Assembly: GCA_016936535.1 (NCBI GenBank)
Contig: JAFGXP010000003.1
Coordinates: 124,001-188,000 of the forward strand
Direction: 5' to 3'
Origin: Thiotrichales bacterium
Lineage (GTDB): Bacteria; Pseudomonadota; Gammaproteobacteria; Thiomicrospirales; Thiomicrospiraceae
DNA: 64,000 bases
The notes beneath the pieces were generated by a model. It was not told the DNA's origin and did not search any database. It saw only the letters and a list, made by a program, of their open reading frames with translations. Below, in pieces: positions 1 to 64,000 of this stretch. The translations under genes and the position numbers were made by a program. How positions within the stretch are numbered: the stretch's first letter is position 1; the number at the start of each line of letters is the position of its first letter.

Positions 1-650
1 AGCGCCTGCGCATTGAACCGGATCGAGCCTTGCAGGCCTACGTTACCTTTAACGAACAAAGCCAACGCTTTGACTGGGATTACCAACCGATTACCGAGCC
101 TTCGATGCAACGCTTTGTAAACCAACTGATTAAGCATTTAGGCAAGGTGTCTGATTTAGGATACGAAACGGAAATTAACCTCAACATCGGTCCTTGGCTC
201 AAAGCCGTCAGCGACAGCTTAAGTCAAGGTTTAGTACTGCTGATTGATTACGGTTATAGCCGCCAAGAGTATTATCAACCCGCTCGGGTCATGGGTACTT
301 TACGCTGTCACTACCAACATCGCGCGCACCAAAACCCTTTTTTCTACCCAGGCTTGCAGGACATTACCGCACACGTTGACTTTACAGCCGTGGCTGAAGC
401 GGGGTTTGATGCTGGCTTTAAAATCGCCGGCTATACCACACAAGCGCATTTTTTAATGGGCAGTGGCTTATTAGACATGGCCATAGACCCCGATGCCGAT
501 ATCACCGAACAAATTCGCCTCGCTCAACAAATCAAAACCCTTACCTTGCCAGATGAAATGGGCGAAACCTTTAAGGTTATGGCACTGACTAAGCAACTGG
601 AAAACAGTTTAATGGGCTTTAGCGTTCGCGATTTGCGCCATCAACTCTAA
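1..650 (+). CDS. MidA/DUF185-family SAM-dependent methyltransferase (3' part)
   Basis: The reading frame is open from the first bases, so the gene starts upstream of the window and only about 216 C-terminal residues are seen. The segment LIDYGYSRQEYY, then RGT-like GTLRCHYQH, then DITAHVDFTAV, is the signature of the MidA (COG1565, NDUFAF7-like) family, whose mitochondrial member methylates an arginine of complex I. The bacterial substrate is not settled, so I name only the family. A TTG inside the frame at position 30 is not a credible start because the similarity-bearing frame runs through it. It is followed 39 bp later by uppP on the same strand. Confidence 0.85.
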   Translation, partial: RLRIEPDRALQAYVTFNEQSQRFDWDYQPITEPSMQRFVNQLIKHLGKVSDLGYETEINLNIGPWLKAVSDSLSQGLVLLIDYGYSRQEYYQPARVMGTLRCHYQHRAHQNPFFYPGLQDITAHVDFTAVAEAGFDAGFKIAGYTTQAHFLMGSGLLDMAIDPDADITEQIRLAQQIKTLTLPDEMGETFKVMALTKQLENSLMGFSVRDLRHQL

Positions 651-689
651 CCCCTTTATTTAGACGGAAAACGTAGACGGAAAACACAG

Positions 690-1499
690 ATGGAAACCGC
701 TCTTGATTGGCTACAAATAACGCTTCTTGCCCTGATTCAGGGCATCACCGAGTTTCTCCCAATTTCAAGCTCCGGCCACCTGATTTTGGTGCCAGAACTG
801 CTCGGCTGGCCGGATCAGGGGCTCGCCTTCGATGTGGCGGTGCACCTGGGAACACTTAGCGCAGTATTGATTTATTTTCGGCGCGACCTTTGGTTGATGG
901 GACGCGATTGGAGCCAGTCACTGATTACCCGCCAACCGACCTCCAACTCCCGTTTAGCTTGGTGGGTCATTCTCGCCACCCTACCTGCCTTGGCATTTGG
1001 GCTGTTTTTGAACAACGGCATCGAAGAAGCATTACGCAACCCACTGCTCATTGCCGCAACCACCATCGTTTTTGGCGCACTGCTCTGGTGGTCGGACGTG
1101 CGAGGTAAAAAAATTCGTGATGAATACAGCCTAAGCTTTAAAGATATTGCAATTATCGGCCTTGCACAAGCGATCGCGCTCATTCCGGGAACCTCGCGCT
1201 CCGGCATCACCATGACTGCCGCTCTTTTTCTCGGTTTAACACCACAGGCCGCAGCACGCTTTTCGTTCTTACTCTCCATTCCGATTATTCTCGGGGCGGG
1301 CCTGATAAAGTGGTTAGATTTACTGGCGGCCAAAACCGCCGTTGATTGGGTAGCAATGTTTGCAGGCGTAGTTCTGTCCGCACTTTCGGCTTATTTAGTG
1401 ATTGCACTGTTTTTACAGTGGATTAGTCGCATCGGCATGGCCCCTTTTGCGCTCTACCGCTTTGCCCTAGGCGCGCTCTTACTCTATTTATTCCTTTAG
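690..1499 (+). CDS. uppP: undecaprenyl-diphosphatase UppP (BacA)
   Basis: This is an integral inner-membrane phosphatase that recycles undecaprenyl pyrophosphate to the monophosphate carrier for peptidoglycan and other envelope polymers. The two family motifs are intact: QGITEFLPISSSGH at residues 17-30 and PGTSRSG at about 166-172, which form the two halves of the active site in the inverted-repeat fold. Length (269 residues) is normal, and hydrophobic segments fill most of the protein. The stop is followed by one base and then the VanZ-like gene, so the two are probably co-transcribed. Confidence 0.95.
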   Translation: METALDWLQITLLALIQGITEFLPISSSGHLILVPELLGWPDQGLAFDVAVHLGTLSAVLIYFRRDLWLMGRDWSQSLITRQPTSNSRLAWWVILATLPALAFGLFLNNGIEEALRNPLLIAATTIVFGALLWWSDVRGKKIRDEYSLSFKDIAIIGLAQAIALIPGTSRSGITMTAALFLGLTPQAAARFSFLLSIPIILGAGLIKWLDLLAAKTAVDWVAMFAGVVLSALSAYLVIALFLQWISRIGMAPFALYRFALGALLLYLFL

Positions 1500-1500
1500 G

Positions 1501-1875
1501 ATGTTAAAGATGCTTTCGATGCGACATCTCTGGTTAGCGGGCGGTTGGTTGATTGCTGCGGCCATTTTTTATCTGTCGGTGCTGACACCCTATTTGCCGA
1601 CGGTATCCCTCTCACACATCGATAAGCTGTATCATTTCAGTGCTTATCTCGGCTTTATGCTCTGGTTAGCACAAGCCTATAACCCTCGGCAACGCGGCTG
1701 GATTTTGCTATTGTTGATTGGCTTTGGCATTCTAATCGAATTGATTCAACCTCGTTTTGGACGCGCTTTTGAGTGGATGGACATGGTCGCCAACAGCAGC
1801 GGCGCGCTGACGGGTTTGCTGTTAAGCCGAATCGGATTTGCTCCGCTCTATCCTTACCTGCAACGCCAAACCTGA
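1501..1875 (+). CDS. VanZ-like small membrane protein
   Basis: The protein has 124 residues with about four hydrophobic segments and the VanZ-family pattern: an early DKLYHFSAYLGFMLWL segment (His and Tyr in a membrane helix) and FGRAFEWMDMVANSSGALTGLL near the C terminus, like the 'R.fdw.D...N..G...G' core. VanZ-like proteins are widespread in bacteria and mostly of unknown function; the name comes from a teicoplanin-resistance accessory gene and does not imply resistance here. It starts one base after uppP ends, and the next gene starts 28 bp after it. Confidence 0.7.
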   Translation: MLKMLSMRHLWLAGGWLIAAAIFYLSVLTPYLPTVSLSHIDKLYHFSAYLGFMLWLAQAYNPRQRGWILLLLIGFGILIELIQPRFGRAFEWMDMVANSSGALTGLLLSRIGFAPLYPYLQRQT

Positions 1876-1903
1876 ACGTAACGTTGATTTTTTGGGAGTT
1901 TTT

Positions 1904-3406
1904 ATGCAATCTCCGCGCCGATTACTGACCGCTGAACAGAGTCGCCAACTCGATGAATGGGCACAAAATCAGGCCGGCCTCCCCGGACTTTTACTCATGA
2001 AGCGTGCGGCATGGCACGCTTGGCAGTGTGCACAACAACAATTTCCATCCTGCCAGGAAGTCGATATTTTATGCGGCAGCGGCAACAATGGCGGCGACGG
2101 CTTTGCTCTGGCGCAGTGGGCATTACTCAGCGGAAAAACCGTGCGCATTTGGCTCGCCAGCCCTCCCGACACGCTGCAGGGCGATGCCAAAATTTGTTTT
2201 CAAGAAGCTTACGCCTTGGGGCTACGCCCACAATTGCTTGAACATTTCAACCCGAAACCGCAAGCCCTATTAGTCGATGCACTCTTTGGCACCGGCTTAA
2301 ATCGCCCCCTCAGTTCAGAACATCAACAGCAATTTGCCGAGCTCAACCGATTAAATCTGCCCGTATTGGCACTGGATTCCCCGAGTGGTTTAGACTGCAG
2401 CAACGGCCACCCTCTTGGCGTGGTACTCAAGGCGCGGCACACTTGCAGCTTTCTGGGCGAAAAACTTGGCCATTTCAGCGGCCAAGGGCCAGACTATTGC
2501 GGGCAGATTCACTTTTTTGATCTGGGCTGCCCTGCCGACCTAACCGAGCAATTTACCCAAGCGGTGACGGTACACGGACTCGCTCATTGGCACAACCACT
2601 TCCCAGCCTCATCAGCCGCCGATCATAAGGGGCGAACAGGGACAAATCTTCTGATTGGTGGCCAAACAGCGATGCAAGGTGCTTTGCAAATCGCGGCCAG
2701 TGGCGCACTGCATTCCGGCGCGGGTTTGGTCTTTACCTATCAACCACACCCCAGTTACACCGGACTTCAACCGGAAATTCAGTACCGAGGGGGGCAAGGT
2801 GACGAGCTGATCGCCCTCATACCCAAAGCCAATGCAATTGCCATAGGGCCCGGTCTAGGACAAGACTCATGGGCTCAGCAATCTTTAAGGCACGTCTTGC
2901 AACACAGCGCGGGGCAAACGCTGGTGTTTGACGCCGATGCCTTAAATTTACTGGCAAAATGGCCAAACGCTGAACTTGAGTGTGAACGACAGCGTAAGCG
3001 CCAGCAGCAAAATCATTGGATTCTGACTCCGCACCCCCTTGAAGCCGCGCGCCTACTGGATTGCACTACCGAACAGATTCAAGTTAACCGAGTGGCCTCA
3101 GTCAAGCGCTTGGCTCAAAAATTTGATGCCATCGTTATTTTGAAAGGCAATGGCAGCTTAATCAGTAACGGCACTGATGTAGAACTTTGCCCACTGGGCA
3201 ATCCTGGCATGGCGGTTGGTGGCATGGGCGATTTACTAGCGGGGATTATTTGCGCATTGAGCGCAAAAGGAATGAGCGGCTATGAAGCCGCTTGCTTGGC
3301 CGTTTATTTGCACGCCCAAGCGGCTGATGAATTGGCCGAAGTTTGTGGCCAATCCGGAGTACTTCCGAGTGCTATGCTGCCTTTTTTGAGTAAGCGACTT
3401 GGCTAG
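1904..3406 (+). CDS. nnr: bifunctional NAD(P)H-hydrate epimerase / ADP-dependent dehydratase
   Basis: This enzyme repairs NAD(P)HX, the hydrated damage product of NAD(P)H. The N-terminal YjeF-type epimerase half carries CGSGNNGGDGFALAQWA; the C-terminal kinase-fold dehydratase half carries AIGPGLGQDSW, FDADALNLL, the TPHPLEAARLL segment and the end motif GNPGMAVGGMGDLLAGI. I start it at ATG 1904 (500 residues) because GGGAG lies 5-9 bases upstream; an in-frame earlier TTG at 1838 overlaps the VanZ-like gene. Its last four bases overlap the end of purK on the opposite strand, leaving no room for a terminator between them. Confidence 0.93.
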   Translation: MQSPRRLLTAEQSRQLDEWAQNQAGLPGLLLMKRAAWHAWQCAQQQFPSCQEVDILCGSGNNGGDGFALAQWALLSGKTVRIWLASPPDTLQGDAKICFQEAYALGLRPQLLEHFNPKPQALLVDALFGTGLNRPLSSEHQQQFAELNRLNLPVLALDSPSGLDCSNGHPLGVVLKARHTCSFLGEKLGHFSGQGPDYCGQIHFFDLGCPADLTEQFTQAVTVHGLAHWHNHFPASSAADHKGRTGTNLLIGGQTAMQGALQIAASGALHSGAGLVFTYQPHPSYTGLQPEIQYRGGQGDELIALIPKANAIAIGPGLGQDSWAQQSLRHVLQHSAGQTLVFDADALNLLAKWPNAELECERQRKRQQQNHWILTPHPLEAARLLDCTTEQIQVNRVASVKRLAQKFDAIVILKGNGSLISNGTDVELCPLGNPGMAVGGMGDLLAGIICALSAKGMSGYEAACLAVYLHAQAADELAEVCGQSGVLPSAMLPFLSKRLG

Positions 3407-4515
3407 GGCAAATACGCATTAAGCTGCTGTAAGCTTTGATAGAGGCTTTGCGGATCGTCCGCCAACAAGGTGATGTGTCCCAATTTACGATCGGCACGCT
3501 CGGCTTTATCGTAAAGATGCAAATGTGCGTTCGGCATTTGTAAAACCTGATGCACAGGTCCAGTCTGGCCAATGATATTAACCATCGCTGCAATTTTTTG
3601 TTTTGGCGCACTCGACCCCAAGGGTAGACCACACAGGGCTCGCACGTGGTTTTCAAACTGGCTGGTCTGTGCGCCTTCAATCGTCCAATGCCCTGAATTA
3701 TGAACTCTCGGCGCCATTTCATTGGCCACCAACCCATTCGCCGTTTCAAACAACTCTAAGGTCAAGACTCCGACATGATCTAAACGATCGAGTAATTTTT
3801 GCATATAGGCTTCGGCTTGCTGCTGAACAAGAGAACTGATTTGCTGAGCCGGTGCAATGGTATAGCGCAAAATGCCTTGATGATGGACGTTTTGCACAAG
3901 CGGATAGTACACCTGCTGGTTGTCGGCATTGCGCACCGCGATAATCGACAACTCTCGCGTAAAATCCACAAACCCCTCCAGAATCACTTCGCGCTCACCC
4001 AGACGGTGCCACGCTTGCTCAATCTGCTCTGGGCCTGCCTCGGCAGAGAGCACCACCTGCCCCTTACCGTCATAACCTTGAGTGGTGGTTTTTAAAATTG
4101 CCGGCAAACCCAGATCCAGCACGGCTTGCTGCAGATCGGCCAGAGAATCCACAACGACAAAGGGCGCGCAAGGAATGTCTAAATCTTGAAACAACTGCTT
4201 TTCACGTCCGCGATGCTGGGCGTGATAGAGCGACTTTTCGCTAGGATAAACCGGCACGCTTTTGGCGATTTCACGTACCATCTCAATTTGAGTGTTCTCA
4301 CTTTCAAACGTAATCACATCGGCAAATTCAACCAACTCTTTGAGGTTATCTACCTCATCCGAATGCAAATGCAAATGCCCAAGCAAAGCCGACGGTTCAT
4401 CGCGACTGACCCCATAAAAGGCAAATTTTTGCCCCAACGGATAACCGGCCAAAGCCAGCATCCGACCAAGTTGGCCGGCACCGAGCACACCAATTTTTTG
4501 ACTGATAGGGGTCAT
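3403..4515 (-). CDS. purK: N5-carboxyaminoimidazole ribonucleotide synthase PurK
   Basis: PurK uses ATP and bicarbonate to carboxylate aminoimidazole ribonucleotide in purine synthesis. The protein (370 residues) is a standard ATP-grasp enzyme: N-terminal IGVLGAGQLGRMLALAGYPLG, central ILKTTTQGYDGKGQ (nucleotide-binding loop), EGFVDFTRELSIIAVR, and the late NEMAPRVHNSGHWTIEGA metal/substrate segment. It lies 90 bp downstream of purE on the same strand, the usual purE-purK order. The 3' end overlaps the nnr stop by four bases. Confidence 0.96.
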   Translation of the reverse strand: MTPISQKIGVLGAGQLGRMLALAGYPLGQKFAFYGVSRDEPSALLGHLHLHSDEVDNLKELVEFADVITFESENTQIEMVREIAKSVPVYPSEKSLYHAQHRGREKQLFQDLDIPCAPFVVVDSLADLQQAVLDLGLPAILKTTTQGYDGKGQVVLSAEAGPEQIEQAWHRLGEREVILEGFVDFTRELSIIAVRNADNQQVYYPLVQNVHHQGILRYTIAPAQQISSLVQQQAEAYMQKLLDRLDHVGVLTLELFETANGLVANEMAPRVHNSGHWTIEGAQTSQFENHVRALCGLPLGSSAPKQKIAAMVNIIGQTGPVHQVLQMPNAHLHLYDKAERADRKLGHITLLADDPQSLYQSLQQLNAYLP

Positions 4516-4605
4516 GCCTCTCTCCTAAATAAAAAAACCGCAGGCGTGCCTAAACACAATCCCACGGCGAGCGCTTGCCATAAATTTAAACCTAATTCAA
4601 ACCTT

Positions 4606-5109
4606 TTATGCTTCGCGCGGATCCGGGTGCGACAGCACACTTTGCGTTTGTTCTGTGCGGAAGCGATTCACAGCGGCTCGCACTTCGGGCAGCTGGTTGC
4701 CAACAATCTGCGCCGCCAGAATACCTGCATTTTTGGCCCCGGCTTCACCAATGGCCAAGGTTCCTACCGGAACACCGCCCGGCATCTGTACAATCGACAA
4801 GAGCGAATCTTGACCATTTAAGGCTCGCGATTTCACCGGCACACCCAATACGGGTACCACGGTTTTAGCGGCCACCATGCCCGGTAAATGCGCCGCACCG
4901 CCTGCACCCGCAATAATCACTTGCAAACCACGCGCTTCGGCTTGTTCGGCATACTGAAACATCAAGTCTGGCGTGCGATGGGCAGAAACCACCTGCACCT
5001 CATGCGCGACACCAAAAAGTTCTAACATTTCCACTGCATGTTGCATCGTCGGCCAATCGGACTTTGAGCCCATAATCACGCCAACAAGAGGAGCCGCTTG
5101 TTGTGACAT
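4606..5109 (-). CDS. purE: N5-CAIR mutase PurE
   Basis: PurE moves the carboxylate of N5-CAIR to carbon 4, the step after PurK. Motifs [12 protein letters not shown] near the N terminus, SAHRTPD and [16 protein letters not shown] are intact. I start it at the ATG at 5109 (167 residues, [10 protein letters not shown]...) because AAGGTG lies just upstream on this strand; the frame extends farther to 5175, but those 22 residues do not resemble PurE and lack a ribosome site. It leads the purEK pair and is transcribed divergently from the PhnD-like gene. Confidence 0.95.
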
Positions 5110-5168
5110 CGGTTTCACCTTGTAAGAGGAAAAGGGGTACATTTTCCCCATTTTGCAAATTAAATCAA

Positions 5169-5256
5169 TGAGCAAAAACGATTTTCGTCTACAAACTTGC
5201 AGTACGTAAGGAACCCGAGCAACCGCTTAGCCTCCCTCCTGAGCAAAACGATTTTC
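5169..5256. repeat. direct repeat of an imperfect palindrome between purE and the PhnD-like gene
   Basis: TGAGCAAAAACGATTTTC at 5169-5186 recurs as TGAGCAAAACGATTTTC at 5240-5256, 71 bp apart and differing by one A. Each copy is itself roughly palindromic around CG. The second copy sits just upstream of the extended -10 at 5259-5267, a position suited to a repressor. It resembles a PurR box but the arms are one base longer, so the protein that would bind is unknown. Confidence 0.55.
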
Positions 5257-5258
5257 TC

Positions 5259-5267
5259 TGTTATAAT
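5259..5267 (+). promoter_or_regulatory. extended -10 promoter for the PhnD-like/GGDEF-EAL pair
   Basis: TGTTATAAT is a perfect -10 with the TGn extension, 33 bases upstream of the start codon. No good -35 is visible, which is usual for extended -10 promoters. Confidence 0.5.
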
Positions 5268-5299
5268 TCGCTTCATCTTCCATAAAGTTGGCTGCTTTC

Positions 5300-6256
5300 A
5301 TGCTCGATTCTCGCCCTTTCAATCGATTACTAGGACGCCGTCTTGCTCTACGTGCAATACTGGCCACCTTAGGAGCGAGTGTCGCCGGTTGCGAGCCCTC
5401 TCAACCCAATGCGCAAAACTATGATCCGCAGCTCAACAGCCAATCGAATAACCCGCTGAATGACTATCACTTCGCAGTTCATCCTTTGCACAACCCCTCG
5501 CGCCTATTTGACCTGTTTCAACCGCTGATGGACTACCTTAATCAGCAGCTCCCGCAAGCCCACTTTCATTTGGAGGCCTCGCGCGATTACGCTGCCTTTG
5601 AAGAAAAGCTGGCGCAAGGCCAAGTCGAATTCGCACTCCCCAATCCTTATCAAACTCTGCAAGCGATTCAATCCGGACATTACCAAGTGTTTGCCAAAAT
5701 GGGCGATGATCACAATTTCCGTGGCATTATTCTGGTTCGAGCCGATAGCCCCATTACTGAGGTACGCGACCTAAAAGGCAAAACCATTAGCTATCCGGCA
5801 CCGACTGCTTTGGCAGCCACCATGATGCCGCAATATTTTTTGTATCAACACGGTCTTGATATCCAGAAACAAACGCAAAGCCTCTACGTTGGCTCACAAG
5901 AATCAGCAATTATGAATGTGCTTCACGGCGAAGCCGATGCGGGTGCGACTTGGCCGCCACCTTGGGAGCTGCTGACGCAGCAACATCCAGAAATCAAACG
6001 GCAATTACGCGTGCAATGGCAAACCGACCCCTTACCAAATAACAGCTTGGTTGCCCGCAAAGACCTGCCCCGTGCGCTCGTTCTGCAGGTGCAAAAAGTG
6101 TTCAGCGAATTACACCAACACCCACAAGGCCAAGCGATTTTGCATGGCCTTTATTTATCGAAATTTGAGGTTGCTAACGACCAAACCTATCAGCCGGTCG
6201 AACGCTTCTTAAACGATTTCCGTAGTCAAATTCGTGACCCGAGCAGCGCCCAATGA
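5300..6256 (+). CDS. PhnD-like periplasmic substrate-binding lipoprotein
   Basis: The protein (318 residues) has a basic start, a hydrophobic stretch and a lipobox SVAGC, so it should be a lipoprotein. The rest matches the phosphonate/phosphite-binding PhnD fold: FAVHPLHNPSRLFDLFQPLMDYL, ASRDYAAFEEKL, FALPNPYQTLQ, DLKGKTISYPAPTALAATMMPQYFL and GEADAGATWPPPWELL. No permease or ATPase gene is nearby. Its stop overlaps the start of a membrane GGDEF/EAL enzyme (ATGA), so it more likely feeds a ligand signal to that enzyme than a transporter. The start at ATG 5300 is chosen over TTG 5288. The ligand is unknown. Confidence 0.8.
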   Translation: MLDSRPFNRLLGRRLALRAILATLGASVAGCEPSQPNAQNYDPQLNSQSNNPLNDYHFAVHPLHNPSRLFDLFQPLMDYLNQQLPQAHFHLEASRDYAAFEEKLAQGQVEFALPNPYQTLQAIQSGHYQVFAKMGDDHNFRGIILVRADSPITEVRDLKGKTISYPAPTALAATMMPQYFLYQHGLDIQKQTQSLYVGSQESAIMNVLHGEADAGATWPPPWELLTQQHPEIKRQLRVQWQTDPLPNNSLVARKDLPRALVLQVQKVFSELHQHPQGQAILHGLYLSKFEVANDQTYQPVERFLNDFRSQIRDPSSAQ

Positions 6257-8670
6257 AATTCCCCTCACCTATTGCCTCAATCAAAAATCGCCTGATTCTG
6301 AGCATCGCGTTACTGCACGCACTCTTGATGTCATTATTTGTCTATGATTTGGTGCAACGTCAGGAGCAGTTTTTAACCAAGGAATCACAGGTTACCGCTG
6401 AAGGGATTGCCAAAGCCTTGGCGACCAACAGCGTGCCCTGGATGCTCTCTAACGATCTGGCCGGCCTGGCCGAACTGACGCAAACCCAAGCACAGCAAGC
6501 GCACGTCAACTTCGCAATGCTTTTTAATATGCACGGCAAAATTTTGGCCTACCACCACAATCGCAAACCCCAAGCCTTACCGAACCAAACTGGGCTTTAT
6601 GTCGATTTACCACCCTCGACTGCGCCAAACCAATACGTCTATTTTGATAATCCACAGGTGGTGGATTTAGCGGTACCGATTTTCAAAAACCAGACTCAAC
6701 TTGGCTGGGCTCGCATTCAATTAAGCCGTCAACATACGCAAGAAAGCATTGCCTTGATTACTCGAGAAGGCGTGTTTTACACCCTTGCGGCAATTCTTAT
6801 TGGCTCACTGATTGCCGGTTTAATGGGACACCATTTAACCCATCGCATTACCCGCTTAATTCAAAGCACCAAGCAGATTCGCCTCGGGCAAAGACAGCTG
6901 ACTTTAGACAGTCATGGACAAGACGAACTGGCGGAATTGACCCGCCAGTTTGCTGCCATGCTCCAAGCCTTGGAAAAACAAGAAAATGCGCTCTTTGAAG
7001 AGAAAGAGCGCGCCGAGATTACCCTGCGCTCGATTGGGGATGCCGTTGTCGTCATTAATCAACAAGGCCGGATTACCTACTTAAACCCAGCGGCACAACA
7101 TCTCACCGCATGGAGCCAACAAGAAGCCATGGGCCGCTCGATTAATGAAGTGATGCAACTGTTTGACGATGTTCAGAAGAAACCGGTCGAAAACCCAGCT
7201 TTACGAGCGTTGGAATTGCAAAAAACCATCAGCATCGCCAAAGACACCATCCTGATAAACCGTTTGGGCAATCCCATTTCTCTGATTAATTCCGCCGCCC
7301 CAATTATTGACCGAAACGGCCAAGTCATCGGGGCGATTATGGTTTTTCACGATGCGACTGAGGAGCGCAAATTGCAACACCGCTTGCACTGGCAAGCCAA
7401 CCATGATGCCCTGACTGAACTCTACAACCGCTCAGCGTTTGAACAAGAGTTGGAACGATTGATTCAGCTAAGCCATCGCAGCAGCGCTTTGCAACATTAC
7501 TTGCTTTATCTAGATTTAGATCAGTTCAAGATTGTCAATGATACCGTTGGGCACACAGCCGGCGACCTGCTGTTAAAGCAAGTTGCCGTGCTGTTGCAAC
7601 AGGGGGTAGAAACGCGCGGCTTTTTGTCACGTTTAGGGGGAGATGAGTTTGCGATCTTAGCCAGTGCCGAAAATCAAACCGCCATCATCCAGTTTGCTGA
7701 GCAACTTCGACAAACTATCACCGATCACCGGTTGTTTTGGGATGGCAAGAGTTTTCAAGTTGGCTGCAGCATCGGTGTGGCTGCCATTCACGGCAATTTG
7801 AGCAAAAACACTATCTTATCAAGAGCCGATATCGCCTGTTACCTGGCAAAAGACAAGGGACGCAATCGGATTGAAATCTATCAAGAAGACAATCAGAGCC
7901 TCGCCCAGGATCAGCAAATTATTGACTGGGTAAATCGCATCAAGCAAGGCTTGGAAAACGAACAATTTTTGCTGTACGCCCAGCAAATTGTCAATTTGCA
8001 AAACATGGATTCCGAACAAGGGCATTTTGAAATTTTAGTGCGGATGCGCGATGAACAGGGGCAGATCATCCCACCCAGCCATTTTTTGCCCGCTGCCGAA
8101 CGGTTTGATTTAATGAGCCAGCTCGATCTTTACATCGCCGAGCGCGCACTCAATTGGCTGCAAATCCATGCGCAGAAAATTGACCTGTTAAACATCAATA
8201 TTTCTGGCCAATCCTTAGGACAAGCACACTTTACCGAGAACCTCCTTCAACTGTTGGAAAAATACCGTCCACTCAACCACAAACTGTGTTTTGAAATTAC
8301 CGAAACGGCAGCGATCAGTCAGATGAGGGCAACCATCGACTTTTTGCATAAGGTTAAAAGCTTTGGCTGCAAACTGGCTTTAGACGATTTTGGCTCGGGT
8401 TTCGCTTCCTTCTCTTGGTTAAAAACCCTGCCCATTGATTTTGTCAAAATCGATGGCTCTTTTATCCAAGATGTCCTAAATGACCCAGTCGATGCCGCGA
8501 TGGTACGCACCATCCGCGATATTAGTCAGATTATGCACATCAAGGTGGTCGCTGAATTTGTGGAGACTCAAGCCATTAGCGACTGGCTTAAGGCCATTGG
8601 CATTCACTATGCACAAGGCTATCACTATGACCAGCCCAAAAACCTACAACAGATCTTTACTCAAACCTAA
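6253..8670 (+). CDS. membrane sensor with HAMP, PAS, GGDEF and EAL domains
   Basis: This 805-residue inner-membrane protein should make or break cyclic di-GMP. Order: membrane helix about 12-32, periplasmic sensor, helix about 176-198, HAMP, PAS (about 255-375), GGDEF (LGGDEF near 461-466), EAL. The GGDEF motif is canonical, but the RxxD inhibitory site expected nine residues before it reads ETRG, so product inhibition is probably lost. The EAL domain keeps FEILVR (E about 593), NINISGQSL, FEITET, LDDFGSGF, FVKIDG and AEFVET, so it looks active. It overlaps the PhnD-like gene by four bases, pointing to one sensory unit. Which activity dominates cannot be read from sequence. Confidence 0.92.
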   Translation: MKFPSPIASIKNRLILSIALLHALLMSLFVYDLVQRQEQFLTKESQVTAEGIAKALATNSVPWMLSNDLAGLAELTQTQAQQAHVNFAMLFNMHGKILAYHHNRKPQALPNQTGLYVDLPPSTAPNQYVYFDNPQVVDLAVPIFKNQTQLGWARIQLSRQHTQESIALITREGVFYTLAAILIGSLIAGLMGHHLTHRITRLIQSTKQIRLGQRQLTLDSHGQDELAELTRQFAAMLQALEKQENALFEEKERAEITLRSIGDAVVVINQQGRITYLNPAAQHLTAWSQQEAMGRSINEVMQLFDDVQKKPVENPALRALELQKTISIAKDTILINRLGNPISLINSAAPIIDRNGQVIGAIMVFHDATEERKLQHRLHWQANHDALTELYNRSAFEQELERLIQLSHRSSALQHYLLYLDLDQFKIVNDTVGHTAGDLLLKQVAVLLQQGVETRGFLSRLGGDEFAILASAENQTAIIQFAEQLRQTITDHRLFWDGKSFQVGCSIGVAAIHGNLSKNTILSRADIACYLAKDKGRNRIEIYQEDNQSLAQDQQIIDWVNRIKQGLENEQFLLYAQQIVNLQNMDSEQGHFEILVRMRDEQGQIIPPSHFLPAAERFDLMSQLDLYIAERALNWLQIHAQKIDLLNINISGQSLGQAHFTENLLQLLEKYRPLNHKLCFEITETAAISQMRATIDFLHKVKSFGCKLALDDFGSGFASFSWLKTLPIDFVKIDGSFIQDVLNDPVDAAMVRTIRDISQIMHIKVVAEFVETQAISDWLKAIGIHYAQGYHYDQPKNLQQIFTQT

Positions 8671-8687
8671 ACCAATAAGGCGGGCGT

Positions 8688-8716
8688 TTGCGCCCTGCGG
8701 CAAAAAATGCGATAAT
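8688..8716 (+). promoter_or_regulatory. candidate sigma-70 promoter of metK
   Basis: TTGCGC at 8688-8693 and GATAAT at 8711-8716 are separated by 17 bases. Transcription would begin near 8723, giving metK a leader of about 150 bases. A 5-bp hairpin (GGGCG/CGCCC) overlaps the -35. Confidence 0.4.
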
Positions 8717-8774
8717 CCGAACCGTTTTACAATTTAGCGCCGATTTGAACATCAGCTTGCGGGCGCATTACTAA

Positions 8775-8863
8775 GTACGGCTAAAGCGAGGCGCTTCCTC
8801 TAACAGCACCCCGTTCACTTTCCGTACCTCGTTTTCAATACATTCCCTTATTTGTTATCGAGG
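8775..8863 (+). promoter_or_regulatory. structured metK leader with possible Shine-Dalgarno sequestration
   Basis: GTACGG (8775-8780) can pair with CCGTAC (8822-8827). Inside that loop, GAGG/CCTC (8788-8791 with 8797-8800) and AAGCG/CGCTT (8784-8788 with 8792-8796) are alternative small hairpins. CCTCG at 8827-8831 is exactly complementary to CGAGG at 8859-8863, the ribosome site of metK, and shares base 8827 with the outer stem. The two pairings therefore compete, as in translational riboswitches. No known SAM or SAH riboswitch consensus was recognised. Confidence 0.35.
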
Positions 8864-8870
8864 AACTCAT

Positions 8871-10031
8871 ATGAGCACATTTCGCGTATTTACCTCTGAA
8901 TCTGTTTCTGAAGGCCATCCGGATAAGATTGCCGACCAAATTTCCGATGCCATGCTAGACGCCATTTTGGCGCAAGATCCGCGTGCACGCGTGGCTTGCG
9001 AAACCTTTGTCAAAACCGGCATGGTCTTGATTGGCGGCGAAATCACGACCAACGCTTGGGTTGACCAAGAAGAATTAGTGCGTAAGGTTGTGAAAGAGAT
9101 TGGCTATAACCACGGTGACTTGGGCTTTGACGGAGATACCTGCGCGGTACTCTCTTCCATTGGCAAACAGTCCCCGGAAATCGCCATGGGAGTGGATGAA
9201 ACCAGCGAACATGAACAAGGCGCTGGCGATCAGGGTTTGATGTTTGGCTACGCCTCCAACGAAACCGACGTTTTAATGCCGGCTCCCATCTTTTATGCGC
9301 ATCGCTTAATGGAACGCCAAGCCTATGTGCGTAAATCTGGGCAACTTGATTGGTTGCGTCCAGATGCCAAAAGCCAAGTTACTTTACGTTACCAAGACGG
9401 CAAACCGGTTGCGATTGATGCCGTGGTTTTATCGACCCAACACGCACCGGATGTCAGCAACGCCACCTTGCGCGAAGCGGTCATGGAAGAGATTATTAAA
9501 GAGGTTCTGCCAGCGCAATGGCTGCACAAAGGCACACAATTTCACATTAATCCAACCGGCCGTTTCGTTATCGGTGGCCCGGTGGGCGATGCAGGCTTGA
9601 CTGGACGTAAAATCATTGTCGATACCTATGGCGGGATGGCACGCCACGGCGGGGGTGCTTTCTCCGGTAAGGATCCTTCAAAAGTCGATCGCTCTGCTGC
9701 TTACGCCGGTCGTTATGTCGCAAAAAACATCATTGCCGCCGGCCTAGCTGACAAGTGTGAAATCCAAGTATCCTATGCTATCGGCGTCGCGGAACCCACG
9801 TCGATTAGCATCGAAACCTTCGGCACGGAAAAGGTCGATAGCAACCTGATTGAAAAATTGGTACGCGAGCACTTTGACTTACGCCCTAAAGGCCTGATTG
9901 CAATGCTTGACCTCTATCGTCCTATTTACCAAAAAACCGCTTCTTATGGCCACTTTGGCCGTGAACTACCGGAATTTACGTGGGAAAAAACCGATAAAGC
10001 GGACGCACTGCGCGCTGACGCAGGCTTGTAA
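8871..10031 (+). CDS. metK: S-adenosylmethionine synthetase
   Basis: MetK makes SAM from methionine and ATP. The 386-residue protein has the usual length and motifs: [19 protein letters not shown] at the N terminus, [12 protein letters not shown], and [29 protein letters not shown] ribosome site lies a few bases before ATG 8871. It is the first gene of the set metK-metF-rsmE and is preceded by a long leader with competing secondary structures. No ahcY is seen between metK and metF, unlike in many relatives. Confidence 0.97.
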
Positions 10032-10120
10032 AACGCGCCACGAAAGACTGAAATGAGACACCCCAAACAGGCTTGTCTGATTTCAGCTTCGTATTGATCG
10101 ACTGGCAAAGGAGGTGTCCT

Positions 10121-10978
10121 ATGCAATCGCAAAAGAAATACGCACAAAAATTAAGTTTGGAATTTTTCCCACCGCGCACCGACCAAGGCATGGAAAAACT
10201 CAAAACGGTAATCAAAGAAATTGGTGCCATGCAGCCGGAATATATGTCGGTTACTTACGGTGCCGGCGGCAGTACGCAAGAAAAAACCCTTGAAACGGTA
10301 CGTTTTATTCAAACACAAACCGAATTTCAGGCGGCTCCGCATTTGACCTGCATTGGCGCAACCCAAGAGAGTGTGATGGCTTTATTGGAACAGTACGATG
10401 CCTTGGGCGTGAAACGCATCGTTGCTCTGCGCGGTGACTTGCCTTCAGGCATGATGGATCCGGGCGAGTTTAAATATGCCAGCGATTTGATTGCTTTCAT
10501 TAGACAGCAGAAAGGTGACACCTTTCATCTGGAAATCGCCGCCTATCCAGAAACTCACCCGCAAGCACGCAACTGCGCTATCGGCCTTAAATGGTTCAAA
10601 CACAAAGTAGATCAGGGTGCAGATTCGGCCATTACCCAATACTTTTACAATTTTGACAGCTATCGCTATTTCATTGATAACTGCGAAAAACACGGTATTG
10701 ATCTGCCGATTATTCCGGGGATTATGCCGATTACCAACTACGAAAATCTGCTGCGTTTTTCCCAAAGTTGCGGCGCAGAAGTCCCGCGATGGCTGCGTTG
10801 CCGTTTAGAATCTTTTGAGGATGACAAAGAAGGCCTTTTGGCATTTGGCCGCGATGTCGTGACCGAACTGTGTCAACAACTGTTAGATGCCGGCGCTCCA
10901 GGTTTGCATTTTTACAGCATGAACAACACCGAACCCACGTTACAAATCGCGCAATCTTTGCGCCTGCGCCAAGATTAA
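10121..10978 (+). CDS. metF: methylenetetrahydrofolate reductase
   Basis: MetF reduces 5,10-methylene-THF to 5-methyl-THF, the methyl donor for methionine. The N-terminal SLEFFPPRTDQGMEKL, the GAGGSTQEKTLE segment and IVALRGDLP are typical of this FAD enzyme. I start it at ATG 10121 (285 residues) since the near-perfect Shine-Dalgarno AAAGGAGGTG lies at 10107-10116; the frame's earlier codon at 10073 would place that site inside the gene. rsmE begins two bases after its stop. Confidence 0.96.
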   Translation: MQSQKKYAQKLSLEFFPPRTDQGMEKLKTVIKEIGAMQPEYMSVTYGAGGSTQEKTLETVRFIQTQTEFQAAPHLTCIGATQESVMALLEQYDALGVKRIVALRGDLPSGMMDPGEFKYASDLIAFIRQQKGDTFHLEIAAYPETHPQARNCAIGLKWFKHKVDQGADSAITQYFYNFDSYRYFIDNCEKHGIDLPIIPGIMPITNYENLLRFSQSCGAEVPRWLRCRLESFEDDKEGLLAFGRDVVTELCQQLLDAGAPGLHFYSMNNTEPTLQIAQSLRLRQD

Positions 10979-10979
10979 A

Positions 10980-11717
10980 ATGCGTATTCCTCGTCTCTAT
11001 TTACCGGCTGACTACGCCATCGGAGCCGAACTCCCACTGGAGCGTGAACAGGCACACTACGTTCTTACCGTACTGCGCCTTAAGAACCAACATCGTTTAC
11101 AGCTATTTGATGGCCAAGGCCAGCAAGCCGAAGCCATCTTGCACAGCCATGGCCGACGCGAAGCCAGTATCCAAATCACCCATGTCAGTTGGGCGCAAAA
11201 TGAGTCCCCGCTCAACACGATATTGCTGCAGGGCATCTCTCGGGGCGACCGCATGGATTACAGCATTCAAAAGGCGGTCGAACTCGGTGTCAGCGCGATT
11301 CAGCCGCTGTTTACCGAACGTTGTGAAGTGAAATTGGAAGGTGATAAGCTCGAAAAACGCCGCAGCCAATGGCAGAGTATTGCCATCAGCGCCTGCGAAC
11401 AATCATCTCGCGCCAAGGTCCCTACTCTGCTACCGCTGCTTACGTTTAATGACTTTTTCAGCCAGGAAACTCCGCTCGCCGGTGTGGTGTGCGATCCCTA
11501 CGCTCAACTCGGGCTACAGCAACTCGCTGCGCCCAACCTCAGCCAACCGTGGCACCTGTTGGTTGGACCAGAAGGCGGCTTGAGTGAGGCTGAGGTAACC
11601 TTAGCGGTAAGCCGAGGTTTAAATGCTGTACAACTCGGGCCACGCATTTTAAGAACCGAAACCGCAGGTCCGGCAATGCTGGCGATTGCGCAAGCCCTTT
11701 GGGGCGATTGGCAATAA
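10980..11717 (+). CDS. rsmE: 16S rRNA m3U1498 methyltransferase RsmE
   Basis: RsmE methylates U1498 of 16S rRNA. The protein (245 residues) has the N-terminal PUA-like part (FDGQGQQAEA) and the C-terminal SPOUT knot with LLVGPEGGLSEAEV and LGPRILRTETAGPAMLAIAQ, which bind SAM. It begins one base after the metF stop and is probably translated from the same message. A weak terminator-like hairpin follows at 11771-11806. Confidence 0.95.
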   Translation: MRIPRLYLPADYAIGAELPLEREQAHYVLTVLRLKNQHRLQLFDGQGQQAEAILHSHGRREASIQITHVSWAQNESPLNTILLQGISRGDRMDYSIQKAVELGVSAIQPLFTERCEVKLEGDKLEKRRSQWQSIAISACEQSSRAKVPTLLPLLTFNDFFSQETPLAGVVCDPYAQLGLQQLAAPNLSQPWHLLVGPEGGLSEAEVTLAVSRGLNAVQLGPRILRTETAGPAMLAIAQALWGDWQ

Positions 11718-11770
11718 TCTGAATGGCCAAAGCTGGGCCTACAGAAAACGGATGACACAAATTCACTCTT

Positions 11771-11806
11771 AAGCCACTATCGCTCACGCGCGTTCATGTG
11801 GCTTTT
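11771..11806 (+). terminator. possible terminator after rsmE
   Basis: AAGCCAC (11771-11777) pairs with GTGGCTT (11798-11804) around a 20-base loop, followed by TT. The long loop and short T tail make it weak. A perfect TATAAT at 11810-11815 follows, probably the -10 of the gshA promoter, though no good -35 is visible. Confidence 0.35.
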
Positions 11807-11881
11807 AGCTATAATACGTCGATTATTAAACCTGCCGTTTGGCTACAGCTCTGCTGTGCTCGGCATTCAAAGAGAAAAATC

Positions 11882-13189
11882 ATGTCGCACACCGCTGTCC
11901 CCAATCTGCAAACCGCGCAAACCGGCCCACTTTTAGAGCTTGAAAGTCATTTACTGGCGAACAGTCAGCAGATTGAGGCGTGGTTGCGCAAACAGTTTAA
12001 ACAGACGCCGGCGCCCTTCTATGCTTCAGTAGATTTACGCAATGCCGGCTATAAACTTGCACCTGTGGACACCAATCTCTTTCCTGCCGGTTTTAATAAC
12101 TTGCACCCAGAAATACGTTCCTTGGCCGTGCATGCTGCCCAAAATGCGATTACCCAAATCTGTCCGATTGCCGATGGCATTTTGATCATTCCCGAAAACC
12201 ATACCCGCAACACTTTTTACTTAGAGAATCTGTTTGCCTTAAAGAGCATTATTGAAACCGCCGGTTATGAAGTGCAAATCGGCTCGATGCTTGAAGGCTT
12301 GGATGCGCCAATGATTGTGACCTTGCCCTCAGGCAATACGCTGACCCTCAAACCGCTGGTACGTCATGAAGATCAAGTTGGGGTGGATGACTTTTTCCCT
12401 TGCGCGGTGTTGCTGAACAATGACCTTTCTGGAGGTCGTCCGGCCATTCTGGAAAACATCAAGCAAACGCTTTTACCGCCGCTGGATTTAGGCTGGGCCA
12501 GTCGCTATAAAAACCACCATTTTCAGCATTACTCCGAGGTTACTGCGGCCTTCGCCAAAATCATTGATATTGACCCTTGGCTGATTACGCCGACCTCCGT
12601 GCCCTGTGGCCCGATTAACTTTAAGGAGCGCATCGGCTTTGAAAAACTCGCCGACACCGTTAACCAAATGTTAATCGACACGCAAAAATACTATAACGCC
12701 CATCAGATTGGCTGCAAACCGTTCGTGATTGTTAAGTCTGACAGCGGGACTTACGGTATGGCGATTATGTCAGTGCAAAGCGCGGACGATGTTCTCAACT
12801 TAAACCGCAAGCAGCGCAATAAAATGGCTTCGGTCAAAGAAGGCCTGCAAGTTGAACAAATGCTGGTACAAGAAGGTGTTTACACATACGAGGCTGTAGA
12901 TGGTGCGGTCGCCGAGCCGGTGGTGTATATGATCGGCAATCAAGTTGTCGGCAGTTTTTATCGAATTCATACCGGTAAACAGGCCACCGACAACCTTAAT
13001 TCACCTGGGATGCACTTCCAACCCTTATCGTTTGCCGAGCCTGGCGTAATTCCAGATGAGACCCAGCAACCGGATGCGGCCCCAAACCGTTTCTATGCGT
13101 ATGGAGTCATTGCTCGTCTGGCGCTGTTAGCGGCCGCCCGTGAAATTGCCGATGCCAAAGGGGAATTACCCCCATTGGAAATCGCCTAA
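11882..13189 (+). CDS. gshA: glutamate-cysteine ligase (ferrooxidans-type GshA)
   Basis: This enzyme joins glutamate and cysteine, the first step of glutathione synthesis. Its sequence is that of the small proteobacterial group first noted in Acidithiobacillus, unrelated in detail to E. coli GshA: VDLRNAGYKLAPVDTNLFPAGFNNL near residue 50, HPEIRSLAVHAAQNAI, KPFVIVKSDSGTYGMAIMSV and a C-terminal PGMHFQPLSF. I start it at ATG 11882 (435 residues), as the frame to 11798 covers the promoter and shows no conserved sequence. gshB follows after 21 bases, which supports the assignment. Confidence 0.92.
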   Translation: MSHTAVPNLQTAQTGPLLELESHLLANSQQIEAWLRKQFKQTPAPFYASVDLRNAGYKLAPVDTNLFPAGFNNLHPEIRSLAVHAAQNAITQICPIADGILIIPENHTRNTFYLENLFALKSIIETAGYEVQIGSMLEGLDAPMIVTLPSGNTLTLKPLVRHEDQVGVDDFFPCAVLLNNDLSGGRPAILENIKQTLLPPLDLGWASRYKNHHFQHYSEVTAAFAKIIDIDPWLITPTSVPCGPINFKERIGFEKLADTVNQMLIDTQKYYNAHQIGCKPFVIVKSDSGTYGMAIMSVQSADDVLNLNRKQRNKMASVKEGLQVEQMLVQEGVYTYEAVDGAVAEPVVYMIGNQVVGSFYRIHTGKQATDNLNSPGMHFQPLSFAEPGVIPDETQQPDAAPNRFYAYGVIARLALLAAAREIADAKGELPPLEIA

Positions 13190-13210
13190 CCTATCCTTAA
13201 AGGAGTGCAA

Positions 13211-14173
13211 ATGATTCGTCTTGGCATTGTTATGGACCCGATTGAGGGCATTAAACCGCACAAGGACAGTTCGTTTGCCATGCTGCTGGAAGCTCAGCGT
13301 CGAGGTTACGCTTTGCACTATATGCGCCCTCAAGATCTGTTTTTAGAAAACGGCCAACCTTTTGCGCAAACATGGCCTTTAGAGGTTTGGGACCGGCCGA
13401 AAACGGAAGTCTATTATCAACTCGGCGCGGCACAAACTTTGGCTTTAGCCGAGCTGGATATCATTTTGATTCGTCAAGATCCGCCATTTAACAATGATTA
13501 CCTCTACAGCACACATCTGCTGGAGCTGGCCGAAGCCCAAGGCGTGCTCGTCGTCAACAAACCCCAAAGCTTACGCGATGCGAATGAAAAATTGTTTGCC
13601 AGCTGGTTTCCCCATTGCATTCCTCCAACCTTGGTCAGTGCTAACGCCCAACGTCTGCGTGCTTTTATTGAAGAGCATCAAGACACCATTTTTAAACCTT
13701 TAGACGCTATGGGCGGCGCCTCCATTTTTCGCGTCAAAGCAGACGACCCTAATCTCAGCGTGATTATCGAAACCATGACCGATCATGGTAAGCATCACAT
13801 CATGGCACAGCGCTATTTACCAGAAATCCAGTTGGGTGATAAGCGAATTCTACTGATAAACGGTAAACCGATTGATTACACCCTTGCACGCATTCCTAAA
13901 AGCGGTGAAACGCGCGGCAATATTGCGGCCGGTGGCACTGGGGTTGGCATGCCGATTACCGAACGCGAACGTTGGCTATGCCAACAAATTCAACCCAAGC
14001 TCCAAGCAAAAGGACTCTATTTTGTTGGCTTGGATGTCATCGGCGACTACATTACCGAAATCAATGTCACCAGCCCAACCTGCATTCGTGAGTTGGACGC
14101 GCAATTTGGCCTGAATATTGCCGGTGAACTTTTTGATTGTCTCGAACAACATTTGGATACGCGTCCCGCATGA
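13211..14173 (+). CDS. gshB: glutathione synthetase GshB
   Basis: GshB adds glycine to gamma-glutamylcysteine. ATP-grasp motifs are complete: MDPIEGIKPHKDSSFAML at the N terminus, RQDPPFNNDYLYSTHLLE, NKPQSLRDANEKLF, FKPLDAMGGASIFRV, MAQRYLPEIQLGDKRILLING and VGLDVIGDYITEINVTSPT. Start ATG 13211 follows AGGAG at 13201-13205; the GTG two codons earlier overlaps that site and is unlikely. Its stop overlaps the apbE start (ATGA). Confidence 0.97.
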   Translation: MIRLGIVMDPIEGIKPHKDSSFAMLLEAQRRGYALHYMRPQDLFLENGQPFAQTWPLEVWDRPKTEVYYQLGAAQTLALAELDIILIRQDPPFNNDYLYSTHLLELAEAQGVLVVNKPQSLRDANEKLFASWFPHCIPPTLVSANAQRLRAFIEEHQDTIFKPLDAMGGASIFRVKADDPNLSVIIETMTDHGKHHIMAQRYLPEIQLGDKRILLINGKPIDYTLARIPKSGETRGNIAAGGTGVGMPITERERWLCQQIQPKLQAKGLYFVGLDVIGDYITEINVTSPTCIRELDAQFGLNIAGELFDCLEQHLDTRPA

Positions 14174-15207
14174 CCCCATTTGGCCCACTCTTCTCGCGCC
14201 GCACCCTGCTGACCGCGGCCTTGACCGCACCTCTGGCGGCAACACTCTCGGCCTGCAGCAGAACGGCTGAGGCGTATCATGCACAAATTCTGGTATTTGG
14301 CACTCAGGTTGATATTCAGTTGTATCACCCGCAGCAGACACAAATCAATCAAGCAATCGGTAAAATTAATCGGGATTTTCAGCAATTTCATCACGAATGG
14401 CATGCTTGGGAAAAAGGCGGCATTCTGAGCAGGATAAACCAAGCGATTGCGCAGCAGCAGCCGATTGAAGTGGCCGATTCCGTTCGTGACTTCATCCTTA
14501 AATCGCAACGCCTGTGCCAACAAAGCGATGGACTTTTTGATCCGGGAATCGGCTACTTGATTGCGCTATGGGGATTTCATGGCGAGCAGTGGCAAGGGCC
14601 TCCGCCTTCGGCCGCAGCCATCCATTCTTGGCTACAAAGCCGACCGTCGATTCAAGATCTGTATTTTCAAGGCAACCAATTGCTCAGCCACAATCCACAG
14701 GTGCAACTGGATTTTGGCGGCAATGCGAAAGGCTTAGCGTTAGACATGGCGCTGGACAGCTTACGCCAAGCAGGGATTGAACAAGCACTGGTAAGCATTG
14801 GTGGCGATATGAAAGCCCTGGGTGCAAAATCCGAAAATCAACCCTGGCGCGTGGCAATTAGCGATCCTCAGCATCCCAGTCAAGCACGAGCAGCCTTAGC
14901 ATTGGGTGACAATGAAAGCGTGGTAACATCGGGAACTTACCAGCGTTTCTTTGAATGGCAAGGGCAACGCTTTTCGCACATTCTCAACCCCAATACCGGA
15001 TACCCCGCCAATGGCTTCGCCTCGGTGACGGTGATTCATCCAGATGCGACCACAGCCGATGCGGCAGCGACGGCTTTATTGATTGCTGGGCCAGAACGCT
15101 GGCAAAAGATTGCCCAACAAATGGGCATTGAACAGGTCTTCTGCCTTGATTATGACAACCAAATCGCGCAAACAAAAGCGATGGAAAAGCGGGTCAAACT
15201 GATATAA
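14170..15207 (+). CDS. apbE: FAD:protein FMN transferase ApbE (lipoprotein)
   Basis: ApbE attaches FMN covalently to threonines of periplasmic or membrane flavoproteins such as Rnf and Nqr subunits. The start overlaps the gshB stop, giving 345 residues with a twin-arginine-like RRTLLTAALTAPLAATLSAC signal and a lipobox ending in Cys at about residue 35. Family motifs FDPGIGYLIALWGF, LDFGGNAKGLALDMA, ALVSIGGDMKALG and the HILNPNTGYPA / ATTADAAATALLIAG segments are present. The target flavoprotein is not in this window. Confidence 0.93.
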   Translation: MTPFGPLFSRRTLLTAALTAPLAATLSACSRTAEAYHAQILVFGTQVDIQLYHPQQTQINQAIGKINRDFQQFHHEWHAWEKGGILSRINQAIAQQQPIEVADSVRDFILKSQRLCQQSDGLFDPGIGYLIALWGFHGEQWQGPPPSAAAIHSWLQSRPSIQDLYFQGNQLLSHNPQVQLDFGGNAKGLALDMALDSLRQAGIEQALVSIGGDMKALGAKSENQPWRVAISDPQHPSQARAALALGDNESVVTSGTYQRFFEWQGQRFSHILNPNTGYPANGFASVTVIHPDATTADAAATALLIAGPERWQKIAQQMGIEQVFCLDYDNQIAQTKAMEKRVKLI

Positions 15208-15215
15208 TCCGGCCT

Positions 15216-15785
15216 ATGAAACAGATGCACTCTCTTGAACACCACTTCCTCGTGGCCATGCCCTCTCTCGACCAAAGTTGGTTTGCCAAATCGGTGATTT
15301 ATATTGTCGAGGACAATGCACATGGCAGCATGGGTCTGGCCATAAATCTGAGCCATGCACAATTGGATGTCCGCAGTCTTTTGGAGCATTTCGACTATCC
15401 TTACAATGAACGCAATCCTCATCTTGACCAGCCAATTGTGAATGGCGGGCCGGTGGAAACCGAGCGCGGCTTTATTTTGCACCGCCCACTGGGCAACTGG
15501 AAAAGTTCCCTCTCGCTTAAAGATGGCTTGGCGATGACGGTGTCAGACGATTTTTTGCAAGGCATTGGACAGGATGAAGCCCCTGAAGACTTCCTGATTT
15601 GCTTAGGATTTGCCGGCTGGGAGCCGGGACAATTGGCTCAAGAGTTGCACGAAAATAGCTGGCTAACCATTCCATACAATCCTACCCTGCTGTTTGAAAC
15701 GCCGATTGAACAACGCTGGGAACTTGCCTTGGCGACACTCGGCATTGCCCCTGAATTCCTGAGTAGCGAGGCTGGACATGCCTAA
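15216..15785 (+). CDS. YqgE/AlgH family protein
   Basis: The 189-residue protein has the YqgE signature: HHFLVAMPSLDQSWFAKSVIYIVEDNAHGSMGLAINLSH, then GGPVETERGFILHRP, and ICLGFAGWEPGQLAQEL. Family members sit next to ruvX in most proteobacteria and their biochemical role is not established, although one was linked to alginate regulation in Pseudomonas. Here it overlaps ruvX by eight bases. A TATAAT at 15203-15208, within the end of apbE, might give it an extra promoter. Confidence 0.93.
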   Translation: MKQMHSLEHHFLVAMPSLDQSWFAKSVIYIVEDNAHGSMGLAINLSHAQLDVRSLLEHFDYPYNERNPHLDQPIVNGGPVETERGFILHRPLGNWKSSLSLKDGLAMTVSDDFLQGIGQDEAPEDFLICLGFAGWEPGQLAQELHENSWLTIPYNPTLLFETPIEQRWELALATLGIAPEFLSSEAGHA

Positions 15786-16185
15786 TCCCGATCTTGAAGG
15801 GACCTTGCTAGGCTTTGACTTTGGTCTCAAACGAATTGGTGTGGCCGTCGGTCAAACCGTGACGCAAACGGCTTCGCCTTTAGCAGTGGTGAGCAGTCGC
15901 GATGGTGTTCCGGATTGGTCGCATTTGAAGCAACTCATCGAAACGTGGCAGCCGGTTGCGGTTGTGGTTGGCTTGCCTCTGCACTTAGACGGCAGTGAAC
16001 AAGCACTGACACAATCAGCACGCAAATTTGCCCAGCGTCTGAGTGGACGCTTCCACAAACGCTTGTTTTTGATTGAAGAGCAACTGAGCTCGCGCGAGGC
16101 TGAGGCGCGACTGGGCAAAAATCTGCAGGCCGTGGATGCACACGCCGCGCAAATTATTTTGGAAAACTGGCTCCAACAGCGCTAA
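15778..16185 (+). CDS. ruvX: Holliday-junction-resolvase-like pre-16S rRNA nuclease RuvX (YqgF)
   Basis: YqgF trims the 5' end of 16S rRNA precursors and has an RNase H-like fold. The short protein (135 residues) shows LLGFDFGLKRIGVAVGQ with the first catalytic Asp, VVGLPLHLDGSEQ, IEEQLSSREAEARL and the late VDAHAAQIILENWL with the final acidic residue. It overlaps yqgE by eight bases, the usual pairing. A GC-rich hairpin follows at 16229-16249. Confidence 0.95.
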   Translation: MPNPDLEGTLLGFDFGLKRIGVAVGQTVTQTASPLAVVSSRDGVPDWSHLKQLIETWQPVAVVVGLPLHLDGSEQALTQSARKFAQRLSGRFHKRLFLIEEQLSSREAEARLGKNLQAVDAHAAQIILENWLQQR

Positions 16186-16228
16186 CTCAAATCGTGTGAG
16201 CAAGCCTATACCTAAATCGATTCGCCGA

Positions 16229-16249
16229 ACGCCGCCCTTGAGGCGGCGT
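16229..16249 (+). terminator. GC-rich hairpin after ruvX, probable terminator
   Basis: ACGCCGCC (16229-16236) and GGCGGCGT (16242-16249) form a perfect 8-bp stem with a five-base loop, followed by the T-rich ATGTTTGTTGT. The T run is interrupted, so read-through into pyrB is possible. Confidence 0.5.
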
Positions 16250-16260
16250 ATGTTTGTTGT

Positions 16261-16277
16261 GGCATGGATTCCATGCC
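16261..16277. repeat. perfect inverted repeat in the pyrB leader
   Basis: GGCATGG (16261-16267) and CCATGCC (16271-16277) are separated by ATT, 39 bases before the pyrB start. It has no T tail and could be an operator or a leader hairpin. Confidence 0.5.
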
Positions 16278-16316
16278 GATTGTCGTTGTGATTTGTGAGC
16301 CCAAAGAGGTATCTTT

Positions 16317-17336
16317 ATGCAAGCACGCCTAACCGCGCCAAATATTCAATTGAATGAAATGGGCAAACTCAAGCACCTTCTCACCTTAGAAGGGCTCAAG
16401 CAGCATCACCTACAAGAAATTCTGGATACAGCGGAAACTTTTATCGACCCGCTGGATCATAAAATCAAAAAGGTGCCCTTGCTGCGCGGGAAAACCATTA
16501 TGAATCTGTTTTTTGAGCCAAGCACCCGCACCCGCACCACTTTTGAAATCGCAGAAAAACGTCTCTCGGCGGATATCGAGAGTTTAGACATTCAAACTTC
16601 GGCGGCGAAAAAAGGCGAATCCCTGCTCGACACCCTCTGGAATTTGCAGGCAATGCAAGCCGATATGTTTGTGATTCGCCATGCCGAGAGTGGTGCTGCG
16701 CATTTCTTTGCACAGCACGTTTCCCCGCATGTTCACGTCTTAAATGCCGGTGATGGACAGCACGCTCATCCGACTCAGGCGCTACTGGATATGTTTACCA
16801 TCCGGAAAAAGAAAGGCGATATTTTCGATTTAACCGTTGCGATTATCGGCGACATTCTTCATTCACGCGTCGTTCGCTCGCAAATCCAAGCCTTAAGCAT
16901 TTTAGAAGCCCGCGAAATCCGGGTTATTGGTCCCAAAACCCTGCTCCCAGAAAACCCAGAAGCGCTGGGCGTTCACGTGTATCACAATATTGAAGAGGGG
17001 CTAAAAGACGTCGATGTGGTGATTATGGTGCGCCTGCAGAATGAACGGATGAAAAGTGCGTTGATTCCTAGCGAAAAAGAGTTTTTTAAACGTTATGGAC
17101 TCACCGAAAAGCGTTTGGCTTTAGCCAAGCCAGACGCCATTGTCATGCACCCGGGCCCGATTAACCGTGGTGTAGAAATCGATTCCGCAGTCGCTGACGG
17201 TGCTCAATCCGTAATTTTAGAACAGGTGACCTATGGCATTGCGGTACGTATGGCGGTGATGTCAATCATTATGAATAATGCGGAGCAACTTGCGTACCAT
17301 CGGGCGCAATCCGCCGTTACGGAGCAAGCGCAATGA
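16317..17336 (+). CDS. pyrB: aspartate carbamoyltransferase catalytic chain
   Basis: PyrB carbamoylates aspartate in pyrimidine synthesis. The 339-residue protein has [19 protein letters not shown] (carbamoyl-phosphate loop), [46 protein letters not shown], and [19 protein letters not shown]. It carries an N-terminal extension of about 18 residues before the conserved fold, as in Pseudomonas-type ATCases that bind the PyrC' partner. The next gene, overlapping by four bases, encodes exactly such a partner. Confidence 0.97.
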
Positions 17337-18619
17337 GACTGGCCATTTTAAATGCGCGGGTCATCGACCCCAGCCAAAACTTAGATCAGCAGACCAATCT
17401 TTATATTTCTCGCGGGCAAATTGTAGGCATTGGTGAACACCCCCCTGAAGCCTTTAGCGCCGACCAAACCATTGACGCGACCGGTAAATGGGTTTTACCC
17501 GGCTTGGTAGATTTACAAGCTCGTCTTGGCGAACCCGGCAATGTTTATGCCGGCTCAATTGCGAGTGAAACTCGGGCAGCAGTAGCCGGTGGCGTTACCA
17601 CCATCTGTTGCCCGCCGGATACCCATCCGGTAAATGATACGCAAGCAGTGACTGAGCTGATTCAACGACGCGCACGCCAAGCCGCCACAGCCTATGTCAT
17701 GCCCATCGGCGCGCTGACGCAAGGCCTAGAAGGCAAGCTACTCAGTGGCATTTACTCCCTAATTCAAGGTGGCTGCGTGGCCTTAAGCCAAGCTAATCGC
17801 CCGATTCAAAGCGCATTGACCTTAAAAAACGCGATGGAATATACCGCCTCTTTAGATACCGTCATTATGTTGCGCTGCGAAGATCAGGATTTGAAAAACA
17901 ATGGGGTTGCGCACGATGGCCCGGTGAGCTCTCGTTTGGGCTTACCCGCGATTCCCAGCTCGGCGGAAACCACACAGCTGGCGCGCAATTTGATTTTGGT
18001 TGAGGAAGCAGGAATCCGCGCACATTTTTCGCAACTCTCCTGCGCGCAGTCGGTTGAGATGATTGCGGATGCCAAGGCGCGCGGTCTTCCGGTGACTTGT
18101 GATGTGGCGATTCATCAACTTCTACTCAGTGAAATGGATCTCCTTGGCTTTAACAGTTTGTTTCATCTCTCACCGCCTTTGCGTAGCCACCATGATCGTG
18201 CCGCGTTGCTGGCTGGCGTCCGCAATGGCGTGATTGATGCGATTGTCAGTGATCACACCCCTTTACACCGCGATGATAAATTATTGCCATTTGGGGAAAG
18301 TAAACCCGGCATGATTGGCTTGGAAACCCTTCTACCGCTGGTCATGAAACTGGTGCAAGAAGGCGATCTTCCGCTCGACACAGCACTGAAGGCGGTAACC
18401 CATCACCCTGCGTCGATTTTGCGTATTCCAACCGGCTCTTTACAGAGTGGCCGTCCAGCAGATTTGGTGATTTATGATCCTCAGTCAATCTGGACACTGA
18501 CGCCAGAAATCATTCTCAGTGAAGGCAAAAACACCCCCTTTGTTGGCTGGGAATTTGAGGGCCGCGTGGTGCAAACCCTTTTTCAAGGGCGACCCGTCTA
18601 TCAATGTTGTGAGGGCTGA
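17333..18619 (+). CDS. pyrC': inactive dihydroorotase-like subunit of aspartate carbamoyltransferase (PyrC')
   Basis: The 428-residue protein has a dihydroorotase fold, but the zinc motif HxH after PGLVD is replaced: [14 protein letters not shown] reads QAR where active enzymes read HVH. The later metal Asp (IVSDHTPLH) is kept. In Pseudomonas such a pseudo-dihydroorotase (PyrC' or PyrX) is needed to assemble active ATCase with PyrB and makes no product itself. The ATGA overlap with pyrB fits this role. A separate active pyrC must lie elsewhere. Annotation as plain dihydroorotase would be misleading. Confidence 0.88.
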
Positions 18620-18622
18620 GGA

Positions 18623-19333
18623 ATGGCAGACCTTCACCTGCCCATTCAGCTCAGCTCGATACAACCGCAACAGCAGGGTTTTGTGCTCTTAACCCTCATC
18701 AGTCCGATGCAAGCACCAGACCTGGCGCCCTTTTGGTTTGCCGACTTTCGGCTGGATGTGCATCCCGAAATCGAATGGCGACTGTTTGCCTTGCAAGCAC
18801 AGGTTAATGGCAGTCAATGGCAGCTGCTTGGCCAACCGAACGCGAACCTTGATTGGTCCGCGGTTCGGTTTCTGTCCGCTCAAGCGGTTACTAAGTGGTC
18901 CGAGCCAAATCCAGAACAACCCCTTTTACTGGTGGCGGAAGGCTTAAAAATTGCGCCCATCTTGCCGCTGGCTAAATTACGGCAGAAAAGCCAAGCCAGT
19001 ACCCTCGTCTTATTGCATAGTGATGCGGGGTTTGCTTTTGCGATAAAGCCGGCGCGTTTCTTGGTGAATACCGCTCCGCCAGAAGCGATTGGGGCAAGCG
19101 CTCTATTAGAAGATTGGAAAATTGCCAATCGCTTAAGCTCGCAGAATTTTATCGCCGGTTGTGCTCAAATGACCGCCGTGGAAATGTTAGGCTATTGGCT
19201 ACAAGCGCAGTCAGCACAAATCGGAACCGCCGCTTTAGCCAACTGGCAAGTGCGCTTAGCCGTCTCGCCGCAGACCGCACTCTCTTGTCAAGCCCTGCTC
19301 CAAAACGCTGGATTAGCGGCTAAAATTTATTAG
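18623..19333 (+). CDS. uncharacterised protein, possibly ferredoxin-reductase-like
   Basis: The 236-residue protein is not one I recognise by family name. Its middle, LLLVAEGLKIAPILPLAKLRQ, followed by a strand-helix pattern, a late AGCAQMTAVEMLGYWLQA and no Rossmann glycine cluster, loosely recalls the nucleotide-binding half of ferredoxin-NADP reductase-type proteins such as PyrK. The N-terminal part could be a beta-barrel flavin domain. It begins three bases after pyrC' ends, so it is co-transcribed with pyrBC' and a link to pyrimidine synthesis (an electron-transfer partner of dihydroorotate oxidation) is possible but unproven. Confidence 0.5.
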   Translation: MADLHLPIQLSSIQPQQQGFVLLTLISPMQAPDLAPFWFADFRLDVHPEIEWRLFALQAQVNGSQWQLLGQPNANLDWSAVRFLSAQAVTKWSEPNPEQPLLLVAEGLKIAPILPLAKLRQKSQASTLVLLHSDAGFAFAIKPARFLVNTAPPEAIGASALLEDWKIANRLSSQNFIAGCAQMTAVEMLGYWLQAQSAQIGTAALANWQVRLAVSPQTALSCQALLQNAGLAAKIY

Positions 19334-19353
19334 AAAGGCCCCCGGGTCTTTTT
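19334..19353 (+). terminator. terminator of the pyrB operon
   Basis: AAAGGCC and GGTCTTT (19334-19340 and 19345-19351) form a stem right after the stop of the last gene, running into TTTTT. A second, overlapping stem (CTTTTTGCC at 19348-19356 with GGCAAAAAG at 19369-19377) may stop transcripts from either side. Confidence 0.55.
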
Positions 19354-19383
19354 GCCTCTATTTTGATTGGCAAAAAGCCGCGC

Positions 19384-19617
19384 TTATTTGTCGATTTTTT
19401 CAAGCGAAGCCCCTGCCTGTCGAGTCTTCTTGGCCAGCAGCTCCAGCTCTTTTGCCAAATCGTGCAGCGCACGCGAAACGCTGGAACCAATCGCGGCTTC
19501 AATCAACATTTGAAGCTCCTCAAAGTTTTCATCTTGCAAGGCTTGGCGCTGGGTTTCATCTAAACTCTGTTTAAAACTGTTGACCACCTCATAAGCGTGT
19601 TGAGAGAGTTTCATCAT
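19384..19617 (-). CDS. small conserved-looking helical protein
   Basis: The 77-residue protein begins MMKLSQHAYEVVNSF and is predicted to be all helix with heptad-like Leu/Ile spacing (LQMLIEAAIGSSVSRALHDLAKELELL). I chose ATG 19617 because AGGTG lies six bases upstream on this strand; the frame extends to a GTG at 19626 that overlaps the site. It is unrelated in strand to the pyr operon and 104 bases downstream of ppk2. I do not recognise its function; a regulatory or assembly role cannot be inferred. Confidence 0.6.
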   Translation of the reverse strand: MMKLSQHAYEVVNSFKQSLDETQRQALQDENFEELQMLIEAAIGSSVSRALHDLAKELELLAKKTRQAGASLEKIDK

Positions 19618-19720
19618 GGTTATCACCTATGTCATCAAATACCCACATTGGGCGAATTTTACTTAAAGGGCTTCCACATAAATGGCTTTACTGGGCTGAT
19701 TCCCACCCGCCTAACTTCCA

Positions 19721-20515
19721 CTAGGCCTCCCCAAAAATGTGCGCACCGGAACTGACCAGTAAAGGATCGCTTTCACCAATTGCAGCAAGCGATTTGTCCG
19801 TATAAGGCAGTTGATTTAAGACATAACGCATCGCTTCCAGACGCGCTCGACTTTTATCATTGGATTTAATGACTGTCCAAGGCGCAATCTCAGTATTGGT
19901 GTGTAAAAACATCGCTTCTTTGGCTTGGGTGTAATCGTCCCAGCGATCCAGAGAGGCTAAGTCAATCGGACTCAGCTTCCATTGTTTTAATAAATCCACT
20001 TTGCGCGCATTAAACCGCCGTAGCTGTTCTTTTCGGCTGACGGAAAACCAGAATTTAATCAAATAAATCCCATCCTCAACCAACATTCGTTCAAATTCAG
20101 GCGCTTGGCGCATAAACAATTGATGCTGGTCAGGGGTGCAAAAATTCATAACCCGCTCAACGCCGGCGCGGTTGTACCAAGAGCGATCAAAGAGCACGAT
20201 TTCACCGGAAGCCGGCAAATGAGGGACATAACGCTGAAAATACCATTGGTTTTTTTCACGCTCATTGGGTTTATCCAATGCGACAACGCGAGCACCTCGT
20301 GGATTCAGATGCTCCATGAAACGTTTAATGGTTCCACCTTTACCCGCTGCGTCACGACCTTCAAACAGCAGCAACACTCGCTGATCTTGCTCTTTGACCC
20401 AGCGCTGCAACTTTAATAACTCAATTTGCAGTTGATGCTTGGTCGCTAAGTAGTTTTTTTTAGACAGCTTCTCTGAGTAAGGATAATCGTGTTCGCTGGA
20501 AATAATTGTTGTCAT
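19721..20515 (-). CDS. ppk2: polyphosphate kinase 2 (PPK2)
   Basis: PPK2 enzymes transfer phosphate between polyphosphate and nucleotides, usually making GTP or ATP from the diphosphate. The 264-residue single-domain protein has the Walker A LFEGRDAAGKGGTIKRF, the lid-proximal EREKNQWYFQRYVPHLP and the Walker B FDRSWYNRAGVERVM. The single domain and length fit class I, which prefers nucleoside diphosphates. It is transcribed divergently from yggS. Confidence 0.93.
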   Translation of the reverse strand: MTTIISSEHDYPYSEKLSKKNYLATKHQLQIELLKLQRWVKEQDQRVLLLFEGRDAAGKGGTIKRFMEHLNPRGARVVALDKPNEREKNQWYFQRYVPHLPASGEIVLFDRSWYNRAGVERVMNFCTPDQHQLFMRQAPEFERMLVEDGIYLIKFWFSVSRKEQLRRFNARKVDLLKQWKLSPIDLASLDRWDDYTQAKEAMFLHTNTEIAPWTVIKSNDKSRARLEAMRYVLNQLPYTDKSLAAIGESDPLLVSSGAHIFGEA

Positions 20516-20623
20516 TCTTTGCCTCGCTGAACGGTTTGCAATGTCAGTCAGTATAAAACAAGCGCGCAGAAATACGCAGACTCGCTAAAATAAGAACCCA
20601 TTTTCCTGAGAGAGGAGCGGTCC

Positions 20624-21364
20624 ATGCCCCCATTCGTACAAACCACCCACGCACAAGAATCACCGCACTGCCAAATTCTCTCTGAGAATTTTCAGCGGGT
20701 TCGCCAACGAATTGCCGACGCCTGTCAAGCGGCGCAGCGTCCTTCAGAATCGGTACATCTCTTGGCCGTCAGTAAAACCAAACCCATCGAAGATGTGTTA
20801 TGTCTCGCCCGCTGCGGACAAGGCGCTTTTGGGGAAAACTATCTGCAAGAAGCCCTGCAAAAAATCGCCCAAGCGCCAGAACTGGAGTGGCATTTTATCG
20901 GCCCCATTCAATCAAATAAAACACGGCCAATTGCTGAGCACTTCGCTTGGGTACACAGCGTAGATCGTCTTAAAATAGCACAACGTCTCAGCGCGCAACG
21001 CCCAGCCACCTTACCGGCATTGCAAATCTTATTGGAGGTCAATATTGATCAGGAGACAAGCAAAGCCGGCTTTGCCCCTGAAGCCCTCACCGAGGCTTGT
21101 CACGAGGTGTTAAAGCTGCCAAACCTGCGTTTACGCGGACTCATGGCCATTCCGCAAATTCGCCAAACCCTTGCGGAACAACGCGCTGTTTTTGAACAAA
21201 TGCAGCAGCACTTGGCACAGCTTCAAGAACAGTTTCCCGAAGCCGAGTTAGACACCCTTTCGATGGGCATGTCCGGCGATTTGGAAGCGGCGGTTTATCA
21301 AGGCGCAACTTGGGTGCGAATTGGCACCGACTTGTTTGGTCAACGGGCCTATCCCGCTCCCTAG
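20624..21364 (+). CDS. yggS: pyridoxal phosphate homeostasis protein YggS
   Basis: YggS (PROSC/PLPBP) binds PLP without known catalysis and keeps vitamin B6 and amino-acid pools balanced. The 246-residue protein shows LLAVSKTKPIEDV with the PLP lysine, FGENYLQEAL, WHFIGPIQSNKTR, LLEVNIDQETSKAGF and LSMGMSGDLEAAVYQGATWVRIGTDLFG. A strong GAGAGGAG site precedes ATG 20624. It is followed by proC and yggT, the common order. Confidence 0.96.
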   Translation: MPPFVQTTHAQESPHCQILSENFQRVRQRIADACQAAQRPSESVHLLAVSKTKPIEDVLCLARCGQGAFGENYLQEALQKIAQAPELEWHFIGPIQSNKTRPIAEHFAWVHSVDRLKIAQRLSAQRPATLPALQILLEVNIDQETSKAGFAPEALTEACHEVLKLPNLRLRGLMAIPQIRQTLAEQRAVFEQMQQHLAQLQEQFPEAELDTLSMGMSGDLEAAVYQGATWVRIGTDLFGQRAYPAP

Positions 21365-21454
21365 ACGAACCGAGGACGTGGCAAGCTAGGCGCTTTTTCT
21401 TTGCAGATGGCATATAATGTTGGCCATTTATTGAACGCACAAAGACCGGAAACT

Positions 21455-22282
21455 ATGAACGCAAAAATCTGTTTTATCGGCGCCGGCAATATGGCCAAAA
21501 GTCTGATCGGTGGTCTATTGGCCAGCGGCTATGCGCCTGAAAATCTCCTGGCCACGGATCCAAACCTTGAACAGCGGAACGCCCTAACCGCTCAATTCGC
21601 CATCGCTACCTATGCCGACAATAATGAGGCTTTGATGCATGCCGATATTGTGGTCTTGGCGGTCAAACCGCAAATCTTGCGTCAAGTCTGCGCACACATC
21701 CAAAGCCAAGTCCAAGCGGTTTCCCCTTTGGTGATTTCGGTGGCGGCAGGGGTGCGCACCGCCGATATTCAACGCTGGCTCGGTGGGCAACTGCCGATTG
21801 TACGCACGATGCCGAATACGCCAGCGCTCATTCAAACCGGAGCCACCGGCCTTTATGCCAACGAACAGGTCAGCATCGAGCAGAAGAGTCAGGCCGAACA
21901 CATTATGCGTGCGACTGGCTTAACCTTATGGGTTGAGCAGGAAACACACATTGATGCGGTTACCGCCCTGTCTGGCAGCGGGCCAGCTTATTTCTTTTTG
22001 TTTATGGAAGCGATGGAAAATGCGGCACAAACGCTAGGATTGGATGCCAAATCGGCCCATCTTCTCACCATGCAAACCGCGTTGGGCGCGGCTAAAATGG
22101 TCATGGAAAGTCATCAAGACTGCGCTACCCTGCGCGCCAAGGTCACTTCTCCAGGCGGCACAACAGAACAAGCCATTGCGCATTTTGAACAACAAGACCT
22201 GCGCGCAACGGTGGCCGGTGCCATGCAAGCCGCTTTCCAACGCGCACAAACCCTAGCAGATCAACTCGGAGAAGAAGCTTAA
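21455..22282 (+). CDS. proC: pyrroline-5-carboxylate reductase
   Basis: ProC makes proline from pyrroline-5-carboxylate. The 275-residue protein has CFIGAGNMAKSLIGGL (NADPH Rossmann loop), VLAVKPQ, VRTMPNTPALIQTGATGL, ALSGSGPAYFFLFMEAM and KVTSPGGTTEQAI. I start it at ATG 21455; the frame's earlier codon at 21401 overlies a TATAAT at 21413-21418, which probably belongs to a promoter. Its stop shares a base with the yggT start (TAATG). Confidence 0.96.
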   Translation: MNAKICFIGAGNMAKSLIGGLLASGYAPENLLATDPNLEQRNALTAQFAIATYADNNEALMHADIVVLAVKPQILRQVCAHIQSQVQAVSPLVISVAAGVRTADIQRWLGGQLPIVRTMPNTPALIQTGATGLYANEQVSIEQKSQAEHIMRATGLTLWVEQETHIDAVTALSGSGPAYFFLFMEAMENAAQTLGLDAKSAHLLTMQTALGAAKMVMESHQDCATLRAKVTSPGGTTEQAIAHFEQQDLRATVAGAMQAAFQRAQTLADQLGEEA

Positions 22283-22857
22283 TGGATGCCACAACTCCTC
22301 TTGGCCAAGGCGGCCTATTTTTTCTGCAATTTGTCGTCAGACTGGTTCTGTTTGGGTTAATGCTGCGCTTTTTGATGCGAGCAACCTACGCAGATTGGCG
22401 CAATCCAATTGTGACCTTCATCGCCAAAGCCACCAATCCTTTATGCGCACCGGCCAACAAACTACTGCCTACTCGTGGACGTTGGGATTGGGCAGCTATC
22501 ATTACCGCTTTGGTGCTCTACAGCGGTTATGTCGTCGCCATCGGCGTTTTGACGGATCGCAGTTTTGGTCCTGTGTTTGTGGCGCTCGAAGTTCTCAATC
22601 AACTGCTCGATATGCTGTTCTGGTTGATTGTCATCCAAATCATTCTCAGCTGGGTTTCACCGCAGCCAAATCCGAATACCGTGCTTTTTCAACAACTGAC
22701 TGAGCCGGTACTCGAACCTTTTCGTCGTCTTTTACCCGCCACGGGCGGCTTTGATTTTTCTCCGATTCTAGCCATTCTGGCGATTAAACTGGTGCAAATC
22801 ATCGGCGTAGGCTCCTTAACGGCGATCGCCCAAGGCATGATCGGGGGAGCGGTATGA
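22282..22857 (+). CDS. yggT: YggT family membrane protein
   Basis: The 191-residue protein contains two copies of the YGGT unit: [35 protein letters not shown] and [33 protein letters not shown]. Each has two membrane helices. The family is implicated in osmotic stress tolerance in E. coli and is related to plastid and cyanobacterial membrane proteins; its molecular role is unclear. It is translationally coupled on both sides (TAATG with proC, ATGA with metX). Confidence 0.92.
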
Positions 22858-24008
22858 ATTCAAACACGCCCGAACCCATCACGCAAAGCCAACTCCTTAA
22901 AGTGACCGAACCACTGCCTCTGATCAGTGGCGCGACCTTAACTGAATACGAACTCGTGTATGAAACCTATGGCGAACTCAATGCAGAAGCCTCAAACGCG
23001 ATTCTGATTTGCCATGCACTCAGTGGCGACCATCATGTAGCCGGGGTGGATGCGGAAGGCAAAAAGGGGTGGTGGTACGACTATATTGGCCCTGGAAAGG
23101 TGGTCGATACCAACCGTTTTTTTGTCGTCTGCTCCAATAATCTTGGCGGCTGTCGTGGCAGTAGCGGTCCGACGACCCTTAATCCGCACACCGGCAAAGT
23201 GTATGGCCCAGACTTTCCCATCGTCACCTGCAAAGACTGGGTGCAGAGTCAAGATCGACTGCGTGCACATTTAGGTATTGAACAATGGGCGGCACTGATT
23301 GGCGGCTCAATGGGCGGCATGCAAGTGTTGCAATGGGCGATAGATTTTCCGCAAAAACTGCGTCATGCCATTGTTATTGCTGCGGCACCGCGCCTTTCGG
23401 CTCAAAATATCGCTTTTAATGAAGTGGCGCGACGCGCAATCATGTCCGATCCGGATTTTCATGAAGGGCGCTTTTTGGAGCATGGCACCACCCCAAAGCG
23501 CGGCTTGGCACTGGCGCGAATGCTGGGACACTTAACCTATCTTTCCGATGACATGATGGGTTCCAAATTTGGTCGCGAATTACGAGAGGGCAAACTTCAA
23601 TATAATTTTGAAGTGGAATTTCAGGTAGAAAGCTACTTGCGCTACCAAGGTGAAAAATTTGCGACCAAGCAAAACTTTGATGCTAATACGTATTTACTGA
23701 TGACTAAGGCGCTTGATTATTTTGATCCAGCTGCCGATTATGATCACAATCTCAGTCTGGCTTTGGCGCAAGCTCAAGCTAAATTTTTAGTCATTGCCTT
23801 TACTTCGGATTGGCGCTTTTCGCCGCAACGCTCGCATGAAATTGTCAAAGCCTTGCTTGATAATGATGCCGATGTCAGCTATGCCGAAGTGACTTCCGAA
23901 CACGGTCACGATGCGTTTTTGTTGCCAAATGCGCACTATGAAGGCGTGTTTAGCCATTATATGCAGCGGGTCTATGAAGAACTGACTTGTCTGGAGAAAC
24001 AAGCGTGA
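22854..24008 (+). CDS. metX: homoserine O-acyltransferase MetX
   Basis: MetX activates homoserine for methionine synthesis. The alpha/beta-hydrolase motifs are complete: [28 protein letters not shown], the nucleophile Ser in GGSMGGMQ, the Asp in FTSDWRFSP and the His in EHGHDAF. The family includes acetyl- and succinyl-transferases that cannot be separated by eye; many gammaproteobacterial MetX proteins use succinyl-CoA, so the acyl donor is left open. It runs directly into metW, its common partner. Confidence 0.93.
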
Positions 24009-24622
24009 ACGATTCGTCTATGATTTCCACCGAATTTAAACTGATTGCGGATTGGATTCCGAAAAAGAGCCGCGTGTTAGACTTGGGCTGTGGGGATGGG
24101 CAGTTGCTCAGATACCTAATCGATCGGCATGAAGTTACCGGCTACGGTATGGAACTCGACCCCAATAAAACCATTCTAGCCATGCAAAATGGGATTAACG
24201 TCATTCAAAGCGATTTGAATAATTACGACCTGAACTACTACTTTGACCAGCATTCTTTTGACTATGTCATTATGACTCAGGCGTTGCAAGTAGTTGGCCG
24301 CCCCGATATTTTGCTGGAACAGATGCTGACCATTGGAAAAAACTGCATTGTTACCTTCCCAAACTTTGGTCATTGGCGTAATCGCGCCCAATTACTGTTG
24401 CGCGGACAAATGCCTGAAACCGAAACCCTGCCTTATCACTGGTATGACACACCGAATATTCATATGTGTACTTTCCAAGATTTTGAAAAACTTTGTGCAC
24501 AAAAACAGATTGAAGTGGTAGCGCGCACGGTTGTGAACCGCCAACACAACAGCACTCTGGCAATGCGTCTTGCTCCTAATCTTTTAGGTGAGGTCGCGCT
24601 TTACCAAATTCGCAGAAAATAA
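24005..24622 (+). CDS. metW: methionine biosynthesis protein MetW
   Basis: MetW is a small SAM-binding methyltransferase-like protein found beside metX and needed for homoserine acylation in several proteobacteria. The 205-residue protein starts [22 protein letters not shown] (motif I), then [25 protein letters not shown] and [29 protein letters not shown] choose GTG 24005 because it overlaps the metX stop (GTGA); an ATG at 24020 is the alternative. A clear terminator follows. Confidence 0.93.
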
Positions 24623-24675
24623 TGGAAATTCCGACTTTGGGCAGGCCGCTCATCCCACAGAGCTAAGCAATAAGG

Positions 24676-24718
24676 GACTCCCTTTACTTGTTAGTAGGTA
24701 CAACGAAGGGAGTCTTTT
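24676..24718 (+). terminator. terminator of the yggS-proC-yggT-metXW run
   Basis: GACTCCCTT (24676-24684) pairs with AAGGGAGTC (24706-24714) and is followed by TTTT; inside the loop TTGT and ACAA extend the stem. Confidence 0.8.
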
Positions 24719-24925
24719 GCCATAAAAACGACCATAAAGGAATTGCCTTAAAATACTAGGGCCCTATTGAATTGATTACCAAGGGCGCTTGCGCTTAAAG
24801 GGCATCTCAGGTTAATTAAAGACTTTGTGCGTTTTGTGGTGCACAACCCATTCTAAAATGCGAATATCCTCTACTTTTCTTTCCTTCCGTTCAGGCTTTT
24901 TTCAAAGTTAATCCACACTGCTAGA

Positions 24926-24954
24926 TTGAGCTTTACACCTTGACCGCCTAAAAT
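24926..24954 (+). promoter_or_regulatory. sigma-70 promoter of feoABC
   Basis: TTGAGC at 24926-24931 and TAAAAT at 24949-24954 with a 17-base spacer. The start site would fall near 24961, inside the Fur-like box. Confidence 0.65.
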
Positions 24955-24958
24955 AGGC

Positions 24959-24977
24959 AATAAAAATTATTCTTATT
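24959..24977 (+). promoter_or_regulatory. Fur-like box over the feo start site
   Basis: AATAAAAATTATTCTTATT agrees with the 19-base Fur consensus (two GATAAT/ATTATC arms around one base) at 14 of the 18 defined positions. It covers the predicted transcription start, where a bound repressor would block RNA polymerase. Feo genes are classic Fur targets. Confidence 0.6.
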
Positions 24978-25006
24978 AAGTTTTATTTTATCTAAAGGCG
25001 GATCCC

Positions 25007-25228
25007 ATGCGACTTTCCGATTGTGCCACCGGACAAATTGTTCAAATTACCCAACTGTGCGGTGAACTGGCCTTAAAAATGCGTTTAGTGAACCTCGGTT
25101 TTCATACCCACAGTGTTGTCGAGTTACTTGTCACGCGTGGCAGCAATTTCGTGGTCAATGTAGATGGCAGTCGCTTTGCACTGGATCAGCAGATTGCGCG
25201 TCAAATTGAAGTGGAAAGACGTTCGTGA
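25007..25228 (+). CDS. feoA: ferrous iron transport protein FeoA
   Basis: FeoA is a small SH3-like protein that assists FeoB. The 73-residue protein has the family pattern: RLSDCATGQIVQI, LALKMRLVNLGFHTHSVVELL and FALDQQIARQIEV. It starts at ATG 25007 with AAAGGCGG about 10 bases upstream. Its stop overlaps the GTG start of feoB. Confidence 0.92.
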   Translation: MRLSDCATGQIVQITQLCGELALKMRLVNLGFHTHSVVELLVTRGSNFVVNVDGSRFALDQQIARQIEVERRS

Positions 25229-27552
25229 GCGCTCAGGCCTCGGTCTGCAAAATTGCACTGATTGGCAACCCAAATTGCGGTAAAACCACTCTGTTCAACC
25301 GCTTAACCGGTGCTCAGCAAACCACGGGCAATTGGCCAGGCGTAACAGTTGAACAAAAAACGGGATCTTTTAAACTCAAAGAACATCGTTATCATCTCAC
25401 CGATTTGCCCGGTGTTTATAGCCTCAACCCAGCGCATCCCTCTGGTTTGGATGAAAAAATTGCCTGCGATTTTTTGCAAGCGCAATCTGTGGATTGGATT
25501 CTGAACGTGGTCGATGCCACCTGTTTGGAGCGACAACTGTTTCTAACTGCCCAGCTGTTGCACATGGGCCTGCCGGTTATTCTTGTTTTGAACCGAATGG
25601 ACCTTTTGCCAGAACATCATTTAGCCGTCGATGTCGATAAGCTCGCCGCACAACTTAAGTGCCCGGTTGTCGCCATTTCGGCGTATCACAACAAAGGGAT
25701 TGAGCAACTCAAGCGACAACTGGCGCAAGCGCACCCCCCGCAAAATACCTTGCAATTTACCCTGCCAGAGCCTTTACAAGATAGCCTACAGAACTTAAAC
25801 CAGCAAATCCCCCTTCTCGCACTGAACCACACGGCTTCCTGCTGGCAAACTTTACAATATTTACTGGAACCTAATCTGGCTCCGCAGACAGTGCAAAGCG
25901 CTTTTCAACAAGAAAAGCAGCGCTTGGAAACCCTCTACCAAGAAGATTTGGCTCTCATTAGTGCCGATCTTTACTTCCAATTTGCTCACGATGCCGCCCA
26001 GGCAAGTCAAATGCATACCGATCGGTTTACCCGCAGCACTACCGATGCCATTGATCATTGGGTTTTGCATCCCATTTGGGGCCTGCCGATTTTCTTTGTG
26101 GTTATGTACCTGTTGTTCGCCGGCTCAATTGCGATTGGCAATCTGTTTATCGATTGGTTTGACCTGAGCGCACAAGCGCTGTTTGTCGATGGTCCCAAAG
26201 TACTCCTGCATCAAATCGGAGCGCCCGATTGGCTCAGCCATCTGCTCGCCGAAGGTCTTGGCGGCGGCCTTCATGTTGTGGCCACCTTTATTCCGGTGAT
26301 TGGTGCACTTTACCTGCTGTTATCGCTTCTAGAAGACACCGGCTATATGCAACGCGCGGCCTTAATGATGGACCAGTTCATGCGCCGTTTGGGTTTATCG
26401 GGTCAGGCCTTTGTTCCCTTAGTCATTGGCTTTGGCTGCAATATCCCCGCTGTGATGGCAAGTCGGATTCTACCTTCGCCAGCCGACCGTATTCGTACGG
26501 TGATGATGACACCTTATATGTCATGTAGCGCACGTTTAACGGTGTACGTTTTGTTTGCGAGCGCATTTTTTGAAACGCACGCCGCTCTAATGGTGTTTTC
26601 ACTTTATGTGATTGGCATTCTGGCCGCTGTTCTCACCGCTTGGCTGCTGAAACAGACACTGATTCGTGATGAAGCTCAGCCTTTGTTGATGGAACTGCCG
26701 ATTTACCATAAGCCCACTTTAATGAATGTGCTGATAAATAGCCGCAATCGCTTGCGCAGTTTTATTGTCAATGCCGGCAAGGTTATTGTTTTGGTGGTTC
26801 TCGTGCTCAATCTTCTCAATAGCTTAGGAACCGATGGACAATTTGGCCATACCAACCAAGAGAGCTCAGTGCTAAGTGTGCTGGCTCAAAGTGCCACGCC
26901 GATTGTCGAACCGCTCGGAATTCGCGAAGAAAACTGGCCGGCAACCGTTGGACTCTTCACCGGTTTACTCGCTAAAGAGGTGGTGGTTGGCTCTCTCGAC
27001 GCCCTTTACCAGCAAGCCGTACCCGCTGCGCCCGAGACTTTTAACCTGTGGCAGCGTCTGAGCGCGGCTGCGCAAACCGTTCCTGAAAATCTGAGGCAAC
27101 TTGGGTCCAGCTTAATCGACCCCCTTGGACTGGCGGCAATCGAATCCGTTGCCAACCAACATCTGGTGGCCGAAACCCAAGGCGTAAGTCTCTCAACCCT
27201 TGATAAGATGGTGACGGCATTTGATGGCAGCGTCGGCGCCTACGCCTATTTATTGCTGATCTTGCTCTACTTCCCTTGCGTCGCAACCTTTGCTGCGATC
27301 AAACAAGAACTGGGCTGGCGTTGGGCCTTAGCCAGCGGAGGTTGGAGTTTATTTTTAGGCTATGCCGTGGCGGTGAGCTTCTATCAAACCGCGACCTTCA
27401 ACCAACACCCTGAGAGCAGCGCTTTTTGGCTTGGTCTCTTTACCCTGTTATTTGCTTTGCTATGGACGCTGCTGCGCGCAGTGGGACGCCACCCAGCTTG
27501 GAATCGAACCTACTCACCACTGGCAACTCAAAAAAGGAAAAAACCTGAATGA
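25225..27552 (+). CDS. feoB: ferrous iron transporter FeoB
   Basis: FeoB is the inner-membrane Fe(II) transporter with an N-terminal G domain. The 775-residue protein has GNPNCGKTTLFN (G1), a Thr in GNWPGVTVEQKTG (G2), DLPGVYSL (G3) and LNRMDLL (G4). Two Gate-type membrane regions follow, including the metal-path Cys in IGFGCNIPAVMASR and SCSARLTVYVLFASAFF. The GTG start at 25225 overlaps the feoA stop, and its own stop overlaps feoC, so the three are translationally coupled. Confidence 0.96.
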   Translation: MSAQASVCKIALIGNPNCGKTTLFNRLTGAQQTTGNWPGVTVEQKTGSFKLKEHRYHLTDLPGVYSLNPAHPSGLDEKIACDFLQAQSVDWILNVVDATCLERQLFLTAQLLHMGLPVILVLNRMDLLPEHHLAVDVDKLAAQLKCPVVAISAYHNKGIEQLKRQLAQAHPPQNTLQFTLPEPLQDSLQNLNQQIPLLALNHTASCWQTLQYLLEPNLAPQTVQSAFQQEKQRLETLYQEDLALISADLYFQFAHDAAQASQMHTDRFTRSTTDAIDHWVLHPIWGLPIFFVVMYLLFAGSIAIGNLFIDWFDLSAQALFVDGPKVLLHQIGAPDWLSHLLAEGLGGGLHVVATFIPVIGALYLLLSLLEDTGYMQRAALMMDQFMRRLGLSGQAFVPLVIGFGCNIPAVMASRILPSPADRIRTVMMTPYMSCSARLTVYVLFASAFFETHAALMVFSLYVIGILAAVLTAWLLKQTLIRDEAQPLLMELPIYHKPTLMNVLINSRNRLRSFIVNAGKVIVLVVLVLNLLNSLGTDGQFGHTNQESSVLSVLAQSATPIVEPLGIREENWPATVGLFTGLLAKEVVVGSLDALYQQAVPAAPETFNLWQRLSAAAQTVPENLRQLGSSLIDPLGLAAIESVANQHLVAETQGVSLSTLDKMVTAFDGSVGAYAYLLLILLYFPCVATFAAIKQELGWRWALASGGWSLFLGYAVAVSFYQTATFNQHPESSAFWLGLFTLLFALLWTLLRAVGRHPAWNRTYSPLATQKRKKPE

Positions 27553-27821
27553 TTTTGCTCGATGTCAAACGCTATATACGCACTCAAGGTCGCGCCAGCT
27601 TATCTGACCTCTGCCATCGTTTTGATTTAAGTGAAGACACGGCGCAATGGCTCATCGCACCCTTAATTCGCCAAGGACACATTCAACCCATTTCAGGGCA
27701 ATGCCAAACGGGAGGTTGCAAACAATGCGCCAGTCAACTTCAATATCAATGGCTGGAACGGCGCCAATACGGACGACCATTTCCGATCGCGATTCAAACC
27801 ATCGGCCAAGGCGCAACCTGA
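27549..27821 (+). CDS. feoC: FeoC-like winged-helix protein
   Basis: The 90-residue protein begins with a winged-helix part (LLDVKRYIRTQGRASLSDLCHRFDLSEDTAQWLIAPLIRQGHI) and then has a Cys-rich loop CQTGGCKQC. FeoC proteins have this design and in some species bind an Fe-S cluster through these cysteines. It is coupled to feoB by ATGA. Its 3' end overlaps the end of the opposite-strand PilZ-like gene by 28 bases. Confidence 0.85.
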   Translation: MILLDVKRYIRTQGRASLSDLCHRFDLSEDTAQWLIAPLIRQGHIQPISGQCQTGGCKQCASQLQYQWLERRQYGRPFPIAIQTIGQGAT

Positions 27822-28744
27822 GGGACGCGCTGAATCGCTTGGTTCAACTCTTGTTGCTGCATAAAACCTTCTATGCGCTGCTGAACGCTACTTGACGGTA
27901 AGGCCAATTCAATCGCGACTCGATAAAGCATCGCTTTACCCTGATGAACAGGTAGTGAACGGCAATAGAGAACTTTTCCTTTCACGCTTATCGCTGCATC
28001 TAAACCCAACCTGACCCAAACCTCTTGAAATAACGGATAAGTCTGTGTCGAGGTGAACGCCAACCCACCCATACTCAAATTAAGCTCTGTTTGTGGCCAA
28101 GCCGCTGAACAGTTCAATGGATGATAACAAGCCGCCAAGCGTGTCTGTATCCGACTCAGTAAGTTATAACGATCAATCAAACTTTGCAAAATAGCCGCAA
28201 CCGCAACCCCTTTTGTCGCCAATTCTGCTAGGTTGCTGACATAAAAATCCGCTGAAAACTCTGCATTAGAGTCATCACTGAATGTCCATAACGGTAAGGG
28301 TTCGCTAAGAGGGAGTGCATGCTCTAAATCGGCACGCAACCGCTGTAAGCGCTGATCTAAAGCGGCATACAAACCGGCAAGTAAATGCAATGTCGGCGAA
28401 TCTTGTTGCGCTTGTGGCGGCAAGCGTTTTGCGTCTTCTCGCCCTCGAAAACGGTATTCTGGATGCTTGAGCGGGTCTTGCTGCTGCCAGATGAATCCCA
28501 GTAACCAAGCATAATATTCCAGACGTTGATCCAACATGGCCAACAGGGGGTAGAGTGCCGCGCCCCTTTCAGCAAGATGAGCCAAGCTGCGTTTTAATGC
28601 CGCTCCTTGATGTTGTAATTCAAGCTGCTCTTGCTGCATTTCTTGCGTATGCAGAACGGTAAACGCTTTTTGCCAGTCAGATTGCGTCAACAACAAAAAA
28701 GGAATCGAAAGATCAAAACGAAAAAAACGCCGACTGTTTAGCAT
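27794..28744 (-). CDS. PilZ-like domain protein with long helical N-terminal part
   Basis: The 316-residue protein ends in a PilZ-like beta region with TELNLSMGGLAFTS (the N/DxSxxG-type motif) and VKGKVLYCR. The arginine pair that normally precedes this motif (RxxxR) is not seen next to it, though RRFFR occurs at residues 5-9. The middle is a coiled or helical region with many Gln and Leu. It may therefore be a PilZ protein that no longer binds c-di-GMP, or one whose binding part is split. AAGGAG lies upstream of ATG 28744. No operon partner is clear. Confidence 0.65.
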   Translation of the reverse strand: MLNSRRFFRFDLSIPFLLLTQSDWQKAFTVLHTQEMQQEQLELQHQGAALKRSLAHLAERGAALYPLLAMLDQRLEYYAWLLGFIWQQQDPLKHPEYRFRGREDAKRLPPQAQQDSPTLHLLAGLYAALDQRLQRLRADLEHALPLSEPLPLWTFSDDSNAEFSADFYVSNLAELATKGVAVAAILQSLIDRYNLLSRIQTRLAACYHPLNCSAAWPQTELNLSMGGLAFTSTQTYPLFQEVWVRLGLDAAISVKGKVLYCRSLPVHQGKAMLYRVAIELALPSSSVQQRIEGFMQQQELNQAIQRVPQVAPWPMV

Positions 28745-28775
28745 GGCTTAGCTCCTTGGCTGGGTGCCTATCTCT

Positions 28776-29492
28776 CTACTTTGGCTCCGTGTCCAATTCC
28801 AGCAACCAGCGTCCAATCTCACCGAGTTGTTGAGCACAAACTTGATGCGCCATAGGATAGGTACGCCAATCAATCTCATACCCCCCTTTTTCTAAAGACG
28901 CTTTTGAAGCCATGCCAATCGCCAGAGAAACGACCGGATCGGCGCTGCCGTGCATCATTAAAATTGGCAGGTCGCGATGTAAATAAAACTGCTCCGCCAT
29001 AGGACAGTAGGTGGACAAAGCAATAACACCGGCTAACTCAAATTGGCCGCTAAGCGCAGCATGCAACGCAATCACTCCACCTTGCGAAAACCCGGCTAAA
29101 ACAATGTTAGACGACGCCCAGCCTTGACGAACGAGTTGCTCAATCAGTTCATAAACCTGATAACAGGCCACGCGGATGCCGGCCGCATCCACCTCATTAA
29201 GGAGATCCAAACTTCGAATATCATACCAAGCGTGCATCTGCATTCCGCCATTGAGGCTGACCGGCATAATCGGTGCATGCGGAAAGATGAATCGAATACC
29301 ATGCTGCGCGCCCAAACCCAATTGCGGCACAATATCAGCAAAATCATATCCATCCGCGCCCAATCCATGTAACCAAATCACTACCTTGTTTGCCGGTCCC
29401 GGTGGCTCAACCACCACGGGCGGCGTCTGTTTTAAGCCTGCAAACACCCATCCATCCTTTATTGTTTCTTTTTCACCGGCAAGACCCGGCAT
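28776..29492 (-). CDS. alpha/beta-hydrolase carboxylesterase (YpfH/phospholipase family)
   Basis: The protein has the serine-hydrolase triad: VIWLHGLGADGYDF oxyanion loop, nucleophile in LAGFSQGGVIALHAAL, Asp in HGSADPVVSL and His in PMAHQVCAQQLGEIGRWL. This is the carboxylesterase/lysophospholipase group related to E. coli YpfH; the natural substrate is unknown. I start it at ATG 29492 (238 residues); the frame also allows TTG 29504. It faces the lptM-like gene divergently, with 99 bases between. Confidence 0.85.
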   Translation of the reverse strand: MPGLAGEKETIKDGWVFAGLKQTPPVVVEPPGPANKVVIWLHGLGADGYDFADIVPQLGLGAQHGIRFIFPHAPIMPVSLNGGMQMHAWYDIRSLDLLNEVDAAGIRVACYQVYELIEQLVRQGWASSNIVLAGFSQGGVIALHAALSGQFELAGVIALSTYCPMAEQFYLHRDLPILMMHGSADPVVSLAIGMASKASLEKGGYEIDWRTYPMAHQVCAQQLGEIGRWLLELDTEPK

Positions 29493-29591
29493 GAACTGAT
29501 TCAACTCGGCAAAGAATACACAATCTGGGATTCTGTGCCAAGCCGGCTTTCTGTTAGAATAGTCGCCATTTGATTGGCAAAAGGCTCCGCA

Positions 29592-29816
29592 ATGTTTGAT
29601 CTGAACGCCTCAACTGGATTTTCCGCTAAAGCGCGTGCGCAATCGATTGGCCCTCTACGCCCACTCTGGCTTGACAAGGGGTTACCGCTGTCTGTATTGC
29701 TCGCGCTGAGTCTCGTATTAAGCGGCTGCGGTAAAAAAAGTGATTTGGTGCTGCCGCAACACAGCCAAACGCCGCCTGCCACCGAAGAAACGGCCAGCCG
29801 CACGGCTCACCCATAA
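29592..29816 (+). CDS. lptM: LptM-like small lipoprotein
   Basis: The protein has a hydrophobic stretch LSVLLALSLVLSGC with lipobox Cys, followed by GKKSDLVLPQH. This CGxKSxLxLP pattern right after the Cys, and the position before lysA, match LptM (YifL), which helps mature the LptD lipopolysaccharide transporter. It is unusual in having about 30 residues before the hydrophobic core when ATG 29592 is used; no later ATG precedes the core, so either a non-ATG start is used or the extension is real. Confidence 0.75.
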   Translation: MFDLNASTGFSAKARAQSIGPLRPLWLDKGLPLSVLLALSLVLSGCGKKSDLVLPQHSQTPPATEETASRTAHP

Positions 29817-29848
29817 CGTTTTTTGTTTGACCATTTTTAGGACCGACC

Positions 29849-31126
29849 ATGACCGACACCCATCCCGAGTTTTTCGAGTATTACAACGGCACTTTACATG
29901 CAGAATCCGTGCCCTTAAGCCGCTTGGCCAAAGACTATGGCACGCCTTTATATGTTTACTCTCGGGCGGCCCTAGAAACCCATTGGCAAGCTTTCGACCA
30001 AGCCTTCGGTTCGCAACCTCACTTAGTCTGTTATGCCGTTAAAACCAACTCAAATCTTGCCGTATTAAATGTTTTAGCCGAGCTTGGTGCTGGATTTGAT
30101 ATTGTGTCGCAAGGCGAATTAGAACGGGTGTTGCGTGCCGGAGGAGATCCGGCCAAGGTCGTTTTTTCGGGCGTGGCCAAGCAACCTGCTGAAATTGCGC
30201 GCGCCCTGGAAGTGGGTATTCGCTGTTTTAATGTCGAATCCCATGCCGAGCTGGATCGAATTCAACAGGTTGCGCAACAAATGAACAAGATTGCTCCCGT
30301 ATCGATTCGAGTCAATCCGGACGTTGATGCACAAACCCATCCTTATATTTCCACTGGCTTAAAAGACAATAAATTTGGTGTGGACATCAATACGGCACCA
30401 GAACTCTACCAAAAAGCCGCAACTTACAGCCATATTGCACCCATTGGCATTGACTGTCATATTGGCTCGCAATTAACGCAAATCACGCCTTTTGTTGATG
30501 CCCTCCAACGCGTGCTGAAACTCAAACAAACCCTTGCCGACTTGGGGATTGCCATCCACCATCTTGATTTGGGTGGTGGCTTAGGCATCACCTACACGGA
30601 TGAAACCCCTCCAGCCATTCCGGATTATATTCAAGCTCTCTTAGACCAGCTTCAAGATTCCAGTATTGAGGTGATTATTGAGCCAGGACGAGCCATTGCA
30701 GGCAACGCAGGCGTATTACTGACTCACGTTGAGTTCTTAAAACCAACTGAACACAAGAATTTTGCCATTATTGATGCCGCGATGAACGATTTGATTCGTC
30801 CGGCGCTTTACCAATCCTACATGGATATTGTGGCGGTCACACCGCGTCAAGATGGTCATCAAGCCCAATGGGATTTGGTTGGACCGGTCTGCGAAACTGG
30901 CGATTTTCTTGGTAAAAATCGAACCTTGAATCTGCAGCAGGGCGATTTGCTGGCCGTGAAATCGGCCGGAGCCTACGGTTTTACCATGGCCTCCAACTAC
31001 AATACTCGGCCACGTGCCGCTGAAGTCATGGTGGACGGCACCAGCGACCATCTTGTCCGTCGCCGCGAAACCTATGACGACCTGCTCGGCTTAGAGAAAG
31101 TCATCAAGAAAGCCGACAAAGCCTAA
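29849..31126 (+). CDS. lysA: diaminopimelate decarboxylase
   Basis: LysA makes lysine from meso-diaminopimelate. The 425-residue PLP enzyme has CYAVKTNSNLAVL with the PLP lysine, GLKDNKFGVD, IGIDCHIGSQL, LGGGLGITY, EPGRAIAGNAG, VGPVCETGDFLGKNR and GAYGFTMASNYN. TTAGGA lies ahead of ATG 29849. It follows the lptM-like gene as in many gammaproteobacteria, but dapF does not come next; the downstream gene is on the other strand and overlaps by four bases. Confidence 0.96.
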   Translation: MTDTHPEFFEYYNGTLHAESVPLSRLAKDYGTPLYVYSRAALETHWQAFDQAFGSQPHLVCYAVKTNSNLAVLNVLAELGAGFDIVSQGELERVLRAGGDPAKVVFSGVAKQPAEIARALEVGIRCFNVESHAELDRIQQVAQQMNKIAPVSIRVNPDVDAQTHPYISTGLKDNKFGVDINTAPELYQKAATYSHIAPIGIDCHIGSQLTQITPFVDALQRVLKLKQTLADLGIAIHHLDLGGGLGITYTDETPPAIPDYIQALLDQLQDSSIEVIIEPGRAIAGNAGVLLTHVEFLKPTEHKNFAIIDAAMNDLIRPALYQSYMDIVAVTPRQDGHQAQWDLVGPVCETGDFLGKNRTLNLQQGDLLAVKSAGAYGFTMASNYNTRPRAAEVMVDGTSDHLVRRRETYDDLLGLEKVIKKADKA

Positions 31127-32352
31127 GGCTGTTCAACACCATTCTGATTGCCCTGTTGTGCCAGCCAAAGATGCAACTCACTGAGTTGCTTGGCTTGCGC
31201 TAAGGCTTGATTGCGACCCCGCAGCTTGAGAATTTGTCCAACCGCACCTGAGCTCGGCAGCCGAACCAAGGCTACCCAAATGGCGGGCTCATTGGGTTGT
31301 TCAGGCCCCGCGTTTGGCGATGCCGAAGGGTCACACCAAGCCACCAAACTTAGGGAATGATCGGCCAGATCCATTAGCCACCAAGGCTGCTGCGTTACCA
31401 TACTTAACCCTAAACACATGGCCGAGTCTTCAATCCGTTGAGGATGGAAACTGAGCGCCTGTTGGTCAAACAAGGGCGTGGGTAGGTGAGCGAACGATTG
31501 CGACAAGGCATCTCGATATAAGGTTTCTACTTCACTGAGATAACGGCAATCCCCCACCTGCTGCAATCGCTGTGGTTGATCAGTGAGCGTAAAAAACTCC
31601 ACACAATCTTCCAATAAAGCCACCAGCGCCTGACACTGTAAAGGTCGGCAAGGCAGCTGCGCCAAGGCACGGTGCAATCGGCTGCCAATCCACTGTGGAA
31701 AGGCGGCGGCCAACGCCAGCGCCATTGAATTAATTCGCGGCAATGATTGCAAGCCGTCTAATCGCCGTGGATCAATAATGCAGGTTTCAATCTGCTGCGC
31801 AATCTGAGTATTCACAAAACGCAGACGCAAATTGCGCAAAAGTTTAACCGTCTGTTCCTTTCCTGGCCAACCCAGCTGCTGCACGATATTGGCTCGATTG
31901 CCACTCAACAAGGCCACAATTTCCGGTTCGGTTAAACCATGGCTAACCAATCGCCACGCCAAGACCGGCGACTGATCTAATAATTCAAATAGCTGAGGGT
32001 ATTTGGCGCAAAAATGCAGTAGACGCAATTGTTGATTTGGAAACAATCGACACGAATCCTGAACCCAACGCGGAATCTGTTTTAACCAAGGATCCAGCTG
32101 GGCATTTTTGGGCCAGTCAAATGGTTTGAGGAATGCCGGATAATCTGGAATGGGTTGGGCATCCAGCATCATCCGATCCCAGCTGGGCAATGAAAAAACC
32201 GCAAGATCGGGAAACACGCTACGGGGATCCACCCAAAGGACCTGATCAAAATCTTCCCAATAACAGAACTTTGCCAATTGCTTCTGGCGTAAGTCCAAAA
32301 CAGAGTGCTGGGCAAACTGAATCAAGGGACGAGGCGCAAAAGAAGCAGACAT
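31123..32352 (-). CDS. uncharacterised 409-residue protein downstream of rlmI
   Basis: I do not recognise this family with confidence. The protein is rich in Leu, Gln and Trp and mostly helical, with a middle portion LRLLHFCAKYPQLFELLDQSPVLAWRLVSHGLTEPEIVALLSG, then an AAAFPQWIGSRLHRALAQLPCRPLQCQALVALLEDC segment, and a beta-like C-terminal part (WWLMDLADHSLSLVAWCDPS, IWVALVRLPSSG). No signal peptide or membrane helix is evident. The middle loosely recalls PcfJ-like proteins, which is not enough for a name. It starts 12 bases after rlmI ends and probably shares its message. Confidence 0.6.
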   Translation of the reverse strand: MSASFAPRPLIQFAQHSVLDLRQKQLAKFCYWEDFDQVLWVDPRSVFPDLAVFSLPSWDRMMLDAQPIPDYPAFLKPFDWPKNAQLDPWLKQIPRWVQDSCRLFPNQQLRLLHFCAKYPQLFELLDQSPVLAWRLVSHGLTEPEIVALLSGNRANIVQQLGWPGKEQTVKLLRNLRLRFVNTQIAQQIETCIIDPRRLDGLQSLPRINSMALALAAAFPQWIGSRLHRALAQLPCRPLQCQALVALLEDCVEFFTLTDQPQRLQQVGDCRYLSEVETLYRDALSQSFAHLPTPLFDQQALSFHPQRIEDSAMCLGLSMVTQQPWWLMDLADHSLSLVAWCDPSASPNAGPEQPNEPAIWVALVRLPSSGAVGQILKLRGRNQALAQAKQLSELHLWLAQQGNQNGVEQP

Positions 32353-32364
32353 CCTTATGCAACC

Positions 32365-33555
32365 TTACCAGCTCGGGCCAACTTTAAAAAAGAGCGTTTT
32401 AATGTATTCGCTCTCTGGAATGGCCGGGTGAACTGGGTGATCCGGCGCTTGATGACCCTGATCAAACAGCTGCGCTTGACGATCAATATGGCGCGCGGCC
32501 TGTTGCACCGCGGACAGCAATTGATCACGCGTTAAATGGTGTGAACACGAAGCGGAAACCAAAATGCCATCTTTTTCCAATACGCGCATCGCTAACTCAT
32601 TAATTCGCTTATAAGCCTCAAACCCTTGCTTGAAATCTTTTTTGCGTTTGATAAACGCGGGGGGATCCACAATCACCACATCAAATTTTTGCACTTCTGC
32701 GCGTAAGGCGCTGAGTACATCAAACGCATTGCCTTGAATGGTTACTACCTTGTCACTCACACCATTTAGCGCAGCATTAACGTCCACCCCATCCAATGCG
32801 CTTTCCGAAGCATCGACACAAGTTACCTCTGCAGCTCCAGCGGTTGCTGCTGCCAAGCCCCAGCCTCCTAAATAGCTAAACACGTCCAGCACCCGCTTTC
32901 CTTGCACCAACTGCTGTAAGCGGGCACGCGACTGACGATGATCATAAAACCAGCCGGTTTTTTGTCCGCCCTGTACAGGAATGGCAAACTGCGTCCCGTT
33001 TTCTTGAATCAATAAAGACTCTGGCAGTTCACCCAGCACTTCTTCGTACAAGGCTAAGCCTTCCAGTTCACGCGCAGACAATTGGTTTTTAAAAACAATC
33101 GCCTGAGGGTGATACAAATTTTGCAACACTTGTACAATCAGTTCTTTTACTGCTTCCATTCCCGCTGTACTGATTTGTACCGAGAAAACATCGCCAAATC
33201 GGTCAACCACTAAGCCCGGCAAACCATCTGCCTCTGCAAAGACCAAACGATAATAGGGCTCGGCATAGGTCAACTCACGCAGCGCCTGCGCGGCCTGAAT
33301 GCGCTTTTTCAAAAATTTCAGATTCAACTCGACCTTTGGATCACGGCTGAGCAAGCGAGCACAAATCAACGTATTGGGGTTGACATAACCAACGCCTAGA
33401 GGCTTACCATTGCTTGCTTCGATTAACACAACCTGCCCCGCTGCAAAATTCTTGAGAGGCGTTGCCTCGGTATCCACTTCATTACTGAACACCCAAAGGT
33501 GTCCTTGTTTAATGCGGCGGTCTTCATTATTTTTTAAGCGTAGGCTGGCTAACAT
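32365..33555 (-). CDS. rlmI: 23S rRNA methyltransferase RlmI-like
   Basis: The 396-residue protein has an N-terminal PUA domain (NNEDRRIKQGHLWVFSNEVD), a linker and a class I methyltransferase core with VLDVFSYLGGWGLAAATAGAAEVTCVDAS and VIVDPPAFIKRKKDFKQGFEAYKRI, plus the SASCSHHL loop with the catalytic cysteine. This is the RlmI group, which makes m5C1962 in 23S rRNA. Related RlmI-like proteins can have other targets, so the exact base is inferred. Confidence 0.88.
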   Translation of the reverse strand: MLASLRLKNNEDRRIKQGHLWVFSNEVDTEATPLKNFAAGQVVLIEASNGKPLGVGYVNPNTLICARLLSRDPKVELNLKFLKKRIQAAQALRELTYAEPYYRLVFAEADGLPGLVVDRFGDVFSVQISTAGMEAVKELIVQVLQNLYHPQAIVFKNQLSARELEGLALYEEVLGELPESLLIQENGTQFAIPVQGGQKTGWFYDHRQSRARLQQLVQGKRVLDVFSYLGGWGLAAATAGAAEVTCVDASESALDGVDVNAALNGVSDKVVTIQGNAFDVLSALRAEVQKFDVVIVDPPAFIKRKKDFKQGFEAYKRINELAMRVLEKDGILVSASCSHHLTRDQLLSAVQQAARHIDRQAQLFDQGHQAPDHPVHPAIPESEYIKTLFFKVGPSW

Positions 33556-33676
33556 CGGGCAATCTCATAGGGAAAGGTAAAAACGAAAGAAGAGACTTAA
33601 CAAAAAGGGGAAGCCGCACCGTTCAATGCATTTCTTCTTTTTGTCAGCCTCTTCTTTTTAGAGGGGTAAGAATCGA

Positions 33677-34066
33677 TTATTCAGCGTCGATTTGCGCCTG
33701 ATACTCTTCGTCGTTAAACAGATTTTCAAGCTCAGACAGATCATGTGGTTGGATTTTAAACAGCCAGCCGCCATCGTAGGGCTCATCGTTAATCCGTTCG
33801 GGCTCATCATCCAGCGCTTCGTTGTACGCCACAATCTCGCCACTCAAGGGAGCAAAAATATCCGAAGCCGATTTTACCGACTCCAGTGACATCACCTCAT
33901 CACCTTGAGTGACATCAATGCCCAGCTCTGGTGGTGTGACACTCATCAATTCACCCAAGGCTTCTTGAGCAAAATCCGTAATACCGACAACGGCGAGACC
34001 ATCGTCATCAATGTAAACCCATTCGTGGGTATCGGCATATTTCAAATGGCTTGGCAACACACTCAT
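33677..34066 (-). CDS. gcvH: glycine cleavage system H protein
   Basis: The 129-residue lipoyl protein has HLKYADTHEWVYIDDDGLAVVGITDFAQEALGELMSV and the lipoylation site SLESVKSASDIFAP with its lysine. AGAGGAAA precedes the ATG at 34066. It stands alone; gcvT and gcvP are not adjacent. In some sulfur oxidisers lipoate-binding paralogs serve the sHdr pathway instead, but no hdr-like genes are near, so the standard role is more likely. Confidence 0.92.
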   Translation of the reverse strand: MSVLPSHLKYADTHEWVYIDDDGLAVVGITDFAQEALGELMSVTPPELGIDVTQGDEVMSLESVKSASDIFAPLSGEIVAYNEALDDEPERINDEPYDGGWLFKIQPHDLSELENLFNDEEYQAQIDAE

Positions 34067-34175
34067 CACAAATTTCCTCTGGTGAATTTTGGGCAAATCA
34101 TATCATCAAATGCTGGCAAAAAAACTGGAAAAAAACCGACCCGCACCTGACTTGTTAAATGGGTTAAGGAAATAG

Positions 34176-34204
34176 TTGCCGCTGTTTTAGTGCTTGGCTA
34201 CAAT
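34176..34204 (+). promoter_or_regulatory. sigma-70 promoter of the LOV gene
   Basis: TTGCCG at 34176-34181 and TACAAT at 34199-34204 have a 17-base spacer, with the start site predicted near 34211, about 20 bases before ATG 34232. No TnTACA repeat overlaps it, so the sensor gene may be constitutive. Confidence 0.55.
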
Positions 34205-34231
34205 GGAGCCAACCTCGAAAACGGTGACTTT

Positions 34232-34690
34232 ATGAAAGATCCAAAACTGCGTAACGCACTTCTCTTACAACTGGTAGAACAAGCACAAGATGGCATAGTG
34301 GTGGCGGAAAAAGAAGGGGAAGACACCATCTTAATTTATGTCAATCCCGCATTTGAAAAACTCACGGGCTATCATTCCGATGAAATCCTGTATCAAGATT
34401 GTCGTTTTTTACAAGGCGAAGACACACAACAAGACTCGGTTCGACAAATTCGCAGTGCCATCGAAGCAACTGAACCGGTTCGTACCATTCTGAAAAATTA
34501 TCGTAAAGACGGTTCCATTTTCTGGAATGAACTCAGTGTTACACCTTTTTACGATGAGCATGACCAGATTACTTACTATATTGGCATTCAAAAAGATGTG
34601 ACCGAACAGGTTGAGTTACGTCAAGCGCTCCAACAAGCGCAAGCCGAGATTGCAGAGCTTAAGGCCGCGATAAAAGACACTACGAATTAG
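34232..34690 (+). CDS. short LOV blue-light photoreceptor (PpSB1-LOV-like)
   Basis: The 152-residue protein is one LOV domain with short helical ends and no output domain. The photoactive Cys57 lies in YQDCRFLQGED, with Asn89 (KNYRKDG), Asn99 (FWNEL) and the Gln120 of YYIGIQKDVT forming the flavin pocket. The segment DGIVVAEKEGEDTILIYVN is nearly the same as in P. putida PpSB1-LOV as I recall it. Arginines 58 and 74 are kept, but the two extra phosphate-binding arginines that slow PpSB1 recovery are Thr65 and Val70 here. The C-terminal helix (VELRQALQQAQAEIAELKA) should dimerise. It converges on a MerR regulator gene 54 bases away, its likely partner. Confidence 0.92.
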   Translation: MKDPKLRNALLLQLVEQAQDGIVVAEKEGEDTILIYVNPAFEKLTGYHSDEILYQDCRFLQGEDTQQDSVRQIRSAIEATEPVRTILKNYRKDGSIFWNELSVTPFYDEHDQITYYIGIQKDVTEQVELRQALQQAQAEIAELKAAIKDTTN

Positions 34691-34744
34691 CAGAACGACT
34701 TGTCGTTACCACTTTAATCGTGTCTTAAATGCATCTCTAAAACC

Positions 34745-35602
34745 TCAGTGAAAGAGCGCCCACTGAGGTGGCACAGCTTCGCCAAACAGCTGACCGAATG
34801 TCTTGCTTTGCCACTGAATTGGTTGACTGGTTACGGATGGGTTCGGTTGGATCGAGATTAGCACGTTTTCCAAGGCAGAATACGCCTCAAGCCGATCATT
34901 CTCTAAACCAAATTCAGACAGGTCTTGCTGAACCAGCAAGAGCATACCCGTGCAATTTAACCGCTTCATTTGACTGGCAGCTGGTAAAGATTCGGCTCCA
35001 GCCAGCAGGGGCTGGACGCCAAGCTGCATCAACCACAGTGCACAGAGCACCTCGGCAATCGGTGAAGGCACCAAGGGGCTGCGTAACAGATAAACCGCGG
35101 AAGGTGCTTGAGATTTCAATGCATACATCCGTTGTTGCATAAAACGCAAACGTGAATAGAGCCTTGGAAGCAGCAAAGATTGCCACAAAACCCTCTGTTC
35201 CGCAGGCATCTCAACCAACTCTTGCTGCGCTAAAAGCGAGAAAACCGAATACTCATCCAGTTCAACAAAAAGCCTATCCAATACTGCCTGCAACTCAAGT
35301 GCGCTTAAGGTCTGCAAGGCCTGATCTAACCGTTGATGCAAATCATCCAATTCATGATTGACGCGCGTTGGCAAGGGCGATGTTTGAAGCACGGATTTGA
35401 CTTGGCTAATCGCCACGCCCTGCCGAGTTAATTCGACCGCGCGTTTAATGACTTCGATATGCTCATCGGTGTACAAACGATGTCCGCTTTCAGTACGAAC
35501 AGGTTCGACCAGACCATAACGACGTTCCCATGCGCGCAAGGTAATCGCATTAATGCCGGTTAGGCGCGAGACTTCTCGAATCGGATATAGAGTTTGCTGC
35601 AT
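34745..35602 (-). CDS. CarH/LitR-type MerR regulator without visible B12 motif
   Basis: The 285-residue protein starts with a MerR DNA-binding domain (YPIREVSRLTGINAITLRAWERRYG, then VRTESGHRLYTDEHI) almost identical in pattern to CarH and LitR. The C-terminal 200 residues match the CarH layout in length, but I see neither the DxHxxG motif nor the ExxH segment that hold cobalamin. Such 'class II LitR' proteins in Pseudomonas, and BluR in E. coli, work with a separate flavin photoreceptor. The converging LOV gene supplies one here. ATG 35602 is preferred to the frame's upstream codon at 35668. It probably represses the TnTACA-bearing promoters. Confidence 0.85.
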   Translation of the reverse strand: MQQTLYPIREVSRLTGINAITLRAWERRYGLVEPVRTESGHRLYTDEHIEVIKRAVELTRQGVAISQVKSVLQTSPLPTRVNHELDDLHQRLDQALQTLSALELQAVLDRLFVELDEYSVFSLLAQQELVEMPAEQRVLWQSLLLPRLYSRLRFMQQRMYALKSQAPSAVYLLRSPLVPSPIAEVLCALWLMQLGVQPLLAGAESLPAASQMKRLNCTGMLLLVQQDLSEFGLENDRLEAYSALENVLISIQPNPSVTSQPIQWQSKTFGQLFGEAVPPQWALFH

Positions 35603-35677
35603 AAGCGTTGTTGAACTCTTTGGATAACAATTTGCGACTATCTTAGACAAGAACGGCACAGGACGCAATCATGGCCG

Positions 35678-35700
35678 CAGGGAAACCTTGAGTTTCCCTG
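35678..35700. repeat. perfect inverted repeat between photolyase and merR
   Basis: CAGGGAAAC (35678-35686) and GTTTCCCTG (35692-35700) with a five-base loop form a 9-bp stem. No T run follows on either strand, so it is not a plain terminator; it may be an operator or an RNA processing hairpin between phrB and the regulator gene. Confidence 0.5.
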
Positions 35701-35769
35701 ACCAAAAAGCGATTAATCACCCAAACCTACGACGGAATCGGCTTTCGTTGCCACTCGAAAAAAAGCGTA

Positions 35770-37218
35770 CTAAGCGTGTTTTAACTCCTGAACGCGCGCC
35801 ATGTGACTGTGACGACTGCGCATCAAATCCACCATTGGGAACGGATAGGTTCGCCCTAGGGTAATGCCTTTTAACGCACACTCTTGTGGGTAGAGCCAAG
35901 GCGCATGAATCGCCTTACAGGAAAGATTGCGTAACTCCGGCACCCATTTACGAATGTAGGTTCCTTGAGGATCAAACTTTTCACTTTGACGTAAAGGATT
36001 GAAAAGGCGGTAATAGGGTGCGGCATCCACACCGCAACCGGCTACCCATTGCCAACCCATGGTGTTATTTGCCGGGTCAGCATCAACTAGAGTTTTGGCA
36101 AACCACTCCTGTCCCAGCAACCAACTCTGTCCTAAATCCTTGGTTAAGAGTGACGCCACCAACATCCGCAGCCGGTTGTGCATAAAACCGGTTTCCCACA
36201 GCTCACGCATACCCGCATCAATAATAGGAATCCCCGTTTGCCCGGTTTGCCACTGGTGTAAGACGGAATCTTCGTTCTGCCAACTCAAGCCTGCAAACTT
36301 TTCTTGGAACGGTGCAGTTTCGGTATAAGGAAAAAACCAAAGTAAATGCCGTGCAAACTCGCGCCAGAGTAATTGGCGTAACCAGGTTTGCGCATTAAGC
36401 TTAGGGTGTGTTTGCTGCAGAGACAACAACTCAAAGTGCAACATTCGGCTTGAAATCTCACCAAAATGCAAATGCGGTGCCAAGCGACTGGTCGCATCCA
36501 AGGCTGGGAAATCCCGTTCATCCGCGTAGCCGTTGAGTTGATGATCGGCAAAGCTGCGCAGACGCTCCCACGCAGCGGTTTCGCCAACTTGCCAATATTG
36601 CATAATTTTTTTAACCCACGGCTTATCTTGCAGCTCACTTAAGCTTGGCGGCAATTGAAAATAGTGCGCAGGTAAACGTTCACGCCAGCGCAACTTTGCC
36701 CAATCGTCGTCACAAGATACCACCGATTCCTGTAAGGGTTCTAAGGTATCAATTTTGCCAATTGCCGCTTTATAAAAAGGCGTAAACACAACATAAGGAC
36801 GATGTTGCTGGTTTAACAGCTGACCAGGATCAAACCAAAATTCGGAGTAGAACGGTTGCAGCGCAACCTTATGCTCTTGGCAAAGGTTAAGCGCCAAATC
36901 TTGCATTTCCGTAAAAGGTTGCCCTACTTGAAAACTGTAATAGACCTGTTGTGGTTTAATCTCGCTCAACGCGAGCGAAAACTGCTCAGGAAAATCGCCA
37001 GAAAAAATAAACAAATCCGCACCGCGTGCATAGAGTTGGCGACGCAAGTTCGCCAAACTATGTGACAACCAAGCGGTGTTCGCCTCACCAATCACTCTTT
37101 TGGGATCATGGAAATAAACCACTGCCACTTGGCTCGATTCGGCAATCGCTTTCTGCAATGCAGGCAGATGCGAAAGGCGCAGCTCCCTTTGTAACCAAAC
37201 CAACGTCGTTTTCGACAT
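35770..37218 (-). CDS. phrB: class I deoxyribodipyrimidine photolyase
   Basis: The photolyase uses blue light to split cyclobutane pyrimidine dimers. The 482-residue protein has the N-terminal antenna domain (TTLVWLQRELRLSHLPAL) and FAD domain motifs SRLAPHLHFGEISSRM, WLRQLLWREFARHLLWFFP, IPIIDAGMRELWETGFMHNRLRMLVASLLTKDL and DADPANNTMGWQWVAGCG. AGGAG precedes ATG 37218 by seven bases; the GTG two codons earlier is too close to it. It lies between the DUF operon and the regulator gene on the same strand. Confidence 0.96.
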   Translation of the reverse strand: MSKTTLVWLQRELRLSHLPALQKAIAESSQVAVVYFHDPKRVIGEANTAWLSHSLANLRRQLYARGADLFIFSGDFPEQFSLALSEIKPQQVYYSFQVGQPFTEMQDLALNLCQEHKVALQPFYSEFWFDPGQLLNQQHRPYVVFTPFYKAAIGKIDTLEPLQESVVSCDDDWAKLRWRERLPAHYFQLPPSLSELQDKPWVKKIMQYWQVGETAAWERLRSFADHQLNGYADERDFPALDATSRLAPHLHFGEISSRMLHFELLSLQQTHPKLNAQTWLRQLLWREFARHLLWFFPYTETAPFQEKFAGLSWQNEDSVLHQWQTGQTGIPIIDAGMRELWETGFMHNRLRMLVASLLTKDLGQSWLLGQEWFAKTLVDADPANNTMGWQWVAGCGVDAAPYYRLFNPLRQSEKFDPQGTYIRKWVPELRNLSCKAIHAPWLYPQECALKGITLGRTYPFPMVDLMRSRHSHMARVQELKHA

Positions 37219-37367
37219 TTTCACTCTCCTAATTTCACCATCGGCACAGAAACCCGCACAGAATGCGCAGACAATGCTTTATCACGTTTCGGCTCTGCGT
37301 AGGTTTAGATTATTTTTTCAACAATATCTAACGCAATAAGCCCATGACCTTTGAATAAATCACTTAA

Positions 37368-37913
37368 TTAGCGTGCATTTGAAACCGGTTTATCGACTTC
37401 AGTCAGCAGCTGATCGCGAACCTTTTCTGATAAGGCATTCGGCCCCAACCAAACTCCAAAATACAGTTGCTTGAACCCTGCTGTCGCAGTTTGAAACAAG
37501 GGCTGTTGATTCAAACTTAATTGCACACCTTGCTGCGGTTCATACCGCAACTGATAGCAATCGTTTGGCTCAACATTTTGATAAGCCTGATGCAAACCCT
37601 GAACCGCCGCTTTCAATTCGGGACTCAAATCCTCCGGAAGTGCTTTAGATGCGGCCTCAACAAATTGTTCTTTACTGATAGCACGCAAATAACACAACTC
37701 AAGATTCAGCGGTGTTGTCTCTTGCAAGAGTTGCTGAGACCCTACCTTTTCGGGTGCATAGAGAGCCGCCTTGTAAACATCAATAAACAGCCAGGTCGCG
37801 GTGGCTTCAGCGCGCAACGTTAACTCCGAGCTGGACGCGAGAGCGGGAAGACTAACGAGTCCAAGAAGCAACGCCCTAGGAATGGCAGACCAAAAAGATG
37901 GCTTATTTTTCAT
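37368..37913 (-). CDS. chalcone isomerase-like exported protein
   Basis: The 181-residue protein has a signal peptide ending near ALASSS, then ELTLRAEATATWLFIDVYKAALYAP, ELCYLRAISKEQFVEAASKALP and a C-terminal FKQLYFGVWLGPNALSEKVRDQLL. This is the bacterial chalcone-isomerase-like fold found in photo-oxidative stress clusters next to DUF3833 and CFA synthase genes; it is not expected to act on flavonoids. AAGGAAA precedes ATG 37913. It is the last gene of the amine oxidase operon. Confidence 0.8.
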   Translation of the reverse strand: MKNKPSFWSAIPRALLLGLVSLPALASSSELTLRAEATATWLFIDVYKAALYAPEKVGSQQLLQETTPLNLELCYLRAISKEQFVEAASKALPEDLSPELKAAVQGLHQAYQNVEPNDCYQLRYEPQQGVQLSLNQQPLFQTATAGFKQLYFGVWLGPNALSEKVRDQLLTEVDKPVSNAR

Positions 37914-37941
37914 GTTCGTTTCCTTAAACATCTCGTTGATC

Positions 37942-38523
37942 TTATTCCAGCGGTGTTTTGCTGAAAAACAAAGTAACCTCACCCACGGTAAAACCAAACT
38001 TACTCACCGTTGCCCGATTAAACATGGTGTTGGCATTTTGCAACCACATCCAATCGTTAAATTTGACAGCAATGGTTCCGTCTTGGTAAGGCAAATCCAG
38101 AACATACTGCCACTGCAAGGCATTGCCGGCGCTAAGACCTTTTGCCTCGCCAATCACATCTGCCGCCCGCCCGCTATATTGACCTTTGCCAAGGTCATCA
38201 ATCGTCCAAACCCGCCGTTGTTTTTCACCATCGTCATAAACAAAATGCTCATCCAACTCCAATTGTTGACCTCGGACAGTGCCGGTAATTTTGACGGAAA
38301 AACGCCGTATGACCTGCCCGCTACGATTTTGAAACTGACCTTGGGCATAAGTGGTTCCGGCAAAATACTCAAAAATATCCAGTTTAGGCTCTTGTTGAGC
38401 ATAGTCTTCAACCTGAACCGTGCTGCAACCGCTGAGTGTAGCCAAACTAGCAAACAAAACCGCGAACAATCGAATGGATCGGCAGCGAGCGGCCGCTTTC
38501 GTAAAAAAACAGGTGGCACGCAT
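37942..38523 (-). CDS. DUF3833 family lipoprotein
   Basis: The 193-residue protein has a long signal and lipobox LATLSGCST, then the DUF3833 pattern DIFEYFAGTTYAQGQFQNRSGQVIRRFSVKITG, LDEHFVYDDGEKQRRVW, YSGRAADVIGEAKGLSAGNALQWQYVL and FNDWMWLQNANTMFNRATVSKFGFTVGEVTLFF. The function is unknown; the pattern is lipocalin-like and suggests binding of a lipid or other hydrophobic ligand. It sits directly downstream of the cyclopropane synthase gene. Confidence 0.88.
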   Translation of the reverse strand: MRATCFFTKAAARCRSIRLFAVLFASLATLSGCSTVQVEDYAQQEPKLDIFEYFAGTTYAQGQFQNRSGQVIRRFSVKITGTVRGQQLELDEHFVYDDGEKQRRVWTIDDLGKGQYSGRAADVIGEAKGLSAGNALQWQYVLDLPYQDGTIAVKFNDWMWLQNANTMFNRATVSKFGFTVGEVTLFFSKTPLE

Positions 38524-38532
38524 TGTTTTCTC

Positions 38533-39768
38533 CTATTGATGAACCAACGTCAGTTGTTTTACAGAAATCTGGCCACTCTCAAAACCGACTGTGCAGTAGT
38601 CGAGGTAATAGTTCCAAATCCGCTGGAAATGGGTGTCGTAGCCCATTTCATTCAAGCGATCGCTTTGTTGATTAAAACGCTGTTTCCAAAGTTGACAGGT
38701 CTTGGCATAATCTGGGCCAAAATCCAACTGATTTTGAATCACGAAGCCATGTGCTTGCGCGAGGCTTTCTAATTGAGCACAGCTTGGTAACAAACCGCCC
38801 GGGAAAATATAAGCCTGAATAAAATCCACGCTGGATTGGTACGTTTCAGCTTTGGCTTCATCAATAGTGATAATCTGCAACACCACTTTTCCCTGAGCCT
38901 TGAGCGATTGCTTTAGGGTTTCAAAATAGCTTTGCCAATACTCTTTACCAACCGCTTCAAACATTTCAATCGAAACAATGTGATCATACTGTGCTTGTTC
39001 CAGACGGTAATCTTGAAACGCAACTTCATAGCGCTCAGGAGCAAATCCCTGTAAACGCTGCAACGCATAACTGCGCTGTTCGGTGGACAAGGTTAACCCT
39101 TTAATCTGTAGATTCTCTTTCTGCTCTAAAGTTTGTTGCATAAAACCGCCCCAACCACAGCCGATTTCCAGCAAACGTTCACCACCTTTTAAATCCAACT
39201 GTTGCAAAATGCGCTGATTTTTAGCCGCTTGCGCTTCCGATAAACGGGCGTTATCCGATTCGAAAAGTGCACTGGAATAAGTCATGCTCGAATCCAGCCA
39301 AAGTGCGTAAAAATCGTTGCCCAAGTCGTAGTGATAAGAGATATTACGTTGGCTGTTCGTAAGAGAGTTGTGTCGCTTACGGTGCTGCCAAAGGTGACGC
39401 AAAGCACCAATCTTGTTGGCAAGCATTGGAGCAAGCACCGCCTCATTTAGATGGGCTAAGGTCAACAAATGGTAGAGGGAGGTGGTATCCAGCGCCCCCT
39501 CATGATAGGCCTGAACAAATCCAAGCTCACCTTGGGTTTTAATCAACCACAAAGCGCGCAAGGGCTGATTCAAAATCAGTTCGGCGTGTGGACCTGGGTG
39601 CGGGCCATCAAAACGCACGTTCTCGTCGTGATAACTCAGGGTGAGGCTGCCAAATTGAATCTGCGAAAAAGGCAACTTCGCCAAAGCATATTTGACCCAA
39701 GAAGGGGCAACGCAACGTTCGAGCATCGCTCCCCAAAATGATCGACTGTTTGAACCATTTCTTAACAT
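38533..39768 (-). CDS. cfa: cyclopropane-fatty-acyl-phospholipid synthase
   Basis: The enzyme adds a methylene bridge from SAM to unsaturated lipid chains, stiffening the membrane against oxidative damage. The 411-residue protein shows ISYHYDLGNDFYALWLDSSMTYSSALF, LLEIGCGWGGFMQQ, LTLSTEQRSYALQRLQ, VSIEMFEAVGKEYW, FIQAYIFPGGLLPSC and a late RIWNYYLDYCTVGF. It overlaps the end of DUF1365 by seven bases. Confidence 0.95.
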   Translation of the reverse strand: MLRNGSNSRSFWGAMLERCVAPSWVKYALAKLPFSQIQFGSLTLSYHDENVRFDGPHPGPHAELILNQPLRALWLIKTQGELGFVQAYHEGALDTTSLYHLLTLAHLNEAVLAPMLANKIGALRHLWQHRKRHNSLTNSQRNISYHYDLGNDFYALWLDSSMTYSSALFESDNARLSEAQAAKNQRILQQLDLKGGERLLEIGCGWGGFMQQTLEQKENLQIKGLTLSTEQRSYALQRLQGFAPERYEVAFQDYRLEQAQYDHIVSIEMFEAVGKEYWQSYFETLKQSLKAQGKVVLQIITIDEAKAETYQSSVDFIQAYIFPGGLLPSCAQLESLAQAHGFVIQNQLDFGPDYAKTCQLWKQRFNQQSDRLNEMGYDTHFQRIWNYYLDYCTVGFESGQISVKQLTLVHQ

Positions 39769-40583
39769 ATGTGCATCTCCGAATGTGAGTAGCGGACATC
39801 GGCCAGTTCTTTAGGCGTGCGATGAAATTTCCCGCCCTTCAACCAAATTTTGAGTGCCCACCAATGAATCATCAGCAACACCTTTAGGCTATTAAAAGGC
39901 AAAGCCAAGGCAGCTTGATAGAGTTGTTTAACCGCAAGAGGATAGGCTTTTGCCACTTGAGTTGCGACCAACATCGGGCGCCCCTGTTGCGATTGATAAA
40001 TGCCAATTTGCAAGCGCTCTTGCGGCGTTTTTAGACGAAATTGATATTGGCAATCCATGTCGATAAACGGCGAAACATGAAAAACCTTGCGCGCTTGCGC
40101 TTGCAACTTGTCCGACTCAGCACACAAGGGAGCTCCACCCTGAACCAAAACATAATGATGCCATTGGCCAAAGGTATTACTGACTTCCCCCACCACGGCA
40201 ATCAGTTGATTGCTGGCATCGTAGGCATACCACATGGCTAAGGGATTAAACACCACACCCATAAAACGTGGCGAACAAACCAATTCAATGCGTGCAGGTG
40301 ATTCCGTAACACCGTATTGTGCTAACAACTGCTCAAGCCAAGGACGCCACGCCTTTCCATCTCGCGCCCCAAAATCCTTCCAATAAACACTGAAAAGGTT
40401 AGCTCGGTTAAAAGACAAGGGCGCAAATCGGCCCAGTTGCTTAAGCTCTTGAGCGAACTGATCGACATTGATTCGCAAGCTCATTACGCCGTAGTTAAAA
40501 CGGTATTGCATCGGAAAAAAACGCTGGTGCATCACCGAGCCCAGATAGATGGCCGAAGGAGTAGGTTCAAACGTTGACATCAT
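39762..40583 (-). CDS. DUF1365 family protein
   Basis: The 273-residue protein begins SAIYLGSVMHQRFFPMQYRFNYGVMSLRINVDQF, with PVxYRF-type motif, and continues NRANLFSVYWKDFGARDG, CSPRFMGVVFNPLAMWYAYD, VGEVSNTFGQWHHYVL and FHVSPFIDMDCQYQFRLKTP. DUF1365 almost always sits between an amine oxidase-like gene and CFA synthase, as here. Its own activity is unknown; lipid modification is the usual suggestion. It overlaps the upstream gene by 17 bases. Confidence 0.92.
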   Translation of the reverse strand: MMSTFEPTPSAIYLGSVMHQRFFPMQYRFNYGVMSLRINVDQFAQELKQLGRFAPLSFNRANLFSVYWKDFGARDGKAWRPWLEQLLAQYGVTESPARIELVCSPRFMGVVFNPLAMWYAYDASNQLIAVVGEVSNTFGQWHHYVLVQGGAPLCAESDKLQAQARKVFHVSPFIDMDCQYQFRLKTPQERLQIGIYQSQQGRPMLVATQVAKAYPLAVKQLYQAALALPFNSLKVLLMIHWWALKIWLKGGKFHRTPKELADVRYSHSEMHIC

Positions 40584-41892
40584 TTTTTTTCCCCTCCCAC
40601 GGTAACGAAATTTGCCAACGACGGGCTAGGTCAACCGCACTACGCAAACCATCTTCATGAAATCCATAACCGGTATAAGCGCCGGCAAACCAACAATGCG
40701 CTTTGCCTTGCACCAAATTCAACGCTTTTTGCGCGGCCATCGCTGCCTCATCAAACACCGGATGCTGGTACACAATTTTTTCAAACGTCAGGGCCGGCTT
40801 GGGCGGCTCAAAAGGGTTTAATGTCACCAAAATTGGCGTTTTTTGGGGCAAATTCTGCAGTCGATTCATCCAGTAAGTCACCGCCACATTTTTCTCTTCG
40901 GTGTGCGAATCTCGTAAATAGTTCCAACTGGCCCAAGCAAGCTTCCGTTTCGGCATCAACGCCAAATCCGTATGCACGTAAGCGATATTTTCTTGGTACT
41001 TGAAATCCTGCATAAACGGAAACTCTTGACGTAACGCGGGATCGAGCAACTGCCAAGTTTGATCCCCATGACTAGCAAAAACCACTTCATCAAACTCTTG
41101 GGTCGTGCAGTCCGTTTCAACCATCAAACCTTGGCTGGTTGGGCTAACCTTTTGCACACCTTCAAAAACCACTAAAAAACGCGCCTGCTGCAAGATAGCA
41201 TCAATGTACTTCTGCGCACCGCCACTGACGGTTTCCCACTGCGGCCGGTCTTCCACATTGAGCAGTCCGTGATTTTCAAAAAAACGCAAAAAGCTGGCAA
41301 CGGGGAATGCCATCATGGTGGATACTGGGCAAGACCAGATAGCTGCAGCCATCGGCAATAAATAAACGTTTCGCATCCGCATGCTGAAACCATGTTGGTC
41401 AAGATACTCACCCAAACTTTGCGAGAGCTCTGCGGACGAAAATAAGTCTTTTTTAGCTTGACGATTAAATCGCAAAATCTCTTTAATCATCTTCCAGTGG
41501 GCAACAGAAAGCAGGTTGCGCCGCTGAGCAAACAAGGTGTTGAGATTATTGCCTGAATACTCTAAGGCACCCTGATCAACCGACACAGAAAAACTCATTT
41601 CGGTATTTTCTGTGTCAATGTTAAGGTGTTTAAACATTGCGCTAAGGTGCGGATAGTTCGGGCGATTAAACACAATAAAGCCGCTATCTACCGCTTGTTT
41701 TTGCCCTTCTACCTGTAACATACGGGTATTGGTATGCCCACCGAGCTTGGTGTTTTTTTCAAACAACGTGACTTGGTGGTGCTGTGCCAAAAACCAAGCG
41801 CTGGCTAATCCACTAATACCACTGCCAATTACTGCCACTCTTTTCACTGTGGATTGTTCACTGATTTTGTTTTGTGTTTCCATCGAGGTCAT
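40567..41892 (-). CDS. FAD-dependent amine oxidase/desaturase-like protein
   Basis: The 441-residue flavoprotein has RVAVIGSGISGLASAWFLAQHHQVTLFEKNTKLGGHTN at its start, FIVFNRPNYPHLSAMFKHL, IWSCPVSTMMAFPVASFLRFFENHGLL, VFASHGDQTWQLL and a late CWFAGAYTGYGFHEDGLRSAVDLA. This is the amine oxidase-like group linked to CFA and DUF1365 genes, whose substrate is probably a lipid. I use ATG 41892; a TTG at 41925 lies inside the promoter and is unlikely. It heads the five-gene light/stress operon. Confidence 0.85.
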   Translation of the reverse strand: MTSMETQNKISEQSTVKRVAVIGSGISGLASAWFLAQHHQVTLFEKNTKLGGHTNTRMLQVEGQKQAVDSGFIVFNRPNYPHLSAMFKHLNIDTENTEMSFSVSVDQGALEYSGNNLNTLFAQRRNLLSVAHWKMIKEILRFNRQAKKDLFSSAELSQSLGEYLDQHGFSMRMRNVYLLPMAAAIWSCPVSTMMAFPVASFLRFFENHGLLNVEDRPQWETVSGGAQKYIDAILQQARFLVVFEGVQKVSPTSQGLMVETDCTTQEFDEVVFASHGDQTWQLLDPALRQEFPFMQDFKYQENIAYVHTDLALMPKRKLAWASWNYLRDSHTEEKNVAVTYWMNRLQNLPQKTPILVTLNPFEPPKPALTFEKIVYQHPVFDEAAMAAQKALNLVQGKAHCWFAGAYTGYGFHEDGLRSAVDLARRWQISLPWEGKKNDVNV

Positions 41893-41916
41893 GTCTCTGC
41901 GAGTTCCGTCGGTAAA

Positions 41917-41959
41917 GTTATACAAAAACCTTTACAAAAAATCAAATTTATTATACAAA
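41917..41959. promoter_or_regulatory. TnTACA repeats over the divergent amine oxidase/SDR promoters
   Basis: TTATACA at 41918-41924, TTTACA at 41931-41936 and TATACA at 41952-41957 are in the same orientation, with steps of 12 and 21 bp. On the minus strand they cover a promoter TTGATT (41945-41940), 17 bases, TATAAC (41922-41917). On the plus strand TTTACA (41931-41936), 17 bases, TACAAA (41954-41959) could serve the SDR operon. The element TnTACA is the half-site described for CarH operators. A repressor bound here would shut both directions. Confidence 0.6.
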
Positions 41960-42121
41960 TAGGGCTAAATAAAAACGAAATCCGGGTCAAATCACCCAAA
42001 ATTTCCAATTTTCAACCGTATTCGTTATTTTTTATGCACAACTTAAAAACGGATTTGCATCCAATTTGGATTCAAATCGCGTATAACGTTTGTCTAGAAT
42101 TTGTAACGAAAGGAGCGTTCA

Positions 42122-42901
42122 ATGGCATCAAATGATTCCCCTCTAACCATTTGGTTAGTCGGCGCTTCTCAAGGAATTGGACTGGCGCTAACCGAGCGGC
42201 TTCTAGATCAAGGCCACTGTGTGATTGCAACGGCCCGAAACGCCTGCCAATCAGCTGAGCTTTTGGCTTTACAGGCACAACACAATCTAGAAATTCCACG
42301 CTTACACCTACTGGACGGCGATGTGCAGGCCGACACGGTCCAGGCCTTGTGTCAACAGGCTTGGGTGCTGGGAAACGGCATTGATATTTGGTTTTATAAT
42401 GCAGGACTCTATTCGGCAATGCGCACGACAGAGTGGGAGCTTTCGGCGTTTACCGCGATGAATCAGGTCAATTATCTAGGAGCCGTTAAATTAATGATTG
42501 AGCTGGAAAGCCTGCAACGCCAAACTGCCAAGCCCATGCGCTGGATTTGGAACATCAGTCTGTCTGCCGATTTTGGATTGCCTTATGGCGGCGGCTACTC
42601 GGCTCCTAAAGCGGCTCTGCTAAATTTAGCCGAGTCGTTGCAACCCGAGCTGGCGCAACAGAAAATTCAATTACAAGTCATCAATCACGGCTTTGTTAAA
42701 ACACGGCTAACCGCAAAAAATACCTTTAATATGCCAGGGTTAATGCCACCTGAAGAGGCGGCCGAACGAATTAGTCAATGGATGTTCGCGCCAAGCCGCC
42801 GTTTTGAATTGCGCTTTCCATTTGCGTTAGCCACCACCTTAGCCATCCTTAAACGACTCCCAAAATCCCTTAGTTTATGGCTAACCAAAAGGATGCTGTG
42901 A
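42122..42901 (+). CDS. short-chain dehydrogenase/reductase
   Basis: The 259-residue protein has a Rossmann start IWLVGASQGIGLALTERLLDQG, YNAGLYS and the catalytic YSAPKAALLNLAESLQPEL with a Ser in NISLSADFG. The C terminus has PEEAAERISQWMFAPSRRFELRFP, typical of the SDR in photo-oxidative stress clusters; the substrate is unknown. AAGGAG precedes ATG 42122. It heads the divergent set opposite the amine oxidase operon. Confidence 0.9.
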   Translation: MASNDSPLTIWLVGASQGIGLALTERLLDQGHCVIATARNACQSAELLALQAQHNLEIPRLHLLDGDVQADTVQALCQQAWVLGNGIDIWFYNAGLYSAMRTTEWELSAFTAMNQVNYLGAVKLMIELESLQRQTAKPMRWIWNISLSADFGLPYGGGYSAPKAALLNLAESLQPELAQQKIQLQVINHGFVKTRLTAKNTFNMPGLMPPEEAAERISQWMFAPSRRFELRFPFALATTLAILKRLPKSLSLWLTKRML

Positions 42902-42904
42902 ATC

Positions 42905-43375
42905 ATGAACACCCCTTCACCTCTGCTAACAAGCTTGCAAGCATACTGCCAAGTTTTTGCGACCTTGACGCCGCAGTCAGTATCCAGCGACCTTGCTCCT
43001 TTACTTGCCGAAACGGTGTATTTTGAAGATCCATTCAATCAACTCTATGGAAAGGCCGAAACCCTTCGCTTGTTTTCACATATGTTTGCCACCGTGCAAC
43101 AACCGCAATTTAGCGTGCTTGATTTTGCATTGAGTGCTGAAACGCAAGGCTACATCTATTGGAAATTTACTTATCGAAGAAATCATCAACTGCACCACTT
43201 CAAAGGGGTAAGCAAAATCACTTTTGACGAAGACGGTTTGGTGCAATCACATATTGATTTTTGGGATCCGGCTAAAGCCATTTACCAATCTCTCCCCGTG
43301 ATTGGCGGCTTGTTGCGTTGGTTGGAACGAAAAATTGCGCTCCCCAAAAATTGGCACCCAAAAGTGAACCACTGA
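42905..43375 (+). CDS. NTF2/SnoaL-like domain protein
   Basis: The 156-residue protein has the cone-shaped NTF2-like pattern: LAPLLAETVYFEDPFNQLYGKAETLRLFSHMF, FTYRRNHQLHHFKGVSKITFDEDGLVQSHIDFWDPAKAIYQSLPVIG. Members occur beside the SDR in light/stress clusters; the function is unknown and could be a ligand-binding or isomerase role. It lies between the SDR (3 bases upstream) and the MFS gene (1 base downstream). Confidence 0.85.
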   Translation: MNTPSPLLTSLQAYCQVFATLTPQSVSSDLAPLLAETVYFEDPFNQLYGKAETLRLFSHMFATVQQPQFSVLDFALSAETQGYIYWKFTYRRNHQLHHFKGVSKITFDEDGLVQSHIDFWDPAKAIYQSLPVIGGLLRWLERKIALPKNWHPKVNH

Positions 43376-43376
43376 G

Positions 43377-44675
43377 ATGGCGCGCACCTTCAATCGGCTC
43401 GGCCATCGAAATGCATTTTTCTACGGTTGGATGGGTTTTCCAACGGCATTACTGGGTATTCCGCTTTACTTGTACCTGCCCAATTTTTATCACCAAACTC
43501 TGGGAATCAGCTTAACCGTTATTGGTTCTGCACTTTTGGCCGCCCGTTTATTGGATGTTGTGACGGACCCGCTCATTGGTTGGTACAGCGACCGCTTCCA
43601 AAATCGAATGCCGCGTCCTTGGCAAATTGCGATGGGTGCGATCTTATTGTTAGTCGGTACTTATCAATTGTTCTTCCCCAACCAGAATTTTGATTTTTAC
43701 TCGCTGATATTCTGGAGCTTTCTGACCTATCTTGGCTGGACGTTGGTGCAGGTTCCTCATCAAGCCATGCAAGCAGAAATCAGCACCCAGTCAACCTTAA
43801 AAACACTCCTTGCTGGCTACCGCGAAGCCTTTGCCATCGCGGGCGTCTTAGCGATTGTTCTTCTACCTGCACTCTTGGGCTATTTGCCAACCGAAAACGC
43901 TTTTTACACTTTGAGCTTCAGTTTATTAGCGATTTCGCTCCCCTTAGCCGTTCTCTTTTTGTGGGCCATTCAACCTGAAGACAATATGCCCAAAGCAGCC
44001 GAGCCAAAAACCGCAGAGTCGGCTTGGCGCGCGTTGATTAGGCTATGGCAGCAAGAACGCCAAGTTTTTGCAATTATGCCCAGTTATTTCATTAACAACT
44101 TTGCCAATGCCCTGCCTGCGACCATTTTTATCCTGTTTGTCGGCAACTATCTGCAGCTTGAAGCACAGATTGGCTTGTTTTTAGTGGCGTATTTCCTCTC
44201 AGGCATTCTCGCTTTGCCGGGCTGGATTTGGCTGGCTCGGCACTTTGGGAAACACCAAACATGGCAAGCCTCGATGCTTCTGGCCTGCGTGACTTTTAGC
44301 GGCGTCTTTTGGCTGGATCCAGGAAACTGGCAAGGCTTTTTACTGATTTGCATTCTGACGGGCCTCAGCTTAGGGGTAGATGTGGCTATGCCAACCTCGA
44401 TTCAAGCCGACCTCAGTCAACAGCTGCGTCATTCATCCAATCGCCATGCCGGACTCTTGTTTGGCTTATGGGGAATGCTCACCAAATTCGCACTCGCTCT
44501 GGCAGTTGGCCTAAGCTTTCCACTGCTGGATTGGGTGCAAAATGCTCAGTGGTCAACACAATACTTGCTGCTTTTTTTATATGCAGGCCTTCCAATTGCA
44601 CTTAAACTCTTGGCTTGGTATCTGCTTAGACGCCATCGGCTTAATTTTGTGCCCTACTCACCTTCATCCCTCTAG
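43377..44675 (+). CDS. MFS transporter of the GPH/melibiose-like type
   Basis: The 432-residue protein has 12 predicted membrane helices. The loop SALLAARLLDVVTDPLIGWYSDRFQNRMPRPW after the first helices and the TLVQVPHQAMQAEIS segment are typical of the sugar-cation (GPH) branch of MFS_2. The cargo is unknown; in stress clusters these are often next to NTF2-like and SDR genes. ATG 43377 lies one base after the preceding stop. Confidence 0.88.
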   Translation: MARTFNRLGHRNAFFYGWMGFPTALLGIPLYLYLPNFYHQTLGISLTVIGSALLAARLLDVVTDPLIGWYSDRFQNRMPRPWQIAMGAILLLVGTYQLFFPNQNFDFYSLIFWSFLTYLGWTLVQVPHQAMQAEISTQSTLKTLLAGYREAFAIAGVLAIVLLPALLGYLPTENAFYTLSFSLLAISLPLAVLFLWAIQPEDNMPKAAEPKTAESAWRALIRLWQQERQVFAIMPSYFINNFANALPATIFILFVGNYLQLEAQIGLFLVAYFLSGILALPGWIWLARHFGKHQTWQASMLLACVTFSGVFWLDPGNWQGFLLICILTGLSLGVDVAMPTSIQADLSQQLRHSSNRHAGLLFGLWGMLTKFALALAVGLSFPLLDWVQNAQWSTQYLLLFLYAGLPIALKLLAWYLLRRHRLNFVPYSPSSL

Positions 44676-44684
44676 GAGTCTGCT

Positions 44685-45221
44685 ATGTCACTTTGGAAAA
44701 AATTATCGCTGAGTACGCTTTATTGTGTTGGCTTGTTATTTGCCAGCAGCAGCCAAGCGGCACTTAAGGAAGGCGATTTTGCACCGTCTTTTCGCTTGAA
44801 CGACCAGCATCAACAAACCGTTAGCCTAGACGAACAGCGTGGCAAATGGGTGGTTCTGTATTTTTACCCAAAAAATGACACCCCCGGCTGCACCACCGAA
44901 GCCTGTAGCTTTCGCGATAACATCAACCAAATCATTGCCCAACAAGCGGTGATTCTGGGGGTCAGTGTCGATTCCAGTGCAAGCCATCGCGAGTTTGCAG
45001 AGAAGTACAAACTGCCTTTTAGTTTATTGGCCGACGAGAAAGCGGAGGTCGCTGCGCAATATGATGCGGTATTAAACCTAGGGGTAATTAAGTTTGCCCG
45101 TCGTCACAGTTTTATTATTAATCCAGAAGGCAAAATTGCGCGCATTTACCGCAATGTTGACCCTCAGCAGCACGTAGCAGAAATATTGAGTGATCTGCAA
45201 CGCCTGCAACAAGCGCAATAA
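44685..45221 (+). CDS. exported peroxiredoxin (PrxQ/Bcp type)
   Basis: The 178-residue protein has an N-terminal signal peptide (LSTLYCVGLLFASSSQAA) and then a PrxQ domain: FAPSFRLNDQHQQTVSLDEQRGKWVVLYFYPKNDTPGCTTEACSFRDN. The peroxidatic Cys and a second Cys five residues later (CTTEAC) suggest an intramolecular disulfide. Export to the periplasm is unusual for Bcp proteins, which are mostly cytoplasmic. TAGGAG precedes the ATG. It probably detoxifies lipid or organic peroxides with the light cluster and MsrA. Confidence 0.88.
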   Translation: MSLWKKLSLSTLYCVGLLFASSSQAALKEGDFAPSFRLNDQHQQTVSLDEQRGKWVVLYFYPKNDTPGCTTEACSFRDNINQIIAQQAVILGVSVDSSASHREFAEKYKLPFSLLADEKAEVAAQYDAVLNLGVIKFARRHSFIINPEGKIARIYRNVDPQQHVAEILSDLQRLQQAQ

Positions 45222-45235
45222 GGGAAGCATCCATC

Positions 45236-45784
45236 ATGTCCACTCTTTATTTAGCTGATATTGTCTTGGGAATGGGCTGCTTTTGGGGCGCAGAAAAACG
45301 GATGAGCCAAATTCCTGGCGTGCACGATGTGGAATCCGGTTATGCAAATGGCGAACGACCTATTACCGATTATCAAACGGTTTTAAGTGTTGAAAAAGCG
45401 CGCCAATTAGGCTTAAGCAATGAGCGTAATCACGCCGAAGTGGTTCGGGTGTATTTTGATCCGACGCAAGTCTCTTTGACAACCCTACTGGCACACTTTT
45501 GGGAAAACCATAATCCGACTCAGGGCGATCGACAAGGCAATGATGTTGGCAGTAATTATCGCAGCGCTATCTACTTTCAAACGCCAGAACAAGAAACGAT
45601 TGCCCATGAAACCCTTGCGCACTATCAACGCGCATTGAATGAGGCTGGCTGGGGGAAAATCACCACGGAGATTGCAGCACTGCATCACTATAATCGCGCT
45701 GAAGAGTACCATCAGGACTATCTGCAAAAACATCCGCAGGGGTATTGTGGACTCGGTGGCACTGGCGTTGCCTACCCGCGTTAA
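45236..45784 (+). CDS. msrA: peptide methionine sulfoxide reductase A
   Basis: MsrA repairs methionine-S-sulfoxide. The 182-residue protein has the catalytic GMGCFWGAEKRM, VESGYANGERPITDYQTV, HAEVVRVYFDP, NPTQGDRQGNDVGSNYRSAIYF and a C-terminal YCGLGGTGVAYPR with the resolving cysteine. It lacks a signal peptide and is probably cytoplasmic. It follows the exported peroxiredoxin gene after 14 bases and precedes the hybrid kinase gene by 54 bases. Confidence 0.93.
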   Translation: MSTLYLADIVLGMGCFWGAEKRMSQIPGVHDVESGYANGERPITDYQTVLSVEKARQLGLSNERNHAEVVRVYFDPTQVSLTTLLAHFWENHNPTQGDRQGNDVGSNYRSAIYFQTPEQETIAHETLAHYQRALNEAGWGKITTEIAALHHYNRAEEYHQDYLQKHPQGYCGLGGTGVAYPR

Positions 45785-45838
45785 CCCGATGGCTGTGGTA
45801 AAATTCGGTCCAATCACCCTCTTGCTGCCGAAGGAATC

Positions 45839-48800
45839 ATGCCGCAAACCCGTTCCCTCACTTGGAAAACCGGTCTACTGTTTTTCAGCCTACTAACGTT
45901 CGCGTTTGGCACGCTCTATAGCGTGCACCATCTGTTTTTTACGCATAGCGCTTTGGAGATGCTCAGCAAACAGGCGTTGGAGCAAATTCAGCAGAGCGAA
46001 AACCAGCTTCAACGGGTGGTACAAAAAGCCACTCGCTTGCATCAGGTCTTACACCAGAACCGACTTCTCAACCAGCTCACACCCAAAGAGAGTGCCGAGC
46101 AGGAATTGCAATCGCTCTTGCTCACCTTGGTGGACAGCAATCCACGGATTAAACATCTACGCTTGCTGGACGTACAAGGCCAAACGTTATTGCATTTACG
46201 CCGCCATCGTCCAGAAGCCAACCCATTCTTTGCCTTAGCGCAAAGTGAGCGCAATCCTTTAATACCGACTTTGGCGCAAAACCTTAATGAAAATGCCGTT
46301 TTAACGCGACTCAACTCGCAAGCGCAAACACTTGATGGCACAGAACAGCAGTGGCAACTGCAAACGTTGAGTCAGTGGCAGACGCATTCTTCAGAACTCA
46401 AAGGCTTTTTGCAAATCGACTGGTTTATTGAAGACTTACTCACCCCCCTACTCCACTCTCCCCTCTATCATGCTCAGCTATTGGAACTCACTCCCAACCT
46501 GCTGGCTGAGGCGCAAGAAAAAGGCCTGAGTGCGCAAACCATTTCCCTCTTAGAAGCCTTAGAGCAACGCACTCAGGTGCAGAACCAAGAGTGGATTGGC
46601 GTGCACTTTGCCCTTCCGATTACGCAAAAATTTGTTTTGATTTTGCAAATTTCGCCTCAGGCTTTGCCCAGTGTTGACCAGCAAAAAAATTGGCATTGGT
46701 TGTTCACTGCGGCCCTCAGCTTGGCGCTCCTGGTACTGGGTATCTGGTTAACCTTAAGCTTTATCTATCAGCAGTGGCGGCAATTGCAGCAATCGCGCTT
46801 ACAGTTTCAGCGCGCCCGGGCCCAAGCCCAAGTCGGACTCTGGCAGATGAATTTAACCCAACAGCAGCTGCATTTTGATTCAACCTTACAACAGCTTTGG
46901 CCATTTCTTCATCAAAAACCGACTCTGCCCTTAACCCTGCTGTTACAACTGCCGCCGACTCTCGCTAAAGCCTTCCAAAATTTAGCCAACCAGTTTGAAC
47001 AGGCGAACTTGGCAAGCGAAGGTCAATTCGAAATTGAATTGCAAGGCGTAATGCATCGGCAAATTTGGCAAATTCACTATCATTTTTCGGTAAACCTCAA
47101 TCTGCAACGGATCTGTCACGGTAGCGCTTACGAAATTACCGACCGCCAAGCCTTTCGACAACAGCTGCAAGAACAAGAAAATCGCTGGAAACTGGCCCTG
47201 CTAAACGACGGTGCCGGCTTTTGGGAATGGCAAATCAATACCGACCTGCTCAGCTTATCTCCTCCGCTGAGGGTTCTGTTGGACTTTGACGAGGGGCAAC
47301 CGCAATGCGAACGGCAAAAGTGGCTGCAACAAGTTCATCCAGAAGATCAAGGCCGATTGCGAAAACTCTATCATGCACTCTTGCAGGGAGAATTTAGCAG
47401 CTACCAAATTGACTACCGACTGCTCAATCCAAAAGCACCCAATTCGATACGCTGGTTGCACGAGCATGGACTGATTCTCGGTACCAACCCAGATCAACGA
47501 CCCACCCGAGTTATCGGCACGCTCAGCGACATCACCGAGCGCAAATTACATGAATTGACTGCGCAGCGCCTTACGCAAGAACAACAGATGCTGTTTAACA
47601 CCATCGACAGCATTTTAATCACCTGCGATCAAAACGGCATCATCACCCATTTCAATCGCGCGGCCGCTCAACAGCTTTTTTACTTTACCGATAAGGTCGT
47701 TGGCAAGTTAAGTCTAATGAGCCTATTACAAGCCAGGGACTTTATTGGCTATGCACAGAAATTTCGGTTAGAAATCAACGAAAACACGCCCCCCTTAAGC
47801 TTTAAAAGCCTACTCAAAATTATTGAGCGTCAACCGGTTCGTGCTTTTAACAGCCATTTACGCACGCGGGAAAACGGCACCATTCCGGTACTCTTGTCCT
47901 TGTTTATCAAACAAGACGAAAATCAGCAAGCGAATGGTTTGGTACTGAGCGCTACCGATTTACGGCCGCAACTTTTACTGCAAGAGCGACATGATGAGTT
48001 TGAAAATAAATACTACAACCTGTTTGAACAGTCATTAGATGGCATTTTACTGCTGGATGCAGTGAGCTTAGCGCTGGTTGAATTCAATCAAACGTTTTGC
48101 AAGATGCTCGATCTGGAACCACAGCAGGCACGCAGCCTGACACTTGCACAACTTGACAGCCCGATAAAAAGTAAAAGTTTGCGTCAACAACTCAAAAAAC
48201 TCACCAAAACCGATGCCATTTCTTTTGAAACGGTTTTGCTTAACCACCACGGCGATACCAAGGATTTTTTAGTCAAAATTCGACGCATTCAGGGCGCACA
48301 ACGTGAACTGCTGTATGTTATTTTGCACGACATCAGTGATTTCAAAGTGATTCAAAAACGGCTTGAGGAGCAGAGTTCTCGTTTAATCCAGGCACAAAGT
48401 CTCGGTAAACTTGGCAGTTGGAGCTATCAATTCGCCAGTCGAAAGATGCATTGGTCTCTAGAGATGTACACCATCTTTGAAAAAAACCCACTGGCCTATG
48501 AACCTAACTTTGATGACTTTTTCTTTTTTAGCCATCCGGATGAGCGTAAGAAGGTTCGTCAAACCTTTCATAAAGCCAAAAATGACAACCGATTATTTCA
48601 ACTGGAACATCGGATTCAAATGGCAGATGGTCGCAGTAAGCACATTTTAGAAAGAGCAACCTTTACCCGTAACGAACAAGGAGAGCTTCTGCAAGCTCAA
48701 GGAACCGTGCAAGATATCAGCACGATTAAACAACTACAAGAAGAGCTGATACAAGCGAAAGTGACTGCCGAAAAGGCCAACCGAGCAAAGAGTTATTTCT

Positions 48801-50668
48801 TAGCCAATATGTCACACGAAATTCGTACGCCTCTCAACGGCATTATCGGCTTGAATCAGTTATTACAGCGCACACCACTGAATCCCATCCAGCAAGAATA
48901 CGTGGAAAAATCGGCTCGAACCTCTAAAGCATTGATGAATCTTTTGAATGACATCCTTGACTACACCAAAGTCGAAGCGGGCAAAGTTCAGCTGGAGGCC
49001 ACCGATTTTACCTTGAGTGATTTACTCGATAACCTGGCCGACCTTTTCTCAATTGAAGCCGAAAATAAAGCGCTGGAACTGGTTTTTTTGGTCGAACCCA
49101 GCCTACCAGATCGCTGGATTGGCGACCCTTTACGTCTCTCGCAGATTTTTAATAACTTGCTGGGCAATGCACTGAAATTCACCGCAAACGGCGAAATCAA
49201 GCTGGAAATTCGCTCGCGTGCGCAACATGAAAAAGTGTGGATGATCGAAGCAACCATCAGCGACACCGGCATCGGGATTGCCCCTGAACATCGCTCTAAA
49301 CTCTTTAAGCCTTTTTCACAAGCCGAAACCTCCAACACCCGAAAATATGGTGGTACCGGCCTAGGCCTGACTATCAGTAAACAATTGGTCGAACAAATGG
49401 GGGGAGAAATCTGGCTTGATGAGGATTATCAAGCCGGCTGCCGCTTTGGGTTTACGGTGGCGCTACAGACCCCACCTCCGCTCAAATCAACGACTAAACC
49501 TTTGGCAAAACCTTTGACAAAATCTATGGTACTTGCTTGGTTGACACGCACTGACGAGGCCGAAAATTTAGCGGCCGTACTGGCCCGTGCCAATCTGGAA
49601 TTACAATTTTGCAATACCTACTCTGAGTGTCAAAAACGATTGCAATCCGATTTCTTTCAAGCCGTGCTCCTAGAGCCGATTTCGCTTAGCAATGATGAGT
49701 TGGAAATTTTGGTTGCTTTATGCCCGCCCTACACTTCACTATTTCTGATTGGCAAACCCCGTCTTGATGCGGGAGGGGAAGTCTCGCTGACGTTACAACC
49801 CCATGTGCACTCGATTCGAAAACCCTTAATCAGTCAAAAACTGTGTCAAGCCATCCTCGAACCCCTTCGGCTTGAAAAAAACCCTACCAAAGCATTTCCG
49901 CAATTTAAAGGACGAGTTTTAGTGGTTGAAGACAATGCAATTAATCGCTTTGTCGTACGGGATTTTCTAGAGCAATTTGGCCTTGAAGTGCAAGAAGCCG
50001 AAAATGGTGAGGAAGCCGTACGCCTCGCTAAAACCCAGACCCACGCCTTAATCCTTATGGATCTACAGATGCCGGTTATGGACGGTTTTGAAGCGGCGCG
50101 CACCATTCGGGAGTTTGATGCCGACACACCGATTATTGCCTTGAGTGCCGCCGTGATGGAGAGCGATTTGGCGGTATGTGAAGCCGCTGGCATGAATGAA
50201 CACCTGAGTAAACCGCTGACTTTGCAAAAACTAGAACCTCTACTCAGCCGCTACCTTGCAGCTGATGCACCTAACGCGCCCACCACAATCGAAAAAAATG
50301 AACTTGAAAAAATATCGAACGAAAAAATAGACTATGAAACCTTGCCTTTGATTGATTACAACGCGCTTCAGGAGCGCTACCCATCTTCCAGCACCCGTCA
50401 AAACTTATTAGAACAACTGCAGCAAAGTTACCAAGACTTCACGACTCATCATGCCGCACTCGCCAGCGATTCTGCAGAGTTTGATCGTGAAATCCATACT
50501 TTAAAAGGTGTATGTGCGGTTTTGGCACTGACTCAACTCAATGCCATCGTACAAGCCTTCTACCTTGCCAAAACCCCAACCGAAAAAAATCGGCTTCGTC
50601 CTCTACTGGAACAAAGCCTTGTCCAAACGCTTAAACAAAGCGCCTGCCCCTTGCCAGAAATACATTAG
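45839..50668 (+). CDS. hybrid histidine kinase with several PAS domains, two receivers and HPt
   Basis: The 1609-residue protein has membrane helices near residues 9-31 and 285-308 around a periplasmic sensor rich in Gln and Leu. Several PAS-type domains follow (including [39 protein letters not shown]). The kinase has the phospho-His in [11 protein letters not shown] (about 992) and [22 protein letters not shown] poorly conserved receiver-like region comes next, then a true receiver ([13 protein letters not shown], Asp about 1408 in [11 protein letters not shown]) and an HPt domain ([10 protein letters not shown], His about 1553). It is a phosphorelay in one chain; no dedicated response regulator is adjacent. 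AAGGAA precedes the ATG. Confidence 0.92.
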
Positions 50669-50774
50669 ACAACTCACCTTTTACCCCGAACAAATCATGA
50701 GCGTCGCTGTCTTAATCCATCTCGTTCTAATCAGCATTTCGAAAACCAAACCCCAGAAAATGCCAAACTCAGAA

Positions 50775-50799
50775 CAAAAAAAACCCGTCATAAGACGGG
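50775..50799 (-). terminator. hairpin with T run on the minus strand
   Basis: CCCGTC (50784-50789) and GACGGG (50794-50799) with loop ATAA. Read on the minus strand the stem is followed by at least eight T residues, so it would end a leftward transcript starting within 50.8-51.2 kb. No gene is seen there, which may mean a small RNA or a stray terminator. Confidence 0.45.
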
Positions 50800-51089
50800 C
50801 AATCAAAATATACGAAGCATAATAAACAATGAACTTTTCTAGCTACTTAAAACAAGTTAAAGAAATTGTTTACGGTCTTTATTTTAAGTATGTCACTTTC
50901 AAAAGCAACAAAAAACAGAAAATTATTAATGCTTTTTTTTCACTATATAAAATCGTAATAAGCAATAATGCATTATAATTAACTAAATGAATACTTTTAT
51001 ACACAATAAAACAAATTAGTGGTATTTTATGTTCTATTTTTCCTTTTGATTAAAAAATAATCCATCTTTTTTGCCCAGTAAGCTTGCCT

Positions 51090-51113
51090 TACCCTAGGTT
51101 TTGGGGTATTTTT
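51090..51113 (+). terminator. terminator-like hairpin
   Basis: TACCCTA (51090-51096) pairs with TGGGGTA (51102-51108) around a five-base loop and runs into TTTTT. It is the first credible stop signal after the hybrid kinase gene, 420 bases downstream, or may end an unseen small RNA. Confidence 0.5.
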
Positions 51114-51234
51114 GTCTTCAGCTTCTATAGAAAATTGCAAATTTTCACGTCAACTTATGCGATGACGGCAAAGCAAAGTTATTTTTTTACACTTTTAGCG
51201 CAAAGCGTTAATCCCTTAAATTCTAGGAGTCATC

Positions 51235-52263
51235 ATGCTTGTATCTCTATTGGGTCTAGAAACCCCACCAGCATCAGAATTCAACTCTGACGACGGCGTT
51301 GCTGCGATCGTTGGAACCCTTAAAAAACTGCCACTTATTGGTGATACCGTTGGTCCACTGATCAATACCTTGCACGGCCTTCCCCTTGTTGGTGAAGACA
51401 TTAAATTTGTTACCTCTACACTTCACTCGGTTTTACCAGGTGGAACTCTAATCAATGACGTGGTCGAAACGGTTACCAGCCTGCCAGTGGTAGGTGATGT
51501 ACTAAGCCTTGTTGAAACCCTTGATAACAACCTATTAGGGGGTATCACTGGACCAGGCGGTCTAGTTCCAAGCCTCTTAGCACCGGATGGATTAGTTGGC
51601 GGTCTATTAGGTACCGTTGGTGGTCTCGTCAACAATCTTCCTATCGTTGGCGACCTATTGGGCGGCGGTGAAGGTGGCGATGGTCTATTGGGCGGCTTGC
51701 TCGGTGGCGAAGGCGGTTTACTCGGTGGCTTACTCGGCGGTGAGGGTGGTTTGCTTGGCGGCTTGTTAGGCGGTGGAGAAGGCGGGCTTTTGGGCGGCCT
51801 ACCGATCGTTGGCAACTTGTTGGGCAGTGATGGTTTAGTTGGCGGACTACTCAGCGAAGATGGCGTAGTTGGCGGTGTTTTAAGCACCCTGATTGGTGAA
51901 AATGGTGTTGTTACTGGATTGGTCGGTACCGTTACCGGTCTGCTGGATAATCTACCAATTGTTGGCGACCTATTGGGTGGCGACGGCCTATTAGGCGGGC
52001 TACTTGGTGGTGGCGGTCTATTAGGCGGCTTATTGGGTGGCGGCGAAGGTGGTCTTCTAAACCTTGGCGATCTTTTAGGTGGTGATGACGGCGGTTTATT
52101 AGGTGGTTTGCTAGGCGGTGGTTCTGCAGATACGTCTGTTGACGTTTCCGCATCGGCTTCTGCTTCTACCGGTTCAAGCGGCTTGTTAGGTGGCTTGTTG
52201 GGTGGCGACGGCCTACTTGGCGGCTTGTTAGGCGGCGATGGCCTATTAGGTGGCCTTTTGTAA
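51235..52263 (+). CDS. Gly/Leu-rich repeat protein of unknown function
   Basis: The 342-residue protein has two repeat types. The first 220 residues hold six copies of LP(L/I/V)(I/V)G(D/E/N), for example LPLIGD and LPIVGD, about 20-60 residues apart. From about residue 140 onward blocks of GLLGG joined by G, D or E repeat many times. A Ser/Ala linker (VDVSASASAS) precedes the end, which is again LLGGLL. There is no signal peptide, no Cys and few Lys. It could be a secreted or surface matrix protein, a pore-like assembly, or a scaffold. AGGAG before ATG 51235 and a strong terminator behind it show it is a genuine single gene. Confidence 0.75.
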   Translation: MLVSLLGLETPPASEFNSDDGVAAIVGTLKKLPLIGDTVGPLINTLHGLPLVGEDIKFVTSTLHSVLPGGTLINDVVETVTSLPVVGDVLSLVETLDNNLLGGITGPGGLVPSLLAPDGLVGGLLGTVGGLVNNLPIVGDLLGGGEGGDGLLGGLLGGEGGLLGGLLGGEGGLLGGLLGGGEGGLLGGLPIVGNLLGSDGLVGGLLSEDGVVGGVLSTLIGENGVVTGLVGTVTGLLDNLPIVGDLLGGDGLLGGLLGGGGLLGGLLGGGEGGLLNLGDLLGGDDGGLLGGLLGGGSADTSVDVSASASASTGSSGLLGGLLGGDGLLGGLLGGDGLLGGLL

Positions 52264-52290
52264 GCCATTTATCTCCCTAGGTGTGAGATC

Positions 52291-52320
52291 AAAAAGCGAG
52301 CCCTTAAAGCTCGCTTTTTT
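52291..52320 (+). terminator. terminator of the Gly/Leu repeat gene
   Basis: AAAAAGCGAGC (52291-52301) pairs with GCTCGCTTTTT (52309-52319) around a seven-base loop, followed by more T. The A/T arms make it bidirectional. Confidence 0.85.
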
Positions 52321-52487
52321 TGTTTGAAAGCACCAAAACCATCGTTATTCAATGCCGCATTAACCCAATTAAAAGTACTTCTAAAAACACTTTCCACCCG
52401 CAAGCGCTTATACACCCATTCAGAATCGAGTACAATCGAAAATGCTTTTAACCCAATCCAAACGGATGCCACTCGGGAGATAAATTG

Positions 52488-53144
52488 ATGCGTTTTTTCC
52501 TCAACTTAGCGACCTATATCGGCTATTTGAGTTTGAGCTTATTTACCAGCCAAACCGTTTATGCTCAGGCGACAAATTCGCATTCGCCTGAATTACAACG
52601 CTATGCGCTCTGCGCTGCGCTCAGTTCAAATACCCAAAAAAATGAATTTAGCCAAGCACTTATCCAAGTCTTACAAACCGCTAAAATCGCGCCAAATTCA
52701 GCCCAAGCGAAACAACAGGCAGAGCAGAGAATACAGGTTTTAGAGCAAACATTTTCAGTCTACCCTCTGACCAGTAAACAAAAACTGTTCAATAGGCTTT
52801 GTCTTGATCTTCAAAAGCCAATTGATCAAAACTTTGCAGGCTTGAAGATCGAAGAGATGCCCGTCGCAATACAAGAAAAAATTTCACTGATTGCTGAATG
52901 TGCCCTGCTTTCGGAACGTAACGACCTAGCCGCTCAAGCAAAACAACTGACTGCGGCAAATGCATTAATTGTTATCGCGGCTGGGATTAACGGCAAAAAT
53001 CAAGCTTTAATCGAACTCAAGCAAGTACATCAGTCACTTAACGAAACTTTCGGAAAATTGACGCCTGAACAATTACAGCAGCGTTTTACCCGTAGCTGCA
53101 ACGAAGTACAAGCCCTGCAAAACAAACAAAAGCCTAAGGAATAA
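52488..53144 (+). CDS. exported protein of unknown function
   Basis: The 218-residue protein has a signal peptide (MRFFLNLATYIGYLSLSLFTSQTVYAQA) and a mature part that is mostly helical. Four cysteines sit in similar settings (YALCAAL, NRLCLDL, IAECALL, TRSCNEV), which suggests two disulfides and perhaps two repeats of a helical unit, each near 100 residues. GGGAG precedes ATG 52488. It is followed after four bases by a small membrane protein. I do not recognise the family. Confidence 0.65.
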   Translation: MRFFLNLATYIGYLSLSLFTSQTVYAQATNSHSPELQRYALCAALSSNTQKNEFSQALIQVLQTAKIAPNSAQAKQQAEQRIQVLEQTFSVYPLTSKQKLFNRLCLDLQKPIDQNFAGLKIEEMPVAIQEKISLIAECALLSERNDLAAQAKQLTAANALIVIAAGINGKNQALIELKQVHQSLNETFGKLTPEQLQQRFTRSCNEVQALQNKQKPKE

Positions 53145-53148
53145 GAGC

Positions 53149-53391
53149 ATGGACATTTGGAGCAAAATTTTTTGGCAGGGTGGACTCGGTTTGGCCATTA
53201 TTGTTTTTGGTGTGGCAATCAGTGCCTTGCTAAATGCCGAAAATGGGCAATTGAATGTGGAGAACCTTGAGCACTTAAGCGGCACTTATAGTGCCCTGTT
53301 CTCAACGCTTCAATTTGTGATGTATCCATGGCTGGCCCTAGGCGTTTTTCTTATTATTCGCTTTATTCGCCGTCGTCTGATTTCAAACTAA
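53149..53391 (+). CDS. small two-helix membrane protein
   Basis: The 80-residue protein has hydrophobic helices near residues 8-25 (FWQGGLGLAIIVFGVAISALL) and 55-73 (FVMYPWLALGVFLIIRFI), with the basic end RRRLISN suggesting the C terminus faces the cytoplasm. No family is recognised. It is four bases downstream of the exported protein gene, so the pair may act together at the inner membrane. Confidence 0.6.
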   Translation: MDIWSKIFWQGGLGLAIIVFGVAISALLNAENGQLNVENLEHLSGTYSALFSTLQFVMYPWLALGVFLIIRFIRRRLISN

Positions 53392-53703
53392 TGCCCTCTA
53401 TTTTTGCATCTTAAGGTGTTGCATTTTCATCACAAAAAACTAATTTTAAATAAGCATTAAGCCTCACTACGCCCATGCCCGCCCCACCTTGCAGGCCCAA
53501 GCCATATATATGCACCCGCTCTAGTTCGCATCCGATGAAACTTAATATTTAGCGAATTACAAAAGTCATTCATCAAGGCAAAGCAGGTCTCTACTCCCCT
53601 CAACATCGATTTATTTAGGGCTTTCTTAGCGCCTATTTTGCTTTTTTTCTGGTCATTGACTGGATACCTTTGAGCTCATCCCGACTCAAGGCAATCAATA
53701 AGC

Positions 53704-53753
53704 TTGAACATCCGTGTAAAAAACCTATACAAAAAACCATTTTCTTATACAAT
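53704..53753 (+). promoter_or_regulatory. TnTACA repeats over a promoter in the gene-free region
   Basis: TGTAAA (53715-53720, one mismatch), TATACA (53726-53731) and TATACA (53746-53751) have the same orientation with steps of 11 and 20 bp, close to the amine oxidase promoter pattern. TTGAAC at 53704-53709 with TATACA 16 bases later would be the promoter. The block CCTATACAAAAAA resembles CCTTTACAAAAAA at the amine oxidase promoter. Confidence 0.55.
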
Positions 53754-53916
53754 AATTAATGCACTGATGATCGTACTTAACGACAATTCAGTTCAATCGC
53801 GGGGTTTGAACGAAAAGCGTATATCGGTACTTTAAATGCCTATTCAACGCAAGTTGCTCCGCTTGTAACCAGAGAAAGATTCGCGTTGAAAACGCGTCAC
53901 CATTAACGCTTTTTTT
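53738..53916 (+). ncRNA. candidate small RNA under the TnTACA promoter
   Basis: A transcript from the -10 at 53726 would start near 53738 and could end at GCGTTGA/TTAACGC (53883-53889 with 53903-53909) followed by seven T. Inside are GTTCAA/TTGAAC (53791-53796 with 53806-53811) and CGCGTT/AACGCG (53882-53887 with 53891-53896). A 22-codon reading frame (53767-53835) lacks a ribosome site. Its length and ends are inferred only. Confidence 0.3.
53883..53916 (+). terminator. Rho-independent terminator of the candidate small RNA
   Basis: GCGTTGA and TTAACGC pair (one G-T pair) and are followed by TTTTTTT at 53910-53916. An alternative 6-bp stem CGCGTT/AACGCG lies within. Confidence 0.5.
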
Positions 53917-54104
53917 GTAAGCCCAATTCACCCCCGTTGATTCATGCAAAAAATGCAACAATCAACCTGTAATTCAAGAATAAAAAACCAAAGGGATTTA
54001 TTTTTTCTATCATCACGATAGTTAAATCAAAAAATCAAGTATTTTTTTGGCCATTTTCTTGTTTTATAAAAAAAGATTATATAATATACGCCTCATAAAG
54101 AGCC

Positions 54105-54129
54105 CTTTCTTGCAGTATCTGCAAGAAAG
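54105..54129. repeat. perfect 11-bp inverted repeat downstream of a TATAAT
   Basis: CTTTCTTGCAG (54105-54115) and CTGCAAGAAAG (54119-54129) with a three-base loop, followed by TCTTTTC. It begins about 13 bases after the start site predicted from TATAAT at 54080-54085, so it may end or slow transcription toward the HTH gene, or be an operator. Confidence 0.55.
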
Positions 54130-54301
54130 TCTTTTCAAAAAAATGACAATTAAATGTCAAAAAATATAAAAAATAAATAAAAAAACGCCTTTAAATCAAG
54201 CGAAAATCTTTTGATAAAAAGGAACTTAATAAACGAAGCAACCTTGTTAATTCAACCAAACAGTTGATTTTTATAAGGTAAATGACTCCAGGAGCTCACC
54301 C

Positions 54302-54550
54302 ATGAAGTTCAATGAACGCTTAAAATACTATATTGAATACAAAGGCATTATTAAACATCGCGTTGCTGAAGTCGCCGGTATCACGCCGAGCGCTTTCTTC
54401 CGTTTCCTAAACGGTACCAGCACCATGAAATCGTCTAATATTGAAAAAATTAATGAAGTTTGGCCAGAAATGATTGCTTTTGCTTTCTCGGTTGATCCCG
54501 ATATCGCAAAACGTGCGAAAAAACTGAAACTTGGCGAAGACGAAGAGTAA
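54302..54550 (+). CDS. small Cro/CI-type helix-turn-helix protein
   Basis: The 82-residue protein has one HTH: LKYYIEYKGIIKHRVAEVAGITPSAFFRFLNGTSTMKSSNIEKI. The helices before and after match the lambda-repressor fold, with a charged tail (KRAKKLKLGEDEE). AGGAG precedes ATG 54302. It stands alone behind a long AT-rich leader and has its own terminator. Such single-HTH proteins are often local or phage-derived regulators, but nothing phage-like is near. Its target is unknown. Confidence 0.7.
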   Translation: MKFNERLKYYIEYKGIIKHRVAEVAGITPSAFFRFLNGTSTMKSSNIEKINEVWPEMIAFAFSVDPDIAKRAKKLKLGEDEE

Positions 54551-54570
54551 TCCTAAGTGACCCAAAAACT

Positions 54571-54597
54571 GCCCGGGTTTTTTCCGGGCTTTTTTTT
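54571..54597 (+). terminator. terminator of the HTH gene
   Basis: GCCCGG (54571-54576) pairs with CCGGGC (54584-54589) around a seven-base loop, followed by eight T. Confidence 0.85.
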
Positions 54598-54653
54598 AAG
54601 CTTAATTTGAGCCTAACAAACCTAAACTCGACTGAATTAAGCAAAATTGGCGC

Positions 54654-54681
54654 TTGTTGTTTTATACAAAAGCTATACAAT
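54654..54681 (+). promoter_or_regulatory. hemH promoter with two TnTACA repeats exactly 11 bp apart
   Basis: TATACA at 54663-54668 and 54674-54679 are exact direct repeats one helical turn apart. A promoter TTGTTG (54654-54659), 16 bases, TACAAT (54676-54681) contains both, with the second repeat forming part of the -10. This matches the CarH half-site nnTnTACAn and its 11-bp spacing, and would let a MerR/LitR-type repressor block the promoter. Confidence 0.65.
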
Positions 54682-54710
54682 CAAAAGCCGCTCAATCAGA
54701 GGAGAAACCT

Positions 54711-55829
54711 ATGCATTATTACGGAAGAGCACAATTTGCGCACGGCGAGTCAAGTGCCGTTGGAGTCTTGCTGACCAATCTTGGAACGCCTGATGCACCG
54801 ACCAAACAAGCACTTCGCCCCTATCTCAAAGAGTTTTTAGAAGATCCTCGAGTTGTGGAGCCGCCGCCAGCGCGATGGTTATGGAAACTGATTTTGAATG
54901 GCATTATTTTAAACATTCGCCCCGCCAAATCTGCTGAAGCCTATGCCAGTGTTTGGGACTCTGAAGGTCCAGGTGCACCCTTACTCAAGATTACAGAACG
55001 GCAATTAGAGGGCGTAAAAAAAGCACTCAGTCCCCATTTTAAAGGCCGAGTTGAGTTTGCGTTAGCAATGCGTTATGGCAACCCGTCTATTGCCAGCGCC
55101 CTACGGGAACTGCATGAAAAAGGCTGCCAACGCATCGTCGTTTTACCGCTTTACCCTCAATATGCGGCAGCGACTACCGCTTCTACCTTTGATGCCGTGA
55201 GTGCCGAATTGCAAACTTGGCGTTGGATTCCGGAGCTGCGCTTTATCAACCACTATCATCGCCATCCGGGATACATCAAAGCTTTAGCGAACAGCATTCG
55301 CGAACATCAAGCTGTTCATGGCAAGCCACAGCTGCTGGTTATGTCTTATCACGGTGTTCCCCAGCGCTATTTAGACAATGGTGATCCGTACCATTGCGAA
55401 TGCCATGTCACCTCACGATTAGTGGCACAAGAACTCGGTCTGGGCAAAGAAGATTATAAGGTCACCTTTCAATCCTTATTTGGCCGCGAGGAATGGATTA
55501 AGCCTTATACAGATGAGACGATGAAGGCTTTACCCAGCCAAGGAATTAAAGACATTCAAGTGATTTGCCCAGGATTTTCAGCGGACTGCTTGGAAACAAT
55601 CGAAGAAATTGACGAAGAAAACCGCGAGTATTTTGAGCATGCGGGTGGAGAAAAATTCAGCTATATCAAATGCTTAAACGACCGTGAAGATCACACACAA
55701 ATGTTGGCACAACTGATTCTAGAACACACGCAAGGCTGGTATGAACGTGATCAATTTCACGCTGACGCCGACCAAATTGAGCGAGAAACCGTACAACAAA
55801 ATGCCAAAGCCATGGGTTGCCCTTTCTAA
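54711..55829 (+). CDS. hemH: ferrochelatase
   Basis: HemH inserts iron into protoporphyrin IX to make haem. The 372-residue protein has VLLTNLGTPDAPTKQALRPYLKEFLEDPRVVE, LYPQYAAATTASTFDAV, the SYHGVPQRYLDNGDPYHCEC segment with the metal-site His, YKVTFQSLFGREEWIKPYTDETM and CPGFSADCLETIEEID. AGAGGAG precedes ATG 54711; the upstream codon at 54654 lies in the promoter. The TnTACA repeats in its promoter suggest control by light, which would fit the phototoxicity of free protoporphyrin. A terminator shared with gltA follows. Confidence 0.96.
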   Translation: MHYYGRAQFAHGESSAVGVLLTNLGTPDAPTKQALRPYLKEFLEDPRVVEPPPARWLWKLILNGIILNIRPAKSAEAYASVWDSEGPGAPLLKITERQLEGVKKALSPHFKGRVEFALAMRYGNPSIASALRELHEKGCQRIVVLPLYPQYAAATTASTFDAVSAELQTWRWIPELRFINHYHRHPGYIKALANSIREHQAVHGKPQLLVMSYHGVPQRYLDNGDPYHCECHVTSRLVAQELGLGKEDYKVTFQSLFGREEWIKPYTDETMKALPSQGIKDIQVICPGFSADCLETIEEIDEENREYFEHAGGEKFSYIKCLNDREDHTQMLAQLILEHTQGWYERDQFHADADQIERETVQQNAKAMGCPF

Positions 55830-55858
55830 AAAGCATTTTACGAAAAGGTTTGATTACA

Positions 55859-55885
55859 AAAAAAGCCCGAAAATGGGCTTTTTTT
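55859..55885. terminator. bidirectional terminator between hemH and gltA
   Basis: AAGCCC and GGGCTT pair around GAAAAT with A and T runs on the outside, so it serves both converging genes. Confidence 0.85.
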
Positions 55886-55913
55886 ATTGGGGAGCTTTGT
55901 CAAAAAAACCTTC

Positions 55914-57074
55914 TTAACGACTGCGCTGATCCAGAGGTAAGTAACAGGCTTTACCTTGGCCGGTGTAAATCTGTGTCGGGCGGAAAATTCGATTGTTTTG
56001 TAACTGTTCGCGCCAATGAGCCATCCAACCAGCAGAACGCGCAACCGCAAAAATTGGGGTAAATAAGCCCGCATCAAACCCCATCTCTTTGTACAAAATA
56101 CCGGAATAGAAATCCACGTTTGGGTACACGCCCTTATGACCAAGCAACTCTTCGCAAACGCGCTCGACTTCCATCGCAACTTCAAAAGATTTGCTTAACC
56201 GACCGGCATCACTTTTCTTTTTCAAAACTTCAGCAGACATTTTTTGCAAAATGGTCGCACGCGGATCTTTGGTTTTGTACTCTCGATGACCCATGCCCCA
56301 AATCACTTTTTTCTTGGCTAAGCGTGCTTCGATATAAGCACGGGCATTCTCAGGCGAACCAATCTCATCCAACATCTCAATCACTTTTTGATTGGCTCCG
56401 CCATGCAAGGGTCCGGACAAGGATGCAATCGCCGAAGAGATTACTGAACAGGGATTTGCCAGTGTTGAACCGGTGACCATCGTGGTAAAAGTTGAGGCAT
56501 TAATGGTGTGTTCAGCATGTAACACCAAACACGCATCCAACAGGCGCGCCCAGTCTGGATCCGGCTCTTCGCCATTCACCATGTATAAAAAGTTTTCGGC
56601 ATAGGTTAAATCCTTACGCGGTTCAATGGGATCATATCCATTACGCATATGCTCCCACATCGCCACTAAGGTTCCCATATGCGCAATGATTTTCACTGTC
56701 ACATCATTGATGTATTCTTGGTTTTCTGTCGCGCCTTTCATATATTCGGTGCTGGGATAGAAACTGGCAAGACTGGCAACCACCACTTGCAACATATGCA
56801 TCGGATGGGTACTGCTCGGCAAATTACGCATGATTTCACGAATGTTAAATTTAACCTTACGGTTGTCGCGTAATCGCTGGTCAAAACGCTGCAGCTCATC
56901 GACCGTTGGTAACTCACCAAACAACAAAAGAAGGGTAGTTTCTTCAAATGAGGAGTTTTCCGCCAACTCTTGAATGTCATAGCCGCGATAAGTCAAAACA
57001 CCATTTTGACCATCAATAAAAGAAATTTGCGATTCCGTTGCCGGAACCCCTGCTAAACCGGGAATATATTGCAT
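55914..57074 (-). CDS. gltA: citrate synthase (short type)
   Basis: The enzyme condenses acetyl-CoA and oxaloacetate. The 386-residue protein has the catalytic residues of the small dimeric type: LHAEHTINASTFT, SGPLHGGANQKVIEML and the late IWGMGHREYKTKDPRA and VDFYSGILY. It lacks the long N-terminal part of the NADH-sensitive E. coli enzyme, so allosteric control is likely different. The gene is preceded by erpA upstream on the same strand, 34 bases away. Confidence 0.93.
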   Translation of the reverse strand: MQYIPGLAGVPATESQISFIDGQNGVLTYRGYDIQELAENSSFEETTLLLLFGELPTVDELQRFDQRLRDNRKVKFNIREIMRNLPSSTHPMHMLQVVVASLASFYPSTEYMKGATENQEYINDVTVKIIAHMGTLVAMWEHMRNGYDPIEPRKDLTYAENFLYMVNGEEPDPDWARLLDACLVLHAEHTINASTFTTMVTGSTLANPCSVISSAIASLSGPLHGGANQKVIEMLDEIGSPENARAYIEARLAKKKVIWGMGHREYKTKDPRATILQKMSAEVLKKKSDAGRLSKSFEVAMEVERVCEELLGHKGVYPNVDFYSGILYKEMGFDAGLFTPIFAVARSAGWMAHWREQLQNNRIFRPTQIYTGQGKACYLPLDQRSR

Positions 57075-57108
57075 AAGCTGCCCTAAATGTTTGGCGTAGG
57101 CGCCTCAG

Positions 57109-57450
57109 TTATACGCTAAAAGAAGAGCCACAACCGCAGGTAGTGGTTGCGTTGGGGTTTTCGATGACAAAGCGTGCGCCTTGTAAATCTTCAAGATAAT
57201 CAATTTTCGCCCCAACCAAATATTGGAAGCTCATGGGATCGACCAACAAGGTCACCCCATCTTTTACCACCACCGTATCGTCTTCCGCTTGAGTCTCATC
57301 GAAAGTAAAACCATAGGAGAAACCCGAGCAGCCCCCGCCGGTAATGTAAACCCGTAATTTCAAATTAGGGTTTTGTTCATCTTCAATCAGACCATTAACC
57401 TTAGAAGCTGCAGCTTCGGTAAAAACTAAAGGGACTGCTGTATCGGTCAT
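57109..57450 (-). CDS. erpA: iron-sulfur cluster insertion protein ErpA
   Basis: ErpA is an A-type carrier that delivers Fe-S clusters to target enzymes such as those of isoprenoid synthesis. The 113-residue protein has [40 protein letters not shown] and the C-terminal CGCGSSF; the three conserved cysteines are present. It lies next to gltA and upstream of nothing on its strand for 167 bases, so it may share a message with gltA. Confidence 0.95.
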
Positions 57451-57617
57451 TGCGGATTCCTTCTGATGTCATTGCAAACGCAAATTAGAAAAGCATTATA
57501 GCAAAACCCCTTGCGGAATGCGTCTTGCTGGAAATGGCTGAAATGCAAAACGCCGCCTATCTTTGCGATGTAAAACCGCTAAAAGGGGGCGAATTGCTTT
57601 TATACCTTTGACGGGTC

Positions 57618-58661
57618 TTAAGGCATCAAAGCAACTTGGGTCAAACCACAGGTTTCTTCCAAGCCAAACAACAAGTTCATATTTTGAACCGCCTGACCGG
57701 CCGCGCCCTTAACCAGGTTATCAATGACCGAAGTGACGACAACTTGCGAACTGCCCTGCGGACGATACACGGCCAAACGACACATATTGGAACCTTTTAC
57801 CATTCGCGTCTCCGGCAGACTGCCCGCCGGCATCACATCGACAAAAGGTTCATCTTGATAAGCCTCTTCAAACAAGTTCTGCAATTGCGCTTGGCTCAAA
57901 TCCTCCGTTAAGGTGGCATAAATCGAGTTTTCCATGCCGCGAATCATCGGCAGTAGGTGCGGGACAAACGTTAAGCCGACATTTTGACCACTTACTTGAG
58001 TCAGCTTCTCTTTCATTTCTGGCAAATGGCGATGACCCTCTACGCCATAAGCCTTGAAGCTCTCTGACATTTCCGCGCCCAGCATGGCTACCTTTGCGCC
58101 TCGACCTGCCCCACTGACCCCTGATTTACCATCCACAATCACCTTTGAAGCATCAATCACCCCGGCTTTCAGTAGCGGCATCAACCCCAGTAACGTACTG
58201 GTTGGATAACAACCCGGGTTGGCAATAATTTGAGCTTTTTTGATTTGTGAACGATAGTATTCTGGCAATCCATAGGCTACACGATCAAACAAAGCGCCTT
58301 CGGTGTGCTCCATACCATACCATTTCGACCAAACCGCCAAGTCTTCAATACGAAAATCGGCGGCCAAATCAATCAATTTGACACCGGCTGCAACTAATTC
58401 AGCCGCCATGCTCATCGCGACGCCATGCGGAGTTGCAAAAAAGACCAGATCACAGGTTTTTAATTGGTCAGCTTGCGGCACACTAAACTTAAGAGTGTAG
58501 TGTCCGCGCAGATTAGGATACATATCCGCCACTGCTACGCCGTCTTCACTGCGCGACGTAATCATTGCCACCTCGGCGTAAGGGTGAAACGCCAAAATTC
58601 GCAATAATTCAACCCCTGTATAACCTGTGCCGCCGACAATACCGATTTTTATTTTTTGCAT
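57618..58661 (-). CDS. argC: N-acetyl-gamma-glutamyl-phosphate reductase
   Basis: ArgC makes the semialdehyde step of arginine synthesis. The 347-residue protein begins [24 protein letters not shown], has the catalytic Cys in [43 protein letters not shown] and a late [15 protein letters not shown]. It is separated from erpA by 167 bases with no clear terminator. Confidence 0.97.
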
Positions 58662-58917
58662 CTTTCTATCCTTTGCAACCGTAAATTGAATAAACCGTCA
58701 AAAGTGCGCTTATTCTACCGTTTTAACCACCGTTTCGCTGACACTCAAGAGAATGAGATGATGAAACTTCTGTTAAGACTGATACAGCTTGCCGCAACGA
58801 ACTGTCATTTTTATTCAAGGGCTCGCTGCTAGGCAAGGCCTGTAAAGCACGTTATGGTAAGAATTGTAATTTGTTCTTAAACCGATCAAGCCCAGCTCGC
58901 AACAAAAGGATCGAAAA

Positions 58918-59823
58918 ATGACCGCCCCCAAAGTGCAAGACATTACCCCCAAAGCTCTTTTTTTCAATCGCCGCCGATTTCTACAAGCCACAGGACTCCT
59001 GGCCGTCGCTCCGCCGCTCAGCGCTTTAGCGAGTAACTTTCCTTTTCAACCGGCCGAAGGTGAGGCGCGCAAATTAAAACTCACCGATAAAGAACACGTA
59101 CTGAGTTACAACAACTTTTACGAACTAGGCACCGATAAATCCGATCCATTGCGCAACGCGAACCGACTAAAAACCGACAATTGGCAAGTGGAAGTGCTCG
59201 GCGAATGTGCCAAACCGCGCCTTTTTGATATGGACGATCTCTTGGCGCTGCAACAAGAAGAACGAGTCTATCGCTTTCGCTGCGTAGAGGGATGGTCGAT
59301 GGTTGTACCGTGGATTGGCTTTCCTCTAAAAGCCTTGCTCGACAAAGTGGAACCCACCAGTAAAGCAAAATATGTCGAATTCGTCAGCCTACTGGATCGT
59401 AAAAACTTACCTGGACAGCGCTTTGATATTTTGGATTGGCCTTACCGAGAAGGGTTGCGTATGGATGAGGCGATGCATCCACTCACCTTAATGGCCACCG
59501 GCCTGTACGGCGAGCCGCTGGCCAATCAGAATGGGGCGCCCATTCGCTTGGTTGTTCCGTGGAAATACGGATTTAAAAGTGCCAAATCGATTGTACAGAT
59601 TCGACTAACCGATCAACAGCCGACCTCTTCTTGGATGCAAGCTACCCCCAGTGAATACGGCTTCTACTCGAACGTCAATCCACAAGTACCGCACCCCCGA
59701 TGGTCGCAAGCCCGAGAACGGCCGCTGGGCTCGCTGCTCAAACAAAAAACGTTAATGTTTAATGGCTATGCAGAGGAAGTCGCTGACCTGTATCGCGGCA
59801 TGGACTTAAAAAAGTTTTACTAA
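58918..59823 (+). CDS. msrP: periplasmic methionine sulfoxide reductase MsrP
   Basis: MsrP (YedY) is a molybdopterin enzyme that repairs oxidised methionines in envelope proteins. The 301-residue protein carries a twin-arginine signal ([23 protein letters not shown]) and the Mo-ligand Cys in [26 protein letters not shown] precedes ATG 58918. It is followed two bases later by msrQ. Together with MsrA and the exported peroxiredoxin it shows strong investment in oxidative repair. Confidence 0.95.
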
Positions 59824-59824
59824 A

Positions 59825-60418
59825 ATGCCACTCTCCTTAAAACTCAGCTTACTGAGTCTACTTTGCCTTGTGCCAGCGGCACTCCTAGGACATGCCTTTC
59901 TAACCGATGGTCTTGGCGCTAATCCCTTAGAAACGCTTGAGCATAATAGTGGCAATTGGGCACTGATATTCCTACTCCTTACCCTTGCCATAAGTCCTTT
60001 GCAATATGCTCTAGCGATGCGCTGGCCGATTCCCAGCCATCTGGTACGGCGCATTTTAGGACTGAGTGCCTTTTTTTACGCATTGCTGCACCTCAGCTTT
60101 TATTTTGTTTTTGAAATGGGGATGAACTTAGAAGAGACGTTTGAGGATATTGCTACCCGACCCTTTATCTTGATTGGCATGCTGGCGCTGTTACTGTTAT
60201 TGCCCCTTGCGATAACCTCAACGCAAAAATGGCAACGCCGCTTAAAACAACACTGGAAATCGCTGCATCAGCTGATTTACCCAATCACTTTTTTGGCTAT
60301 CTTGCATTATGGTTTATTGGTAAAGGCCGATTACTTTTGGCCGGCAATCTATTTTCTACTCTTTGTTTTACTCATGCTTCCCCGCTGGATAAAACGTGCG
60401 AAAACCGCTTTGCGCTGA
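59825..60418 (+). CDS. msrQ: haem-containing membrane subunit MsrQ
   Basis: MsrQ (YedZ) passes electrons from the quinone pool to MsrP. The 197-residue protein has six hydrophobic helices with haem-ligand histidines in the middle and second half (YALLHLSFYF and LHQLIYPITFLAILHYGLL). It starts one base after the msrP stop and shares its message. A terminator shared with groEL follows. Confidence 0.94.
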   Translation: MPLSLKLSLLSLLCLVPAALLGHAFLTDGLGANPLETLEHNSGNWALIFLLLTLAISPLQYALAMRWPIPSHLVRRILGLSAFFYALLHLSFYFVFEMGMNLEETFEDIATRPFILIGMLALLLLLPLAITSTQKWQRRLKQHWKSLHQLIYPITFLAILHYGLLVKADYFWPAIYFLLFVLLMLPRWIKRAKTALR

Positions 60419-60463
60419 CCTAAGCCTGCCCAGTCAACAAAATCCGGTCTTGGATTTTAGGCA

Positions 60464-60495
60464 TAAAAAAACCCAGAATAATGACATTCTGGGTT
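60464..60495. terminator. terminator between msrQ and groEL
   Basis: AACCCAGAAT (60470-60479) pairs with ATTCTGGGTT (60486-60495). On the minus strand it is followed by a T run (A at 60464-60471 here), so it ends groESL transcripts. On the plus strand the T run is short (TTC). Confidence 0.8.
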
Positions 60496-60548
60496 CTTAG
60501 TGTTACCGCCAAAGCCAATTGGCTTAACGACTTACTTTAGGCGGGAGA

Positions 60549-62201
<1,653 letters not shown>

Positions 62202-62250
62202 TTAAGATCTTGACTGAAAATGATGAGAATATGAAAAAAGGCTCGGCCTA

Positions 62251-62541
62251 TTATTCAATAATCGCGACAATATCGTCTTCGCGCATAATCATAAGCAGCT
62301 GGCCTTTGTCGTCTTTAACCTCTTGACCTGAGTACTGCCCGAACATAACTTTGTCACCAACCTTCACGGTCATAGCGATAATGGCACCCGTATCTGCTGC
62401 ACGGCCAGGGCCTACAGCAACCACTTCGCCCATGTTCTGCTTCTCTTGCGCCGTTCCTGGAAGCAAAATTCCACTTTCGGTTTGCTTTTTCTCTTCTACA
62501 CGGCGAATCACAACTCGGTCTTGCAAAGGTTTAATGTTCAT
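62251..62541 (-). CDS. groES: co-chaperonin GroES
   Basis: The 96-residue protein has [33 protein letters not shown] with the mobile loop, VVAVGPGR and a late [17 protein letters not shown]. It is the first gene of groESL. GGGAGAAACC lies before the ATG on this strand. Confidence 0.98.
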
Positions 62542-62649
62542 AGGTTTCTCCCTAAAAAGTGAAAGTTCAAAAGTTTACCTGTTAAAGGGTGTTATACCCG
62601 TTACGCTAGCCGTCTCTCACTGCTCAGACGACCAACGCCTATCTAAAAT

Positions 62650-62676
62650 TTAGCACTCTTAAGCTTAGAGTGCTAA
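62650..62676. promoter_or_regulatory. CIRCE operator of groESL
   Basis: TTAGCACTC-N9-GAGTGCTAA is a perfect match to the CIRCE consensus bound by the HrcA repressor. It covers the predicted transcription start. An hrcA gene is not in this window but should exist in the genome. Confidence 0.92.
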
Positions 62677-62678
62677 TC

Positions 62679-62706
62679 ATTGTAAGCATCCGCTTTTCCC
62701 TGTCAA
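62679..62706 (-). promoter_or_regulatory. sigma-70 promoter of groESL
   Basis: On the minus strand TTGACA (62706-62701), 16 bases, TACAAT (62684-62679). The -35 is perfect and the -10 has one mismatch. The start site falls in the CIRCE sequence. This housekeeping promoter with CIRCE points to HrcA control rather than sigma-32. Confidence 0.8.
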
Positions 62707-62907
62707 CCCTATGAGGTTATTAAAATTTTTTTCAAGAGGTGGACTGACAAAAAGCATCACAAAACCAAAAACATGACGTTATCCGCAAAATTTTGAAGTC
62801 TAAAAAAGGCATTCCAAAGCGTGTTCAATTGCGATAAATTAAGTAGATTTACTCAACACCACATACAATGGTTAGCGCAATTTCCCTTCTCTGCCCACCC
62901 GAACAGG
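62707..62907. other. region between the groESL promoter and the right-edge sensor gene
   Basis: It contains no separate gene. The sensor reading frame passes through from 62821, and a competing frame at 62868-63062 ends within the sensor gene and is a shadow. No clear promoter for the sensor gene was found. Confidence 0.5.
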
Positions 62908-64000
62908 GTGAGTCAGCGGCTCGCTTATGGAGAAAATACTTTGGCTCTTTTTTTACGCCGCGATGGGTTTTTATGGTGGCTTTGCTTACTACTTTGGTTT
63001 TGGTCGAGCGCACCGCTGATGGCGTTCGCGCAAGCACCTCTCCAATCACCCTTGCCAATTAAAGTGCTCTTGAACTGGCATCACCAGTATGAGTATGCTG
63101 GGTTTTATGCCGCCCAAAAATTGGGGTTATATCAGGCGGCAGGTCTAGATGTTGAGATACATGCTTGGAACGGCCAATCAATTGTTGACCAAGTGGTAAA
63201 TGGCGACTATCAAATCGGGGTGGACAGTACGCTCTTGCTTCGAGATTTTGTGAATGGAAAACCGATTAAGCTGCTGTTTCCGTCCCTGCAATATTCGCCC
63301 AATGTGCTTATCGGCCATAAACCGATTGCTTCATTACGCGAATTAGCCGGTAAAAAAATTATGCTCGCCAACAATTATGAAATTCTTGCCCTATTGCATA
63401 AAGCTGGCATCCGTCTCAATGAAATTGAAGCCTTAGCACACAGCACACAACTCAAGGACTTCATCGATCAACGGGTGGATTTTTACTCAGCCTACAGCAC
63501 AAATGAACCCATTCAACTCAATGAACTAGGGCAAACCTATTCGGTCATCGATCCAAAAAGCCACGGCATTAACGCCTATGGCGATCTCGTATTCACTAGC
63601 CAAGCATTCGCAGAACAAGCGCCAAACCAACTCTTAGCTTTTAAACAAGCCACGCTGGATGGCTGGCGTTATGCACTACAAAATCCGCAAATTATTATTG
63701 ATTACCTTCTCAGCGAATTTACGGTGAACAAAAGTCGCAGTGCCTTACTGGCTGAAGCCAATCTCTTAGGCGAATTTGTCCAGAGCGGCTCTGTCCCGAT
63801 TGGCCATCTTTCAAGCGAAAGATTACGAAGCTTAGTCCATGATATGCACGCACTTGGCATCCTCAACCAAACCCAACTTGCGGCTTTTGTGCCAGAAAAA
63901 ATGATTTTTCATCCCTATCCGATTCACCTAACGCAAGAGGAACAGGCTTTTCTGCGTGATCATCCAGTGATTCGAATTGGCAATGATATTGACTGGGCAC
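62908..64000 (+). CDS. sensor protein with NMT1 and SBP_bac_3-type periplasmic domains (5' part)
   Basis: An open frame runs from before 62821 to the window end. I place the start at GTG 62908, which gives a signal peptide (FLWWLCLLLWFWSSAPLMAFAQA) and then IKVLLNWHHQYEYAGFYAAQKLGLYQAAGLDVEI, the start of an NMT1/THI5-type binding domain. VNGDYQIGVDSTLLL and NVLIGHKPIASLRELAGKKIMLANN follow. At the very end LTQEEQAFLRDHPVIRIGNDIDWAP begins a second SBP_bac_3-like domain, a layout usual for large sensor kinases or GGDEF proteins. Output domains are beyond the window. The start codon is uncertain (GTG 62821 also possible). Confidence 0.75.
   Translation, partial: MSQRLAYGENTLALFLRRDGFLWWLCLLLWFWSSAPLMAFAQAPLQSPLPIKVLLNWHHQYEYAGFYAAQKLGLYQAAGLDVEIHAWNGQSIVDQVVNGDYQIGVDSTLLLRDFVNGKPIKLLFPSLQYSPNVLIGHKPIASLRELAGKKIMLANNYEILALLHKAGIRLNEIEALAHSTQLKDFIDQRVDFYSAYSTNEPIQLNELGQTYSVIDPKSHGINAYGDLVFTSQAFAEQAPNQLLAFKQATLDGWRYALQNPQIIIDYLLSEFTVNKSRSALLAEANLLGEFVQSGSVPIGHLSSERLRSLVHDMHALGILNQTQLAAFVPEKMIFHPYPIHLTQEEQAFLRDHPVIRIGNDIDWA

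Follow-up and report, generated by a model that had tools for sequence, protein, structure and literature searches.

The leader of metK at this locus raises the question of whether alternative base pairings over a ribosome site form a switch for SAM, the product of the encoded enzyme, and, if so, which sensor and which on/off part it uses. The window, i.e. the whole stretch of 64,000 nucleotides that was analysed, contains a gap between the end of an upstream gene at 8670, presumably GGDEF/EAL-like by its motifs, and an open reading frame starting at 8871, which we take to be metK from its EGHPDK motif and the name given to it in the first-pass annotation. This gap was read directly as the leader region. 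The features referred to throughout, all on the plus strand, are the following.

8737-8741, +, P1 5' strand GCGCC, pairing with 8762-8766 (sequence; pairs across relatives)
8742-8748, +, GATTTGA, in which UUU at 8744-8746 is the expected triplex third strand of SAM-II; matches the SAM_alpha consensus GAUUUG
8752-8753, +, P2a pseudoknot 5' strand UC, pairing with GA at 8788-8789 (covariation of 8752:8789)
8757-8761, +, UUGCG, core strand facing GGCUAA at 8780-8784, with G8761 pairing to C8778 (covariation of 8761:8778)
8762-8766, +, P1 3' strand GGCGC (sequence; pairs across relatives)
8775-8780, +, H3 5' strand GUACGG, overlapping the aptamer core at 8778-8780 and pairing with 8822-8827
8778-8789, +, aptamer 3' strand CGGCUAAAGCGA (core and P2a 3' strand), matching SAM_alpha CGCUAAAg
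8785-8815, +, inner arm of the anti-aptamer hairpin (8785-8788/8812-8815, 8790-8791/8809-8810, 8793-8795/8805-8807), seen in the minimum-energy fold only
8822-8827, +, H3 3' strand CCGUAC (anti-aptamer), with CCGTA[CT] enriched in leaders of the order
8827-8831, +, anti-Shine-Dalgarno strand CCUCG (H5), extended by GU at 8824-8825 (CCTC/GAGG pairing in leaders)
8859-8863, +, CGAGG, in which GAGG at 8860-8863 is the Shine-Dalgarno site, 7 nt from the ATG; AC at 8865-8866 is the partner of the H5 extension (sequence)
8871-10031, +, metK, SAM synthetase, 386 aa (open reading frame; homologues of relatives 82-88% identical)

The leader and its aptamer

A stem (GTACGG at 8775-8780 with CCGTAC at 8822-8827) and a strand complementary to the ribosome site (CCTCG at 8827-8831, CGAGG at 8859-8863) had been described in the first-pass annotation as sharing C8827, and direct reading combined with scripted pairing confirmed all of these positions as well as the common base. 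The stems are thus real and exactly placed, but the upstream half of the element had been missed. The inner hairpin that had also been proposed (GAGG 8788-8791 with CCTC 8797-8800) exists in the window, but this stretch varies among relatives and is not conserved; a second CGAGG copy, at 8787-8791 within the aptamer, had been overlooked. Folding of 8775-8863 gave -20.6 kcal/mol against a mean of -12.68 (z -3.03), beating 200 of 200 dinucleotide shuffles, and the longer leader 8730-8880 was unremarkable (z -0.96, with 37/200 shuffles equally good). The latter value is in keeping with a structured leader that is no switch and whose pairings arose by chance, a reading that the conservation in 54 metK leaders, the several pair types of the aptamer and the shuffle controls given below make extremely improbable. 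A scan of 8640-8900 detected neither a sigma-70-like promoter nor a plus-strand terminator; on the minus strand, a terminator-like hairpin lies at 8677-8696, directly after the upstream gene.

Upstream of these stems and overlapping them, a SAM-II-type aptamer was located at 8737-8789, beginning 38 nt before the previously reported start. A permissive Rfam search of 8500-9000 returned two matches only, the better being a full-length match to RF00521 (SAM_alpha, i.e. SAM-II) at 8727-8801 (20.8 bits, E 0.02) and the other a weak minus-strand match to Bp2_287. As the gathering cut-off of RF00521 is 36 bits, the aptamer is missed by standard annotation, and no Rfam family matched anywhere in the window at gathering thresholds. 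RF00521 ranked the window site first in a scan of the host genome, at the same sub-threshold score (20.8 bits, E 0.02); because 10 of 14 control genomes also gave RF00521 matches at E up to 1 (0/14 above the cut-off), the window copy alone is not decisive and the relatives decide.

P1 comprises five pairs in the window. The triplex role of GATTTGA was adopted from the accessible text of PMC6061858 with our own mapping of positions, and this motif is invariant among 50 aligned leaders of the order, as are the SAM-contact bases of SAM-V/SAM-II, which are present in the window by the same mapping. According to that text, the SAM-holding bases of SAM-V are virtually identical in SAM-II, and a U:A.U triple selects SAM over SAH in SAM-V; the bases of this triple are found in the window as well. 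A related pocket with a different or broader ligand (SAH, methionine) would be in keeping with the SAM/SAH riboswitches that also precede metK, as described in PMC2864571, and the assignment of SAM here derives from sequence; such a ligand is nevertheless very improbable given that both the SAM-holding bases and the SAM-over-SAH triple described in PMC6061858 are present and that no SAM-SAH family match was obtained in 8500-9000 even at E 10.

Distribution and covariation

A single match to GATTTGA..GCTTGC..GCTAAAG was obtained in the host genome. Of the 62 genomes scanned in the order, which belong to one family and seven genera, 51 contain this pattern, in each case before metK. Among the 11 pattern-negative genomes, metK was located in seven, of which three have a form of the aptamer whose loop or joining hairpin is longer; the remaining four (L175-L178), which make up genus g2 of the same family, show nothing of the kind over the 260 nt that precede metK. 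Of the 58 order genomes with a located metK, 54 therefore have the aptamer before this gene, and the exceptions are the four of this one genus. The RF00521 cut-off was passed by 0/60 order genomes (best score 34.8 bits), and the ten best RF00521 rows in these genomes were all metK-leader sites. Two kinds of insertion were observed: a metK leader (L015, 1476-1893) carries roughly 270 nt between aptamer and gene, with ends resembling inverted repeats, and L028, L173 and L174 have an extra hairpin-like insert in the stretch joining P1 to GCTAAAG.

Beyond the order, the pattern was found in 121/369 class genomes, with no listed row matching the reversed control pattern, and a scan of named genomes yielded at least 120 loci with at least 122 copies. 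One class genome (G306) holds seven copies, four of which lie in two tandem pairs spaced by about 50 nt (C2:2841090-2841231 and C6:294427-294568), and another (G418) holds three. RF00521 matched at E up to 0.05 in 38 of 40 pattern-positive class genomes, vs 3/14 controls, and exceeded the Rfam cut-off in 9/40, all at pattern sites, vs 0/14 controls; it likewise passed the cut-off at 4 of 18 named loci with the motif, the 40 genomes and the 18 loci having been picked by hand. The first-pass annotation had recognised no known class in this leader, a statement that does not hold: the aptamer is SAM-II-like, it is the best RF00521 site of the host genome, and those nine of 40 distant genomes with the motif pass the cut-off. 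A new riboswitch class was rejected on the SAM-II features found.

As the aptamer core is invariant within the order, where 50 of 54 leaders were aligned (all but L015, which has a long insertion, and L172-L174, found later), covariation was sought in the wider relatives. These wider sets were gathered with a pattern that fixes core letters, so that the presence of the SAM-contact letters in them is by construction. Among the matches listed, and against shuffled controls that do not preserve relatedness, each of P1 pairs 1-5 was present, in several pair types, in between 140 and 146 of the 146 distinct sequences; the loop pair of 8761:8778 type, joining the last loop base to the base two before GCTAAAG, was Watson-Crick in 154/158 (G:C 146, A:T 7, T:A 1; shuffle maximum 144); and the pseudoknot pair of 8752:8789 type was Watson-Crick in 126/179 (shuffle maximum 93). 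The loop-pair count left out 21 of the 179 distinct sequences, which have a different P1 offset, and the neighbouring control positions were Watson-Crick in only 22/158 and 10/158. A C15:G53-type pair was formed in 145/146, with one side fixed by the search pattern. The next outer P2a pair was at chance (55/169, shuffle mean 59.6), so that only two P2a pairs are supported and P2a is short, as in SAM-V. The covariation across relatives that had been named as a test of the first observation was found, strong in the aptamer and modest in the platform.

Genes following the copies outside the order were identified in tblastn searches with proteins encoded at these loci, the proteins having been named by eye from their motifs. 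Among the matches listed, 0/152 outside copies were assigned to metK, 37 being unassigned or too short (34/122 scan copies, 3/30 class loci), and the 115 assigned copies precede metX, metZ/metY, metN, metH, a transporter binding protein, hom/metL, bhmT, metE and metA. A terminator-like hairpin follows the aptamer in 26/30 class loci and 65/120 scan copies among the matches listed, vs 0/54 leaders of the order; a near-identical aptamer thus often goes with a terminator elsewhere and, it seems, with a translational platform here. Within 100 nt, GCTTTAGC (up to one mismatch), complementary to GCTAAAGC, occurs in 21/30 class loci and 26/120 scan copies among the matches listed, vs 1/54 in the order and about 3% in shuffles, and could act as an anti-aptamer (antiterminator) strand in the class loci. 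Many of these (L179-L208) have CCTGCTTTAGC and a GCGGG-T-run terminator downstream of the aptamer.

The expression platform and its modelled behaviour

H3 and H5 both recur in 47/54 metK leaders of the order (CCGTA and CTC, then GAGG before the start codon), and CCGTA[CT] is present in 48/54 of them, vs 4/30 class loci and 3/120 scan copies among the matches listed and about 5% of shuffles. H3 occupies 8778 and 8780, which the aptamer core needs too, and is therefore an anti-aptamer helix. Pairs were counted on blocks set by three anchors (GCTAAAG, CCGTA..CTC and GAGG), as the ribosome site is wrongly positioned in several rows of alignment A1; rows L006, L007 and L011-L015, which lack the anchors, were dropped. 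On these blocks H3 and the H5 core CCUC/GAGG were each present in 47/47 leaders, a figure that mainly means that the blocks exist in 47/54, as anchoring favours both cores by construction. The outer pair of H3 is G:C in 42, G:T in 3 and A:T in 2 leaders and its remaining pairs are invariant; among the dropped rows, genus g5 has UGCGG opposite GCCGC, as judged by eye. The H5 core is nearly invariant and hence nearly silent on covariation. Its fifth pair is G:C in 26, A:T in 10, G:T in 1 and T:A in 1, with 9 mismatches, all in genus g6 (38/47 paired, shuffle maximum 36), while pairs 6-8 are unsupported in the anchored leaders; pairs 5-8 together are formed in 79/188 cells, a count reached by 53/2000 shuffles, and slid registers pair equally well. 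Extension of the anti-Shine-Dalgarno helix into the H3 3' strand (in the window, 8824-8825 with 8865-8866) is possible in 39/47 leaders. The original claim, that pairings in the metK leader alternate over the ribosome site and most likely serve a SAM switch, is upheld by the conservation of both the stem and the anti-Shine-Dalgarno strand; compensatory changes in this platform are few and its covariation, resting on few pairs, is modest.

Control of early transcription termination (intrinsic or Rho) by the same aptamer, instead of translation, would agree with the description of most SAM-II riboswitches as transcriptional in the accessible text of PMC6061858 and with the terminator-like hairpins of other lineages. 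An intrinsic terminator in the window leader was rejected, none being present in 8640-8900 or, by the hairpin test applied, in any of the 54 order leaders, and the ribosome-site pairing CCTC/GAGG in 47 of these 54 also speaks for translation, which leaves termination unlikely. Both CGAGG copies of the window are exactly complementary to CCUCG, which might accordingly pair with the aptamer copy (8787-8791) in the absence of SAM and move to the ribosome site once SAM binds. This alternation was rejected as highly improbable: the modelled pairing probability of CCUCG with the aptamer copy is about 0, in the 11 leaders with A:T or T:A the base that follows CTC changes with the ribosome site rather than with the aptamer copy, and L031, L050 and L051 keep CCTCG although their aptamer has GCGTGG.

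In the window model of the leader alone and without ligand, the pairs of the stem have probabilities of 0.91-0.99 (outermost pair 0.54) and the anti-Shine-Dalgarno pairs 0.96-0.97 (C8827 pair 0.45); when 36 nt of coding sequence are added, the stem pairs fall to 0.31-0.50 and the anti-Shine-Dalgarno pairs stay at 0.68-0.94. The earlier statement that forming one helix limits the other therefore stands as far as C8827 and the anti-Shine-Dalgarno extension are concerned, where competition is real, but the two helices otherwise form together in the model; competition between aptamer core and stem, for 8778 and 8780, is more direct than that between stem and CCTCG.

The occupied aptamer was modelled by forcing P1 and withholding the core bases, with no real ligand energy. 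So modelled, occupancy raises the opening energy of the ribosome site in 45/51 leaders (medians 3.38 to 5.71 kcal/mol), with a mean gain of 2.24 kcal/mol vs 0.37 when the platform was dinucleotide-shuffled 40 times per leader (highest mean of a shuffled replicate 0.75). The gain lies above the leader's own shuffled mean in 42/51, and 66% of shuffles likewise show some gain; the six leaders without gain are L005, L009 and L011-L014, the last four belonging to g5. For the window the gain is 4.78 kcal/mol (5.07 to 9.85), reached by 1/40 shuffles. With H3 broken in silico the window model still gains 2.91 (5.52 to 8.43), and with the anti-Shine-Dalgarno helix broken 2.08 (3.00 to 5.08), the site being easier to open in both states; the breaks thus lessen the predicted gain without abolishing it, which is not the behaviour of a clean switch. 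As H5 is already likely without ligand in the window model, the predicted change is one of strength, and the modelled ribosome site is largely paired in both states.

The metK leader is probably a riboswitch of the SAM-II class, its P2a being short (two pairs) and its translational platform separate, in which high SAM would lower metK translation. The computed support consists of the conservation of the aptamer, the covariation of P1, 8761:8778 and 8752:8789, the conservation of H3 and H5 with a few compensatory changes, and the predicted loss of site access on occupancy; from these we infer SAM as the ligand, the direction and the translational level of control. With little SAM, the aptamer strand GUACGGCUAAAGCGAGG would be held in a long hairpin (H3 and inner arm), CCGUAC would be occupied and the anti-Shine-Dalgarno helix shorter, and the ribosome site would open more easily, so that MetK is made. 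With much SAM, P1, core and P2a would be folded by the ligand and H3 excluded, and the freed GUACCUCG strand together with CGAGGAAC would form the full, extended helix, so that metK translation drops. The net effect would be end-product feedback on metK; direct SAM control, if true, closes the loop on the ligand-making enzyme.

Comparison with known systems

The leader resembles SAM-II (RF00521) in element order, in the GAUUUG / CUUGC / GCUAAAG core, and in P1, the pseudoknot pair and the loop pair; by our own reading, the loop-end pair predicted in the accessible text of PMC2258182 is the 8761:8778-type pair. It differs in its sub-threshold score, in having two supported P2a pairs where about five are described for 60% of SAM-II (PMC6061858), and in its metK target, with a ribosome site 70 nt downstream that is reached through a separate hairpin and with no terminator. 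In the Sinorhizobium meliloti metA SAM-II leader, it is the pseudoknot that is predicted to mask a GAGG site, which is embedded in P2a (PMC9373788), whereas the site of the metK leader lies 70 nt beyond the aptamer. SAM-V, as presented in PMC6061858, is alike in its very similar pocket, 2-bp P2a and translational control, but its P2a itself contains the ribosome site, in contrast to the downstream site here; membership of SAM-V was rejected, as no family match was obtained in 8500-9000 at E up to 10. The occurrence of terminator and anti-Shine-Dalgarno platforms on nearly the same aptamer provides a natural pair for the study of platform exchange.

In the literature consulted, SAM-II is reported from alpha-, beta- and gamma-proteobacteria (PMC2704228), with a few occurrences outside the alpha-proteobacteria (PMC1273637), and a scan with the Rfam model placed SAM_alpha only in Rhizobiales and Rhodobacterales (Leyn 2014, PMC4239095); the Rfam SAM_alpha cut-off under-reports SAM-II outside the alpha-proteobacteria. 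The accessible text of Leyn 2014 also gives no known regulator for beta-proteobacterial metK and reports metXZ, a new element lying before metX or metZ that may form a pseudoknot and is accompanied by terminators, and to which no ligand is assigned. Many of the outside copies share genes (metX, metZ), lineages, possible pseudoknot and downstream terminator with this beta-proteobacterial element, as compared by its published text; as they too precede metX and metZ, the metXZ element is likely the same aptamer, which would supply it with a ligand hypothesis. The metK leader differs from it, on the same text, in its target and in having no terminator. Bp2_287 (RF02424, a Burkholderia sRNA) lies over an aptamer-bearing metZ leader of Paraburkholderia (L111, 112 bits), where its match at 4186-4383 (+) faces the aptamer at 4302-4348 (-); its weak match in the window (8707-8834, -, 17 bits) is likewise on the strand opposite to the aptamer, and the family seems to have been modelled on the antisense strand.

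In the open-licence literature (main texts, supplements aside), no report was found that places SAM-II before metK or in this order; the type of sensor is already known, and metK as target and the anti-Shine-Dalgarno on/off part look new. There is, in our judgement, an even chance that one widespread SAM-II/SAM-V branch unites the metK leader with metXZ, which has no ligand assigned, and with Bp2_287, modelled on the wrong strand; it would be present in about one third of the sampled class genomes, mostly sub-threshold, and one order would have swapped its terminator platform for an anti-Shine-Dalgarno one on metK, giving direct end-product feedback. As part of this joint reading, and held at equal strength, such a branch would combine the SAM-II pocket and loop pair with a SAM-V-like P2a of two pairs.

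Follow-up and report, generated by a model that had tools for sequence, protein, structure and literature searches.

A predicted direct-repeat operator for a CarH-like MerR regulator and its LOV partner in a Thiomicrorhabdus genome

Known light-responsive systems and the organisation of the locus

The closest described systems are those in which a MerR-type repressor is coupled to a short LOV photoreceptor. Repression by PmlR2, binding of PmSB-LOV in blue light and relief of the repression have been shown in vitro for Pseudomonas mendocina; the site T(G/A)TACA-N12-TGTA(C/T)A is proven for PmlR2 and represents a consensus for PplR1, and the related pmlR1 cluster contains photolyase, SDR, FAD oxidoreductase and UfaM genes (PMC9758184). 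The CarH operators of T. thermophilus, B. megaterium and myxobacteria are built of direct repeats in 11-bp steps, which have the core TnnACA and lie over a -35 or -10 element, and the myxobacterial ones show a DR1-dr2-DR3-DR4 layout, some of them being thought to serve divergent promoters (PMC9304148). In Rhodobacter sphaeroides, the furan-fatty-acid operon RSP1087-1091 is linked to ChrR, the loss of which raises furan fatty acids (PMC7380195).

The locus described here is located in a window of 64 kb, the term denoting the whole stretch of DNA analysed (G000:C2:124001-188000), from a 2.12-Mb assembly referred to below as the host genome; LOV homologues from named records assign it to Thiomicrorhabdus. 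The first gene of a minus-strand operon codes for an FAD-dependent oxidoreductase of the amine oxidase type in a UfaD-like position (40567-41883; PF13450, PF01593), followed by genes for a DUF1365 protein in a UfaO-like position (39762-40583; PF07103), a CFA/UfaM-type SAM-dependent fatty-acyl methyltransferase (38533-39768; PF02353), a DUF3833 protein (37942-38523; PF12915) and a chalcone-isomerase-like protein (37368-37925; PF16036), the start of which is uncertain, with the longest ORF reaching 37997. The DNA photolyase gene phr (35770-37218) probably belongs to the same operon, and further downstream the minus strand carries the gene of a MerR/CarH-like regulator of the class II LitR type without B12 motif (34745-35602), the proposed repressor. 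A short LOV photoreceptor with the motif DCRFLQG, the proposed blue-light anti-repressor, is encoded convergently on the plus strand (34229-34690). No operator repeats were seen in the window in the gaps upstream of phr, merR and lov; on this ground, one long operon is taken to include phr and merR, and lov to be expressed separately. The preliminary description spoke of a five-gene lipid operon, which probably continues through phr and merR, in which case merR would be autoregulated. In the opposite direction, the plus-strand set comprises genes for an SDR family oxidoreductase (42122-42901; PF00106), a SnoaL/NTF2-like protein (42905-43375; PF12680) and an MFS_2 transporter (43377-44675; PF13347).

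The locus shares with the PmlR2/PmSB-LOV system and with PplR1 of P. putida a B12-less CarH-type MerR protein adjoining a short LOV protein and TRTACA/TGTAYA words over a sigma-70 promoter, and with the related pmlR1 cluster the photolyase, SDR, FAD oxidoreductase and UfaM-type genes. It differs in presenting direct repeats at multiples of 11 bp and no N12 site, whereas the repeats of PmlR2/PplR1 (TGTACA-N12-TGTACA) follow an 18-bp step, in uniting LOV, MerR and the lipid/photolyase cluster in one locus, and in having candidate sites at hemH, ovoA and a second photolyase gene. The direct repeats of the genus, in 11-bp steps with the TnnACA core and over a promoter, recall the CarH operators, and the 22 + 11 spacing of several relatives matches the DR1-dr2-DR3-DR4 layout. 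However, CarH is its own light sensor by means of adenosylcobalamin and acts on carotenoid genes, whereas the MerR protein considered here lacks the B12 motif and would act on genes concerned with lipids, repair, haem and thiols. Finally, RSP1087-1091 are resembled in the UfaD/UfaO-type positions combined with a fatty-acyl methyltransferase, as judged from gene type and order rather than from direct comparison; a MerR/LOV pair takes the place of ChrR, and the lipid product is a predicted one. The locus is of a known type of light-response system, for the LOV-coupled branch of which neither this operator geometry nor this regulon is described in the papers found.

The gene order LOV, MerR, phr, (CHI, DUF3833), CFA/UfaM, DUF1365, FAD oxidoreductase, operator, SDR, NTF2 is kept in named Thiomicrorhabdus. 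MerR is present in 16 of 17 operon-bearing genomes versus two of eight without the operon (Fisher p about 0.001), and LOV in 16 of 17 versus one of eight (p about 0.0001), both tests ignoring shared ancestry. The one operon-bearing genome in which neither gene was detected (G002) is 83% complete, while G017 carries MerR without LOV and without the operon. For Hydrogenovibrio sp. SC-1 and one Piscirickettsiaceae MAG, the stretch examined showed no lipid cluster; there, an 11-bp pair lies directly upstream of merR instead (L143 11323 and L144 11289).

Predicted operator repeats and the promoters they overlap

Three TnTACA words occur in the same orientation on the plus strand (TATACA at 41919-41924, TTTACA at 41931-41936 and TATACA at 41952-41957), agreeing to the base with the positions given in the preliminary description. 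Read on the minus strand, the predicted operator (41919-41957) consists of the direct repeats TGTATA (41957-41952), TGTAAA (41936-41931) and TGTATA (41924-41919). No second same-strand TnTACA triple fitting into 45 bp exists in the window, and dinucleotide shuffling of the intergenic region (228 bp) produces one at a frequency of 0.0001. The proposal that the 33 bp correspond to three 11-bp repeats is well supported for the total, in line with an 11-bp peak in the genus; the single steps measure 21 + 12 bp (12 + 21 on the plus strand) rather than exact multiples of 11 bp, and the middle word is TGTAAA.

Same-strand TGTAYA pairs at 11, 22 or 33 (+/-1) bp are present in all 18 upstream regions compared, from the window and 17 relatives of the genus, whereas shuffles of these regions gave a mean of 0.013 regions with a pair and a maximum of one in 300 rounds. 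The spacings upstream of the FAD oxidoreductase gene are mostly 22 + 11, 23 + 11 or 33 + 11 bp in the relatives; among the nearest ones, L003 shares the 21 + 12 of the window, and L002 and L004 show 21 + 11. In the nearest relatives, the segment from ATTTGTATAATAAATTTG to TGTAAAGGTTTT forms an island of identity between unalignable flanks.

Genome-wide statements are based on pattern searches with reversed-pattern controls. The motif search suggested in the preliminary description bore out an 11-bp grammar, with a peak at this spacing and 21 matches of TTGTAYANNNNTTGTATA in the genus versus none for the reversed control; TGTAYANNNNNTGTAYA has seven matches in the host genome versus none reversed. 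Across 18 genomes with both the MerR gene and LOV, 76 pair matches (palindromic ones being counted on both strands) compare with four reversed, and six genomes without MerR yielded three. Among the matches listed, at least 28 TGTAYA pairs are spaced by 11 bp versus a mean of 2.1 for each other spacing. This spectrum, drawn from about seven genomes, is restricted to pairs in which one word or both read TGTATA; palindromic TGTACA-TGTACA pairs were left out by hand. Direct 11-bp repeats over promoter elements, a trait of CarH-type operators, are thus found here with a genus-wide peak, and the 22 + 11 spacing recurs in several relatives. Oriented pairs at 18 bp do not occur among the genus matches listed, and the published PplR1/PmlR2 geometry (TNTACAN12TGTANA) has no match in the host genome. 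The seven 11-bp TGTAYA pairs of the host genome and its 14 pairs with gaps of 0-30 all come out on the reverse contig strand, maybe a matter of contig orientation. Sequence and comparison together lend good support to the earlier prediction of an operator for a CarH-type MerR protein, and 41917-41959 is very probably a real operator.

The predicted operator overlaps the likewise predicted sigma-70 promoter TTGATT-N17-TATAAC of the FAD oxidoreductase operon (41917-41945, minus strand), which is present as previously claimed; its -10 element (41922-41917) falls within an outer repeat and its -35 element (41945-41940) between repeats, and the position is kept in most relatives. The possible promoter towards the SDR gene, TTTACA-N17-TACAAA (41931-41959, plus strand), is likewise present, though with a weak -10 that matches in 4/6 positions; both of its hexamers (41931-41936 and 41954-41959) overlap repeats, and the leader would measure about 155 nt. 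A consensus promoter scanner flagged neither of the two, because it accepts only -10 hexamers with T as the sixth base, whereas by a simple match score each ranks first in its own direction in the window. In most of the genomes, the outermost repeat contains the predicted minus -10 (TATAAx), which is preceded at 16-18 bp by a -35 element. About two thirds also show an opposite promoter, its TACAAW coinciding with the other outer repeat and its -35-like word lying 16-18 bp before it. Part of this overlap is built into the motif, since TGTATAA contains a -10-like hexamer. Since both outward promoters lie under the predicted operator, a single binding event could shut them down together. In the window, such silencing is well founded for the minus operon and plausible for the SDR half, which is weaker than in most relatives, with a gap of about 165 bp and the -10 TACAAA; the earlier view of the two operons as one switch is less well supported for this genome.

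Proposed regulator, photoreceptor and alternative readings

The likely regulator of the operator is the MerR protein encoded at 34745-35602, one of only two MerR_1 genes detected in the host genome. It has a winged-helix DNA-binding domain of the CarH/MlrA type (PF13411, 1.4e-17), with 2jml (the CarA DNA-binding domain) and CarH as best PDB sequence matches and MlrA, followed by CarH, as best NCBIfam models, both under their full-length cut-offs. Its AlphaFold model (pLDDT 86.7) aligns from end to end with CarH 5c8e, its closest match (Z 16.2; 256 residues at an rmsd of 6.5). The adenosylcobalamin-binding domain and residues of the B12-dependent CarH photoreceptor are absent: no B12-binding Pfam domain was found in the protein, and the DxHxxG motif occurs in none of 17 MerR homologues. 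As modelled, the protein is a CarH relative with a CarH-like C-terminal fold and without a usable B12 motif. The LOV gene is its conserved neighbour, convergent in the clusters examined, and the best PDB matches of LOV are the short LOV proteins 7a6p and 3sw1, which are from Pseudomonas.

The most probable reading, which we favour with some confidence, is that the operator belongs to a blue-light-controlled repressor and that LOV acts as the anti-repressor which opens the lipid/photolyase operon. In the dark, the B12-less CarH/LitR-type MerR protein would bind to the direct TGTAYA repeats, whose distances of roughly one, two and three turns of the helix would put them on the same face of the DNA, and would cover the minus -10 element and, where it is used, both hexamers of the plus-strand promoter. 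Blue light would convert LOV to its adduct form, which, by analogy with PmlR2/PmSB-LOV, may bind MerR and take it off the DNA. This release would open the UfaD/UfaO/CFA-type lipid genes, the photolyase gene, merR itself and probably the SDR set, and the same repressor probably controls hemH, the second photolyase/cryptochrome gene and ovoA. The preliminary description names neither the blue-light input through LOV nor these further candidate members. That the protein binds and represses, that LOV relieves the repression and that both directions switch together are inferred parts of the scheme.

The repeats might alternatively be mere fragments of AT-rich promoters (TATAAC, TACAAT), repeat-like by chance or through shared promoter sequence, as the region is AT-rich and the -10-like hexamer is contained in TGTATAA. 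This appears extremely improbable, since the arrangement almost never arises in dinucleotide shuffles, by which chance AT-rich repeats were rejected, and since the 11-bp peak exceeds its neighbours among the matches listed, the reversed controls stay near zero and matches are few where MerR is missing (three in six genomes versus 76 in 18). A more serious alternative, tentative and yet the weightiest of those considered, confines the operator to the minus operon and places the SDR set outside the switch, under a promoter of its own nearer 42122. It would account for the distance that separates the operator from the SDR start codon, about 165 bp in the window and, as in its closest relatives, longer than in most of the genus, for the -10 TACAAA of the window and its closest relatives, weaker than the TACAAT spelled by the outer repeat in most relatives, and for the extra TGTAYA words nearer the SDR gene in two close relatives, L003 and L134. 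Against it, TTTACA-N17-TACAAA is retained in the window, L002, L003 and L004, the same operator stands just upstream of the SDR gene in most of the genus (about 33 bp from the start codon in L005), and the plus-strand promoters in the operator-SDR gap are no better than chance gives. The words in L134 (16500-16525) are three TGTACA in 10-bp steps near the SDR gene and possibly form a second operator.

Doubt may also concern the signal: MerR could respond to something other than LOV, independently of B12 like CarA, or to redox state or singlet oxygen, with LOV serving another purpose. G017, with its MerR lacking LOV and operon, would fit such a case, and the rise of furan fatty acids upon loss of ChrR in R. 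sphaeroides (PMC7380195) offers another route for the gene set. We regard it as unlikely, because lov is convergent with merR in the clusters examined, LOV is far better conserved than MerR (72-84% versus 29-52% identity), and direct LOV-MerR anti-repression has been shown in P. mendocina (PMC9758184).

Candidate regulon

A second candidate operator of the window, TATACA-N5-TATACA (54663-54679, plus strand), keeps the exact 11-bp step just upstream of the ferrochelatase gene hemH (54711-55829, plus strand; TIGR00109 above cut-off), a predicted regulon member that also has the site in G012, G019, G023 and G024. The cleanest CarH-like operator of the host genome, three exact 11-bp repeats (L124 1501-1528; G000:C34:118684-118711), precedes the second photolyase/cryptochrome gene. 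A pair is further found upstream of the ovothiol synthase gene ovoA (L131 1501-1517; G000:C44:13128-13144; TIGR04344 above cut-off), a gene type likewise carrying the site in G009, G010, G015 and G018 (L110, L117, L037 and L049), and another upstream of DUF3429 and flavin-reductase-like genes (L129 1501-1517; G000:C40:93191). The sites C25:46573, C40:77208 and C46:16366 were not accepted as regulon members, as no second genome supported them.

The pairs before hemH, the second photolyase/cryptochrome gene and ovoA suggest a photoprotection regulon, and the candidate targets would fit light protection through repair, removal of protoporphyrin IX, an antioxidant thiol and a change of membrane lipids. 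For the widest reading, the chances appear about even: a LOV-controlled, B12-less CarH relative with an 11-bp operator, in place of the 18-bp type of Pseudomonas, would govern, in chemolithotrophic sulfur oxidisers, a photoprotection regulon that extends from furan-type membrane lipids and two photolyases to ferrochelatase and the making of ovothiol, and a single operator would silence both of the overlapping outward promoters. No direct precedent was found in the literature for a connection of LitR with ovothiol, of light with hemH or of Thiomicrorhabdus with LOV, nor any paper that connects a light regulator of the LitR type with ovoA. For bacteria, the reading predicts that light controls the synthesis of ovothiol as well as ferrochelatase, the enzyme by which the photosensitiser protoporphyrin IX is removed, and the short-LOV effector system first shown in Pseudomonas would extend to autotrophic sulfur bacteria with another operator geometry. 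This would make it testable how the CarH family came to exchange its B12 light sensor for a LOV partner, with the DNA grammar kept or changed on the way.

Some minor observations may be added. The ovoA pair in L131 is located directly downstream of a gene for a sigma-70-family factor, and a flavin reductase gene similar to that of the DUF3429 site also has a pair nearby in G018 (L051). Several relatives have 11-bp pairs in the vicinity of genes for PAS-domain or chemoreceptor-like proteins (L031, L035 and L040), a possible connection between light and taxis. Apart from these sites, the window contains an ORF with Gly/Leu-rich repeats (GGLLGG) at 51235-52263.
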